Origin: Heterodera schachtii
Lineage: Eukaryota > Nematoda > Chromadorea > Rhabditida > Heteroderidae
NCBI GenBank assembly: GCA_023374025.1
Contig: SIJG01000003.1
Span: 1,017,897-1,081,896, forward strand
DNA: 64,000 nt
Direction of reading: 5' to 3'
The notes beneath the pieces are model-generated. The model ran no database searches. It saw only the letters and a list, made by a program, of their open reading frames with translations, and was not told the origin of the DNA. The position numbers were made by a program, and so were the translations under genes. Shown here piece by piece: positions 1 through 64,000 of this stretch (the first letter of the stretch is position 1; every line of letters begins with the position of its first letter).

Positions 1-516
1 CCAATTTAAAAATAAAATAAAACGGAAATTAAAAACATATAATTCAAAAAATGAATATAAAAAGACAAATGTTAATATATCATTTTTGAAAACCAATGTT
101 TTTTTTGAAATTTTAAAGCTAATAGAAAACACTTATATTAAGTGCTATTGAATGTTACCGAGATTGTTAGTTTTGTTAGTTCTAAGAAAAATTTCAACTT
201 TCTGACACGAAATTCATGGTTCCAAATAATAAAAATTAAATAATATTTTAATGCAAAACTTTTCAAATATTCTTGTTTATTTTTTGAAATAGGGATAATA
301 ACGAACATTTACATATAAAGTTCTCTTGAATATTATCAAGAAACGCTTAATTTTATTAGTTCTAAGAAAAATTTCAACGAATTTTTGGTCGCAAAAAAAC
401 AAGTGATAGAATTTACTTAATTCGGTTTTTAATTTTTCTTTATATTTTAAAATAAAGTAAGCATTTTTTATATTAAATAATAATTTTAAATTTATTTTAC
501 AATTTACTAAATTTAG
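1..516. other. AT-rich stretch, probably collagen intron
   Basis: No exon recognised. It lies upstream of the first visible collagen IV exon and is probably intronic. A short motif (TTAGTTCTAAGAAAAATTTC) occurs twice, near 176 and 357, each with a diverged flank, so a local duplication of roughly 180 bp period is likely. Confidence 0.4.
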
Positions 517-862
517 CTCCCCCGGCTCTTGCCTGGAAGATTTCCGAACAACGCCGTTTATTGAGTGCAATGGTGCCCGGGGATCATGGTGCTAGCCTTT
601 AAATTTATCTTATCATTTTTTGAAAATTTTCAGCCATTTCTTCGCCAACAAATTCAGTTTCTGGCTGACAACTATTGAGGACCAGCAACAGTTTATTGTA
701 AGACTACTGTATTTAAAATAAATTTACAAATTAAATTTTATTTGTAACTTTTTATTTATCCACTAAAATTGCTTTAAGATCCCACAAAGTCAAACACTGA
801 AGGCGGGCAATCAACGTTCTCGGATTTCGCGCTGCCAAGTGTGTACCAAAACAACTCGATAA
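517..862 (+). CDS. Type IV collagen alpha chain, C-terminal NC1 end (partial)
   Basis: Three exons join in phase: 517-588, 634-697 and 779-862 (stop TAA at 860-862). They encode the end of the second C4 repeat of the NC1 domain: [20 protein letters not shown], then a [15 protein letters not shown] block, then [16 protein letters not shown] and a short basic tail. The order of cysteines and the SFWLTTIED and SRCQVC motifs are diagnostic of collagen IV. NC1 domains trimerise collagen IV chains and join trimers in basement membranes outside the cell. All introns are short GT-AG (45 and 81 bp). The triple-helical part and the rest of NC1 lie beyond the left edge. I cannot tell whether it is the alpha-1-like (emb-9) or alpha-2-like (let-2) chain. 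Family assignment is firm. Confidence 0.93.
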
Positions 863-3023
863 ACGCCGTGTCACCAAAATTATTTTGTTTTTTTTTCTAT
901 TAATTGTTTTTTGTTTAATTTTATTAATTGTCATACTGCCAAATTCATCCAATTTCAAAAGGCACCGAATCATATTTTTATTGCTCCTTCCCTTTTCATT
1001 ATGTTTCATTTCACTTTTTTTGTGTTTGTTTTTTGCAATGCCTTCTTCCATCTCTTCTTGCCTGACCTTTTATTAAAATTTGAAATTTATAAAAAAAAGT
1101 TATTTTATTTTATTTTTATTTGTTTATTTTTTCCAAATACGCCAACACTTTTGCCCAGACCGTCTGTTTATATGCATTTTTTCCCTTCTTTTTTTAAATT
1201 TTGCCATTTAATGATATTTTAGTGCTGCCATTTGCCTTTGTAACCAAAATGTGAATTTCACATTTAACATTTTGCTAAAAATTATTTTTTCTAATTACAA
1301 TAAATGTCTTTTGTTGCTTGATTTTTTTAGGCTTTATTATAGAAGCGAAAAGATCAGCAGTGACCCTAAAATCTGGCGTAAAAATGTCAGGAATTCGAAT
1401 TAAGGAAATTCGAATTTTTAATTTCAAATTTGGGTCAAGAACCCTGCTTTACACTTGTTGGCAACTGCTGGAACTGACCTATTTCCTGGGGGTTAGCTCA
1501 AATTTTCATTATTTCATTTCATGCTGAAGCAGTTATTCTAAATGCATTCAATGTTTGAATTCATAATTAATTAACAGCAATTTTTTCTGGAACAAATTCA
1601 TAATTATTTCTTTTTTTTTATTGTTATTTATGGAAAAGGCACGCGCACATTCATGGGCCATATATATATTGTTGTTATATTGATGACACAAGGTTACAAT
1701 AGCTTCTCTTATTACGTAAGAAGCAAATTCTTAGCCAACGAGAAAATGGGGTCAGGGCAGCTCATCCACAGGCAACTCATCCACAAGCGTAAAAAGTGAA
1801 ATAGGCACAAAATGCCATTAAATTTACCAAAATATGCTAATAATCACTTTTATCATTTTAAATAATTTTTGATATCTCATTTTTGGTAAAAAAAAAAAAG
1901 TGATTTTTTGGGTACATTTTCGAAAAATTTTTTTTTATTTTTAGAAGGTGTTTTTCTAAATTTTCCAAAATATGAAAAAATGATAATTTGTACGAAAAAA
2001 GTTGCAAAATTTTGGACTTTTTTGGGACATCCAAAAAATTTTCCTTAAAAAATCCTCAAAAATTGGAAAATATGTACAAAAAAATACAAAAGTCCAAAAT
2101 ATGTATAATATGTACCAAACACAAAAAAGAAAGTGTTTTTCCTCTTCAGTGCGACCGCCCCTTTTTTTGACCCACGCCCAGGCCCAAGAAGAACCCGTAT
2201 AAAAGAACGAAGGAAGAGCCCCACTCATTCGAATTCAATTTCCCATTTTAACTGATTTCCAACAGTTATCAAACGATCTTTTCCAAACGATCAAACCTAT
2301 CCAATTTTTCACACATTTCAATTTTTCAGATATTTTTCACTGCGTTTTTAAATAAAGGTTTTATCAAAAAAAACCTTTCCACTTTTCCTTCCCATAAGGA
2401 AATCCCCTTTTTCCAACCAATCGCCCTCATTCCTCCCATTGGAATTTGGCGCTTCAATTCCTAAACCATAAGCTATAAAGTTTTCCAATTTATCCATTTC
2501 CACCCAAAAATTTAAAAGCAAAATTTTCCATCCCTTTTCTCATACTTTCTGCACCGCCGTTCCCACTCCGGAAACAGCGGCGATAACTATTTAGAGCATG
2601 GAGAAGCCAGGAAAAATATGTATTTACATAAAAATGGAATCCCTGTTTATTATATCATTCGAAAATTATTTCTAATAAAAACTTGGAATTTTTTGATGAT
2701 TATTGCTCCAATAATTGTAAATAAAATTGGAAAAAGAATTTGTCATTTCTCCCAAACAAAATAATTTTTAAGTTTCTCTCTCTGAAACTTGCTAATTAGC
2801 GTTGCCGAATATAAAACACAAAATTATGAATTTAGTTTTTCCATTTTTACCTCTTGACGAATTTAGGAAGAGATATAGCACAAAAAACTTAACTAATTAA
2901 AATGCTTCGATGCGTAAAAATGTTTGCGAAACTTCTCGCAAAAATTTTAATAATTTTAAATTTCTAGGTAATAAGAAAAAATTCATAAATATTTTACGAA
3001 ACCCAAACATATATCAAAAAGAA
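863..3023. other. Intergenic region between collagen and nuclear receptor
   Basis: No convincing exon on either strand; the open frames here are AT-rich and low complexity. It holds a short tandem word (CTCATCCACA, twice near 1760-1780) and, near 1990-2125, degenerate A/T-rich sequence with ATATGTAC-type motifs like those near 13.15 kb. A GC-richer patch near 2555-2590 has a small GCCG/CGGC hairpin. Confidence 0.4.
2198..2204 (+). promoter_or_regulatory. Isolated TATA-box-like site
   Basis: TATAAAA sits in a GC-richer patch (about 2150-2230) that stands out from the surrounding DNA. The layout resembles a core promoter reading to the right, but no gene is recognisable downstream before 3.0 kb, so this may be a remnant or chance. 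Confidence 0.2.
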
Positions 3024-4574
3024 CTATTGCACCTGAACAACGCTCATTAATAATGCTGAATATTTCTCCACTTCGCTTTGCAACAATTTTTGTGCGTGAT
3101 CACTAAGCCCTGGCGAAACTTAAAATAAAAAACATTTAAAAACTGTTAGGGGGTAATTTAAGTTTTATTATTTAATTAATTTAAGTCCATTAGAGACCCA
3201 TATGTGCATAAATGGTCACCCGAAGAAGTACAAATTCTTCATTGTTCAATTTTAAACGGACGAATGATTGGACGGCATTACGCATCAACTTTTTACTCAT
3301 TCCCATGAAACTAAGAAATTTCAAATATAAAAATAATAAATTAAAAAAATTCACTCACACAGAATCTTGCTTATAATATGAATTTTCGAAGACATTAATT
3401 GCCATAACACAATCTGGTGAACAATGAACGTCACAATTTTGTTGCACTGAATAGAAACTATTGCACAACACAAACAATGGCATCGCAATATTACTTCACA
3501 GGGCAATCTTTGAAAATGTGAATCTTTATATAAAAAAGGAAATTGATTAATTAATTTTAAATAATATTTTATTTTTAATTGTTTCACTTTGTCATTTTTG
3601 TCAAACCGCTCAAAGAATGGAAAAGTTTTGCAAATTTCAAATACACATAACATCATAACATAATATCCTTAACCACGTGTGGTAGATTTAGAAAGAAGGA
3701 TCCAAATTGACCGGTTAATTCCTTACCGAAAAATTGTTGGTCAATTCGATCAAATTCAATTTTCGTGAAAAAATTGAGTCAAATGTATCACATTGTGTGT
3801 AAAAAAATTCTGGAATTTGTGTCTGTGAGTAGCGAATTCGTCGCACTTTTTCCTCAATTTGCAGCAATGTTTTACCAAAATAATATTGACTAGTTCCTTT
3901 TGTTCCAGTGACTAAAATAAATTATTGTTACTGTTTTGTCTGTTAATAGCAGAATCATTTTAACATATTTTTGGGTCTTTTTGAAAAATATTTCGCCCTT
4001 ATTTTGCGCTTATCCGCCAAAAAGATTTTGAGTATTAAATCAAATCCTCCTTAAAATATAGTTTTGAAATTTCTTTTCTTCATATAACCGAGTTGAAGAC
4101 GGCACTTTTTCCTGGATGCTCTCTGATTCGTTCTGCAAATGCCATTATTTGTTGCTCATTGAATTCTGTTGCGCAGACTCCTAGTGAGTTCATTCCGACT
4201 GTTAAGCATTTGTACAGTCGGTCAAAAAAGCAAAATTTTTATCAATTATTATTTCTTTATTAAATTTTATTACCTTCGCACTCTCCGCCATTTTTGCAGT
4301 TGTATTCCTTCATCAACGAAATTGTGCGACAAAAAAAATGTTTACAACCTACAATTTAAATGCAAATTCGTGGGTTTAGAATTTTTCAATTAAGTCTGTT
4401 TAATCTCCGAGTTAATTGAAATTTGAAGATTGATTAAACAATTTTGTTTTTTAATTAGTCGCTTTTTCTTTTTCTATCATTCATTTAAATTTGATTACTT
4501 TCACAGGTTTTGACCCAATAATTGAAATATCGACACGGACAATTGCACACCTCACATTTCGAGAGATTAAGCGG
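3024..4574 (-). CDS. Nuclear hormone receptor (DNA-binding plus ligand-binding domain), possibly decaying
   Basis: Exons read on the minus strand: 4499-4574, 4274-4348, about 4104-4228, 3727-3911, 3588-3667, 3495-3523, 3359-3457, 3198-3310, 3024-3109 (stop). The first two encode the first zinc finger: CEVCNCPCRYFNYWVKTCE, then S-CKHFFCRTISLMKEYNC with the P-box region, as in nematode nuclear receptors. Then RLYKCLTVGM, the hallmark end of the DNA-binding domain, the linker LLQIEEKVRRIR, and ligand-domain helices with ICKTFPFFERF, FVRLKLNNEEFVLLRV and LSDHAQKLLQSEVEKYSALL. It would act as a ligand-responsive transcription factor in the nucleus. Oddities: no AG acceptor precedes the RLYKC exon, the last two cysteines of the second finger are not found, and exons 3727-3911 and 3588-3667 are out of phase by one base. 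No start codon was identified. Family certain; functionality doubtful. Confidence 0.8.
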
Positions 4575-5427
4575 CTTTTGTCAGTGTTAGGCTTCATCTT
4601 TTAAATTCCTAAAACGTACAAAAATAATAATTGAAAATAAAATAAATAAATGTGAATATATAAAATAAAATATTCTTATCAAATAAAACAGGGTAAACAA
4701 AAATCCATATCATTTTAAAAATATATATTTTTTATAAGTGAATTAATAATGGGGGAATATGTCGCTAAAATAAGCTCATGTGAATATCGAATTGGTTTTG
4801 TCGTGAAAGAGGTAAATGGAAAAAAGAAATTTATAAATCTTTTTTTCTTTTTAAATTATACATATTAGTTTCTATTTTATTATAAATGTTCATTTTACTA
4901 GGTCATTACATAAAATATGACCTCCCTGTCAAATAAATTTGTTTCAAACAATTTTATTAGTATTTAAAGTTAAATTATATTAATTTAAAGAATGGATCGG
5001 GATCACTTCTCTGTCGACCATACGATGTATACATTTTTTTATCTTTTGCCCAAAATTTATGAATAAAAAGTAAAAATAGGAAAAATAAAAACACCAATCG
5101 GCCCGAAAAATTATTAAAATTGATAATCTGAAAACTCCAATTTTAACAAATAAACTATAAAAATTTTTTTTACAAAAAAAGGAATACCAAAATTTATTTT
5201 TTAAAATAGCCTAACAAATAAGCGTTATAAAGTGTAATTATTTGATTTTTGTGACATTTTATGCTTATTCATGTTTTTCTAAGAATTTTTTTATCCAAAA
5301 ATCATTATAATTTTGTTATTTACATATTTCGCGTTACTTAATATCTCATATGTATTTCGAAAAAACAAGCACGAAAAATAAAGGCACATAAATTACGTAT
5401 CCGAATACTAAATATCCTATACCAAAT
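4575..5427. other. AT-rich intergenic region
   Basis: No exon or element recognised; probably upstream of the nuclear receptor gene on the minus strand. It could hide a first exon of that gene, whose initiator ATG was not found. Confidence 0.3.
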
Positions 5428-8400
5428 ATAACGAAATTTATTTTATGAAAATGAGGTGACCAAAAAGTTCTCAGCCGGTCAAAAAATAAATATAATTATG
5501 GGAAAAGGAAACTTAAAATTTTTCCAAAAAGTATATTTTTTTAAATTTTTTAATTTAAGTAAATTTTCATTGAAATTAAAAATCAAACCGCCTAAAAAAT
5601 GTCTCCAAGCAAAAAAAAAAAAAGTAAAAAACACCACAGGCTTAACCACTAGGTTATATATAAATTTGTGCTCTTTATACTTCATTTGTACATTGCATTT
5701 GAAAAACCGGTACCGGGTAGAGGACCGTATATTCCCTGCCCTGGTCTCATGGCATTCTAAAGCACAAAAATTTACACAAATGAACGAGAGCAGAGCGGTA
5801 GCTGGTCTAGCAATAAAATGCAATTTATTTGAAAAAAAAAATTTAATAACATCTTTGGTTAGGCACCGATTTTTTAAATAATGCTAAAAATAAAAGATGG
5901 GCAACATGCAGGATGATGAATTACGTCATATATTAAGGAAATTAATATAATTCTTTCAATAGCTCTCTCATGGCCTAGTGATCACGTTATTTATTGTTGA
6001 ATATCAATCGGTGCGTAAATTTTAATAATTTTTCGAGTATTATCGAATTGAATAATTCAAAAAATCCTACTCAAATAGGCTAAATTTGTTAAATATGGGC
6101 AAGCATTGATTATTATAATAAAGATTAACAATAAAAATGGGCATTGTGCGGGGTGTGATATGTAAAAAATTATATTAACAAGTAAATGGAGAGAAAAAGT
6201 GATTAATAATTGAAGGTAGAATAATTGAAATAAAAACCCAAGCAATTTTTGAATTAAATTATTGAAATTACTCACTCCAATTCATCAAAATGACATCAAA
6301 TTATTTTCTTTTTGCATTCTTTATTGCCATTATTTGGCTTTACTGCTTCTTTAATGGATGCATAGGCGGTGATAAAAATGAGATTTTTAATGGACTCACT
6401 GATTTTCATTCGGTCTCATCTAACGAGTCATCTTCAAGTTATGGTAAGTTTTATTGAATACTTTTAATTATTCGCTGTACAAGATTTTTGGGGTCGAAAA
6501 TCACAATATTTATTTTATTAAATTATTATAAAGTTTAAAAAATTTTGAAAATTTATTTGAAATTCATTCAAACCTTTTTCGCAAAATTTTGTGATTTTTA
6601 AAAAGATTTTAAAAAAGTTTTGAGTAGGACGGTTCCGATAAGACCCGGCGGTAGAAAATTTGAAAAAAAGTTAGATTTTATATTTTCCTCATTAATTTGA
6701 AATATTTAAAGCTTAAAAAATTTCTTCCATAATATTTCTGAGTTTTAGCTTATGGCAACTGGCAACCTAATCATACGTTAGCGTATGATGGTCCATTTCA
6801 AACAGCAGAAAACTTAAACAGTAAGACATTTTTTGAGTTTTTATTTTTTGAATAATATAATATTTTCCCAAATTTTCGGTTTAAAATAATTCCATTTTTC
6901 TCGTGTGTTTTTTTGTATAAATTAATTAATAAATCATCCAAATTTCTAAAATATCTTTGTTCATGTTTATGACGGAGGAATCCACCCATTTGTGTAATGT
7001 AGTTTCTGAATCATTTTTTCATACACTCCGCTTATTTCTGGCATCACTCTGGCATATTAATTTTTGCAAAAAATCATGAAATATTTTACCTAAATTTTTT
7101 ATTGGATTTTTATACAAAAGATGTGTGAATATATGTATGTGAAGACTTGGGCGGGTTATGACTGGCAGTACAGAACTGCTGACCCTTCCCCATATCCACA
7201 AAAGGCGGAATCGGCCAAAACAAATCTATTAGTATATTCATATTATCACACAAATTACAGACAACACCAAGGAATTTTTGGGAAGAGCTAAAGCAAATTT
7301 CGAACAGGGAATGAAACAAAAGAAAAAGGATAAAGAACAAAATAAAAAGCTGGAGGAAATGAAGCAACAGCTAGCTAAATTGAAGGGAAAATTGTCAAAA
7401 AGGAAAGAATAGATTCATCGAATGAATAGATCATGGCACTTGTTGTTGTTTCATTGGTTGTCTTATTGATCGGCGAAGTAAAAAAAAACTTTGTATCAAT
7501 ATTCAGTAATATTCTGAAACTAAGGATAAAGCCCTGGGGTGGGATCATAAAATGGGATTGCCGACAATTTTTGTGTTCTTCCGGTTTTCTATCGGAATTG
7601 TTTATATTGGTTCAAAAATTATTCCCGAATATTTCGTAATTTTTTTGCAAATATTCTAAATCATAATCAGAAATTTAATCATATTCATTGCCATTTGTCC
7701 AAATTAGTTCTTCAGATCAGCAGTTTCTCCTTTTAATTATTTCATCATTTCGCAGAAATTTCCAGGAAAAAGAATTTATGGGGCCTAACGGTGCCATTTT
7801 TAAAGATAATTAAATATTTTTAAATGATGGAATAGATAATTAGGAAAATAGGTTAAAAATTATTAGCATGTTAAGGTTTTATTTGAAAAAAATTGGATTT
7901 AGATTGAATTTATCAGGCGGTTATTGAAGAACGCAACTCAGCGGTACGGGCCGATAGGCGTCGCCGAAAAAATCTGAAAATCTTGAGTTTCATTAAGTTA
8001 TTTTATGCAATATTGTGCATCATCTATTTACTTTACTTTGAAATTAAAAATTGCGAGAACTTAATTAATAATTTCATGTTATATTTCATTTGATTTAAAT
8101 GATTTTTTTACAATATTTAATATTTTTAAAGACATTCAATTATTAAATTATAATATCTGAAAATTCACCAAATTTTTGCATGCTTCTATGGGATGAATAT
8201 TATTTAAATTGACCAATTTTTCAAAAATCAAAAATGAAAAAATAATGATAAATATTAATTCATATAATAACTCAAATTTTAATTTTTCACATTTTAAATA
8301 GAAAAACCTTAAAATTCTGCTAAAATTTGATTCTGATCAAAAAAGAACATTCATTATATGTATCAGCTTAGCTTAAGTAGATCACGCACTCAATAATAGT

Positions 8401-8991
8401 GGATTGAAAAGCCAAAATGTCTTAAAACGCGGAATATTTTCTAAAAAAAGCCAAAAAGGATTGAAAGTTTTTGCCCCTCTCCGTTCTTTATTTAACTTCA
8501 ATATCAAAATTAGATTATTGAAATAAATCCTCAAAAATTGCTCAAAATTTTAAAATCTGCAGGACGGACTATAACTTTTTTCTTTCTCAACCAAAGTCGA
8601 ACATTTGGTAACATTCGATAGCAAATACATATTATTCCATCTTATTAAAAAAGAAAATCAATTATGGTTCTTGATCTCAAATGCATTTATCTTTAGCAAA
8701 ATTTTCTGCATTTTGTTTCACCGCCAATTATCGTTGTTTTCACGATTTATTTGGTGTGTGTATTACAATAAAAAAATTTGAAATTTAAAAATAATAATGT
8801 ATAATTAAACAATATATATAGTAAGATCAAAGCCATTATCAGATTTTAGATTAGCCAATAAAGTAAGAACAAATTATTACAACCTATACAATAGAAACAA
8901 CATAAAAAGGCTGTAAAACATTCTATACAAAATTAAAAAAAAAAAAAGTTTTTCTTTTGCTAGTAAAAGCAAAGGCGAAATTAATTAGATC
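5428..8991. repeat. Tandem array, unit 1 (about 3.56 kb)
   Basis: The sequence from about 5428 reappears from about 8992 and again from about 12529, at a spacing of 3537-3564 bp. Units 1 and 2 are almost identical from about 6432/9972 onward, with only scattered single-base indels such as an extra A near 6720. The first kilobase (5428-6430 against 8992-9971) is clearly more diverged. The unit contains one small secreted-protein gene. Confidence 0.9.
6290..7412 (+). CDS. Small secreted protein with C-terminal lysine-rich coiled coil (125 aa)
   Basis: Three exons join in phase: 6290-6443, 6749-6820, 7261-7412 (stop TAG). The start ATG is followed by a hydrophobic N-terminus (YFLFAFFIAIIWLYCFF) ending near a G-C-I-G, a good signal peptide. 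The mature part is a Ser-rich stretch, a short aromatic exon (AYGNWQPNHTLAYDGPF), then about 45 residues rich in Lys, Glu and Gln with the heptad-like spacing of a coiled coil. Donors are GGTAAGT and AGTAAGA. A further open stretch at about 7140-7230 (TWAGYDWQYR...) has W, Q and Y spacing like exon 2 and could be an alternative exon, but its phase does not join the coil. No family recognised; secretion is predicted, function unknown. A broken paralogue lies 3.54 kb downstream. Confidence 0.6.
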
Positions 8992-11900
8992 ATAACAAAA
9001 TTTATTTTGAAAAAACAAGGTGACCAAAAAGTATTCATTTGTTAGCAAATCAAAAAATATATAATTTATAGGAAAATTGAAACTGAAAATTTTCCAAAAA
9101 ACCGCCAAAAAATTTTTTCTGTTGTATGGGATTGAACCAAGCAAAAAAGGAAATAAAACTGAATGCTTAAGCACTAGATATATGCAAAATTGCTTGTATG
9201 CTCTCTATACATTATTTAATTAAAATTTTCGTTTCTCTCCACCAATTTTTCACTTCAGACCACCATTCTTAACAGAAAAGTTTTCACGCTTGCCCTACCT
9301 ATATCAGGACCTGACATGTGAAAAACCATTTCCATTAAATAGCTGGTCTAGCAAAAAAATGCAATTTATTTGTCAAAAAATTTTTTATCGCATCTTTGGT
9401 TAGGCATCGATTTTTTAAATAATGCTAAAAATAAAAGATGGGCAACATGCAGGTTGATGAATTACGTCATATATTAAGGAAATTAATAAAAATCTTTCAA
9501 TATCCCTCTCATGGCATAGTGATCACGTTATTTATTGTTGAATATCAATCGATGCGTAAATTTTAATAATTTTTAGAGTATTATCGAATAGGATAATTCA
9601 AAAATTCTACTCAAATAGGCTAAATTTGTTAAATATGGGCAAGCACTGATTATTATAATAAAGATTAACAATAAAAATGGGCATTGTGCGGGGTGTGATA
9701 TGGAAAAAATTATATTAACAAGTAAATAGAGAGAAAAAGTGATTAATAATTGAAAGTAGAATAATTGAAATAAAAACCGAAGCAATTTTTGAAATAAATT
9801 ATTGTAATTACTCACTCCAAATCATCAAAATGACATCAAATTATTTTTTTTTTGCATTGTTTATTGCCATTATTTGGCTTTACTGCTTCTTAAATGGATG
9901 CATATACGGTGATAATAATTAGTATAATAATGGGCTCACTGATTTTCATTCGGTCTCATCTAGCGAGTCATCTTCAAGTTATGGTAAGTTTTATTGAATA
10001 CTTTTAATTATTCGCTGTACAAGATTTTTGGGGTCGAAAATCACAATATTTATTTTATTAAATTATTATAAAGTTTAAAAAATTTTGAAAATTTATTTGA
10101 AATTCATTCAAACCTTTTTCGCAAAATTTTGTGATTTTTAAAAAGATTTTAAAAAAGTTTTGAGTAGGACGGTTCCGATAAGACCCGGCGGTAGAAAATT
10201 TGAAAAAAAGTTAGATTTTATATTTTCCTCATTAATTTGAAATATTTAAAGCTTAAAAATTTCTTCCATAATATTTCTGAGTTTTAGCTTATGGCAACTG
10301 GCAACCTAATCATACGTTAGCGTATGATGGTCCATTTCAAACAGCAGAAAACTTAAACAGTAAGACATTTTTTGAGTTTTTATTTTTTGAATAATATAAT
10401 ATTTTCCCAAATTTTCGGTTTAAAATAATTCCATTTTTCTCGTGTGTTTTTTTGTATAAATTAATTAATAAATCATCCAAATTTCTAAAATATCTTTGTT
10501 CATGTTTATGACGGAGGAATCCACCCATTTGTGTAATGTAGTTTCTGAATCATTTTTTCATACACTCCGCTTATTTCTGGCATCACTCTGGCATATTAAT
10601 TTTTGCAAAAAATCATGAAATATTTTACCTAAATTTTTTATTGGATTTTTATACAAAAGATGTGTGAATATATGTATGTGAAGACTTGGGCGGGTTATGA
10701 CTGGCAGTACAGAACTGCTGACCCTTCCCCATATCCACAAAAGGCGGAATCGGCCAAAACAAATCTATTAGTATATTCATATTATCACACAAATTACAGA
10801 CAACACCAAGGAATTTTTGGGAAGAGCTAAAGCAAATTTCGAACAGGGAATGAAACAAAAGAAAAAGGATAAAGAACAAAATAAAAAGCTGGAGGAAATG
10901 AAGCAACAGCTAGCTAAATTGAAGGGAAAATTGTCAAAAAGGAAAGAATAGATTCATCGAATGAATAGATCATGGCACTTGTTGTTGTTTCATTGGTTGT
11001 CTTATTGATCGGCGAAGTAAAAAAAACTTTGTATCAATATTCAGTAATATTCTGAAACTAAGGATAAAGCCCTGGGGTGGGATCATAAAATGGGATTGCC
11101 GACAATTTTGTGTTCTTCCGGTTTTCTATCGGAATTGTTTATATTGGTTCAAAAATTATTCCCGAATATTTCGTAATTTTTTTGCAAATATTCTAAATCA
11201 TAATCAGAAATTTAATCATATTCATTGCCATTTGTCCAAATTAGTTCTTCAGATCAGCAGTTTCTCCTTTTAATTATTTCATCATTTCGCAGAAATTTCC
11301 AGGAAAAAGAATTTATGGGCCTAACGGTGCCATTTTTAAAGATAATTAAATATTTTTAAATGATGGAATAGATAATTAGGAAAATAGGTTAAAAATTATT
11401 AGCATGTTAAGGTTTTATTTGAAAAAAAATTGGATTTAGATTGAATTTATCAGGCGGTTATTGAAGAACGCAACTCAGCGGTACGGGCCGATAGGCGTCG
11501 CCGAAAAAATCTGAAAATCTTGAGTTTCATTAAGTTATTTTATGCAATATTGTGCATCATCTATTTACTTTACTTTGAAATTAAAAATTGCGAGAACTTA
11601 ATTAATAATTTCATGTTATATTTCATTTGATTTAAATGATTTTTTTACAATATTTAATATTTTTAAAGACATTCAATTATTAAATTATAATATCTGAAAA
11701 TTCACCAAATTTTTGCATGCTTCTATGGGATGAATATTATTTAAATTGACCAATTTTTCAAAAATCAAAAATGAAAAAATAATGATAAATATTAATTCAT
11801 ATAATAACTCAAATTTTAATTTTTCACATTTTAAATAGAAAAACCTTAAAATTCTGCTAAAATTTGATTCTGATCAAAAAAGAACATTCATTATATGTAT

Positions 11901-12528
11901 CAGCTTAGCTTAAGTAGATCACGCACTCAATAATAGTGGATTGAAAAGCCAAAATGTCTTAAAACGCGGAATATTTTCTAAAAAAAGCCAAAAAGGATTG
12001 AAAGTTTTTGCCCCTCTCCGTTCTTTATTTAACTTCAATATCAAAATTAGATTATTGAAATAAATCCTCAAAAATTGCTCAAAATTTTAAAATCTGCAGG
12101 ACGGACTATAACTTTTTTCTTTCTCAACCAAAGTCGAACATTTGGTAACATTCGATAGCAAATACATATTATTCCATCTTATTAAAAAAGAAAATCAATT
12201 ATGGTTCTTGATCTCAAATGCATTTATCTTTAGCAAAATTTTCTGCATTTTGTTTCACCGCCAATTATCGTTGTTTTCACGATTTATTTGGTGTGTGTAT
12301 TACAATAAAAAAATTTGAAATTTAAAAATAATAATGTATAATTAAACAATATATATAGTAAGATCAAAGCCATTATCAGATTTTAGATTAGCCAATAAAG
12401 TAAGAACAAATTATTACAACCTATACAATAGAAACAACATAAAAAGGCTGTAAAACATTCTATACAAAATTAAAAAAAAAAAAAGTTTTTCTTTTGCTAG
12501 TAAAAGCAAAGGCGAAATTAATTAGATC
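8992..12528. repeat. Tandem array, unit 2 (about 3.54 kb)
   Basis: Direct copy of unit 1. Coordinates map by +3539 to +3540 in the gene region and about +3537 near the right end. It carries the nonsense copy of the secreted-protein gene. Point differences cluster in its left kilobase. Confidence 0.9.
9830..10951 (+). pseudogene. Second copy of the secreted coiled-coil gene, broken by a stop
   Basis: Equivalent exons lie at 9830-9983, 10288-10359 and 10800-10951. Exon 1 has several substitutions against unit 1, and codon 31 is TAG (9920-9922), so translation would end just after the signal peptide. Exons 2 and 3 and all splice sites look intact and nearly identical to unit 1. The decay is therefore confined to exon 1 and its upstream flank. 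A downstream re-start is not obvious. Confidence 0.6.
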
Positions 12529-13130
12529 ATAACAAAATTTATTTTGAAAAAACAAGGTGACCAAAAAGTATTCATTTGTTAGCAAATCAAAAAATATATA
12601 ATTTATAGGAAAATTGAAACTGAAAATTTTCCAAAAAACCGCCAAAAAATTTTTTCTGTTGTATGGGATTGAACCAAGCAAAAAAGGAAATAAAACTGAA
12701 TGCTTAAGCACTAGATATATGCAAAATTGCTTGTATGCTCTCTATACATTATTTAATTAAAATTTTCGTTTCTCTCCACCAATTTTTCACTTCAGACCAC
12801 CATTCTTAACAGAAAAGTTTTCACGCTTGCCCTACCTATATCAGGACCTGACATGTGAAAAACCATTTCCATTAAATAGCTGGTCTAGCAATAAAATGCA
12901 ATTTATTTGAAAAAAAAAATTTAATAACATCTTTGGTTAGGCACCGATTTTTTAAATAATGCTAAAAATAAAAGATGGGCAACATGCAGGATGATGAATT
13001 ACGTCATATATTAAGGAAATTAATATAATTCTTTCAATAGCTCTCTCATGGCCTAGTGATCACGTTATTTATTGTTGAATATCAATCGGTGCGTAAATTT
13101 AACAATAAAAATGGGCATTGTGCGGGGTGT
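12529..13130. repeat. Tandem array, truncated unit 3
   Basis: Starts like units 1 and 2. From about 12880 to 13100 it matches unit 1 base for base where unit 2 differs (for example the run after GCAATTTATTTG and the GCACCGATTTT variant). Relative to unit 1 it lacks about 110 bp after GCGTAAATTT and stops abruptly after GCGGGGTGT, where an unrelated AT-rich element remnant begins. It ends before the secreted-protein gene. Confidence 0.85.
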
Positions 13131-13631
13131 TTTTTCTTATATATTTATGTACATATTTTGACCACTTTTAGTACATATTTTTGGCAGCCCTACCCTATCA
13201 ATTCATCTGTTGTGATTTACTTGTTAATTAAATAACGAAGCTGATATTGATTAACATTAATAATAGTCATTTGCTTGAATACCGTAAACTATGCCCTTTC
13301 CTTTCATTGGCATTTACAAAATTAAATATTAAAATTAAACATTAATTAGTCTGGGCAATGGAGACATTTCAACAGAACACAGAAACATTCAAAACAGAAT
13401 TTAATTAAAACTTACCATCGAATGTGCCAAAAAACAGGTGAAAAATCGGCATAATTGCCAATTACACACTGAAAACTCAGCTGAAAAATGAGTTTTTGAC
13501 GTCGACGAAGTCGCAATATTACTTAATTAAATGTTGGATTGGGTTTTTCATTTTGAAGCATCTTTTTATTTAATTCCAATTAAATTGCTATTTTTTAATG
13601 AAATAATATTCTAAATAAAACGACTAATAAT
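13131..13631. other. Upstream region of the serpentine receptor
   Basis: Begins with a transposon remnant (about 13131-13190, GTACATATTTT words and an end reading GGCAGCCCTA, like a hAT inverted repeat). Then comes AT-rich DNA with a GACGTCGACGAAGTC patch near 13499 that includes a CRE-like GACGTC. No clear TATA box. Confidence 0.35.
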
Positions 13632-15242
13632 ATGAATAATAATGGTAATTCATCATCTTCTTCCGTTAATGAATTTGGAGAGTCCGACCAAATTTACGTG
13701 TACACCGTTTGGGTGACAATCATTCAGCAAATTTTGGCACTTTTTGGCATTGCCCTAAACAGTGCCATCGTTTACATCACCATCAAGCACAAGTAAAGAA
13801 TAGATTGGAAAATTGCATTGGAATTGTTTTGAATTTTAATTTTGTTTTGACTTTACTTTTGGATTCCAAAAATCTATAATAAACCTCTCAAAATTTACAT
13901 TTTGGCAAAATTTAATTGAGTTGTTATAGTATTACTGGATGAAAATATTTTATTTAGTTCTGTTTCCCATTTCGTTAAAAAAATTTTAAAAATTATAGAA
14001 ATGCATTTTTAATTACTCAATTATGAAATTAGGAAACTCCACCGAAGTTTCGGCTTTCTGTTGGCCATTTGTTCATTTTGTGACGCACTCACCGAATTGG
14101 CCACTCCATTGGCTACCGGTAATAATAATAATTAATAATATTTTTTTTTTAAATTAATTATTTTTAGTCCTCGTTTTTCTTCGTGTGCGGATTCCTCTTT
14201 TGACTTGCGTTTATGCCCAATTCTTTGCTGTCACTGCAAATATTAATACTTTTATAAATCTGTTTTGGATAAGCATTGATCGATTTGTGGCATTGGCATT
14301 CCCCGTTTTGTAATTTTATAAATTTTTATTCTTGAAATTAATCATTTCTTTTTTAAGTTTTCGTAACATCTCAAGATTTTCCGGAAAATATGTGCTAATT
14401 GCCAATGTTTTTTCCTTGTCAATTGCTTTTTATATCCTTTATTTGTCGTTTGTATTTGCTCTACAACATCCTGAAATGTAACTAATTATAATGAATTAAT
14501 TAACAAATTAACAAATTAATAATAATTTTAATAATTAAAAGAATGGTCTATTGTGAGCCTGGTGATATTGTTCAAGTCGAATTAATGGTGTTTGCTTCTC
14601 TTATAATGATTATTTTTACTTTGGCTACAACTGTAATTTATATTATCATGGGAATTATGCTAAAGGGTAAATTTAATTATACAATTAAAAATATATTAAT
14701 ATAAAATTTAAATGACGGTCTTACAATTGATTATTAAAACATTGAATTTGTTGTTCAGTGATCAGAAGTGATCAGAACAACAGCAACAATTCGTCCCAGT
14801 CCCAAATTGAAATCACTTGTCGCATTTTCAAATCGTTGGCTGTGATCATGGCAGTGATCTTCTGTCTTTGGTTCTCCAGTTGTCTGATGATTTACATTGT
14901 GGGACGTGGACTGATCACTAATGATCCGTCAGCGCAATTTCTGATCACTCGATTAGTGCTACAAATGATCACAATTGCTGGGGCGATCAATGCACCAATC
15001 CTATATATTTGCAGGCAAATTTAGAATTAATATTAAAAAAGCTTTTTTAATAAATAAACTTTTTTAGTAAAGAATATCGTGATATATTGAAGAGTGAGTT
15101 CGGTTGGGTCATAAAATTGTGCTCAATTCGAATTCGAATTTCATTTGCCCATCCGAAACCAAATCAAAATGCTGCTGCTACTGTTATGGTTGTGTCAAGA
15201 ACTGTGAAAAATTCAAACACTAACCGAGTACATATCCGATGA
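13632..15242 (+). CDS. Seven-transmembrane serpentine receptor, srsx/rhodopsin-like (354 aa)
   Basis: Seven exons, all in phase: 13632-13792, 14033-14118, 14168-14309, 14358-14477, 14542-14666, 14759-15014, 15068-15242 (stop TGA). The N-terminus is Asn/Ser rich and outside the membrane. TM1 has G-I-A-L-N; TM2 LLAICSFCDAL; a Cys before TM3 (TCVYAQFF) can pair with the Cys of the second outer loop (VYCEPGD). TM3 ends ISIDRFVAL, a DRY-type G-protein motif. TM6 and TM7 follow, with N-A-P-I-L-Y in place of NPxxY, then an EYRDILKSEFG tail. This layout fits nematode srsx-type chemoreceptors or family-A amine/peptide receptors at the plasma membrane; the ligand is unknown. The last intron has a GC donor (CAG|GCAAAT). 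If that intron were retained the protein would stop after ICRQI. Confidence 0.85.
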
Positions 15243-15627
15243 AAGAAATAAAAAATGTTTGGATACAAAAGCTAAGAAAATGAAAAAATTAAAATATTTT
15301 TCTTAAATTTATTAATCAATTTACACGCCAAACTTTGAGATTTTGATTATATCACTGTGAACACACTAAATTTTCTTTAACTGTAATTAACAACAATTCT
15401 TTGAATAACCAAATTTTAAATGGACAGAAATTAAAAAAATGCTATTTAAAAATGGTAATTGGCAATCTGCCAATTAAAATAAGCGTTTGTAATCGTAAAT
15501 CACGATTAAATTATATGAATTATTTGTTTCTTAAACTTTATCTGGTAAAAACAGTAATGATCACCTTACATAGATTTTAAATAAAAAAAATAAATAAATT
15601 TCCCTAAAATCTCCCAAAATTCACTTC
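15243..15627. other. Convergent intergenic region
   Basis: Lies between the 3' ends of the receptor (+) and the kinase-like gene (-). AT-rich; AATAAA-like signals occur on the plus strand near 15248. No other structure seen. Confidence 0.4.
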
Positions 15628-18483
15628 TTAATTCTTTTGACCCTCACAAATGCGTTTCCTTTTTGCCAACATTGAAAACAACAGTTTTTGGCGTTTGTTC
15701 ACCATCGTCAACAGGGCTTGAATTTTTTCCAAATTTTCGAGACGGATTTTTTTATTTTCTTCATAAATTCCCTTAACCCTATCAATTTCGGCTCTTAATG
15801 AAATGCTCAGAAAATCTGCATCGACGTCGCCAAAAATTGGCATTTTTTCTTCATTTCCGATGCCAATATTTGGTGCACATCCCCCGTTCAAAAAGTCGAT
15901 AATTGCGGTGGCACTCATTCGTTTTTCAGGGTTAATGTCGAGCATATTCTGAAATGGATGTTGGGTCAATTTAATAAACAATTTAAAATTATAAGCTAAT
16001 CAATTCTAAAATATTGAATTAGAAAAATTATTACTAATATTTTTAAAAAATTTTTTATTTTATTTTTTAATTTATGGAATAAACCATTATTTAAGAAGAA
16101 ACAACGTTCTTTGAACTATTATTTTTTATTCTTATGTTATATCTTTGAGAAATTTTGCTAATCTTCTTTATGGGCTGTTTCGCTATTAATTGAGCATTTT
16201 TACTATATAAATTTATTACATTTTTTGTCAAAATATATAATTAAAGCCCATATAAATTCCATTAATTTTTTTGTTATTTGAAAACTTCAAAAAGGGTCTT
16301 TGATAAACTTATCCTTAAAATTTTCTGTACTGCCTCAAAATTATTTAACCATTTTTCCTACTAATTGAATTCTATTTTTCGGCTCATTTTATGCCAAAAT
16401 AAAGGAAAAAGTAGAAAAATTTAAAAAATCCTTCTTTCAAATTTAAGGAAATCATATTTAAAAGAAAAATGACATCACAAAACAGGTTTTAAGAAAATCT
16501 AAAGAATTGTAAAAATAAAAAATCATTTTTTTATATCTTTTTTTCGAAATTTTCTTTCGATTTCGAAAAAAATAATTCATTTTCCACCCAAACTTTGAAT
16601 CGAAATAATATTTACTGTTAGTAGGAAGGAAAATTCCAACAAATCTTTGTTGCACCAAATTTTCAGAATATCATGAAGTACTTCACCGTAACGTGTCCAC
16701 CATAAATCAATACCAACATCGGGCACTTTATAATTTTCTTCTCTTAATTTGTATTTTTAATTTAAAATTGTTTTTTAAAATAAAATCAATATTTGTTGTT
16801 AAAATAATTAAATAAATACTAAAAAATAATTTTTAATATATACTTTTGTCATAGGAAATCATATGGAAAATTAAATCTCGGTTCTTACCCCTTTTTTGTG
16901 ATCCCCAGACAAAAATTTTTTAATTAGCGTTTTATATGAATGATCAACCACCAGACGAAAACTCAAAAAAAAAGATTTTAACTTTTTTAATAAATATTTA
17001 ATTCAAAAAAAATTTAAATCAACTCTTTTTTGAGTTATAAAATGACCTGATCAGCTGGACAAAATTCTCATATTCCTTGCTATTTGTTTCTTCAAGTTTT
17101 TCAGGCTTTTCAACTTTTAATGGATTGGCTCTGATTAAAAAACCGCGATAAAACTCGGCAATATTTCCGATTTTCTTTTTTATTTCTTTCTTAACTTAAT
17201 TTATTAGATTTTTCATTTATTTTATGCTACCATTTTTTCATCCGGAAATGTCTTCTCTAATATTGTGGTTGGATTATATTCATTTGCCAGGATCACCTCC
17301 AAAATTACAATTCCAGCAGACCAAATATCCAACTTTGTCGTTATCTATTAATAATTCTTAAAATTTGAGTTCATAATTTATCTTTTTAAAAAACGTAAAT
17401 AAGTAAAATTTTTGTATTTTCTAATATTTTAATAATTTTCAAATCTGAAGCTGAACTTTTCTATCAAAATATTCCGGCGCAATGTATTGTGCCGAAGCTG
17501 ATCGCGAAAACTGATGATGGTTCGCAATTTCATTCTCCGTAATTTTCCCACTGTTTCGCCCGGTGCCAAAAAATAATGCTCCTTCCAGGCCGATCAGTTT
17601 AATTGTTTGCACATTCTTGGTTAAAAATGAAATTCTTGGCAATCTCCATTTTTCACTACTGAAAAACATCACCAAATTTTTTGGGTTGAAATCCATATGA
17701 ATTGCAACTAAAAACAAAATTATAGCAACGAAATAAATGTCAATAAATTTAATTTAAATTATGAATTGCTTCATTAAAATATGATATGATAAACCTTGGT
17801 GCAATTCAACTAATGGTATCACAATTTCTTTAATTAAATTCGTAATTCTTTGCTTCGACATTTTTTGATACGTTTTCCCAAAATAAAATTCCTGTTCGAA
17901 TATTTCTTGTCCAAACTCATAAATTGCCACAAAATTTTCCCGATAATGGAATGGGAATCTAACTTTTCCGCTAAAAAAATCCAAATTCAAACATTTATAA
18001 TTTAATTCAAATATAGAATTAATTACATTAAATTTCACTCTGGCTATGCAAACCCAAGATCCAAAACCCCTTTTATGAAAATATGCAATTTTAACATATT
18101 GAATATGCAAAAATTCTTATTTCGCAATTTTTTCTCATGGGAATTATTAATTTTAAATATTTTTTATTTGCCACCCAAAAGTTTTTTAATGATTTCGTGA
18201 TTTATTCTGTATTTTTAAATTTTTTTTATGTTTTTAACCCAAATAAAGCCTTTTTTTATTAATTAAAATTAAAATTTCAAATTAAATATTAATTCTTCTC
18301 TTACTGATCAATCATTGTGTTAATGTGAGCGAATCCGTTCGCCTTTTCTTCGTTTATTTCGTCCGAAATTTTAATTGCATTTTCATAGCCAACTTCGGCC
18401 CATTTATAAATTTTTATTGTTATGCATTTATCGGTTGGTAAATGAGTGTTTTTTGTTTCTGTTCCAATATATCCGACAAACAC
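15628..18483 (-). CDS. Divergent protein kinase-like gene, probable pseudokinase (5' end not found)
   Basis: Exons (minus): 18305-18483, 17795-18069, 17457-17707, 17231-17344, 17047-17189, 16616-16742, 15628-15948 (stop); all joins are in phase, giving about 469 aa. Kinase landmarks in order: N-lobe CITIKIYKW (VAIK-like lysine); catalytic loop IHMDFNPKNLV (HRDLKPEN equivalent, with Asp and Asn kept but Lys changed to Asn); IKLIGLEGALFF where D-F-G should be; AQYIAPEYF (APE); LDIWSAGIVILEVI (helix F); MLDINPEKRMSA (subdomain XI Arg). The magnesium-binding DFG Asp is replaced by Gly, so catalysis is unlikely. A glycine-rich loop was not seen and may sit in a missing upstream exon, since exon 1 starts at an acceptor. 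A C-terminal Lys/Glu-rich helix follows the domain. Exon 17795-18069 may hide a small intron. Confidence 0.75.
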
Positions 18484-19290
18484 CTTAAATATTTATAGGA
18501 AACAAATGCTATTTTACACGGACTCCTCTGCTGGTCAGTCAATTTTTCAATTTTTAAGCGCTTTTTAAGAGTTTGTAATTACAGTAGCTAAAGCCACGTA
18601 TGACGATTTTTTTTTAAATAAATATTGTTTTCATCAAAATTTGAAAGTAAATTATACGATAAGATTTGTATTCTTTGGCATTTTCTGCGCATATGGGAAA
18701 AAAATAGCTTTTTAATTAAAATTTCAAAAAAATTTCCAGCAGACGCCTATTGGCACAGCCGGAACCCCGATCTTACTTTTCTTTTCTTTTTTTGAAAATT
18801 TGACTTTAAAATGGCAAAAATAATCCTTTTTTTGCGAAAAATGACTACATGTTCCTGTTTTTGCTCTCCGGCGCTAAAATGCCTTCAGCGCGCCCTTTGT
18901 AGACATTTTTTAAAATTTTGAGGTGTAGGCCAAAAAACGAAAAGTACCAAAAATTCTTTGGGTTCCCTCCTCAGAATTTTTTTCTTGCTATTGACTCTTA
19001 TCAATGTTAAAATAACTATATAAATCCAACCCTAATGATCAGACTTTCAAAATTTTCGTATGAATCCTAAAAATCCAAAAGAATGTTTTTCTGTCACAAA
19101 ATTATAATTTCTTTCATAAAATTGAAACAGAAAATAAAAAATGCATCCCAAAGACCGCTTATTTGATTTTTAAAATCATTATTAAAAATTTTTTTCAAAA
19201 TACTCTTATAAAAATTAATTTTTAAAAAATTACGGATTATGGGAAAGTACGGCCTTTTTGCCCCGTAATTACGGAATTGAGAAAATCGTC
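18484..19290. other. Repeat-bearing region upstream of the kinase-like gene
   Basis: The missing first exon of the kinase-like gene may be here, but none is clear. A degenerate copy of the dispersed palindrome lies at about 18738-18762 (GACGCCTATTGGCACAGCC), in AT-rich sequence that looks transposon-derived (poly-T runs and GGCGCTAAAATGCCTTCAGCGC near 18870). Confidence 0.4.
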
Positions 19291-19680
19291 CTATTACGGA
19301 TTACGAGTTTCCGTAATTGAAAATCCAGTTGCGTGCAGCCCTGTTATAAATGCAATTTGGCGTTGTCGCGAATAAATGCAATTTCGCCATTTTTGAGTAT
19401 ATTTTGTCCATATTTTGGAATAAGAAAAATGCATAAAAGTGGAAATAAATCATTTAAATTTTTTATAAATCTTTAATTTCCATTTTTGAGATTTTATAAA
19501 AGAATTGGCTGCCCGGCACTAAGAAAATTTCGAAAACCTGAGTAAAATTTTTTTTATTCCCAAAAAACCATTTATCGGTTTCTATTTTCTGCGCTCAGAT
19601 AGAAATTCATATAAAAAGGTGCAAGAACATAAAAAATTCTTGCGGACATCACAAAAAATACATTAATTATCTACTTTTTT
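19291..19680 (+). repeat. Direct repeat, left copy (about 390 bp)
   Basis: Nearly identical to 20395-20785, starting CTATTACGGATTACGAG and containing GCGTGCAGCCCTGTTATAAA. The spacing is about 1.1 kb. The two copies bracket a foldback element. Either a tandem duplication later invaded, or terminal repeats of a miniature retroelement; no tRNA primer site or polypurine tract was recognised. Confidence 0.75.
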
Positions 19681-19731
19681 GCGATTTAAACCATTTTTCT
19701 CTATTAACCTTCAAAAAAGTTTGGCTCCCGG

Positions 19732-19780
19732 TAAATTGGACACCGGAAAATTGGACACCAGAAAATTGGACACAAATGGA
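19732..19780 (+). repeat. Short tandem word repeat (AATTGGACACC type)
   Basis: Three near-perfect units of AAAATTGGACACC(G/A)G, about 15 bp period, between the left direct repeat and the foldback. One of several different word arrays in this window. Confidence 0.7.
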
Positions 19781-19891
19781 AATAAATAAACAAATTAAGA
19801 TAAATAAACAAAAAATGTGGTTTTGCTAAAAGATTTTATTTTAGTCTGCACATCCCTGTGTTTTTATAAGCGTAATAAAAGGGAGCAGGAA

Positions 19892-20384
19892 GGTTCGCCG
19901 ACGCCGGTTCGCCGATGGAAGGTTCGCCGACGCCGATTCGCCGACGGACGATTCGCCGACAAGACGTTTCGCCGACAGACGTTTCGCCGATAAGATGTGG
20001 GACAGAATGTTTTTAAATAAAATTGAAATAAATCAGAAAACCTTCTGGGAAACCTCTATAATTACATATTCCACTCGGCGCTGACTTTATCCTTGACATA
20101 CATATATCCGTTTAGAGCGTACTTCTGGAGTATTTTTTTTATTAGATAATAAGCTAAGCTTCGGTTAAGTGATAATCAATACTAACAGTTCTCCCGAAAG
20201 ACATAGGTATTTCTTAAATTGATTAGTTTTCCAGAAAGTTTCTGATTTATTTCAATTTTATTTAAAAACATTCTGTCCCACATCTTATCGGCGAATCGTC
20301 TGTCGGCGAAACGTCTTGTCGGCGAATCGTCCGTCGGCGAACCGGCGTCGGCGAACCTTCCATCGGCGAACCGGCGTCGGCGAA
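19892..20384. mobile_element. Foldback element with TTCGCCGAC word arms
   Basis: Arms of about 150 bp (19892-20040 and 20239-20384) are reverse complements, and weaker pairing runs about 25 bp further into the 200-bp spacer. Each arm begins with about seven degenerate 14-15-bp units built on TTCGCCGAC, then the unique sequence AAGATGTGGGACAGAATG. No transposase. GC-rich words in an AT-rich genome make it stand out. An apparent Arg-Arg-Phe-Ala-Asp repeat reading frame across the words is not considered a gene. Confidence 0.75.
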
Positions 20385-20394
20385 TAGTCATGTC

Positions 20395-20785
20395 CTATTA
20401 CGGATTACGAGTTTCCGTAATTGAAATCCAGTTGCGTGCAGCCCTGTTATAAATGCAATTTGGCGTTGTCGCGAATAAATGCAATTTCGCCATTTTTGAG
20501 TATATTTTGTCCATATTTTGGAATAAGAAAAATGCATAAAAGTGGAAATAAATCATTTAAATTTTTTTATAAATCTTTAATTTCCATTTTTGAGATTTTA
20601 TAAAAGAATTGGCTGCCCGGCACTAAGAAAATTTCGAAAACCTGAGTAAAATTTTTATTTATTCCCCAAAAAACATTTATCGGTTTCTATTTTCTGCGCT
20701 CAGATAGAAATTTATATAAAAAGGTGCAAATCATAAAAAATTCTCGCGGACAGCACGAAAAAATATACAAATTACCTACATTTTA
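20395..20785 (+). repeat. Direct repeat, right copy (about 390 bp)
   Basis: Copy of 19291-19680 with a few substitutions and small indels; similarity fades after about 20785, just before the 99-aa secreted protein gene. The right foldback arm ends about 10 bp upstream of it. Confidence 0.75.
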
Positions 20786-20820
20786 AATGCAAATTTCAGC
20801 GGACAGATTTAATAAATATT

Positions 20821-21120
20821 TTATTCGTCATCCAAACTGCACCAGCACATAAACCTTGTGCCACGACCAGCAGAGGAGTCCGGCAAATTACCATGCATGT
20901 CCCTGAAGCTTATTACCTTTTCCGTTTCGTTTCGCAAAACTTGTTTAAACCCCATTCTTATCTCGATGTTCTTGTTTGATAAATCCGATTTGTACTTGAA
21001 CATAATCATCTCTGAGATGGGAATACCACCACATTTTTTGCTGGCTGCTGTACGGACAATATGCACAAATAATAAAGCGGAGATGGAAAATAAAAATGCC
21101 AACATTTTTGAATTGTACAT
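20821..21120 (-). CDS. Small secreted orphan protein (99 aa)
   Basis: Uninterrupted frame from ATG at 21120 to a stop at 20821. The N-terminus (MLAFLFSISALLFVHIVRT, from residue 6) is a strong signal peptide with a likely cut near A-A-S. The mature part has an early Cys (KKCGGIPISE), mixed charged sequence, one N-R-N-E-T glycosylation-like site, and ends with R-F-M-C-W-C-S-L-D-D-E. Three mature cysteines means one stays free or pairs between chains. Composition is far less AT-biased than the flanks, which supports coding. No family recognised; effector or other extracellular role is only a guess. A second in-frame Met (residue 6) could be the real start. Confidence 0.55.
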   Translation of the reverse strand: MYNSKMLAFLFSISALLFVHIVRTAASKKCGGIPISEMIMFKYKSDLSNKNIEIRMGFKQVLRNETEKVISFRDMHGNLPDSSAGRGTRFMCWCSLDDE

Positions 21121-21123
21121 TTA

Positions 21124-22165
21124 GGAGGGAAAAAATTATACAATTCTCTTCACGTAAAAATTTTTTATTTTCTTTTAATGGACATTAATTTCTTATTTCA
21201 AATGAAGATTATTGTAAAAACATTGATGACGCAAGCAAAAATCAATTCACCAATAATAACATTTTATAAAATAACAAAATATTTTAGAATATTGGTCGCA
21301 CACTTTACTAATGCTTTAATTTTACTATTTCAATTCCAATAATTTTATTAAAGTTGGGTCCATGATGAGAGCGGAAGTGACAAAAGAATCAATGCGGGGT
21401 GATCGGAGGAGACGGGTCGTTTCAATACGAAAAATTATTTTTAATAAATAATAAAGTAATTATTTTAATATTTTTTGAAGTTTACTTTTTTGCAAGTAAA
21501 CGAAATTTTATGGAATTTTGCAGACTAATAGAGGACTCTTGAGGCTACAAAACACGGTTAGAGCTCGAGACTGGGAAGTGAAAAAGCCGCCGGAATTTTT
21601 CAGGAGTCGAGAACTAACCGAGAATCACTAATACACGACGCCGATAAAAATTCAGCTGTAAAATTCGTGTCTCGTCAATTTGTCACCCTCTTTTTCAAGC
21701 AAAAATATAGCGGATCCAGGAAATTATGTCAATGAGATTTAAAAATCATAATTCGGAGATGAGAGAGAAAAGCATTCTATAATGGATGAGACGGATAAAA
21801 ACCCTTCTTATTAATCATAAAAACAAATAAATGAATGTAAAAATTCATTAAAAGATGGAAAAAATGTTATAATAATATTATTTCTGATTTAGAGCCGATT
21901 TTCATTTAATATTAGCAAATTTCATTAAAATTCAAAAATAAACGATGCGTATGTGCTCACGGAAGGGTCCATTAATTTTTTAATTTTATGCTAATGCTAC
22001 AAAATTATGATGCTATTGCAAGATTATTATATATTTTTAAAATTATTTTAAATCAAAAACATATATACATATGTGATAATTTCAATCGCGAAAGGGATTA
22101 TTTGATACAATTAATTGAAAATTCTTTAAATGGCGATCGAAAAATTACGGTAGACATTCTGTACA
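21124..22165. other. Intergenic region, nothing firm
   Basis: Contains a GC-richer patch (about 21360-21700) with short Arg/Glu-type open reading on both strands but no exon with good splice sites. It is upstream of the 99-aa gene and downstream of the decarboxylase, so promoter and 3' UTR sequence are expected. Confidence 0.3.
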
Positions 22166-25100
22166 TTAAGGCACCGTAACCAATGAGCTGCTGTTTGCAA
22201 GAACCTGCAAAAAAATAAAATAAATTCATGACATTACTCCATGGCTGGGACCAAAATCGAGTCTCTTTAGGTGGTCCGAGACAAATGACACTTTATTAAT
22301 TTATTTATTTTTTTATAATCTAAGTGCCTATGTTTAAATAAATGTTTTTTCAATTGTTCTCTCTATTGACTCAGCATTCATTAAAACGATTTATAATTCC
22401 AGGAATCTGAAACTTTTGGCTTAAAATATTTGTTTTTTTTAACTTTAATTCGAAAGTCATTATATATTCAATCAGTATTATACGTATAATACAAGAAAAT
22501 TTTTGTTGAAAAATGTCCAAAATTGGCTCGATTTTCAATAAATGTGCCATTGTCAACTCCGCACCGCTTGGACGTTCCAGTGGGGTTGGGAAATTTTCAA
22601 AAAAGTTTAAAAATTTTTCTAATTTTTGCGAATATCCACAAAATTACCATTTTTGGTGAAAATCTATCAAAAATGAATCAAAAAACCTCGCCCGCGATCA
22701 GCGGTTTGCTATGACGTTAGTCAAAAACATTCATTTGACTAACGTCCCAACACCGTTGCGCTTCACAACACTTCGCCCCTGCCCGGCAGCACATACGTAC
22801 TTTAAGTGCGGTTTCCTTGATCAAATTGAAGGCAAACAGAACGTCCTGTTCGTTTGCGTCCTCTTTGTTCACACAAAAACGGATGGTCGTACGATTGCCC
22901 GGCGAAGCGGCGATCACGTGAATGTGACCACTGAGGTTCAGTTCTTTCAACAAATCTTGGTTCGCCTCTTCCGAACCATCCTGTGCAAAATGGAAGGAAA
23001 ACAATTGAAAATAGAGCAGGGCACGGGATTTTGCGGGATCCCAGTCCAAATTTTTTTTTTTTGGAGAAAATGCGGGATTTGTCGGATTAATCCCGCGGGA
23101 TCCGGTCCTGCAAAAATTTTTGAGTTCCAATCGCAGCGGGATCCGCAATTAGTTGCTCAAATTGAAATCACTGTAATTCATTAATTTAAATTAAATTTAT
23201 GGGGACAGATTTTTAGGTGCAAAAACCCCTCTTCCCAAATATGTGTTAAAAAACTTTAATATTAAAATGCTTAAAACTCCAATAAATGAACGCCAAACAG
23301 AAAAATGATTTTAAGGCGCATTTTCCGCAATAAATTCTATTTAAAAATTTCAATTTATTAATAAAAAGATATTTTAAATTTTCTAAAAAAAAATTGCGGA
23401 AAAATGTTTAACATATCTGAAGCTTGAGTAAATTGTAAAATAATGATACATGTAAACATATTTATTTTAAAAACTAAAATTTCTTTGCAAATAATTAATT
23501 GCCATTTAAAAAAAATCAATTTATATTCCGCAGTGAAGAAGGATAATTACAAAAAATAACATATTTTTTTTGTTGAATTTTTAGAATAAATTTTTGATAA
23601 AATACGTGGAAAATTGAAACTGGCAAAATACCAACAAAAAAAAAACATGAAAATTCTGCATTTATTTAAACACAGGTAAAATAAGAAATTATTTTTATTA
23701 GTATAATTCTGAAACGGAGGTAATTTAATTTTCTCACCTTAATCCGAAAACAGACCAATGCCATGGTCACATTGCCAACAATTTCGAAATTCGGGTCAGC
23801 AGACATCAATGATTCAAAATATTTGGCCAATCGCACATGCCCGCGGATGTACCGTTGGAGACCCTAAAATGCAAAAAATAAAATAACGAGGACAGACAAT
23901 ATTTTGGAATTTAAATCCACTCTCCCAAAAATGTTAAAGTTTGAATGTCCGTAGACCATTTCCAATTAATTCTGTCTAATTGATTAAGCAAATACCGGAT
24001 TTTGTGCCTCTTTAAAAAGTAAAGATGCATGACCTTACAAATAATGATTAATTTTGAATTTAACCCCCTTAGTCGGTAAAGGCCTTTGATTTTTTTGAAT
24101 ACCGTATTTACTCGATTATAGCCCCCGGGAGCTCTATTCTTCAACCCCCCTCAGAAGGGGGGCTTTATTCGAGCGGGGGGTTCTAATCGAGAATGGGGTT
24201 ATAATCGAGTAAATACGGTAATATCTGTGTGATGCCTAAAGGAAGCGGAGGAGTGTGGGAGAAAGTGGGATACTAAAGGGTATGGGAGAACCCGTGAGGT
24301 GAGCGTCCGTATCTCAGTCGGTTAGAGCATTCCACGGTATGGTAAGGCCCTCGGTTCGAGTCCCAGCGGGCGGTTAAACTTTTATTTTCTACATCTTCAA
24401 ATGTCAGCTCCCCAAAATCTCGCCAGGATGATAAATGCTGCTAATTACCGACAATACTACAACTACATTTACCGATGATTTTATTACCTCAACGCCGTAG
24501 GTTCGAATGGTGTACCAAAGCTTTAGGGCACGAAAGCGGCGACTCAAAGGAATGCCCCAGTGGCGATAATCAATGGTTCCATTAAAGGAGTGCTTTAGAT
24601 AATACGGATCGACATTCATCGCTTGGTTGAGTTTTGAGCTGTTCTTAATCCTATAGTGAAAAAAGGGATAATATAAAATATTCGCTGTTTTTTGGTTGGG
24701 TTAAATTTTTTGTAAAGTGAAGCAAATATTTTAATATTCAATGGATTATATTTTTGCTAGATTTTTTTAATGTTTTTGTTTTTTGAACAAATAGATGAAA
24801 AAGGACGCGGGCCTGGCTAATACAGTATTTATGGTACAATGATTTTCATCATATTTTATTAAACCTTTTTCAATTGTTTTTTTTCGGTTCCGGCCGGCGC
24901 TGGCGGGGTGCACTACGTCCCTCGCCCGTATCGTTTTCCCCACAAAAAAGTTTTTTCATTCAAAATCTTCAAAATTTTTTTTAAAAATTTCAAGAAAATT
25001 GAAAAACTTGGAAAAGCTGCTCCTGGCTGGCAGACTTCTTGGTCCATCAGGAACCCGGCCTGCTATCTTCGGGGCGGATCAATCAGCCTTTTATTGTCAC

Positions 25101-28100
25101 TATTTTTTTGTTGTCATTTTTTTCTTTTATTTAAATATTTTTGTGTCTTTAAATATTGCATTTTGCTCCTATTGTGTTTTAGGCTTTTCGAATGCAATTC
25201 CTGCTGAAATAGCACAAAAATTAAGCCAATACCAACCACATGGCCGAACAGTCAAAGGCAATAAGCATCCATCTGAGGAAATGGTGAAAAAAACATAAGT
25301 TTTGCTATTAAATTCAGTTATGCATTATTTAATGTCCCCACTTGTTTGGGTTCGTGTTGAACGACATCGCATGTTCAATGCCTTCCATTAAATAGCTAAA
25401 TTAATTAATGTATTAATTGCAGTGCCGTCCACCACCGTATCCATTTGGGGGAAATGGGGCCAGAAATTAGGACAGAAAATTTTTTTCATTAAAGATATGA
25501 CTAATAATAAAGTAGGGTAATAAATATGTTCTGGTAGGCGACTTCGAGAGAAAATCGGTATTTTTTGCATAATTTGAACAGATTTTCACCAAAAATTGCC
25601 ATTTTTAGGTTTTTGGATCAATTTTTGAAAGCCTCAAGTTATTTTTGAGGCATGGAGTCGGTCCAACATGACAGCAAATGTATTTTTAATAAAAAAAAAA
25701 TCTTTTTGGAAAGAACATCGTCGGAAGATTTGCAGAAATTTTAATACGAATTCGTTTTGAGAGTAATTAGTTTTCGTTGCCCCACTGCAAATGCACCAAA
25801 CAAAACTAAAAAACTACCGGAATTCGGGGCATATCATCGCAGAACCAGCTTAAAATAAAATTTTTGAAAATTATATTCCCCGCTACCATATGCCCCCACC
25901 ACCTACCGTATGCAGCGTCAACATGGAGCCAAATGTTGTTTTTTGTGGCGACAGGTCCAATTTCCGAGAGCACATCAAAAGAGCAGCAGGAAGTCGTGCC
26001 AAGTGTTATTGAGACGAAGAATGGGATTAAACCTTTTTTGCGATCTTTCTAAAGAGCAGAAATTGACGTCGACAAATGTTTTAACGTTAATTGCCTCATT
26101 AGGAATTATAAAATATTATAATTTATTTATCACACAATTTTAATTCTTATTAGAGAGCGTATTTTTGAGATGCAATTATTCAAATAAAAGGTCATCAAAA
26201 TGAAAAAAAAAATTGAAAAGGGGTAATAAAAATTAGCAATTTTCCTCAAAAATATAAAAAAATGAAAGCTTTTCTAAGATTCATATAAAATATATGGATA
26301 AATTTATATAAATTCATAGAAAATAAATTAATTTTTAATTGGGCTTTTTCTTTGATAATCTTCGGAAATATTTGTTTGATGAATTGAAGTTTGGTAGGAG
26401 AATTTTGTTTTTCGGCTTGTCGCTCAAGCGACGACGGCCAAATTGAAACACCAAAATGGCGGCGCTTAAATGGCAACACCAAAAACCCATATGAACTCAA
26501 GTGAAAGCCTTAAACATTTCCCGAATTAACATCCAACTCACATCCATTGCCTTTTGCAAAGTTTCGCCCCTCAAGCGAAAGAACGAGTCGGTTTCCAAAA
26601 CGCACAGTCTGACCATCGAAAGCAGTGCAGCCTTTTCCACCGATGAATGGGCCTTAATGGAAAAACAAAAAAATATTTCATAAGCTAATCCGCTTTTGAG
26701 GTTTTTTTTTGGCCAAATTTTGAAAAATCCAATACACGTAAAAGCCTGTCCCCCACACCGTTTCCCGTGATATTTTTAGTGCAAAATAAAAAAATATAAT
26801 GCGGCAGAAAAAGTATTTTTATATGATTTTAGGAAATCATTAAAATAACAGCAGGCATTTTTGTCAGTTTTTCATGTTTTTTAAATTAAAGACAGACGGG
26901 TTTATTTTATTTTTAACAGGAAAAAAATTATTTTTAATATTTTCTCGGTTTTTGAAAAAATCACTCATTGGTACCGGTTGAAAATCCAAGTCCCGGTCCT
27001 GATCATGCCTTTTCTAGTTCGGGTCCATGTTTTTCCCAAAAATGTCGGGTACCGTACTAATCTAAAAAAATACATTTGTCGAAGTGGTCGGACCAAATAG
27101 ATTTTCAGGGCGGGGGGGGGGGGAAAGCGTGATAATTAGTGCACCCCTTGGACAACACCTCTTTAGGACAGTAAGCAACCAGTTTGTCCAGCAGCACTCC
27201 GTCTGTTTCATTTGAATTTTGCTTGAGCTGCTTTATTTTGTCAGAGCGTGCCGCCAACATTGCGTCCAAAATGGCCTCGGACGCTGAGGTCTGTGGGTAA
27301 ATAATTAATTATTGCCAGATTTTAATAATTTTGGCATTAGAGAAACGGGAACAAAAAACACCTGAATCACACCGCCACCGATGGAATTTTCGGAAAACGG
27401 CAAAAAGAAGGCGGGAAGTCCAAGCATTTTGCCAAACCAATGGAGCATATGGGTTTCCAATTCAGTCAGCGCCGGGCAAGCAGCCTTAAAAGGGGCACAG
27501 AAAATTGGACAAAATCGCAAAATTTTTAATTTAAAATTTTTTCATTTTTTTGCCTCCCAAATGCAAGGCGAATAGTAATTTTCTTAAATATATTTTTATC
27601 CATCAAAAATTTTCTGCTAGAAATATTTTCGCTGTGTCGACTTAAATTTTTTTAACGAATTAGCCACTTAATTAAGCATGTTTATTTTGATAGATGCATT
27701 ACAATTTTTTATGTATCAATGTCATACTTATGTAATTTTTTGTATCATTTCAAGGCTCAGTCTGTTGAAGATTTTTAAGCACAGCTTGGGTTTTTAAGTA
27801 TGAAAATCACAAGGTATTTATTTATTTTTAATTTTTCAATTTAAAAAAAAAATTAAAATTATAGACCCAAAATTCCTGGTACCCAAACTTCATGTTGCCG
27901 TATGGCATAAGGCAAAAATTGAAACCCTCCAAACTCCGACCGATTTGGCCAACTCCGACACCCACCGACCTTTTGAGCCCGTTAAAGCCAATCCCGATTA
28001 GCCAATCCATACGCCTAAATTCCATACTAAATCTTACCCATGAAAAGCCCATGCATCCGATGGCGTCAGAGAGCATGTCAGCCATAATTGATGGGAAGGA

Positions 28101-29319
28101 ATTGCCTGCTGGGAAATAAGCGTGGAAGCGGGGATGCTGCCAATGCGTCACCTTAAAGGAAGTAAAGCATCAATTAATTAGCGCAATGTTTTTTCATAAA
28201 AAATGAATTTTTTTCAAATATTAGATTTTTTTAATAAAGACCAAAAATAATTCTTTTAATTTGAAAAGAAGCAGCCATTTTATTTGTTATTTTTCAAAAA
28301 CTTTATTTTTTGGGTTTTCCCAAAATTTTCATATATTTCGAAAAAAAATTTGTTCTACGAAATTACAATCTCTCAACAATTGTAGCGGTCTCGTGATTAT
28401 GAATTTTTCTTACTCCGGGCATGATGTACGATTCGGTGTCTTGCAGAATTTGGTCAAAATTCTCCGGTTGAATTGGCGCATCCATGGGAAGCAAGTTGCG
28501 CAAATAGCCCGGTTTGATGTCGGGGAAAACCTGTTAAATAAATTTAAATTGGTAAAACGTATCAATTAACTGCGGATTAAAGCACTGCAACCCAAAATGC
28601 TTCTAACCCTTCGCTTTTCAATGGTCTCCAAATAATCCGCAACATAATCGACCATTTTGCGCCCGTAATGCCGAAATTCGGTTGAGTTCATTCCGTTCTT
28701 AAGTTAATTAAATTATTAATTGATATGGTTAAAGGAGAAATTTTGAAGAATCGAAGCTAAATTAATGCTAAATTTTGCTGGATTTATTTCCACTAACCAA
28801 TTACATAAATACTTAAAATTTTATAGAGTAGGCACACCAGAGATGGCATTCGAGGCCCAAAATTTTTTCGGAAATCGGAATTCCGACCCAAAAATGTCGG
28901 AGACCGGAAGTCGAAATCCCTTTGCCAGCCCTGATTGACACCATCAATTTGTGTTCTATTTAAATATTTCTGGGCTTTCATTTCATTTTTTGTAAAAGAT
29001 TGATCGAATCAATTGTTTTCCATCTCTAATTAATGAATTTTTCAATAACTAAAAATTATTTTCAAAATTGTTAAAATTTATATTTTAAAAATCCCAATAT
29101 TTTACACGAATAATTTTACGCCTCACTTACGTGGTTTTTTCTTTCCATGACTGCCGTTTGCGGATACGCATCTCCCGCGTTCACCTTCCCATTGGCATTG
29201 ATGGACTTCAGCTCGGTAGGCTGCCAGATCAGCTGGTGATGTGTTGAGTACAAATGGCCACCGTACGGGTCCCGCCACTGCGACGCTTCTGCTCTCAAAT
29301 CCAACTGCAGGCCGCGCAT
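22166..29319 (-). CDS. Group II PLP decarboxylase: tyrosine/aromatic-L-amino-acid decarboxylase (548 aa)
   Basis: Fifteen exons, every join in phase: 29131-29319, 28608-28697, 28414-28530, 28038-28151, 27362-27484, 27159-27290, 26542-26652, 25907-26048, 25818-25848, 25342-25395, 25237-25272, 24488-24650, 23738-23863, 22801-22980, 22166-22204. Landmarks: [62 protein letters not shown] (His about 257 stacks on PLP); WLHVDAAY (Asp about 336); SFNTNPNKW (PLP lysine about 368, codon split by an intron); [19 protein letters not shown]. It makes a biogenic amine (tyramine, dopamine or serotonin) in the cytosol of neurons or related cells. [15 protein letters not shown] and [15 protein letters not shown] are closest in feel to tyrosine decarboxylases (tdc-1-like), but bas-1-like cannot be excluded. 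About 60 residues before the domain have no obvious homology. Introns carry several small transposons and a tRNA-like sequence. Confidence 0.93.
22714..22750. repeat. Perfect 13-bp hairpin in decarboxylase intron
   Basis: GACGTTAGTCAAA and its reverse complement are separated by 8 bases. It lies in the last intron just past exon 22801-22980. It also falls in the alternative read-through frame that would end the protein at 22717. Confidence 0.6.
22985..23125. mobile_element. GC-rich transposon remnant in decarboxylase intron
   Basis: Palindromic GCGGGAT/ATCCCGC words (GGGCACGGGATTTTGCGGGA ... TTAATCCCGCGGGATCC) resemble the element at 30911-31024 (GCGCGGGATTTTGCAGGATT). The ends are not clear. 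Located directly upstream of exon 22801-22980. Confidence 0.4.
24102..24218. mobile_element. MITE with CCGTATTTACTCG inverted repeats and TA duplication
   Basis: 117-bp element: CCGTATTTACTCGATTATA at the left and its near-exact reverse complement at the right, flanked on both sides by TA. The interior holds a G/C palindrome (CCCCCCTCAGAAGGGGGG). TA target duplication suggests a Tc1/mariner-related non-autonomous element. It lies in a decarboxylase intron. Confidence 0.75.
24304..24373 (+). pseudogene. tRNA-like sequence (probable tRNA pseudogene or tRNA-derived SINE)
   Basis: Has a good A-box region (TATCTCAGTCGGTTAGAGC) and B-box (GGTTCGAGTCCC). The seven-base acceptor arms CGTCCGT/GCGGGCG pair with two G-U wobbles. 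The T-stem has one mismatch (CTCGG/CCCAG) and the stretch between D and T arms (ATTCCACGGTATGGTAAGG) does not form a clean five-pair anticodon stem, so no anticodon can be assigned. It is in an intron of, and antisense to, the decarboxylase, and could still bind TFIIIC. Confidence 0.45.
26969..27055. mobile_element. Short inverted-repeat element in decarboxylase intron
   Basis: GGTACCGG near 26970 and GGGTACCG near 27048 face each other around a GC-richer core (CAAGTCCCGGTCCTGATC). Ends and target duplication are unclear. A run of 12 G (27112-27123) follows in the same intron. Confidence 0.35.
28838..28933. mobile_element. hAT-like MITE remnant in decarboxylase intron 1
   Basis: Left end CAGAGATGGCATTCGAGGCC, right end TTTGCCAGCCCTG; both start CAGRG as hAT termini do (YARNG rule). 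The interior repeats TCGGAATTCCGA-type words, like the larger element at 62467-62843. The putative 8-bp duplications agree at only 5 of 8 positions, so it is old. Confidence 0.5.
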
Positions 29320-29334
29320 CTCTTGCACACGGCC

Positions 29335-29336
29335 CT
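29335..29336 (-). promoter_or_regulatory. Possible spliced-leader acceptor of the decarboxylase
   Basis: On the minus strand TTTGTTAG ends at 29335, only 15 bases before the ATG at 29319. No upstream exon was found that joins in phase. A trans-splice acceptor just before the start codon is common in nematodes and would explain this. Alternative: an upstream coding exon I did not recognise, since the exon stays open back to the AG. Confidence 0.4.
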
Positions 29337-29703
29337 AACAAAGGAATTTACAAAAAATTACATAGCTAATTAGTTAATTATGATTTTAGCTAGGCTTTTT
29401 TATGGATTAATAAAACAAGGGTTGGATTAGAAAGAATTAATCTTGGTTTCATGACTTTGAATTAAGGGCTTTTTTTATTTAGTGTTCTGCAATCATTGGG
29501 ACAGGAATTGAACTCTTGTTTTTTGAGTGGCCAGTCAAAAATAAAATTTTTCTGACAGATTTTTTATTTGTAAACTTGCCAAAAAATAATAATTTAAATA
29601 ACAAAGATTAATCAAAAAATTTTTAAGACTTATTTCTGTAACTTTTGGAATTATATATTTTTATTGCCTAAAATAGTAAAATAGTCGATTTTGATTTATA
29701 ACT

Positions 29704-29893
29704 AGAGTGCCACGGGACCGGGACCTGGAAGCGGACAACTGAGTACAACTGAGTACCAAGGTCCCGGTTTTGACCGGGACCGGAACCAGTCCCGGGTTTT
29801 TTCCCGGTTTTCCCAGCCAAAAATTCCCGGTTTTTCAAACCGAAAAGGTCCCGGTCCCGGGTTTGCCCAAAATTCCCGGTCCCGTGGCACTCT
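29704..29893. mobile_element. 190-bp MITE with 20-bp inverted repeats and 10-bp target duplication
   Basis: AGAGTGCCACGGGACCGGGA at 29704 is exactly repeated in reverse complement at the right end (29874-29893). ATTTATAACT directly precedes (29694-29703) and directly follows (29894-29903) the element. The interior is built from CCCGGT/ACCGGG words. A 10-bp duplication fits Mutator-type elements. It is between the decarboxylase and the secreted cysteine-rich gene. Confidence 0.85.
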
Positions 29894-30107
29894 ATTTATA
29901 ACTCAATTTTTCGTTTAATAAATTTTAGCATTTTATATTAAAATAATTCAAAACTTGCTGTAATACATTAATATAAAATGATTACGGTAGATTTAACAAA
30001 ATGCAACCTTTTCAAATTCAAGCTGAGGAAGTTTGAAGCTCTTTTTTCCACAGCTGTTAAAATTTGAATTACTTATAATATGAGTCATATTAAAATAAAT
30101 ATATATT

Positions 30108-32205
30108 TTAAACGCACTCTCCGCTTATGGTGACCGTAATGCCATAGAACGTGTTGTCTATGTCCGCGGTGCCGAACAAACTGCTGCAAAAACGGTGTTG
30201 GAATTCCACGGGAAATGTAAAGGGCGATTCCAGGGCAGTGATTTGAATACTAAAATATTTAAAATGCAATTAACATAATTAATTTTACTGATTGGTTGAC
30301 CTGATCAGTGAGTAATTATTGATCAATGCATAGAGTCATAATTAAATCTTCAGAGTTATGAATTGCAAAAATTTTTTTTCATATTTATCTCTTTTTTTGA
30401 GAAAAAGCAATTTTTTGGTTATCATTTATGTCAAAAATGTTTATTTTTCCGTATGCGAACATTGTTGTTTCAATTATGTTTAGGAATAAAGTTTTTGGCA
30501 ATATGTCAAAAACCAAAAAGTTGCTTATGTGCTTAACAAAACGAAGAAGCCTTCTTATTTGTCAATTAGCAAATAATAAATCAATTATTATAACTGTTTC
30601 CTCTGATTGCTCACCTGCTCTCAAATACCGTCTTCTTTTCGGCATCGCAATTACCGTAGAAAAACGAGCTACCGGTACGTTCATATGCAATTTGCACATT
30701 TGCTGTACAATTTTGAGCAGTTTCTATTTTGATGCATCCGTCCAAAAGTACGAGAGTTCCTACAAAGAAAAAGGTTTTTTGGCAAGATAGGAAGGGACTT
30801 CTGGATTTTAATTACTGTTTTTCAGTAATTGGATTTGCTTTTTTGAACAAATGAAATCAAAGTCCACAATTTGGGAGTTCGTTCGTCCTTTTTTGAATTG
30901 TCATCATTTATAGAGACCGGCGCGGGATTTTGCAGGATTAATCCCGGGGGTCTTGTCTCGCAAAAATTTTAGAGTTCCAATTTTTTGCAGCGAAATGCGC
31001 AAATTTGGAATTTTCCTGTCTCTAATAATTTGTTTTTCTTTTACAATGTGCCAATTTTAAAAAAATTCGTTCAGGAATTCTGCATTTTAAAAAAAGGTCT
31101 AAAATTTGTCAACTATTTTTAATAAAATTTTGCCGCCTTTTGGGTTTTAACAAAAATAAAAAAATAAAAAATCAAGAAGGTTATCACTGGCTTTAATGTT
31201 CATTAATATTTTACGCTTTGATTCGTCCCCATTTGGCTCTTTTTCGGGTTCATTGTCGTAAAAATGAACCTGCAAATTTTAACAAATTAAATTTTTTCCA
31301 AAATTTTCTTCACCATGGCACAGTGTTTTGCCTGGTCATAGTACCGATTTCCGCATTTTGGCATCTAAAGTATTTAAATGTGAAATGACAAGCAATAATT
31401 TTTTGGTTTCTTCACCAATGCCATTTTATACAAATCCTGCAGACAGTTTAGGCCGTCAAATGTTCCAATTATTTTCGAGAATCCATCATTCGGTGCTTGA
31501 CCTTTGTACTTAAATTCAGAGCATTGATATATCTGGGATGGTTTTATCCTTAATAATACTGGAACCGAAATTAAAAAAAATTTCTATCTTACATATTTCT
31601 ACAAAAGGAGTCAAATTTCTATTTTCGGGATATTCATAAAAAATATAAATCAGAATTCAGTCCTTTCCCCTGATATATAGTAATATTGATAAAGTCTTAT
31701 TCAGTATGCTCAACACCGTACCACGCATGCACAGTAATCCTCGTCTTGAATTTTGCCATTGCTCGCCTTTGTCCCTCTGTAGCAGGAAAAACAGCCATTT
31801 TCCGACTCTTTGACCTCGCTGCTCAGCTTGTTGTCCTTAAACAGTGTTGAGCTAAGCCATGGCGGGCGCAAATGCTTTGGGATGAAGCCTTTCTGTTTGA
31901 CCACAGATGAGAGAAGGCATTGGGCATGGAACGGAGTGCCATCGATGGGACGGCAAATGTCTTCGGCATTAAATGCTGTGAATTAAAATTATTTTTCAAT
32001 TTTAATTCATTCTTTATCTTATCCATTTTTCAAGAAAAGTCTGTCCATAAGATCCGAAACTTGAGACCATTTTAATCAAGTGGGTCAGAAAAGGTTTAAA
32101 AAATTAAATCTTAATTAAGGTTTTGAAGTGGAATTTACCGTTATTTTGGGCAGCCAACAGGTGAACATAGTACAACAGTGCACAGAATGCCCAGACTGTA
32201 CCCAT
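30108..32205 (-). CDS. Secreted cysteine-rich orphan protein (277 aa, 14 mature cysteines)
   Basis: Seven exons, all in phase: 32139-32205, 31722-31975, 31416-31508, 31314-31364, 31188-31269, 30615-30759, 30108-30249 (stop TAA). It starts MGTVWAFCALLYYVHLLAAQ, a clear signal peptide; no other membrane segment. Mature cysteines in order: DIC, AQC, GCFSC, DYCAC, LNC, PKC, KHC, DGC, QNC, GNC, RFC, GEC: fourteen, an even number that would allow seven disulfides. QNCTA is a possible N-glycosylation site. No known domain recognised. It is probably extracellular. If exon 31722-31975 is read through its donor, a 110-aa short form ends at 31710 (VVRC stop), so alternative processing is possible. It lies head-to-tail upstream of the decarboxylase, about 790 bp away, with no sign of an operon. 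Confidence 0.65.
30911..31024. mobile_element. hAT-like MITE in intron of the cysteine-rich gene
   Basis: TAGAGACCGG at 30911 and its near reverse complement CTGTCTCTA ending at 31024. The same terminal sequence (TAGAGACCGG) bounds the 607-bp element at 44206-44812. The flanking 8 bp agree at 6 of 8 positions. It is between exons 31188-31269 and 30615-30759. Confidence 0.6.
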
Positions 32206-33096
32206 TTATAATGCTAAAATTAATTGTGTTAAATCATTTTAAATATATAACGGAAAAATTAACGGGCGAATTTATTATTTTTCCAGAAAAATAAAAATGG
32301 TTAGAATTCTAATGACCCATTGCCACTGATCACAATAAAATGACTCTGGAATTCTCAGTTGGTGGAATTTTTTGATGAATATGAATCATTTGTCTGTTTT
32401 GCCCATCCATTTTTTTTGATTTATAAAATCACCCTTCCATTTCCCCATCCAATTACCGCTGATTTTATCGCTCATATCGTTAAAGACAAATTCCTGCTTT
32501 TCCAATGATAAATCGGATTGATACTAGATGATTCATACTGTCCATTTTTTGCATCAAATTAATGAACAAAAATTTCATCACTTTTTCAGTCATTGCTCGT
32601 TGAAAATAATAACAATAATAAAAAAAGTGTACGATTAGGTTTTAGCAAATTATAATAAAAAGATTTGGCAAAAATTAAAAAATAAATATGTGGGATTTAA
32701 AAAATTCTGCTTTTTGCTTTGATCACACGATCGTCGTGGACAGAAATATTCCGAGGCAAGGTACCACGAAAACCAAAATTTTTTCCCATTTCTCTTTTTT
32801 GCGAGTGTTTAAAGTTTGAAATAAGGTTTTATAGTAACTAATTGTAAGCGTAATTAATTTGCTTAATAACTTCTTTACAAGGGCGTAGCCAGACCCTTGG
32901 CTTCGGGGGGGGGGGGGCTAAAGTCAAAAATTCGATTTTTAGGGGTGCGTTTTTCTTTTTTAAGTCAATTTTTAGGGGTGTATTTTTTGTTTTTTGAAAC
33001 CCCGAATTAAGGGGTGTTTTACAAATTTTTCGCCAGAAAATTAATATTTTTTGCCATTTTGGCCTCCATTTTTCAAAAATATGGTAAAATGGGGGT

Positions 33097-33122
33097 CCGG
33101 CGGTGCCGATAGGCGCCGCCGG
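33097..33122. repeat. Dispersed 26-bp palindrome, perfect copy
   Basis: Imperfect palindrome centred on GGTGCCGATAGGCGCC with CCGGC/GCCGG ends. The exact reverse complement is at 44493-44518. Degenerate copies: 6629-6651, 7941-7966 and their duplicates, 18738-18762, 46097-46122, 62695-62720. Confidence 0.8.
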
Positions 33123-33949
33123 GAAAATTTTTTGAGTATTTTAATGCAATTTTGTTAAGAAAATTGCTTAAAATTTTAAAAAAATTTACTAAAAATTTTT
33201 TACTTTTTGGGTTTCGGGGGGGGGGGGGGGGATAATCAGAAAACTTGTCCGCTTTGTCCTGCCCAAATATTGGGCATTTAAAATGGACAAGGTTTTAATT
33301 CAATGTAATTAAATTTTTTGTCAAAAATATTTAAAGCGTCTGTTGCTGGATCATACTTTACGTTATATAAGTAGAGAACTATTTTTTTCTATTATAGTCA
33401 CCCTGAATGAAGTCCAACAGCAAAAACAAACACCAATTTCAAATGGAACGCCACAGAATTCGGAAAATGCAATAGCAAAGAATTTGTAATTTTAAAATAC
33501 CTTTAAAAAAACTTATTTCCATTTTTCATTAATACTATTTTGTTTTTCTAAATTTCAAACAAATTTTATTGGGGAATTCCACGTTTAGGCATGAAAAATC
33601 GTGAAATATGCAAAAAATTCATAAATTTATATCACTATCTTGCTTAAAATGGAATTTCCATTAATTTATCTATCACTTTTGTCACTAAAAAGCGAAAAAT
33701 ACACCCCTAAAGATGAACTTTTTGGAAATTTTTAAAAATTATGCCCCCAAAAATACGAAAAATTTGAGTTTTCGTCGTCATTTTGGCATTTTTAATAAAT
33801 ATTTTCGCCATTTTTTTGCGAACATTTCTTTTTTTTTAATGAGAATTTTTTCGCAATTTTGGCAAACTTGGATGTATTTTTGATACAACGAATTAAGTTT
33901 TAAATCCATTTTTTTGGTTGTTATTGTACTTTTTATGTTTATTTAAGCA

Positions 33950-34130
33950 AATATTAAATATACATTTTGGGATTTTTGAGGGTTTAAAACATATATTTTG
34001 GCATTTTTTAGTCCATATTTTGGTCCATATTTGGCCATTTTTGGGCTTTTTAGTCCATATTTCGGGCTTTTTTAATCCATATTTTATGTCCATATTTATC
34101 GTTTTTTAATCCATATAATTTACAACCCTA
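33950..34130. repeat. Degenerate TCCATATTTT tandem words ending in a hAT-like terminus
   Basis: About eight irregular copies of TTTAGTCCATATTTTGG at roughly 20-bp spacing. The array runs up to TTTACAACCCTA at about 34130, which reads as a hAT terminus (TAGGGTTGTAAA) in reverse complement. The matching left end was not located. Open frames across it are an artefact of the repeat. Confidence 0.5.
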
Positions 34131-36755
34131 CTCATTGTAAAAGTCTTACTTTAGTTTTTTGTTTATTCGCTTTTTAAATATCTTTTAATCCATTTTGAAC
34201 TGTTTAATTTATCTTCTTTAATAAAATTTTTCGAGAAAATATTTATGCTAAGACATCTTAAAGTGTCAAACTTCGGTTAAATGTTATCTTCGCTGCATCT
34301 TAGATTTATGTTCCACAAATGTTTATTTTTGAGAATTTTTGGGTTCAAATCACTTAGTCAGTTAGGTGGAATTTTTTTATTAACCTGAGAATGTTTCTGA
34401 TTTTAAAATTATTTATTAAAATATTGATTTTATTTTCTTTTTAGTTTTTTTTAATAAATTTTGTCATTTTACACTCCCGAAATTTAATTATTTTTAGAGC
34501 CTATTTTCAATTTTTAGATACCCTATTTTATGTATTTTAGAGCCTAAAAATATAAGCCCAGTCATAAATTAAAAATTGTTCCACCAATATTGTTAAAGCC
34601 TTTCTGAATATATAAAAATTTATCTTTTTGGGCTCAAAAATTTAAAGGTTTAAATGCATTTTAAATTATTAATTAAGAGAGCATAAATAATTTTTTAAAT
34701 TCCGAAAATTTTTATGCTTCGGAATATGGAATAGAATTTTTTGGACAAATAAATGAAAATAGGTCTTGCAATTCTCAAACCAAAAAAAGTTGTCATTTTC
34801 AAAAAAATTTTTTCAATTTTGATAACTTAAATAAACATACTTTAATCAAAAGCATTTTTTAATAATTAGACAATTAACCAAAAAATTCTTTGTGCAGGTT
34901 CAAAAACCGGAAAACTTGCCCGATTTGTCGTGCCCGAATATTTGACTTTTCAAAACTCTGCTCCGCAAATATTTTTTAAAATTCTTTTTAATGAATTTTT
35001 TTTCTATCTTAATTTATTTTTTGATGAATGATTATTTTGGCATTTAAAAAAATTTATTGTTAAGGCTTTACTTTTTTATGCAATTAAACTCTTTTGTAAT
35101 TTTTTAGAAAACTGAATGGTTATTTGTTTTCAAATAATTATATTCGTGATCTTAGTATATAATTTAGCTTTTACATTTTATTTAAAGAATATATCAATAT
35201 GCTTATCCACGTGGCCTGGTCCACCGCACTCAAACCATTTAGGGTTATGTTAAATTTGGCTTAGAAAAAATTCAGATTCATTATTTTAATTATTTAATCT
35301 TTTTAATGCGATGTGCTGGCCGTAAATTAAAATGTTATTGGTTGTTAAAAAGTTATCAAATTACATTAATTTAAGAAAATAAATTTATACTGCTACACAA
35401 AATGCATAAATATTACTCACGATAGATAATTCTTTAGTATATAATTAATTTACGTTTTAATCTCTTTAGTTTTTTACATTTGATATGAAAAATTTTATTT
35501 TAATACTGTAAAAATAAATATTATTTGCTTTTATTATTAGGAAATTATTAGTAATAGCTATTTTATTTTTGATTTAACAGTTAAAATTTAGATATGTCTT
35601 AAATTATTATTTTGAATGAATGTAAACCTTTTAACATTTATTTTATTTTTAGTTTTTTTGAATTTTTTATTTATATAAAAAATTTTCTGTAAAAAAGATA
35701 AATAGTTTATTCAGTTTTTGTTATTATAATTCCATTTATTAGATAATTACCCTGATTTTGATCATATACATCTTTATAGTTTTATTATATGTTAATTTTA
35801 GCTTCACCAAAAGATTTTTAAATGTTGCAAAATGCTCAACATTTGAAAATATGTATTATTTCTTAAAAATTCTGACTCTATCAGAATCATAAAGTTTGTA
35901 AGTATTTCATTTCTCAATGTTTTTCTTTGTTTATATTGAATGATTAAAATTTTGAATAATAAGACTTGGTTTATGCTTTAGAAAATATCGCGGCCAAGGA
36001 ATCTTTATGGAATTTTTTCAACTCGTTAGATATTCCATTTTTTATGTCCTGATTTATAAATTAGATTAATTTGTCATTTTGGTATTTTATCTCGTGCCTG
36101 GATTTGTATTTGTGTTATTTTATTGCCAAATTTAGGTTTTATGAGTTGAGTAAATTTCTTATTTCATTATTTATTATTGTTATAGCATTGAGAAATAATT
36201 GAGTTTTTATTCTCTTGTGCAGTAGTGGCTTTTGGCATGCGAAGCTTGCATTATTTATTTAGTATAATATTATTCTATATTTAATTATTTACTTAAAATA
36301 CATATACATATATTAAATGAATAAAATCATTAACTTTTGTAAGGTTAATATTTTAGTATATTTTTAAAATAATTTTTGTTGTTTTGGTGAAATTGCAATT
36401 ATGATGTTGTGTTTTGGGTTTCTGTCCGACTGCCTTTCTTTTATATTTTATAGTGAGTGAGTGAGTTATAAGCTCTTTCGAATATATTTTGAAAGCCATA
36501 TTTTATTCAAATTTTTATTTTGGTTAATTATTTATGAAATGTTTCAACTGTTATTCATACTAAATTTTAAATACAATGTGGAAATTTTTTGAATATTTTT
36601 TTGCTAAGTTTAAACTCATTCAGATATTTTAAATTAAGAAATGCATTTTAAATTTTCTTTTACTTAAAAATTTCTTATATTATTTATAATTTTTTGTAAA
36701 TTGGACATATAATATATATATTTTTTATGAGCAGTCAACTTTGCCGTATAACTTG

Positions 36756-36872
36756 TTATTTTTTTAATTTTTTAATTTTATTTTTGTGTGTCTTTTCTTT
36801 GATCAAATTCTCGGCTTTCCAAAAGACTCTAATCTTCATCGTTTTGCGCAGGTCAGCAGGTCTTTCCTCCAT
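36756..36872 (-). CDS. Possible short lysine-rich ORF or exon (38 aa)
   Basis: Minus-strand ATG at 36872 opens MEERPADLRKTMKIRVFWKA and a basic tail to TAA at 36756. Charged, ordered codons in a GC-richer patch suggest coding. The opposite strand also reads open as a hydrophobic leader (MSSQLCRITCYFF...) ending at a CAG|GTCAGC donor, so the strand is not settled. No family recognised. Confidence 0.25.
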   Translation of the reverse strand: MEERPADLRKTMKIRVFWKAENLIKEKTHKNKIKKLKK

Positions 36873-37742
36873 TTTAATTTATTCTAAAAATACAGAAAAT
36901 AATATTTAAAATATTTTTTCCAAGGAAAATTTACTTTTACGAATTTGTTTTTAATTTAAAATAAAAAACAAAAGATTGACTCATGTTACTTAGGGTGGAA
37001 CATAAGTTTTGATACCCAAATTTTTCCAATGTTTAAAAATTCATAACTTTTTTAATTCTTAATAAATTCATTTACTTTCTTTTTTATTTTGTAGCTTGTT
37101 ATGTTCTCTATCATTTCAACTCTTTTTCCCCCATTTTGATTTCATTTAAACAAAATTATAACACAAAAACTAATTTTAGGCATTTTGAACCTTGGTCAAT
37201 TTGAGAATGCATATTTCATTGAAAATGCAAACAAAAAGTCTAATGAAAAGTTATTTTGAGAGAATATAGTTAGGACAATGTTTATGCAAAATTTGAGAAT
37301 TTTTGTTAAAATGTTTGGTTTTTTATGGAAACTCAAAATTTCTCAAGCAGAAAATTTTGACAAATAAAATCAAACTAAAGTTATTTATATGGATTGATAG
37401 TATTTTATTTAGAGTCTCGATTTGCACGCGTTAAACTCAAATTAATTCAACTTAAATTTTAAATAAAAATAAATTTATTTTTATTTACAAAATAAGAAAT
37501 ATATTTCAATAACCATCATTTTCTTCTTTATTTTTAACAAGAAACAATTAAATTTGACTTTTCATTAAAAGCCTCTTTAATATTGTGACAACATTTGGCA
37601 TAATTAAATTTATAAAACATTGGCTGATTTATCAACATTTATTGCCAGATTATGTTCAATAATTAATTTTTATACTTTTCTAAATTTATTCATCTAATAA
37701 CCAATGGTTTTTTTCCATTTTATATTTAAAAATAACAAGCTT
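36873..37742. other. AT-rich intergenic region
   Basis: No exon or repeat recognised apart from A/T runs; ends at the target duplication of the Mutator-like element. Confidence 0.35.
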
Positions 37743-37751
37743 AATCCTTAC

Positions 37752-38508
37752 TAGAGAAAGGCAAAACAACTTTTTTTTAAGAAAAAAATTGTTTCTTCGG
37801 AGATCAACATTTAAATTGTTATTTAATTATTAACAATGTTCATTTTGCCAACAACGTATAAAACAACTTATTTTTAAAATTTTCGTCAATTTTTGAAAAT
37901 TTATTTTAGCAGGAAATATCACTTGGGAGAGAGATAAGGCAAAATGAGAGAGTGCTGAACTTTCAGTACTGGTCAGACAAAACATTTTTGATGAAGGAGG
38001 GTAGAGAAAATAATTTTAAGAGAGAGTGCAATGGGAAGAAAGTATAGTTCCCTTCTTCGCTGATTCCTTCGGTCATAGACGCAGAATCTAATATATTAAT
38101 TTTGCAATGTGTGTGTGTGTGTGTCTCAAAATTTTGAATTTTTTATTGACACGATTGTTTTAGAGATTAAAAAGAGAAGGAGGGGAGGGGGGTGAGAAAG
38201 AGAAAAGAAGAGAGAGAAGAGAGCGGGAGAGAGATAAGAGAAAGAGAAAAGACAGGGAGAGAAAATAGAGCGATAAAAGAAGAGAGAGGGAGAGAAAAGC
38301 ATAGAAAGGAGAAAAGAGAGAGGGAGAGAAAGAAAGAGTAAAGAGAGAGAGAGAGAGAGAAAAGAGAGAGGGAGAAAAAAAAGAAAGAGAGATAATGAGA
38401 GGGAGAAAGAGAGAGATAAAGAAACAAAGTGAAAAGAAGAGAGAGGGAGAGATAAAAGAGGAGAGGGAGAGAGAAAAGAACAGAGAGAGAGAGAGAAGTG
38501 ATAGAGAA

Positions 38509-38561
<53 letters not shown>

Positions 38562-39104
38562 GAAAGAGAAAAAGAAAGCGAAGAGAGCGGGAGAGAGAAA
38601 GAAAGAGCAAAGAGAGAGAGAAAAGAGAAGGAGAGGGAGAAAGTAAAGAGGAGAAAAAAAGTAGAGAGAGAGAGGAGAGAAAAAAGAGTGTGAGTTCAGT
38701 TGGGAGAAATGTGAGAGAAGGATGATAAAAAATTTTTGAATTTTGGCTAGCGCGAGGTGCGCGAGCGAAGCGAGCGCGCCTGTGCTAGTTATCATTATGT
38801 TTCTATTGTCTCTATGTCTTTGAATCTCTTCCGATAGCCTTCTCTATTAAATATTTTTTCTCTGTCTTTCTTCATCAAAAATGTTTTGTATGACTGTGAC
38901 TGAAAGTTCAGCACTTTCTCATTTTGCCTTATCTCTCTCCCAAGTGATATTTCCCGCTAAAATAAATTTTCAAAAATTGAAGGAAATTTTAAAAATAAGT
39001 TGTTTTATACGTTGTTGGCAAAATGCACATTGTTAATAATTAAATAACAACGTGAAGGTTGTTCGCCCGAATAAACTAATAAATAAGTTGTTTTGCCTTT
39101 CTCT
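37752..39104. mobile_element. 1.35-kb Mutator-like element with long inverted repeats and 9-bp target duplication
   Basis: Ends AGAGAAAGGCAAAACAACTT (left) and AAGTTGTTTTGCCTTTCTCT (right). AATCCTTAC flanks both sides (37743-37751 and 39105-39113). The inverted repeats extend about 250 bp, including CACTTGGGAGAGAGATAAGG near 37920 and its complement near 38940. The interior is a 570-bp purine tract, then a GCGCGAGGTGCGCGAGCGAA patch. No transposase, so non-autonomous. Confidence 0.85.
38160..38735 (+). repeat. (GA)n-type polypurine tract
   Basis: About 570 bp of GAGAGA/GGGAGA/AAGAGA with very few pyrimidines. Long open frames on both strands (Ser/Leu-rich and Arg/Glu-rich) are low-complexity shadows. 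A (GT)8 run lies just upstream at 38107-38123. Confidence 0.9.
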
Positions 39105-39113
39105 AATCCTTAC

Positions 39114-41829
39114 AATTAATCTTTTCAAAATCATAATCTTTCGCCAAAAATTAAATCTAAATTTAGCTTTTCATTTGTTTTTATTTTAAAAGTTTTTTAC
39201 AAATTGATTTAGGGAAAATAATAAATTTACACTGTATAATTCTTTATTTCCTTTAAATTTATTCCTAAAACTTGCATGAATAAAGATTTTAATAACTGGA
39301 CAATGAATTAGTTTTTCAAAATAATAAATTAGTTTTAATAAATAATTATAAATTATTTTTCAAATTTAATAATCCAAACATTGCAATTACTTGCTTTTGT
39401 TAATGTAATCGCTTTTATTTTAAAAATGATTATTTCCCTTGTTATGATCAAAGTTTTCGAAAAATTATAATTAATTTTTTCAAAAAAGTTTTAACAAAAT
39501 TTTAGCATTTTTCACCAAATTTTCATTAGATTGATAAATTTTCTGAGTTACTTAACAATCTTTCTAATTTATTATTATTTATTTATTGCAATTGGCTTTA
39601 CTTTTTATTCATCTAAACTTTTTTTAATTTTCTTGTTTACTATTTCAATTTACGTAAGAATTTAGATTTTTTGTCTCGTATAAAGAGAATATCATTATGT
39701 TTATCCACGTGCCGTAATCCAGAGCTTCAACACACCAGGTGCGGTTTCTGTAAATAAAACTTCGCTTAAGGGGGGCGAAAAAAAAGTTTTTCAAAAAGAA
39801 AACAAATTTATTATAATTAAAAGTAATAATTTTGGTTTTTTAATTAGTTTTTTCGCGTATATATAAATTGTTGCCAATTTAGATGCATTATTTCAGTTAT
39901 TAATCTATTTTTATGCGATATGCGGGCCGAAATCAAATGTGATTGGCTGTTAAAAATTTCTCAAATTTTTATTCATAATTACATTAATTTAAGAATATAA
40001 ATAGTCTTTTGCTTACTCATTTGTCAATTATATAATTTATTTATTTTTAGTATAATTATTTTTTAAAGTTGTTATAATTTTTAATATCGTTTCAATAAAA
40101 GTGCTTTTATTAATTTTGGAGTGCCGAAAGATGCCAAATCGAATTATTCTTTAATTCGTCATTGGATTTAGATGTTCCTTGCTGGAACATATTCAGCTGA
40201 CAGTTTTTCAATTAACAAAAAATTGTTTAAATTCAATTTTCATCTGGGAAATTTTTTTTTGCCAAAAAATACAACAGAAAAACTAAGACTTTCTTTTTTT
40301 TCTCTTTCTCTCCCCTTCTCGTCTCTCTCTCTCTCTCCTCCTTTTCTCTCCTCTTTCGCTCTCTTATTTCTATCTTATTATCTCACCATTTCTTTAGTCT
40401 CTCACTCTCTCTTTCTCCACTTGTCTAATTTAACTCTTTCTCCCATCCATTTTCCACATCATTAGGCATTTTCAAAGTAACGCACAGATGGACGCTCACC
40501 AACCAATTGAGAGCAGCAGCAGCAGTTAGTCAACGAAGGACAAAAATTCCTTCATTCCTTTCATCGATTTGACAAATTTTTTGGTTTAGTAACGAAATAT
40601 AAGGCAAATTAAATAAACAATAAAATAAAATATTTTAAAACTTTAAAATATAAATTTACACCAAATAAATAATGATTCAAATAACAATACCTAATCAACA
40701 ATAACCTTTTTGGTTGCATTTTTTCGTATTAAATCATAAAAATTTTACACTTTTTTCGGGGGCATTAGTTAAGACCTGATTGTATTTGACTTAATTTAGA
40801 ACCACAAAAAATCAAAGCGCAAATTTTTAAATTAGTTATTTTGTTCTAATAAGTACATAAAATGAGTTATTGAAAGTTTATTTTCATTTTGTTCAAAGCG
40901 CTTTTTCCAAAAACATCCTGTCACCCAGGTTATCCATTTTGGCCTGTCTCGAACCCCGGACCCGAATTTGAAGAAAAATTCTAAAAATCCCAAATTTTGG
41001 AAATTCAAATTGTCGACTGCCAAATATAATTAAAATATATGTAAAAAACAATTTTGAAATTTTACAACCACTTAAAATTTGGAATATTTCTTTGCATTTT
41101 AAAACTAAGTATGACTAAATACTCACATTGATTTTTATGGTGCAAATCGTTAACAATATCCCGTCGAGCCTGTCGACAATGCCCAACTCAAAATCCCTTA
41201 TTTAATTTTAATTGCGACCCAATTCCATAAATCTTTATTTTTTGAAATCACAATTAAATTTTAAAAGTTTTCCCGGTTGTGCCTATAACACTACAGTACA
41301 TAAACTCTCAATTTTAGAATTTTTCAGTATAAATTTCGTATTCGTGTTTTTAATGCTTTTGATGTTTGTGTTTCCAACCTGTTTTATTTATTTTTATTCG
41401 AAACATCTCTCTAAAAATAAGTGGAGAGGAAAAAAATGAAAAAAATATAAAAAGTTTAAGAAAAGTGACAATATGACCTAACTACAAAATGTAAACTGTA
41501 ATAACATGTTCTGAATATGAAGCCGCGCATATTTATTAAAAGATTTATTTTCATATGAAAAAACGGACGATATTTGTTTAATATAAAATGCGTTTTACTT
41601 GAAACGATAAATAAAGTAATTTTGATTTTTGAAAATTTAACCAAAAAGAAAAATGTAAATACTATTTACAATTTACAAGCAAATAAATATTAATATTATC
41701 TTTAATTTACTAATGTTTTTGAAAGATATCCTTAGAAATTTAAACAAAACAAAATATAATAAATGAACATCAATAAAATCCATTCAATGCATATGATAAT
41801 AAAAAATAAAATCACTTTGCCTTATTCTG
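39114..41829. other. AT-rich region, one weak exon-like patch
   Basis: About 39680-39960 resembles 35190-35390 (shared ATATCAATATGCTTATCCACGTG and a GCGATATGCGGGCCGAAAT-like block). Near 40315-40465 a CT-rich tract ends in CATCATTAG, followed by a GC-richer stretch (40472-40530) that can read FKVTHRWTLTNQLRAAAA before a GTTAGT donor, or MDAHQPIESSSSS from an ATG in another frame. Neither is secure. Confidence 0.3.
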
Positions 41830-42130
41830 GTTAATTCTTATAGAATGATTATCTGAAATAAATTTTCGTTAAAGTAAAGCAGGTGAGCGGAGAACAATGT
41901 GCCGTTTTAGAAAGAAACCAATAGTCAGTCTACACGAGATGAAAGAGGAACCAATGGAAGACACTACGGTGGAACTGCCGGTTGTCCAAGGACGCTGAAG
42001 AACTAAGACCGATAAGCATTTTATTTGTGAAATTTTTTCTTATAAACATCTAAGTTATTAAATGACAAAAGCTGCTTCATGAAATAACAAATATCTTAAA
42101 ATAAAAAAAATAAAATTGGATAACAAAATA
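41830..42130 (+). repeat. 300-bp dispersed block, copy 1, with a 33-aa ORF
   Basis: Over about 250 bp this is almost identical to 51435-51740, 9.6 kb away, while the flanks are unrelated. ATG at 41897 opens a 33-aa frame (MCRFRKKPIVSLHEMKEEPM...) to TGA at 41998. The opposite strand has a strong acceptor (TCTTAGTTCTTCAG) and also reads open. Either a duplicated exon with its flanks or a small transposed unit; no inverted repeats or target duplication seen. Confidence 0.6.
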
Positions 42131-44089
42131 TTTGACCAAAAATTTAAATTACAAAAGCATAAATATTTAAGATAATGAAGAAACATAATTAAAAACGTCA
42201 AATTCTAAGTCTAATATTTTCATCAACATAAAGAGAAAAATATTTGAACTATATAACCATAATTTTACACGAAGAATACGGCGCAAGAAAAATAATTACC
42301 AATAAAATAGAATATTATTTTAAATTAAAAAATCGGTATTAATGTTACAAAAATTGATTTTAAAAATCTCTAGAAAACATGAGAAGAAAAATAATTGGAA
42401 ATATTAAATTTTTAGGCGCTATCAAAATTTCTTAAATCAATTATTTAAAGCCATTTTGATGAATTTATTTTTGATATTATGTCATCTGTTTTTTCAGTTT
42501 TTGGTGAAAAAAATCAGTTTAAAAATAAATAAATGCATGCATTAAAATGCAAGAAACGTAAAACAAACACAAAATTTAAAAAAGATTATACATGTAAAAG
42601 ATACTTTGTAAAATTAAAAAATAGGTCATATTAAATTTATTATTAAAAAAATTATTAAAAGATGTATGAAAATATATTTCACTTTTCGTCATGAAACGAC
42701 CAAAGATAATCATAACTTAAAGCCACTTTTAAAAAAATCATAAATTAAAAAAAAATCTTAATAGTTCCTTCTTAAAAGGGACAGAGAACTTAAATTCCGA
42801 GTCCGCTAAAATACTTGAAGGTGTATTCATTAATTTGTATCACATAAAAGTACGGCAAAACACTTTCTCACAATGAACCTGAATACGAGACAAACTGTTT
42901 TAAATATTGCAAATTATTCTAGAAATAAAAAGGCGTTCGTTCTCTTTATGATTGTAAATTTTTACAAATAAAATTTTAAAAAGATAAAAACTACCCAATA
43001 ATAATCAAAAAAATTATATTCTCTTATCTAATTTTTTTAAAATATTTTATCTAGAAATAAATAAAATTTTAAAATTACTATTAGAAAGTCATGAAAGAAA
43101 CATAAAAATATAAAAACTAAACAATCTTACAATTGTAACACAAAATGATGAAAATAAGTATTCTAAGAATTAATAAGGGATCAAAACGATGAAAGAAGTG
43201 CTAATTCGAAACATTTTTTGAAAGGAACAACTTTGCAATATTATTAAAAACTACAAGTTTATTTACTTTATAAAAAAATCATATGACTGGAATAATATAT
43301 CAACGGATGTGTCTGTTGCGTGGACAATTACTTGTAATTTTTGGAATGTTTTTAAACGAATAATAATTAACATTAAATAAAAATTGAAATAGTAATAAAA
43401 GCTATTTTTGAAAGTGAATAGTTATATTGTTGAGCAGTATGTAATTGGGCTATAAACAATTCGGTAAAGTGAAACCGACAAATAAACATTTATAATAAAT
43501 AATTGAGAATTCGGAAAATGAAATTATCTTTTTGTCATAGAATGATGAACATAATGCAAAAATTTTATTAAAATTAAAAAAACAATATTTAAAAATAATA
43601 ATTCTATAATAAAAAAATGAACACATTCGGTATTTTTAAACTCATCTCGGCGAAGAGAATCTATAAATACCAAAGATTCATAATTCTGTGACTTTATGCA
43701 AATGAAAATATATTATTAATTTAATAATAAATTGCGCTATTATTATTTATACTAAGTTTATATTAAAATTGTATAAAAAATTCAAATATTCTTAATTTTT
43801 GAGAAATAGCGGCGTTAATTTAAATATTGAATTTTTAAAAAATTATCTGGTAAATTGTTAAAATAGATAAAAGATTAAATTGCAGTGAAAATGCATATTT
43901 TGTTTTATAAACTAATATATAAAATAAAATGAAGGAATGAATTTAAGAGAGAGTGAAAAGTGGAAGCAATATTTTTATCAAAGAATTCCGAATTTTACAC
44001 TAAAAATTCCAAAAGATTTACATAAATAATTGACAAAATCACAAACACCATTATTTAAAATTTAATACTTGATTACTTCAGAAAAAATT
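42131..44089. other. AT desert
   Basis: About 80 percent A+T by eye. No exon, element or array recognised beyond short runs. Confidence 0.4.
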
Positions 44090-45196
44090 GGCTCTAATGC
44101 ACTTTATGAGTCCAATCGACTTTTATGAGTCCAATTGAGTTTTATGAGTCCGAAGGTATTTTATGAGTCCAATCAACTGAAAATTCTTCGTTTTTATACA
44201 ATAACTAGAGACCGGATTTTGAGGCATATGCCTTTTTTTTTTTTGCTAACTTGCTACGGCCTAATATGCACGAAAAACGAGTTTTTAACTTGGTTTGAAG
44301 CTTCTAGCTTGAACTTTTTTGTGCCTTTTTTTGCCTTTTGGTGCCTTATGCCGGGCACGTAATTTTGGTGCCTTTTTTGCCTTTTGGTGCCTTTTTTCAT
44401 GCCTTTTTCAGGATTTTTGGAAGAAAATGGAAAATTTTTTAATTTTTTGCAATTTTTCTTATCGTATTCTTACAACTTCCAAAAAAATTTTTCCGGCGGC
44501 GCCTATCGGCACCGCCGGGACCCCCAAAAAATTGTCATTTTTTCGGAGCTAAAATTTTTCTACCCGGTTATGAAATTGAATTGTTGATATAACATAGAAG
44601 AAAAAAAATTTGATGACCAGAAGAGCAAAAAAAAAAAAAAAAGGTCTCTTGGTAAATTTTTTGCTAGAAAAATGTTGAATATTTGGTGCCTTTTTCCATT
44701 TTTTCGTGCTTTTTTTGCCATTTTTGTATTTTTTTTATGCCTTTTTTCACATTTTTGGTGCCTTTTTAGGTGCCTATTTGAGAAATTTTCGTGCCTAAAA
44801 GTCCGGTCTCTAACAATAACTTTGTTCATGATCGAACAAACCCTATCTTCTTGGTATCATTCGAAAGCACAAAGTCAGAATAATGTAATAATAAATACGA
44901 GAAAACAAGAGAATTCTAATACTTGAAGAAAGTTACAAACGAAAATAATCAACAATTACTTAATTAATCATATCTTTTTTGGTAATTGCCTAAACACTGC
45001 GATTTTATATATTTTAGATTCGTTAGACTTTGTGCTTTCGAATGATACCAAAGATTGGGTTTGTTCGAATACGAACAAAGTTATTGTATAGAAAGCAGGT
45101 ATTGTCAGTTGATTGGACTCATAAAAATACGTTTGGACTCATAAAACTCGATTGGACTCATAAAAGTCGATTGGACTCATAAAGTGCATTAGAGCC
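44090..45196. mobile_element. Foldback element with TTATGAGTCCAAT word arms (hAT inserted inside)
   Basis: The left arm begins GGCTCTAATGCACTTTATGA and the right arm ends in its exact complement. Each arm has four units of about 19 bp built on TTTATGAGTCCAATCGAC. Inward of the words both arms carry ATAACTTTGTTC, then 20 bases further on TTCTTGGTATCATTCGAAAGC or close variants. Without the nested insertion the element is about 490 bp. No target duplication recognised. Confidence 0.8.
44206..44812. mobile_element. 607-bp hAT-like non-autonomous element, nested
   Basis: Inverted ends TAGAGACCGGA / TCCGGTCTCTA. Perfect 8-bp duplication ACAATAAC at 44198-44205 and 44813-44820. The interior is T-rich with repeated GTGCCTTTTTTGCC words and holds a perfect dispersed palindrome (44493-44518). 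It sits in the left arm of the foldback 44090-45196, so it arrived later. Confidence 0.9.
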
Positions 45197-45483
45197 GAAA
45201 AATCAATATACAAAAATTAAAAATACTTTTCATTCAATTAGAAAAAACAGCTAAACGAATCTCTGAAATTGAATTGAAAATGTTGAATTTAATTTATCAA
45301 GGTTTTAACTAAAAAATTAACAAATTAAAATCGAAAAGAAACAACTGGAACGGATTCGGTCAGATAAATAAACCAATCCATCTAAACTTTTATTATAAAG
45401 TAATAGATGAACCGAAGACATAATTAAGATATTTCATCTATTTATAACTTATATTTACATATTAATCCGTTTTTGATCCAAAA

Positions 45484-45600
45484 TTGCTACATTCGAAAAT
45501 TAGGACTTTCGACTTTTTGTTCGAGTTCGGTCCTGAGTTCGGAATTTGCCGAAATGAATACAGGATTCGTAATCAGGGACCTAAAAACCCAAGGATTTTT
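45484..45600 (+). repeat. Dispersed 120-bp repeat, copy 1
   Basis: Shares with 46255-46375 and 63438-63555 the blocks TTCGAAAATT..GGACTTTCGA, TTCGGAATT.GCCGAAATG and GTAATCAGGGACCT. Copies are well diverged. Function unknown; probably part of a transposon family. Confidence 0.65.
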
Positions 45601-45681
45601 TTTTATGACAATAACTTTGAAAGATTAAGCATGCAATATAAAAGCAAATTTCTATAAGAACATTGTTCTGAATTCTGAACT

Positions 45682-45830
45682 AGGGTTGCTCCCCGACCCC
45701 TCGGGGGGCAAAATGTCGGGTGCCGGGGACCATCGTGTGGCACATACCGGGGGTCGGGTCGGTGGGGGGGGGGGGGGTGGCTAAATTGTCGGGGGTCGGG
45801 GACCCCCATCGGGTAGTGTTGAACAAAAAT
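45682..45830. mobile_element. GC-rich inverted-repeat element with a run of 14 G
   Basis: TAGGGTTGCTCCCCGACCCC at the left and GGGGTCGGGGACCCCCATCG...TAGTGTTGA at the right form imperfect inverted ends. The interior has GTCGGG words and a run of 14 G (45764-45777). The left end fits the hAT pattern. Target duplication not clear. Confidence 0.45.
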
Positions 45831-46254
45831 TTTTTTAACGAAAAACCAATTTTTCTTTTTAAAAGCTCGTAAATCTTACTTTTTTGTCACTTTAATCATC
45901 TGATTCAAATTCATTCTTTGGCGCCAGTAAAAGTGCGTACAATTTGGCATTTTATAATATGGCAATCCGAAGCACCAAAAATTTTCAGAAATCGAAATGG
46001 AATTTCGAGGCTCAAAAATTTTAATCTCAAAATTTGAAAATTTATCGGTGCGCTTTTCAAAAACCTTTTTCTAAACTTGGGGTGGAGGGATGTGGTCAGG
46101 CGTTGCCGACCGGCGCCGCCGGGAAACTTTTTTGAAAATGAGTATAATTTGTTAAGAGAATTTTCTCAAAAAATTGTCCAAATTTTGTGATTTTTGAGCA
46201 TTCTAAAAGCCTTCAATTCTTCATTAAGAGATCATTTATGTCGTTTTTGAATCA

Positions 46255-46375
46255 AAAATGCTAAATCCGAAAATTTGGACTTTCGAATTTTTGTTTGAAT
46301 TCGGTTTTGTGGTTCGGAATTGGCCGAAATGCATGTTTGATCCGTAATCAGGGACCTCGAAAGCCAAAGGAACTT
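46255..46375 (+). repeat. Dispersed 120-bp repeat, copy 2
   Basis: Second copy of the family at 45484-45600, followed within 40 bp by the TGACGCATT word pair. Confidence 0.65.
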
Positions 46376-47975
46376 GTTTTTATAATTTCACTGAAGCATT
46401 TTATACTGACGCATTTTCCAATGACGCATTATTCGGGAGCCAATAAACGCAAAAATATTAAATATTAATTACCTAACTAATTGTTTTAAATAGAATATTC
46501 AAAGCTAAACAATAATTTAAACCAAAAAATTAATGATATAGAACTTAACTCATTTTTTAGCAATCGAGAAATTATACAGTCAGATTTTAAAAATTATCAT
46601 CTGTATATATTTTTCTTAAAATAATTTGGTAACTTTAGCGAATGAACTTGGAAACTTTAAACCGGTCATTCTTGACACTTTTAGACTCTTCTTGGAAAAC
46701 ATTTAAGTCAAATTTCTAAAAATTATCATCTAATTGTAAGCATATAATTTTTTGCCAAACAATTTAATAAAAAAATTAAATGGACTAATGAATTCCGTTA
46801 TCTGATTTTTGAATCTTGATTTAATTTAAATATAACATTAAAAAAAAACGATGCTAAAATTTAAAATCAACAATATAATGAATCCATAAAGCTTTATATG
46901 ATTAAAAATAGTGTAGTAAACTAATTCATGGAATTGTAATTGAAAAAATAACAAAAAATATATTTTTTATTTTTTTATAAAAATTTTTAAAAGCAAGAAA
47001 TAAAAATGTTGAAAATATTACATTGATTCAAAATTAATTTAAAAAATATCACAAACTTGAAAATAAATCTATTAAATATAATTGTAATGAAATTCCGTTA
47101 TAAATTCCGTAAACTGATTTTATGTCATTATTTAAATTTTATAGTTATAAAAATATTCTCTTGATAAAGTCTAAAAGCTTTAACTTTTACACCAATACTA
47201 AAATAAAATTTATATTTCATGCGACATAAAAGCAAATAGTCAATTTATCAATGTGCTTTCCTTAAAATTTTAACACATTTTAATAATAATAATAAAAAGG
47301 AATTTATTAAAGTATAATTTAATAATAACCAACGCCATGAAAAAAAGGAGAATTTAATAGCATGATCAAGCGTCATTTAATTTCTAATTTCTATTTAACA
47401 TAGATTAATTCTTAATCTTTTTAACCATTCATCGGCTGCGTCGCAGCAACATCAGGTCCGTGTGAACACCACATGGAGCTGGTCCATGAAAGCATGATTA
47501 TTCACAATTTACAAAAAATTATAAAGAAAAAAACAAATTTTAAAATAGAACGAAAATTAAAACAATTATAGTTAAATTAACTTTAAAATACAAATAAATT
47601 CATTTATTTTTAATTCAGGCATCTATATATTATTTTTAATTTACTCACTCATTGAATCGAAAAGTTATTGATTTTGAAGATGAAAATTTTATACAATAAA
47701 TATATCAAAATACTGATTTTTAATATAAAATCAGTTTTAATATTATTTATATATGGAATAACCTTTTACTAAATTTAAATAAAAAATTTAAAAAATTATA
47801 ATTAAATGCTCAAAGTTTCAATGCAATTGCCAATATTGCCCAAAGGCCTTCTCCGATCATTTCGGCCCCATACGAATTGTATTTTTTTAAATTGCAAATA
47901 CAGTTATTTTTGACTTATTTTAACAAGTACCATTGTTTATTATATATTTTGCAAATTTTGGCTCATAGTAATAAT

Positions 47976-48561
47976 TAGGGATGCGATTTTTAGTGATTTA
48001 ACTAATTTTTTTGCTTAATTGTTTTGAAGAAAGGAGCTCAAAAAACGCATTTCTGCGTTGAAATTTTTTATCTGGACGTCATTTTTCGTCACTAGAAATC
48101 ACTATTTTGGCGCTTCGTCACTAAAATAGTGAAAAGTCACTATTTGGTGTTTTGTCACTATTTTTTCACTATTTCAACATTTTTTGGAAAATTTCTCAAC
48201 AAAAATGCAATAAAAACGAAAAATGCACCCCTAAGAAACGATCTAAAATTTTTAAAAAATACCCTCCTAAGAAATAAAAAAAAATTTCTCTAAAATTTAT
48301 CCTCCAAAATTTTTTTTCTTGACAAATTTTTGATTTAAAAAATGCCAATATTTGCTAAGAAATTATTAGACATGAATGTACCTCAATTCAACTGCAACAG
48401 TTAATAAAAATTATTTTTTTTACTCAATTTTGGCTAAAAATTATGTCACTATTGTCACTATTTCAGACTTTTTGTCACTATTTTCTCACTATTTTGGCAT
48501 TTTTACTCACTATTTTAGTTAACTATTTCGGGATTTTTTGTCACTAAAAGTCGCATCCCTA
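47976..48561. mobile_element. 586-bp hAT-like non-autonomous element
   Basis: Ends TAGGGATGCGATTTTTAGTG and CACTAAAAGTCGCATCCCTA, almost perfect inverted repeats. Exact 8-bp duplication GTAATAAT at 47968-47975 and 48562-48569. The interior is full of GTCACTATTT words. No transposase frame. The intact duplication suggests a fairly recent insertion. Confidence 0.92.
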
Positions 48562-48569
48562 GTAATAAT

Positions 48570-49376
48570 ATAAATGGTTTAGAACAAAAATGGCATAATA
48601 TAATAATATCTGATAAATCAATTTTAATATGATATAAAGTTATTACCTAATTATTAAATGAGTCTTTATCAGGTTATTCACACTGAATGCGGTAGGTGAT
48701 TGTCAAAAAATATATGTCTTTAACTATTCTAAAGGTGAAATGGAAATTATTTATTACAATTTAAATAGAAATTATAAAGAAAATTTTATTTGTAAATAAT
48801 TTAAATTGGCATAATATAATACCTGTAAAAGCAATTTTATATCTTCTTCTAAAGTTTTTATTTAAATACTAATTAGACAATTTTAATTTATATTCTTTTA
48901 AAATATTTATTAGCGTAACAACAACGGTATTTTTTGTTCCCGAACCAAAATTTATTAAAATGAGAGACAATTCTACTACATCTACCTAAGCTGACTAATC
49001 GAAACATATATATAAAAAATTATTAGTAAAATAAAAAATATTATAAAGTAAAAGGTAAAGAAAAAATACTATAATTAAAACAGCGTAAAATTAAAGCCAA
49101 TTTTTAAAAAATATAAAACTGTTAATTTTTTTAATAATGAAAATTCGATCAGTTCTGTAGGAAAAAATCTTTTCGAATGAAAAAAGCCAATTTAAAATTC
49201 TTTAATTAAATTATTTTTACAGTTGCAGAAATATAAAAAAATCATTTTCAGTTATGGTTGAACTCCAGCGGGAAACCTTATACTTTAAAATTTGAAAATA
49301 AAATTAAAAAATTAAATTAAAAAATAAAATAAAACAAAAATTAATTAAACATTATTTTCAGTATTTTGTGAACAAA
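48570..49376. other. AT desert with one weak exon-like patch
   Basis: At about 49245-49275 a TTTTCAG acceptor precedes a short frame (MVELQRETLYFKI, plus strand). Otherwise nothing recognised. Confidence 0.25.
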
Positions 49377-51085
49377 TTAAATATAGGAAGGCCCTGCTGA
49401 AGACATAGCTGAACCAAGTGAATAGGGGAGATATTCCTCAATCTCATAAAACCATATATAGAAACTTTAATGTAAATAACGGTAAGCAAAAAAACAGGAA
49501 AAACTTTTCACTGAAATAATTTTTGAAACAAATAAATTTTTTATTAATATTATCTTAATTAATTTAGCTAAAAATAAATGATTTTCTAATTACACATGCG
49601 AAAGACGAAGAATGAATAAATAATTAACAAAAGTCAAAAATGTTTCTTTCACGAGATGGGCATACAAATTTATGAAAATGCTTATTAATCAAGAAAAATC
49701 TTTTACTCAAAAATTAAAAAAATAACCCTTCTTAAAATTAGGAAAAATATTTCCTTTCTTAAAAAATTAATATACCCTTAAAATACAATAAATCTTAAAG
49801 AACAATAGATACCAAAAAACTGACAATGATAACAACAGTATTAAAACTCTAAAATAGGATTCTAATTTATTATTTTTCAATTTGATTCATCATTAAAATA
49901 TTAAAATTCAATACAAAAATTAGCATTGATTAATAAATAGTTAGTTTTTTCAAAAAAAAAAATTAAACTTTATTAAAAAAAAGGTTTGTTTATCAAAAAT
50001 CAATCAGAATAAAAGGCAATAAATACAACCATAAATACATATTTTATGAATAATTTATAAGCCAGGAAACCTTAACATTTCTGGTAGCACAGTATAGTTG
50101 CCCGAGTTTGCATCCTTATATTTTCCGAAGCTTATGTATCAAATCAAATCAATTATTTAATAATTCAAAGTCAACTAATAAACTTATAAATTTTTGTAAT
50201 TTGTCACAACCGCTGCATATATAGCAGCCCGTGACTTGCTTGAATTTATATGCTGACAAATAAATAAACATAGATAAAAACAGTAAGGCATATAAAAAAA
50301 TTAATTTATATTGTTTAAATAATTAGTTTGAACCCATTCAACATATGGTAATATTTAATAAAAAATAGAATTATTATTAAAATTAATTATAATAAATTAA
50401 ATGAATATTTTTTTAAATACAATTTGTATACAATGAAAAAAACCGTAAAAAAATTAACATTTTAATATTTACTGAATTAGTTTTATAAAGAATATTTTTT
50501 TTCGTCATTTATATCTTTAAATTAAAATATTTTGGAATATATGGAAATTGCGGATTCAAAAAATATTTTAAAATTTTTTGTTTTAAAAAATGACTTGGAC
50601 AATTGCCATTGTAGGAAATGTAAAAAAAAGTTTATTCAAATTAGAAAAGCCATATAAAATGAATAATATTTAAATCTGAACAAGTAAACAGAAAATAAAA
50701 ATACAAAATTTCAAATTTTGAAACTTATAAAAAACTAAATATTAGAATTAAATATTTTATGAAATTATCAAGTATGTTATCTCATAAAATATATATATAT
50801 AAAAATATATAATATTATAAATATATATATTAAAATCTTTGAACTAATATTTTTTATCAGATTATAAAAATAAAAAGTTTAATAAGAGGAATTAATAATC
50901 TAATAATAACAAATATAAAAATATAAATGAATTGGTTATCTAAATTAAATGTCGTCAAAATTATTGCTTTAACAAAAAGCCAAGACATAAATCAAATAAT
51001 CACTACAAATTAATTAACCCACTGGGACAAAACAGCTTTTCTTTTCACCGGACAATCGAGAATATACAAGCATTAAAAGAATATT
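49377..51085 (-). CDS. Predicted multi-exon gene, 3' part (unknown protein)
   Basis: Four minus-strand exons join in phase with GT-AG sites: 51019-51085, 50211-50238, 50071-50130, 49377-49464 (stop TAA). The 80 residues include NILLMLVYSRLSGEKKSCFV, then SHGLLYMQR, KYKDANSGNYTVLPEM, and a terminal F-Y-I-W-F-Y-E-I-E-E-Y-L-P-Y segment ending SAMSSAGPSYI. Each exon is GC-richer than the surrounding desert. No family recognised. The 5' end is missing; the duplicated block at 51.5 kb could supply an earlier exon (R-P-W-T-T-G-S-S-T, minus). Introns are 780, 80 and 606 bp, longer than in the left half of the window. The plus strand also opens over the first exon, so transcript evidence is required before trusting it. 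Confidence 0.35.
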
Positions 51086-51434
51086 CTTTCCAGGTGTGTG
51101 ACTTAATATATCAAAGATCAATTAAAAGGGTAAATGGAATAAAATCAATCAATATTAATTACAATTGTGAAAAAATATTATCTTATACAAAATTTACCAA
51201 ATTTTGTGAGTATCAGGAAATGTAGAAAGTAAATTATAAAACTAATAATCGAGGAAAAAAAATTTATTTTGTCTAATGTATTTAATTTCATTCAACAAAT
51301 TAATTATTGAAAACATAAAAATATATTAAATCGAACATCTATTAAATCCAACAATGTATATCTGAATAAAAATAATATCTCTATTCAATTTTTTGGAAAT
51401 CTATCTGTCAATATATTAATATGAAATATTTTAT

Positions 51435-51740
51435 TGATTAATTCTAATAAAATAATTATCTGAAATAAATTTTCGCTAAAGTAAAGCAGGTGAGCGGAGA
51501 ACAATGTGCCGTTTTAGAAAGAAACCAATAGTCAGTCTACACGAGATGAAAGAGGAACCAATGGAAGACACTACGGTGGAACTGCCGGTTGTCCAAGGAC
51601 GCTGAAGAACTAAGACCGATAAGCATTTTATTTGTGAAATTTTTTCTTATAAACATCTAAGTTATTAAATGACAAAAGCTGCTTCATGAAATAACAAATA
51701 TCTTAAAAGAAAATAAAGAAAAATTGGATAACAAAATATT
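51435..51740 (+). repeat. 300-bp dispersed block, copy 2, with a 33-aa ORF
   Basis: Partner of 41830-42130. The 33-aa frame (51504-51605) is identical in sequence, and the conserved block runs on about 100 bp past its stop codon. Substitutions are confined to the flanks I compared. Confidence 0.6.
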
Positions 51741-53422
51741 TTAATTCATACGATATACAGATAAATTTTAAATTTTTTAAGCAAATGGATAATAAATATA
51801 TTTAATAAAATAAAACATTTTTAATCAATAAATTTAGTCGAATAAAAAAAAGAATTGACTAAAATCATATGAATAATTTAGTGAATTTAACAATTAAAAT
51901 TTGCTTTCCTATGTATAACTGCAGCAAAATGAAGTTATACAATTTAACTAATTAAACCTAAAAAAATATTGGCAAATATTGATTATCTACAAATTCAAAA
52001 TTGCTTAATAATAGTCTGAAAAATGAGAAGCATGTTTAATTTTTAGTATTCTTCAAAACAATAATGGCTTTCTAAAGAGCATGAGTAGTAAAAGAAACCA
52101 AAATTATTTTAAATAATATGGTAAATAAATTTAAGCTTTGAACAAATTAAATAAATGGAGATAATGTATCAATTATTCATGCACAGCATTACAAGGATAA
52201 TAATGATAATACATCCTACTAATTATATTCAATCCCCAAGTTCCACAAAATTAGTTAAGCGTTAACATAATTTAATTTTCCAAATATTTTTTTAAAGTAA
52301 TTCTTCGGAAACTCAAACCTAAACAGGCTAAAATATTTATTATTATGAAAATAAAAGAAATATTTGAAAAAACATAATAAATTAATTTGCTCAACTTTTA
52401 TGTAAACAACCCAAAATATAGAAGAAAAAAACAATCATTATATTCGAAAGGATAATAGCATATTAAATTCATATACAAGCTCAGCAATTATTAGTTGACG
52501 CAATAAATTAATACAGACGAGATTTTTTAATGAACAAATTTCGAATAAAAGACCTTTAAAAATACCTTACATTTAAGAATAGTTAAAAAAATTCATCTCT
52601 CAAAAATATTTAAAGTTTTATTTAATTTAATCTTTATAAAGGAATTAATTAAAAATTTAATTTAATTGTAAGGATAAATAAAATAATTGTTTATAACAAT
52701 TAATGCATAAAACATACAATTTAAAAGGAAATTTCTCGAAAACTATTATTAAATAAGTCTCACTTCAATGGTCGACCGGTTCTAATAATAAAGAAAAAAA
52801 CAATAACACTGCTTACAGCACTAAACAACTGGCGATGTCATAGCCACTACGAATGCACAGGTGGCAACGGTTATGCTAAGTGTAAAAGGAGGTTTAATTT
52901 TCTTGAATTAAAAATTTTAGACTTAAAAAATTTGTGAGCCTATTTAAAAGCCACATATTTTATTCAAATCAAAAAATTCCTATAGAAATGAAATCATAAA
53001 GACAAAAATAAACTATTCAAAAAATAAATTATTTCGGCATAATTATTATTAAAATATTTATTTAAATTGAAAATGCTGATAATAAGTTTCATTATATCAA
53101 GATTCAAAAATAAGAAAAAATGAAACATACTCATATTTATGTAGCAAAGAAAAATTGTTTTGAACCCACAAACATTAACGCAAAGAATTTTTAATAATAA
53201 TATTAAAACATATAAAGATATCAAATTGATATTTTCAAAATGATTAATTGTTATTACTAAATATTTCAAAAATAAATCAACAGTTAAACTAAATTCGAAA
53301 TAGATAAACAAAAAATTGAAATGAACCTTAAAACTTTAAAAAATTTTGCAACATAAAGAATATTTAAAACTAAATTATAATTTTATTAATTGAAAAATGT
53401 TATTTGAGATTAATGAGCTATT
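51741..53422. other. AT desert with one cysteine-rich exon-like patch
   Basis: At about 52829-52880, after the acceptor CTGCTTACAG, the plus strand reads LNNWRCHSHYECTGGNGYAK before a GTGTAA donor, a cysteine spacing like small extracellular modules. The minus strand over the same bases reads a hydrophobic ITVATCAFVVAMTSPVV to a stop. Strand undecided; nothing else seen. Confidence 0.25.
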
Positions 53423-53586
53423 TTAATAAAAAATATTTTCTATAGTTTTTTGTTCATCAACTGGGCCATCCTCGGCATTTTCTTTTTTTGGTTGAACGTG
53501 TTGACCATTTTCATTGTTTTCGCTAACAAAATAAAAATATATATATATATAAATTTTATCAAACAGGTCGAGTATTGGTCTCGGTG
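53423..53586 (-). CDS. Predicted terminal exons of an unknown gene
   Basis: Exons 53565-53586 and 53423-53522 join in phase: PRPILDL, then an acidic, Gln/Asn-rich tail (ENNENGQHVQPKKENAEDGP) ending T-I-E-N-I-F-Y and TAA. Acceptor TTTTGTTAG and the biased composition support a C-terminal exon. The rest of the gene was not found. Confidence 0.35.
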
Positions 53587-53753
53587 CTAAATTGTAAAAT
53601 ATATAATTATTTAATATGAAATACTTTAAAATTAACATGTTATTAAAATTTTAGATTTATATAAAACTTATATCGATAAGAAAAAAATAGAATTAATATA
53701 ATAATGTTAAATGATTTTCATAAGTTTGATGGACCATGTACATGTAGCGTATA

Positions 53754-54129
53754 TGGGGGCACCCCAAAACGTCGCCGGAAGACTTTTTGGACCATAACTT
53801 TGTTCATTGTAAATCAAATTAAGCATTCTTGGTGTTGTTCGATAGCTTTATGTGTTTACTATTAATAGGCTGCTAAATTTAAAAAATTTTCCGTTAAGTT
53901 TCAAAAAAGTTATGGCCAGAAGGAACTCAAAAACCTAGTATTTCGAACTTTTTTGCTCTGATTTTTTTTGTACATCAATAAAAAATTTTGAAAAATTTGT
54001 AGCTTAATAGAATTTTTCATAAGCTTTGGAACAATACCAAGAATTTTTAATATGGTTGAGTAGGAAAAAAGTTATGGTCCAAAAATTCGCCCGGCGACGT
54101 TTCGGCTGGCGACGTTTTTTCCTGGTCCG
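53754..54129. mobile_element. 376-bp foldback element with GACGTTT words and 8-bp target duplication
   Basis: Imperfect inverted arms: TTGGACCATAACTTTG near 53800 and its complement near 54070. Outer ends carry AACGTCGCC, and GCGACGTTT twice on the right. AGCGTATA flanks both sides (53746-53753, 54130-54137). Each arm holds the core ATAACTTTGTTC plus TTCTTGGTGTTGTTCGA, spaced as in 44090-45196. Confidence 0.8.
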
Positions 54130-54137
54130 AGCGTATA

Positions 54138-54728
54138 TTTATTCCCTTTAATTTAATTTTATAATATTTGATAATATAATATTTGGACGAAAATATTATC
54201 GAGATTTTTGGCAAAGGCAAAAATAATAAACATTTAATGCGCTAAAGTTTAAATAATTAAAAAAACAAAACTATTTGTCAAAGTACTTTTGAACTATAAC
54301 TATTTATTATTTAAAAAAAGCAACGAGCCATATTGTAATTTAAAAATAAAAATAAATAAGCGACGAAGAATGAAAATATAATTTATAAATATTCTACTTA
54401 ACATACAAATAAAACTTATTTACTGTTTAAATATGCAAATATTATATATTATTTACAAAATGGTATCTTGAAATATGACAAGATGCTTTTGAAAAGAAAA
54501 ATTTAAAAAGGAGCAATTTTTGACATAATTGTTGTTGATACTTGTATTTTGAAAATAATTAACAACAAAGCAAAAGAATAAAATAATGAATTAATTCAAA
54601 AAATTTCATTACGATATTAATTATTGAAATAAATAGAGCTAAGGAAAAATAAAGGACATTGATTAAATAAAATAATTTTTAAACAAAAAAATGCAGTTTT
54701 AAAACATTAAAGAAAAACAAATAATAAA
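54138..54728. other. AT desert
   Basis: Nothing recognised. Confidence 0.35.
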
Positions 54729-54959
54729 ATGATCAAAGACATGCATTTAATTAATGAATATTTACATCACTCAAAGAATAGAAAGCCGAACAGACTGATT
54801 GAAGAACTGTTCTCATCATTCAAAATGAAAATCCAAAACACGCTTTACACCGTCAGCAGCAATCCAATTGTTATTTGCATAAAGGATATGGATGGCAGTG
54901 CATATTCCAATTGTTTTATCACGCCGCATTCCACCAAAAATTATTTGTCTAATTATTAA
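54729..54959 (+). CDS. Small ORF or exon of unknown function (76 aa)
   Basis: ATG at 54729 to TAA at 54959, in ordered, GC-richer codons unlike the desert around it. It contains KPNRLIEELFSSFKMKIQNT, SSNPIVICIKDMDGSAYSNC and ITPHSTKNYL. No signal peptide or membrane segment. A weak donor (TTT|GTCTAA) would join in phase to a terminal exon after the strong acceptor CCTCCTTTGTTTCAG near 55104, adding NKAMKNIKND. No family recognised. Confidence 0.4.
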   Translation: MIKDMHLINEYLHHSKNRKPNRLIEELFSSFKMKIQNTLYTVSSNPIVICIKDMDGSAYSNCFITPHSTKNYLSNY

Positions 54960-55144
54960 ATTTCAAATTTCGGAATAAACCTATGTTTTTTTATCTTAAA
55001 AAATTAAATCATGATAAACTTTATTCATCTCTAATGCTTAATTTAAATAATAAAATAAAATTGTTTTACATTATTTCATGTTTCCTATCCTCCTTTGTTT
55101 CAGGAACAAAGCAATGAAAAACATCAAAAATGATTAGTCCAAAA

Positions 55145-56961
55145 ATCTATAATAATGGAAAATATTTCAATATAAATTTAAAAATAATAAGTTTGTTAGA
55201 ACAGAATAAAAAACAAGATTAATTACTTAACCTGGGAAAATGAAGCTAACTACGATCTTTAGTCACTTGTCTTATCATTAATATAAATATCAAATTATGG
55301 TTAAATTGTTAAAGTTTCCAAAATATTTAAATTTATATCGAAAAAAGCTTTCGCAAGAATAAATTGATTTCCTGAATCTCAATTATAAAAAATAATGCAA
55401 ATATCTTAAGTACTTTTTTAAATAAATAAATAATAATTACATTTTAAATTATGATTATTATTAGTTTAATTATCGTTATCCATATACGACAATAGGGAAC
55501 GAATTAACCCCTAAGCGAGGGAGTAAGAAATATTAATATGCAAATGAGAAAAAGGACAGTCAATGAACTAATATTAAGAGTTATCTACCGCCATTAGCAT
55601 GAGTTAATAAATATATAAAAAATTAAAAAGTTATATATACAAGAAGGCTGTGTAATTTAGAAACAACTAATTCACATGAAAAAGAGGGCATTCAAGAAAG
55701 GTAAAATTTAAAAAATAAATAAAAATCAACATAACTTAAATTCATTGCTGAATAAGAAATAAAAGATACAATTAAAAACCACAATTTTTCAGAAAATTAA
55801 TAGAACCAAGGCCAGCTTGGACGTATTTTTAAAATAATATTAGATATTGAAAGTAGAAATTTTTAAAATTAAAACTGTAATATTACATACTACTAACATA
55901 TATTTGCAGAATAAGATAATATAATGAATTAATAAAAAAACTATATTTTAATATTCTTCATAGAAAAACAAAAATTTCAAATTTAATTCAATGAAATATG
56001 TTAAAATGCAAAATTTAAAATTCTTTTTTTTTAATCTAAACATATACAAAAATATAATGACATACGCTTACAGTTAAAAATAAAGTTTTGAAAATTTATA
56101 AATTTTTTTTCTTTATAAAATTAATGATTTTATCTTTTAATTTATTAATTATTTAAGTTAAAAAATCTAAAAAATATAAAATATTTTATTTTACTAATAA
56201 TCAGGACATTCATATAACTTTAATAAAACTATATGTATTTTAATGGGCAGCATGCTGGTTAGGATTAAACTTTAGAAAATGGGTCAATTTTTCGAGAAAA
56301 AAAAATCTTAAAAAATAAAATCTGTTCAATAGAATTACTTTATTAAAAACCAAAATAAAACGGTAAAATTTTAAATATTTGAAATAATTGAAAATATTTT
56401 TAATCAATTAATAAATCTTACAAATAAGATTTTGAGCTAAATTAATCTGCAATATTTACAAATTATTGGAAATTTTAGAAATTAAATTTGTAATATGCTG
56501 AAAAATTAAGTTAATTGCCTGAATTTTTCAATAGTTATAATGTTCTCAGCAGTTTCCCTTACAAATTAGGTGAACTTTCGATCAGTTATGGGTGATCATT
56601 ATTTAAAAACAATTAATTCTTATATTTTTCAATAGTTTTAGAAAATTTGAAATTTTTTTGTTTTTTCAAAATTAATTCCTAATTTATGAATTAAGATTAT
56701 AAAATAAATTTAATGAGCTTTTTAACTTTGTATATTAAAGTTTTTAGGATTAAGAGTATTTTATAATTATTAATTTTCTTATACAAAATTAAAATTAGTG
56801 TACGACAATAAATCCAAATGGAAACATATGCAAAATCTTTTGGCATACTTCAATAAATAAAATTCAACTAATCTAAAAAATAATTTATTTTATAAACATA
56901 GAAAAAGGCAAATTTATTGCAATTTTGTTTCTATAAAATTAAAAACGATAGGATGCTAAAA
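55145..56961. other. AT desert
   Basis: No exon or element recognised beyond isolated GC-richer words (for example near 55240 and 55808). Confidence 0.3.
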
Positions 56962-57021
56962 TCAAACGAATTTCTCGAATATAGAAAAATTTTTGGCCTG
57001 ATCTAGACATTTCAGTCGCGG
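56962..57021 (-). CDS. Possible terminal exon
   Basis: After the acceptor CATTTTAAG the minus strand reads PRLKCLDQAKNFSIFEKFV and a stop. Codons are GC-richer than the flanks. No upstream exon identified. Confidence 0.25.
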   Translation of the reverse strand, partial: PRLKCLDQAKNFSIFEKFV

Positions 57022-58328
57022 CTTAAAATGTTGTTTTTTATTTTGCCCTTTCGTATCTAATTTTATTTTTTTCTTAATCATATCCATTATGCATATTATT
57101 TTTTTTTCATTCTCTTGTTGTATTATAAACACAAATAAGTACAAAGCTTACTAAAACTTTCTGCGAAATTATTTATTTTAATACCTCGTGAAATTATAAA
57201 AAACTAATAATAATTATATGAGAAACACTAAAAATCGTCGAAAGAAGCTAAGCTAATACTTCGAAGAAAAAATTATAATGAACCTAAATTAGAATAGCCA
57301 AATTATAAAAGAATTTATCTCTTTAAAAAAAATTAAAAAATCAGTTAAAATCTAATTAATTCATTAAAAAATTCTATTGTTCTTTAAAAACCAAAATTAT
57401 ATATTTTTGAAAATCAAATTAATAAAACAAAAAAAAAACAAAGTGGAGTTTGGTCGAATGCAGAAAATAATAAATTTTGATGTTTATTTCCATGTTTTTT
57501 CTTATTTTAATTAATTCCTTTCAAAGTTTTTTATTAGACAAAACTTATAAAAAAATAAATAAAGTAATGAAATAATTGTAACATTTGATTAAAATTTTAT
57601 TTTATTTTTATATATATTCGAGGAAATTTAAAATCAAATTATTCAACACATAATTTATTTTATTTTATTCTGAGGAACCTAATTTATTTATTTTTATTGA
57701 TATTACATGAATTAATTTCAATGTTTTTTTTAAATTAATAATAAATTCGAAAAAGAAGTTTACCTTGATTCTAAAAATTGTCATAATTAACACATAAAAA
57801 TTAATTTCAAATTTCAAAAAAAAAATGCTGAAAAATACCTAATAAAAATAAATTAATTTAAATATAAAAGCAACTGAAAAATTATGATTAATTTTTAACT
57901 AAAAAAGATAATTATAATCAAGTAAGGCACATTAAATTAATTGTAAATAATTTTTATTCTTTGTACTTATTTAAAAGACTCCCAAGCCGAACAATAATTT
58001 CTTATTTGTTTAATATTTTTAATATTAAGTAATTTCCTTTATTATTCTGTCTTGAGGCCGACAAATAAATTTAATGTTCATTTAAACGAATAAATATAAT
58101 ATATCAAATAAACAGTAAAATAATGTATATTAAAAAAGATTATTTTACTAAAAAAACAATAACAAACTTTTCATTATTTTTCTTTTTTATTCACAAAACG
58201 AGATTTAATCATGAAACAAATATACACTAAAAAATCCAATATAACCAAGGGAAATTAAAAACAAAATAAAACCAAAATACGAAACCATTTGAAGACGCAA
58301 ATGTTTAAGTGTCACACTTGATCCTCAG
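57022..58328. other. AT desert
   Basis: Nothing recognised. Confidence 0.35.
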
Positions 58329-58419
58329 ACTAAATGAGAAGCGTTATCGTTTAACAACATATCCCCTGGCCAGATTTAGTTTGCATCTGCACGAATTTAG
58401 GGGATTTAAATTTGAATAA
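58329..58419 (+). CDS. Possible terminal exon
   Basis: After the acceptor TTGATCCTCAG the plus strand reads LNEKRYRLTTYPLARFSLHL and a few more residues to TAA. Clearly less AT-rich than its surroundings. No partner exons placed. Confidence 0.25.
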
Positions 58420-59826
58420 CAATTGAATAAATTATAAAAAATTTAATGTACATTTTTATAAGTAACTAATTTTTCAAACTAAAAAACATACAAAAATTAA
58501 CCCTTAACTATAATTTAATGACCAGCCATTTCATTTTTATTATAAATAAAAAATTTATTTTAACCTGTTGTTAATTTTTTTTCTAGAAATATTAAAAATT
58601 TAATTAAAAATTAGAAACTTAAAAATGATAACACCATTAAACAGTTCAACCTTGGTTTAATTAATAACCAGTAAATTGATACATAAAAGGCATCATTTTC
58701 TGAAATTAAAGATTTAAACTTACCCAATATATATTATTTTAACAATTAATAAAAATCGTGAAAAAGAAACTATTATTGATGAAATGTTCCGAGTACAATT
58801 ATAAAAAAACTCCATAAATTAAAGCACAATAAAAACATGTTGGCTAAAGCACGAGAAGACAAAAAAAATCAGAACACAAGAATATTAAAAAAAAAGTATA
58901 CAAATAAAAAAACTAAATTGTTTAATATAAATCTGATTCTAACTTTTCATTTTTTTCTCTTTTTTATGAATAATCCAAAGATTTAATAAAAGTGATGTAT
59001 CATATGAACTTATTGTAATTATAATTTAAATTTACAAATTAAACAACTTCTTTACAAAAAGACAGAACAGTGATAATAATTCTAATTTTAAATTGTTAGT
59101 AAAATGTTAATCACATTAATTTAAATATTTTTCTTCAATCAAAAACATTAATTGAGATAAAATATAGGAAAATATTCAAATATTCAATTTCTGTTCAATA
59201 ATAAAAATAATCGATTTTTTGTCATAATACAATTGAGGGTCACAAAATGTAATTTAATTCGTGTTAATTTCACATTTGTAATTTAAATTTCATAACACAT
59301 TTAAATTGTAATGGCTTTCAAATTATTTAATGAATGAATGATTTATGGAATTATTATAAATTTAAATGCATGATAACATACAATTATTAAAAATAATAAG
59401 AAAATAAAATATAAAAACAATTTAACAATTCTACATTGATTTACTATTAGCCAATAATTGATAAATATTACCTAGATATTGTCAACTGTAAGCTTCTAAG
59501 GAAAGAAATTCATGGAATCTTTGTGTAAATTCCGTTCCCGACCATGATAAAAGATAAAAATACACAAATATGGTAAATATTGGTTTATTTTACATTGAGG
59601 TGATGCTTACAGATTTAAATCATAGTTTGAAAATCATTTCCAATGTGCATTAAAACAGACTTTATGAATACTCATTTATTCAATACAAAAGCATAAATTA
59701 AAATTTATAAAAATTTTCTAACAAAATAAAAAACCAAAACGATTGCACTAAAATCTCAAGAATTATCTAATTAAAAATTAATTAAATGTCTGCATTATTT
59801 AACTGAATTTATTACCTATCAACAAC
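58420..59826. other. AT desert
   Basis: Nothing recognised. Confidence 0.35.
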
Positions 59827-59924
59827 AATGCAAACTAAACTGCGCCGATTCAGGCCCAATCATCTGTCCACCATGCCAGGCCGCCATGTGTTCTTTCTCA
59901 ATAACACCAAGCTCAACCCAAAGT
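59827..59924 (-). CDS. Exon-like island, strand uncertain
   Basis: On the minus strand, after ATTATAAG, it reads WVELGVIEKEHMAAWHGGQM and onward to SAQFSLH at a GTTGTT donor. On the plus strand the same bases read cysteine-rich CKLNCADSGPIICPPCQAAM, or MQTKLRRFRPNHLSTMPGRH from an ATG. Composition says coding; I favour minus because it has a usable acceptor. Confidence 0.3.
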
Positions 59925-61646
59925 CTTATAATTTATAAAAAATAAAAAAGTACAATAAATGATTGTTTAAAACAGTTTTATAACATAAACAATCCTAAAA
60001 CAAAATTATTAAAAAAACTTTATTTAGTTCCTTGTTCCAGCAATATTAATTTAGAAAAAATACAATTATAATAGACAGCTAGCTTAATAATGGGTTTAAC
60101 AAAGTGTATTAAAGCAAATTTAAAACATAAATAAAATAAAAAATAAAAATTTGCAGGATGAAAAACATTAATGGACAATCATTTTAATCAAAAAGAATCT
60201 ATGTTAATTACTAACTTACATATTTTCTGACCTACGCCGAATATTTTTTAATAATTTGTCTTAAATAACTCTGTAATAACAACAAAAATTTTTTTATTAA
60301 ATAATAAATTAGGAACTGTCAATTTTCAGAGAAATAACAGTGTCATCATTAAAATGTAACATAACTGATCAATTGATCGGCTCATAAAGTTGACCGGAAA
60401 GAGCTAGCTTACCACTAATTATCCTCCTCCGCCCGTTAAGATTTGATTAAATATTTTCGCAAAACTATATCATTATATTAATTAATTGAATTAAACGCAT
60501 AAGCATAAAATTATTTTTTTGATAGATTTGGATACCTTACAAAAATTCAACATCTTTAAAAAAAATACAAGTTTTGGAATTTTTGTTGATTTGAAATTGT
60601 AATACTTATTTCATTAAATAAACTATTATGTTAATAGTATATACCATACAATTTTAATTAATTTTTGTCGAATATTTATACTTAATATGCTTGGATTAAA
60701 TAATTAAATTTTGAAAATATATCCAAGTTTAAATTATTAACAATTAAAAAGCATAAAAAAATATTACAATCAATAAACATATTATATATCCCATATTATT
60801 AAACAGTAAAACAATGTTTTCGAAAGTTAAATTAAGTTTTCAAATAATTGTCATGTAAAACATAATAGTGTTCCCATTACCAATTTAAAACATTATTAAA
60901 TTAAAGATTATATATATAAATATAATTTACATGTTAAAACCCAAAATTTTATAAAAAGTTTAAAAATAATAATTTCTTAAATTTAACGCAATTATTAAAG
61001 AAGTATCGCAACATATCAATGAATATTATTAATTTTTTATTACTATTAGTGTCTTTCTAAACATTAAAAAGGCTAAATATAAATGGTATTTATAATATTT
61101 GAAAATTCTAAACATACATCAAAAATAATGGTACGAATAAAATAAATCCAAAAATAAAGCAAATGCTATGACAACTCAAGACAGTTTCTTACCTTATGTT
61201 GTTAACAAGGTTAACCATAATTATTATTTGTTATTAAAATTGATTTAACTCGATTCATTATTAATTTTTGCGGTTTGTGAATAAAAAAGCAAAAAAAGCA
61301 ACCCTTGGACTAAAAGAGGAGGTGCCTAACTGTGAAGACAGGAAAATTAAAAATATTATTTAACAAAGTTACCTATAATAAATTAAAAAAGTAAATTTTC
61401 AATATGAAGAAAAGACAAAATATTTGCAATGAAATAAATATTTTTCAATTAAAGAAAACATCGCTTACAAATTAGATAAGTATAAAGAGAAAAAAATGAC
61501 ACAAAATCAAAATATTACAAAGGAAGACAAAATAAAATGTAAAAAAGAAATAAAATGACAATTTTTAATTGAGATTAAAGAAATTGAAATTAGCCGAAGT
61601 CGAAAAAAATCCCTGAAAAGAAAAATAATTTTTATTTTTAATACAG
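59925..61646. other. AT desert with a weak island near 60.4 kb
   Basis: A GC-richer patch at 60395-60440 (GAAAGAGCTAGCTTACCACT) has possible splice sites on both strands but only short frames. Confidence 0.25.
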
Positions 61647-61925
61647 TTTTAACTGTCACGCAAATGATAATAATAAGGCCCAATTTAATGACGGCAATGC
61701 TGAAATAGAATTCGAGTGGGCAGGCCTTATTATGGGCGGACATATCATCGGTTGCTTCAGCAAGTAAGAAATAAATTGTTTTTCAAGAGCTATTAATAAT
61801 ATAAGAAAAAATTTAAGTATATAAATACCAATAAATAAATTTAAAAAAAACAAAAATTCTTTCTATTTTAAATCAGAGAGAATTTGACCAACCAAGTATT
61901 TTGCCAAGACTTTGTACCAACATAA
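61647..61925 (+). CDS. Predicted two terminal exons of an unknown gene
   Basis: Exons 61647-61763 and 61877-61925 join in phase (donor CAA|GTAAGA, acceptors AATACAG and AAATCAG), ending with TAA at 61923-61925. They encode FNCHANDNNKAQFNDGNAEI, then EFEWAGLIMGGHIIGCFSK and ENLTNQVFCQDFVPT. Three cysteines and an N-L-T site suggest an extracellular protein. No family recognised; upstream exons not found. The opposite strand also opens over exon 1 but with poorer splice signals. Confidence 0.35.
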
Positions 61926-62394
61926 ATAATTTAAAGAAAAAAACTAAAATGTACAAATTAAAATAAGCGCTTCAAAAACTTACATTAGTGAGAATATTAA
62001 TTTAAATAAAAATTTTAAAAGTTACAACAGTAACACACAAAATAAATACATATAAAATCAATTTTTTGCGAATGATTAGTAGATCATGTGTTGATAAATA
62101 TTCAGAAAACCAAATTAAAAACTTCGAGAAATTAAAGCTTATTACCTTTTCTATTATTATTAAAATTGTTTATAAATGTAAAATAAATAAAGATGTAAAA
62201 GATTTAATAGAAAAACATTAAATAAGTTATGAAACAATAAATATAAAGGATACTAAACAAATATAAAAATTATTACAAAAGTCTGTCATAAAAAAAGGTT
62301 GATAAAATTTTCAAGAGAAAAATAAAATTATGTATGGAAAGAAAAGAATAAATGAAAAAAATGAATGAGCAGAATAAATGTTGCGCAATTGCAG
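61926..62394. other. AT-rich region
   Basis: Nothing recognised. Confidence 0.3.
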
Positions 62395-62970
62395 CCCATT
62401 CACTGCCAAAAGTCCGCTGGAGGGACCACCGAAAACCAATTGATGTGGGAAAATTTTGAACGCACCAGGGATGGCATGGAATTCCGATTTCCGACTCCCG
62501 ATTTCCGACATTTTTGGGGCCGGAATTCCGATTTCCGAAAAATTTTTGGGTCTCGAAATTCCGACTTCCGATTTCCAAAATTTTTGATAAAAAGTCGGAA
62601 ATTTTCGGATTTTTTTTTTAAATTTTTTTTTCAAAAATTAGTAATTTTTGTACAATTTCTATTCATAAAATGCACTGAAATTTTCAAAAATATTTCCGGA
62701 GGCACCTATCGGCACCACCATACTCTAAAAGCCTTATTTTTCTTGAAAAAGTTGCTCAAAATCTCTAAATTTGGTCATTTTTGGACAAAATCACTTAAAT
62801 TCCGATTTCCGAAAATTTTAGGGCCTCGGAATTCCATCCATAGGACGCACCATGCTCACAATCAGTCGGAAAAAGCATTTCTTGGTTAAGAAGGGCCGTG
62901 GCTTCGAGTCCCACCGTTTTTCGCGCTACATTCTCTTCTGCTATCATTTGGATGGCATTTCGCGCCGCAT
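62395..62970 (+). pseudogene. Coding-like exon split by a transposon insertion
   Basis: After ATTGCAG the left part reads PIHCQKSAGGTTENQLMWEN and F-E-R-T. The right part, from 62852, reads MLTISRKKHFLVKKGRGFES and HRFSRYILFCYHLDGISRR. Removing 62467-62843 and one copy of the flanking repeat (62844-62851) brings both parts into one frame. No family recognised, and the exon's 3' donor is not clear. If expressed, the insertion would add about 125 foreign codons or need splicing out. Confidence 0.45.
62467..62843. mobile_element. 377-bp hAT-like MITE inside a coding-like exon
   Basis: Ends AGGGATGGCATGGAATTCCG and CGGAATTCCATCCATAG are imperfect inverted repeats; CGGAATTCCG/ATTTCCGA words recur inside. 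Flanks AACGCACC and GACGCACC agree at 7 of 8 positions. Holds a degenerate copy of the dispersed palindrome (62695-62720). Related to 28838-28933. Confidence 0.7.
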
Positions 62971-63284
62971 AATTATTTTATTAAATTTTAAATATTTCTA
63001 TTTAATTTCCAATTTCTTAAATTTATTTTTTAAATAAATATTTTTGAATTTATGATTTAATTTTAACATTTATATAATTTTTTAATTTTCTTTTTGTTCT
63101 ATTGAATTATTTAATTTCTCTTTTTTAATATTTTTAATACATAAATATTTTTATTTATTTGATAAATTATTTATTGATTTTATTTTTTTATATAATATAT
63201 TAATTAATTCATTTTATTTGTAAATAAATTACCAGAAAAAATGCAATTTTAATTTTATTTTTAAATATGCATTTTCAAGTGTAA

Positions 63285-63410
63285 ATTTTATTACCGGATT
63301 ATTATACCGGAAAGATGTATTTTACATTTTACAATTCTAGTTTTATTTCCGGAATATGCGTATTTTCGTTGGTATTTTAATGTAATTTTATTTCCGGAAA
63401 ATATGCATTT
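63285..63410 (+). repeat. Three degenerate CCGGA-containing repeats
   Basis: TTTTATTNCCGGA followed by ATGCATTTTC-like sequence recurs about every 50-70 bp. AT-rich flanks. Confidence 0.45.
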
Positions 63411-63437
63411 TCACTAAGATTTTTACAATTGAACATA

Positions 63438-63555
63438 AATGCGAATTTCGAAAATTTGAATTTTTGACTTTTGTTAGAATTCGGGTTCGTAGGAAATTAG
63501 TCGAAATGGGTATATAATTCATGATCAGAGAGACCTCTAAAACCGTAGGATTACA
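63438..63555 (+). repeat. Dispersed 120-bp repeat, copy 3
   Basis: Third copy of the family at 45484 and 46255, followed within 50 bp by GACCATAACTCTTTTC and then AATCCGTC words. Confidence 0.6.
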
Positions 63556-63629
63556 GGCGAAATTTAATTTTTAATGGGACCATATTCAAAAGTGGTTCTT
63601 TGACCATAACTCTTTTCTTAATCCGTCAC

Positions 63630-63965
63630 TAATGGATAATCCGTCAGTGGACAATCCGTCAATAAACAATCCGTCTGTAAAATTTATTTTTTTAAAATAA
63701 ATTTTATTAAAACATGTGAAGATGAATTTAAATCGCTAAAAATGTGAATTACCCAATTATTGTTTTATTTTATAAAAATCATGAAATAATCATTTTTAAA
63801 AGAGTTAAATGAAATTCCTATAGATGGTGAATTAATTTAAATATTAAGTAAGTACAACGTTTTAAATGTTATTTATTAAATTTAATAATCATTTTCGCAA
63901 AATTTATTTTTCATTATTCAAAAAAATATTTTCTGACGGATTGTCCGGACCATTCTGTCCTTAGT
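63630..63965. mobile_element. Probable foldback with AATCCGTC words (right side near window edge)
   Basis: Four units of (A/T)AATCCGTCANT at 63630-63682, and the complement GACGGATTGTCCGGACC at about 63935. Arms and ends are incomplete or unclear. The same architecture as the other word-bearing foldbacks. Confidence 0.5.
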
Positions 63966-64000
63966 GTCATCATTCGGAAAATTTTGTTATTACCTCAAAA

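Follow-up and report, generated by a model that had tools for sequence, protein, structure and literature searches.

The short foldback elements described here from the genome of Heterodera schachtii are probably non-autonomous, MITE-like derivatives that are moved in trans by Merlin transposases and whose ends have changed over a kept interior. An inner motif, the core, occurs in thousands of copies in this genome, within short hairpin-like elements that carry differing tandem end-words. Two such elements, both of the foldback structural class with long inverted arms and tandem subrepeats, lie in the stretch of 64,000 nucleotides analysed here (the window, to which coordinates without a contig or locus name refer); whole elements, insertions and target duplications are given without strand.

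Structure of the two window elements

The family-A element occupies 44090..45196, with termini GGCTCTAATGCAC and GTGCATTAGAGCC, and its 8-base flanks match at only 6 of 8 positions, with no clean duplication. As the initial annotation had stated, each arm carries four TTATGAGTCCAAT-like units: the left array (44103..44178, + strand) consists of four TTTATGAGTCCAATCGACT units with a 19-bp period, and the right array (45111..45183, - strand) of four units of the same word. The element is long because an insertion of 607 bp, separate from the foldback, occupies its left arm (44206..44812). Reading by eye gave 11-bp ends TAGAGACCGGA/TCCGGTCTCTA for this nested insertion and an 8-bp duplication ACAATAAC at 44198-44205 and 44813-44820, and its ends suggest that it may be hAT-like. 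Measured from core to core, the family-A element has 269 bp, similar to most of its relatives. The family-B element (53755..54129, termini GGGGGCACC and CCTGGTCCG) is flanked by two copies of the target duplication AGCGTATAT, at 53746..53754 and 54130..54138, which match in 9/9 positions. Its word was also correctly described, with a single AACGTCGCCGG unit in the left arm (53768..53778, + strand) and the reverse within a right array of two units with a 15-bp period (54086..54117, - strand).

Both arms of both elements had been said to carry one core sequence at fixed spacing. The core profile indeed matched all four arms, namely 44816..44870 (+, E 4e-16) and 45032..45084 (-, E 6.7e-13) in the family-A element, and 53794..53847 (+, E 2.4e-12) and 54021..54075 (-, E 3.9e-8) in the family-B element; the two right arms deviate, since the spacer in 45084(-) is 2 bases shorter and 54075(-) reads ATAACTTTTTTC...TTGGTATTGTTCC. 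Five further word-armed sites had been listed as similar structures (19892-20384, 63630, 19732, 46411 and about 1760), and at none of them did the core profile give a match at E<1e-2. The first proved to be a genuine inverted repeat of 146 bp with 99% identity (19894-20039/20239-20384), and the remaining four were not among the longest 25 of the 93 inverted repeats in the window.

A core common to families A, B and C

Genome-wide, a 20-mer from the inner half of the core had 4548 matches with at most 2 mismatches, compared with 30 for the reversed pattern, and ATAACTTTGTTC occurred 670 times, compared with 22. In 89 local sequences (326,823 bases; L001-L008 were omitted as duplicates), 118 matches to the core profile were obtained at E<1e-3, against 0 after reversal. 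Across families A, B and C the cores are homologous and form a single module. At E<0.01, a profile built from family-C arms only recovered 23 of the 24 arms of family A and 19 of the 20 of family B, the reversed controls giving 0, and the profile of family-A cores found just 3 of the 20 family-B arms. The arms used (24 A, 20 B and 36 C, out of 121 found) had been gathered with the same motifs, and the conservation of ATAACTTTnTTC and TTGGTATCATTCGAAAGC is therefore partly ascertainment; sampling with a 12-mer and a 20-mer was likewise biased toward conserved cores. For the two window elements, core homology rests on the cross-family profiles, direct alignment of the interiors being weak (z 2.6). 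The position of the core is constant in the three families, just inside the arms, and the two copies of each inverted pair are separated by 260-280 bp.

Uniform words within elements, different words over similar interiors

Words could be compared between the two arms for 33 pairs, of which 32 agreed and 1 was partly mixed. One locus (L049) was considered as a single element with two different words and this was rejected, as it consists of two adjacent elements (D and A'), each with its own 8-bp duplication (8/8, by eye); it was therefore left out of the count. The family-C unit is TT[G/C]GGC[G/C], and all four letter combinations could be found. Between adjacent family-C units, G was paired with C in 0 of 98 cases at each signature position, and both letters were the same in 96 of 100 pairs, where shuffling gave 26.2 on average and 43 at most. 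Across the whole genome, the first signature position was mixed in 104 of 4831 adjacent pairs. Family-A words were less regular, with three letters agreeing in only 51 of 67 readouts. The arm-pair and unit-pair counts thus bear out the earlier proposal that words are uniform within elements and different between them, and the contrary outcome, one word on most copies, did not arise among the copies read.

In family C, word and interior are repeatedly decoupled. Interiors that are 87-92% identical bear different words, or plain wordless ends, and identity between pairs with different signatures (89-92%) is similar to that between pairs with the same signature (87-94%). Interiors of F and C elements are 87-88% identical, without similarity beyond them; for F064 and GC056, for example, the interiors are 88% identical and the outside shows no similarity. 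A first tree of 21 interiors (L017 was omitted as interrupted) required 10 label changes, where shuffled labels needed 11.9 on average and did as well in 19 of 200 shuffles. In a second tree of 19 interiors, without L051 and L065 (long or odd), 8 changes were needed, compared with 10.1 on average after shuffling, which did as well in 7 of 200 cases; only 3 of the 16 inner branches of the interior tree are starred. AU tests, performed on the second tree only, rejected a single clade for GC (p 0.022), GG (0.003) and CG (0.003), that is, one origin for three of the four word signatures. CC and F elements each form clades, and GC is partly clustered (4 label changes, compared with 6.4 on average after shuffling). 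The idea that the word is swapped and the core kept is accordingly upheld for the family-C and family-F interiors; for the window pair A and B, a swap is indistinguishable from long divergence.

Target duplications

For 22 elements caught by terminus patterns, at least one of which looks spurious (L042:3860), flanks at the exact termini matched 8/8 in 6 and at least 7/8 in 9, compared with 0 and 2, respectively, among 458 unrelated flank pairs. A tally of 13 obtained with a one-base shift has no matching control and was set aside. An extra C precedes GG in the family-C termini, and 8/8 was reached in 2 elements only after a one-base shift; family F has an 8/8 duplication in 1 element. The 11 family-A rows comprise 8/8 in 5, 7/8 in 3, 9/9 in 1, the window element (6/8) and L047 (5/8). 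Flank matches of 9/9 were found in four further elements, L030 (family A) and three of family B.

Merlin as the putative mover

Judged from sequence, the enzyme for TTATGAGTCCAAT appears to be that of Merlin, a cut-and-paste transposon with an IS1595-type DDE transposase. A complete Merlin of 2623 bp (C96:502369-504991) carries TTATGAGTCCAAT at both ends, where the family-A word is repeated exactly 7 and 8 times. Its termini are those of family A and start with GG (GGCTCTA...TAGAGCC), and it is flanked by an exact 8-bp target duplication, GTAATTTT. On L078, a 75%-identical relative, the DDE_Tnp_IS1595 domain was recognized with E 3.6e-17. Two N-terminal exons gave no zinc-ribbon match above the Pfam cut-off. 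Of 11 Merlin places picked as nearest to L078, 10 have TTATGAGTCCAAT or its GCA/GCG variant just downstream, related Merlins bearing the family-A word with one or two letters altered. In A elements, both autonomous and non-autonomous, identical word letters recur at both ends. The transposase with matching ends that the initial annotation had asked for could thus be identified for one word, TTATGAGTCCAAT, and for none of the others among the Merlin places read. The genome contains 64 above-cut-off matches to PF12762, and none of 44 Merlin places, most of them read only 450-600 bases downstream, showed B, C, D or F ends. On C1 (2698900-2701950), each of two tandem Merlin matches is separated by 252 bp from a TTSGGC array, known by position only. 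A GC-rich array was also seen near the C14 Merlin (L105), where no terminus or duplication was identified and which was excluded from the counts, and L110 contains a single stray ACGCGTCC.

Where ends of A-word Merlins were read, they lack the core; in L114 no left end could be located. At one Merlin locus (L077), a core match lies downstream of the gene (E 8.4e-6), with a weaker second match; it may be due to chance, because we roughly estimate one core per ~30 kb. An origin of the core as a terminal motif of ancestral Merlins was considered and dropped, a match of this kind being plausible by chance near the Merlin genes read.

Discussion

In these elements, short words are tandemly arrayed behind a short terminus that usually starts with GG. 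We propose that the arrays may provide multiple binding sites for the transposase, and that a few word letters would determine which Merlin sublineage reads an element. Non-autonomous copies would keep a common core-bearing interior and alter their ends, either by a change of the signature letters throughout the units of the two arms or by replacement of the entire end, probably through ectopic exchange or gap repair among core-sharing copies and subsequent arm-to-arm conversion. Merlin may also move families B, C, D and F. More tentatively, the words could form a recognition code in which two or three letters per unit pick among co-resident Merlins, and MITEs that switch code and keep their interior would represent a within-genome host-switching.

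Several other explanations should be considered. Word classes might be ordinary subfamilies without any swapping, their ends evolving faster than the core, such that old families seem unrelated outside it. The distance between A and B cores (z 2.6; 3 of 20 arms), the CC and F clades and the partial clustering of GC agree with this, but we regard it as quite unlikely in view of F and C interiors that remain 87-88% identical with no outside similarity, different-signature interiors as alike as same-signature ones, and the AU rejections for GC, GG and CG. It also seems unlikely that the words are passive minisatellites, with slippage amplifying any unit present and the transposase reading the terminus only. 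Unit number does vary from 1 to 13 per array, plain Merlins without words are present in this genome, and the available text of PMC8101967 reports internal tandem repeats of Merlin without a role. However, the innermost family-C unit retains its private tail CCAGCATG in all four classes and its signature letters follow those of the other units, which argues against plain re-amplification of one unit, since this would replace the tail as well; the word letters that the two ends of A elements have in common, in autonomous and non-autonomous copies alike, point in the same direction.

The core might instead be a repeat in its own right, either an older foldback or a module of foreign origin, captured separately by different transposons and never belonging to Merlin. 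This we consider doubtful: the A-word Merlin ends that were read lack the core, and cores without recognized words occur (for example, at 8571 and 12108 of the window), but the constant placement and spacing of the core in families A, B and C, and the L077 match, if not due to chance, speak against it. Finally, the movers could be Mutator/Phantom transposases, which are marked by a FLYWCH domain, as for Tm1, a foldback of root-knot nematodes for which the available text of PMC3169594 describes a Mutator transposase, 9-bp duplications and ~14-bp tandem units in foldback arms. Tm1 comes from the same animal group, and some family-B elements have 9/9 duplications. Family A has mostly 8-bp duplications (9/9 in L030), as do the clear cases in general, termini are of the GG type and Merlin genes lie between family-A ends, all of which makes a Mutator/Phantom origin very improbable, and the Tm1 analogy was abandoned on the duplications and Merlin ends.

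Moved by Merlin, as we prefer, the elements can be compared with known systems. Arms with tandem subrepeats are found in the FB foldbacks of Drosophila and reportedly in Tetris, also of Drosophila, with other transposases and hosts. Merlin/IS1016 elements, as far as the accessible part of PMC8101967 describes them, have GG-starting termini, 8- or 9-bp duplications and, in some families, internal tandem repeats; the DDE_Tnp_IS1595 transposase, termini and duplications are shared by family A, whereas arms of lineage-specific words, a large non-autonomous clan and words differing between same-interior elements distinguish the present case from that description. Tm1 has composite terminal repeats with variable unit counts and mostly non-autonomous copies in common with our elements, but, in the accessible part of its report, its units follow a single consensus that varies slightly between species, instead of being exchangeable words (PMC3169594). 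Galileo, a P-superfamily foldback of Drosophila with a P-type transposase and 7-bp duplications, resembles them in its long terminal repeats, in tandem units that may serve as additional sites for the transposase, in the coexistence of several subfamilies in one genome and in chimeric copies, some with the interior of another subfamily; the text available mentions no short word whose signature letters are uniform (PMC3573991), and family A has Merlin and 8-bp duplications. Taken singly, foldback arms, chimeric copies and Merlin are already known, and we found no literature report of the present combination.

These results bear on the questions of how transposase and ends stay matched during divergence and how MITEs survive beyond their parent. 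One genome holds both Merlins and foldbacks, with end-words that differ by single letters between transposase sublineages, and elements that share an interior but differ in their words offer natural pairs for analysing specificity letter by letter. A likely mover can now be named for one foldback repeat family of a crop-parasitic nematode, and the variation of words over similar interiors would open the joint change of transposase and ends to study.

The common core and the word families

The two foldback elements of the window, at 44090-45196 (family A) and 53755-54129 (family B), exist together with their cores as the initial annotation had claimed, on the basis of the sequence read and of a core profile. 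By eye, the length of the former is inflated by a nested insertion of 607 bp (44206-44812) within the family-A core, with ends TAGAGACCGGA and TCCGGTCTCTA and its own 8-bp duplication, ACAATAAC; its ends suggest a putative hAT-like element. In the genome searched (178.5 Mb, 356 contigs), the core 12-mer ATAACTTTGTTC gave 670 matches (22 for the reversed pattern) and the 20-mer TTGGTATCATTCGAAAGCTT, with at most two mismatches, gave 4548 (30 for the reversed pattern). For the 12-mer, 100 of the 670 places were listed; those beyond the window fell into about 80 loci, and 40 of these were read (L009-L048); for the 20-mer, 100 of the 4548 places were listed and 20 were read (L049-L068).

Family A has termini GGCTCTA and a 19-bp word, TTTATGAGTCCAATCGACT, in 1-4 units per arm, family B a word of about 15 bp, AACGTCG[C/T]CGGCCGA, and family C a 14-bp word, TT[G/C]GGC[G/C], in 1-13 units. 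D-type elements have a common terminus, GGTGCTA, but L023, L046 and L049 each have a word of their own, and F elements have a C-type interior with plain ends, GGTACTTGT, and no words. Cross-comparison of arm sequences indicates that families A, B and C rest on one common core. The profile built from C arms matched 23 of 24 A arms and 19 of 20 B arms. The B-arm profile recovered 35 of 36 arms of family C and 20 of 24 of family A; the A-arm profile matched 34 of 36 C arms, yet only 3 of 20 B arms. Reversed controls gave no match in any of the six cross-family tests.

The core was absent at E<1e-2 from the five other word sites in the window that had been listed as similar. At one word element, with word AATCCGTC (63600-63985), seeming degenerate core halves were seen by eye, GACCATAACTCTTTTCTT before and GTGTCATCATTCGGAAA after, and it looks as though inserted in an older core element. 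Elsewhere in the window, a duplicated stretch (6951-8623 and 10490-12160, copies about 3.54 kb apart) carries one plus-strand core per copy, at 8571 and 12108, without recognised words. The window's longest inverted repeat (37799-39067; 241 nt, 88%) has a GA-rich tract inside. A protein of Heterodera trifolii shares 94% identity with an exon of the window.

Uniformity of words within elements

The proposal that words are alike inside one element yet vary from element to element was borne out in 32 of the 33 arm pairs that could be scored in both arms, L024 being partly mixed; of the 48 pairs in all, 14 lacked a score for one arm and one, L049, had been paired wrongly. For family C, we examined 100 readouts of two adjacent units, out of 563 matches, and classified them by the third and seventh letters of the word (inner unit: 35 GG, 28 GC, 19 CC, 17 CG and 1 other). 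Both signature letters were alike in 96 of the 100 (shuffled mean 26.2, maximum 43), and G/C mixing at either position was found in none of the 98 pairs having G or C in both units. Genome-wide, 4831 TTSGGC pairs spaced 14 were found (206 in the reversed control), with third-letter mixing in 104 (64+40; reversed controls 3 and 5). Whichever of the four classes it belonged to, the innermost family-C unit retained a private tail, CCAGCATG. Uniformity was weaker in family A, since the three word letters were concordant in only 51 of 67 readouts (67 of 1022 matches read).

Similar interiors with changed ends

Comparison of single elements indicates that the word changes while the interior is kept. 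The interiors of F064 (type F) and GC056 (family C, class GC) were 88% identical (246/278), and the 110 bases outside showed no similarity (z -0.4 and 0.1). By contrast, F064 and F053, both of type F, had interiors 89% identical and a common left end (z 15.7), with z 1.9 at the right. Among chosen family-C pairs, interior identity was 89-92% for different signatures and 87-94% for like signatures. Applied to a tree built from 19 interiors, the AU test rejected monophyly of GC (p 0.022), GG (0.003) and CG (0.003), as well as of the elements with G at the one or the other signature position (0.003, 0.001), a result that recombination within interiors would also produce; CC and F each formed a clade, in a tree with only 3 of 16 inner branches starred.

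Target duplications and Merlin transposases

Duplications were sought at 22 elements caught by terminus patterns, with 458 unrelated flank pairs as control. At exact termini, flanks matched at 8/8 positions in 6 elements versus no control pair, and at least at 7/8 in 9 elements versus 2 control pairs. A 9/9 duplication was found at L030, L044, L045 and the family-B element of the window; the flanks of its family-A element match at 6/8. Merlin elements are described in PMC8101967 with GG termini and 8- or 9-bp duplications.

The Merlin transposase family (PF12762) gave 64 genome matches above cut-off, and these overlap with 105 protein matches. We read 44 of these places (L069-L096, L098-L113), 34 of them only for 450-600 bases downstream, and additionally the 5' side at two (L097, L114). 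At least three exact word units were present at 8 of the 44. Among the 11 places taken as nearest to the Merlin locus L078, words lay directly downstream in 10: family-A words on contigs C96, C47, C83, C69 and C42, GGACGCATAAA on C57, C148 and C81 (one unit), and GGACGCGTAAA on C327 and, degenerate, on C35; the place on C31 had no words downstream. The order of word variants parallels falling protein identity to L078, measured over different stretches of the protein (GCA copies 100, 84 and 77%; TCA 75 to 62%; GCG 62 and about 55%). The Merlin on C96 (502369-504991, 2623 bp) is complete at its ends, with 7 and 8 exact words and GTAATTTT flanking both sides. Its family-A termini and words point to Merlin as the natural mover of family A. 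Among the 44 places, 34 of them covered for only 450-600 bases downstream, none showed a Merlin with the ends of family B, C, D or F.

As a lead only, C1:2698977-2701863 could hold an autonomous element with the family-C word. It has two tandem units at a distance of 2384 bp, in each of which a TTSGGC array and a Merlin match are separated by exactly 252 bp; these arrays lack the usual inner C unit. More GC-rich tandem words occur near Merlin genes at L071:90-215 (GCGCCAAAATGGCC) and L105:60-230 (AACTCGCCGCGGCC). The Merlin loci L069, L072, L073 and L076 have plain, wordless terminal repeats of 214-229 bases and are probably recent insertions, because their ends are 97-99% identical.

In word-armed Merlins, a second gene lies upstream of the transposase (L097:1228-1791 and L078:2-343); its copies at these two loci are related to each other, with 26% identity (E 3e-11). 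By eye, it has a hydrophobic stretch at its start and a saposin-like cysteine pattern; Pfam Saposin gave E 0.1, under cut-off. A protein of H. schachtii that bears a transposase annotation also matches this gene (93% over 23% of the query). Zinc-ribbon-like CxxC...CxxC pairs were seen by eye in transposase N-termini (L074:2085-2441, minus strand; L078:661-834; L097:2170-2440), and Pfam gave no match above cut-off on the N-terminal exons scanned. Merlins are reported in PMC8101967 to be without the IS1595 zinc domain.

Possible mechanism

The nearest nematode foldback that we found in the literature is Tm1 (Mutator). No Merlin foldbacks with exchangeable words were found in the literature searched, which was mostly open-access; a Merlin survey mentions internal tandem repeats (PMC8101967). 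For Galileo foldbacks, PMC3573991 proposes that the tandem units in their arms serve the transposase as additional sites, and that chimeras come from ectopic exchange. Both processes would also account for the pattern here: uniform words would result from array turnover and conversion between arms able to fold together, and swapped ends from exchange between copies having the core in common. The uniform words may constitute a putative recognition code read by the transposase.
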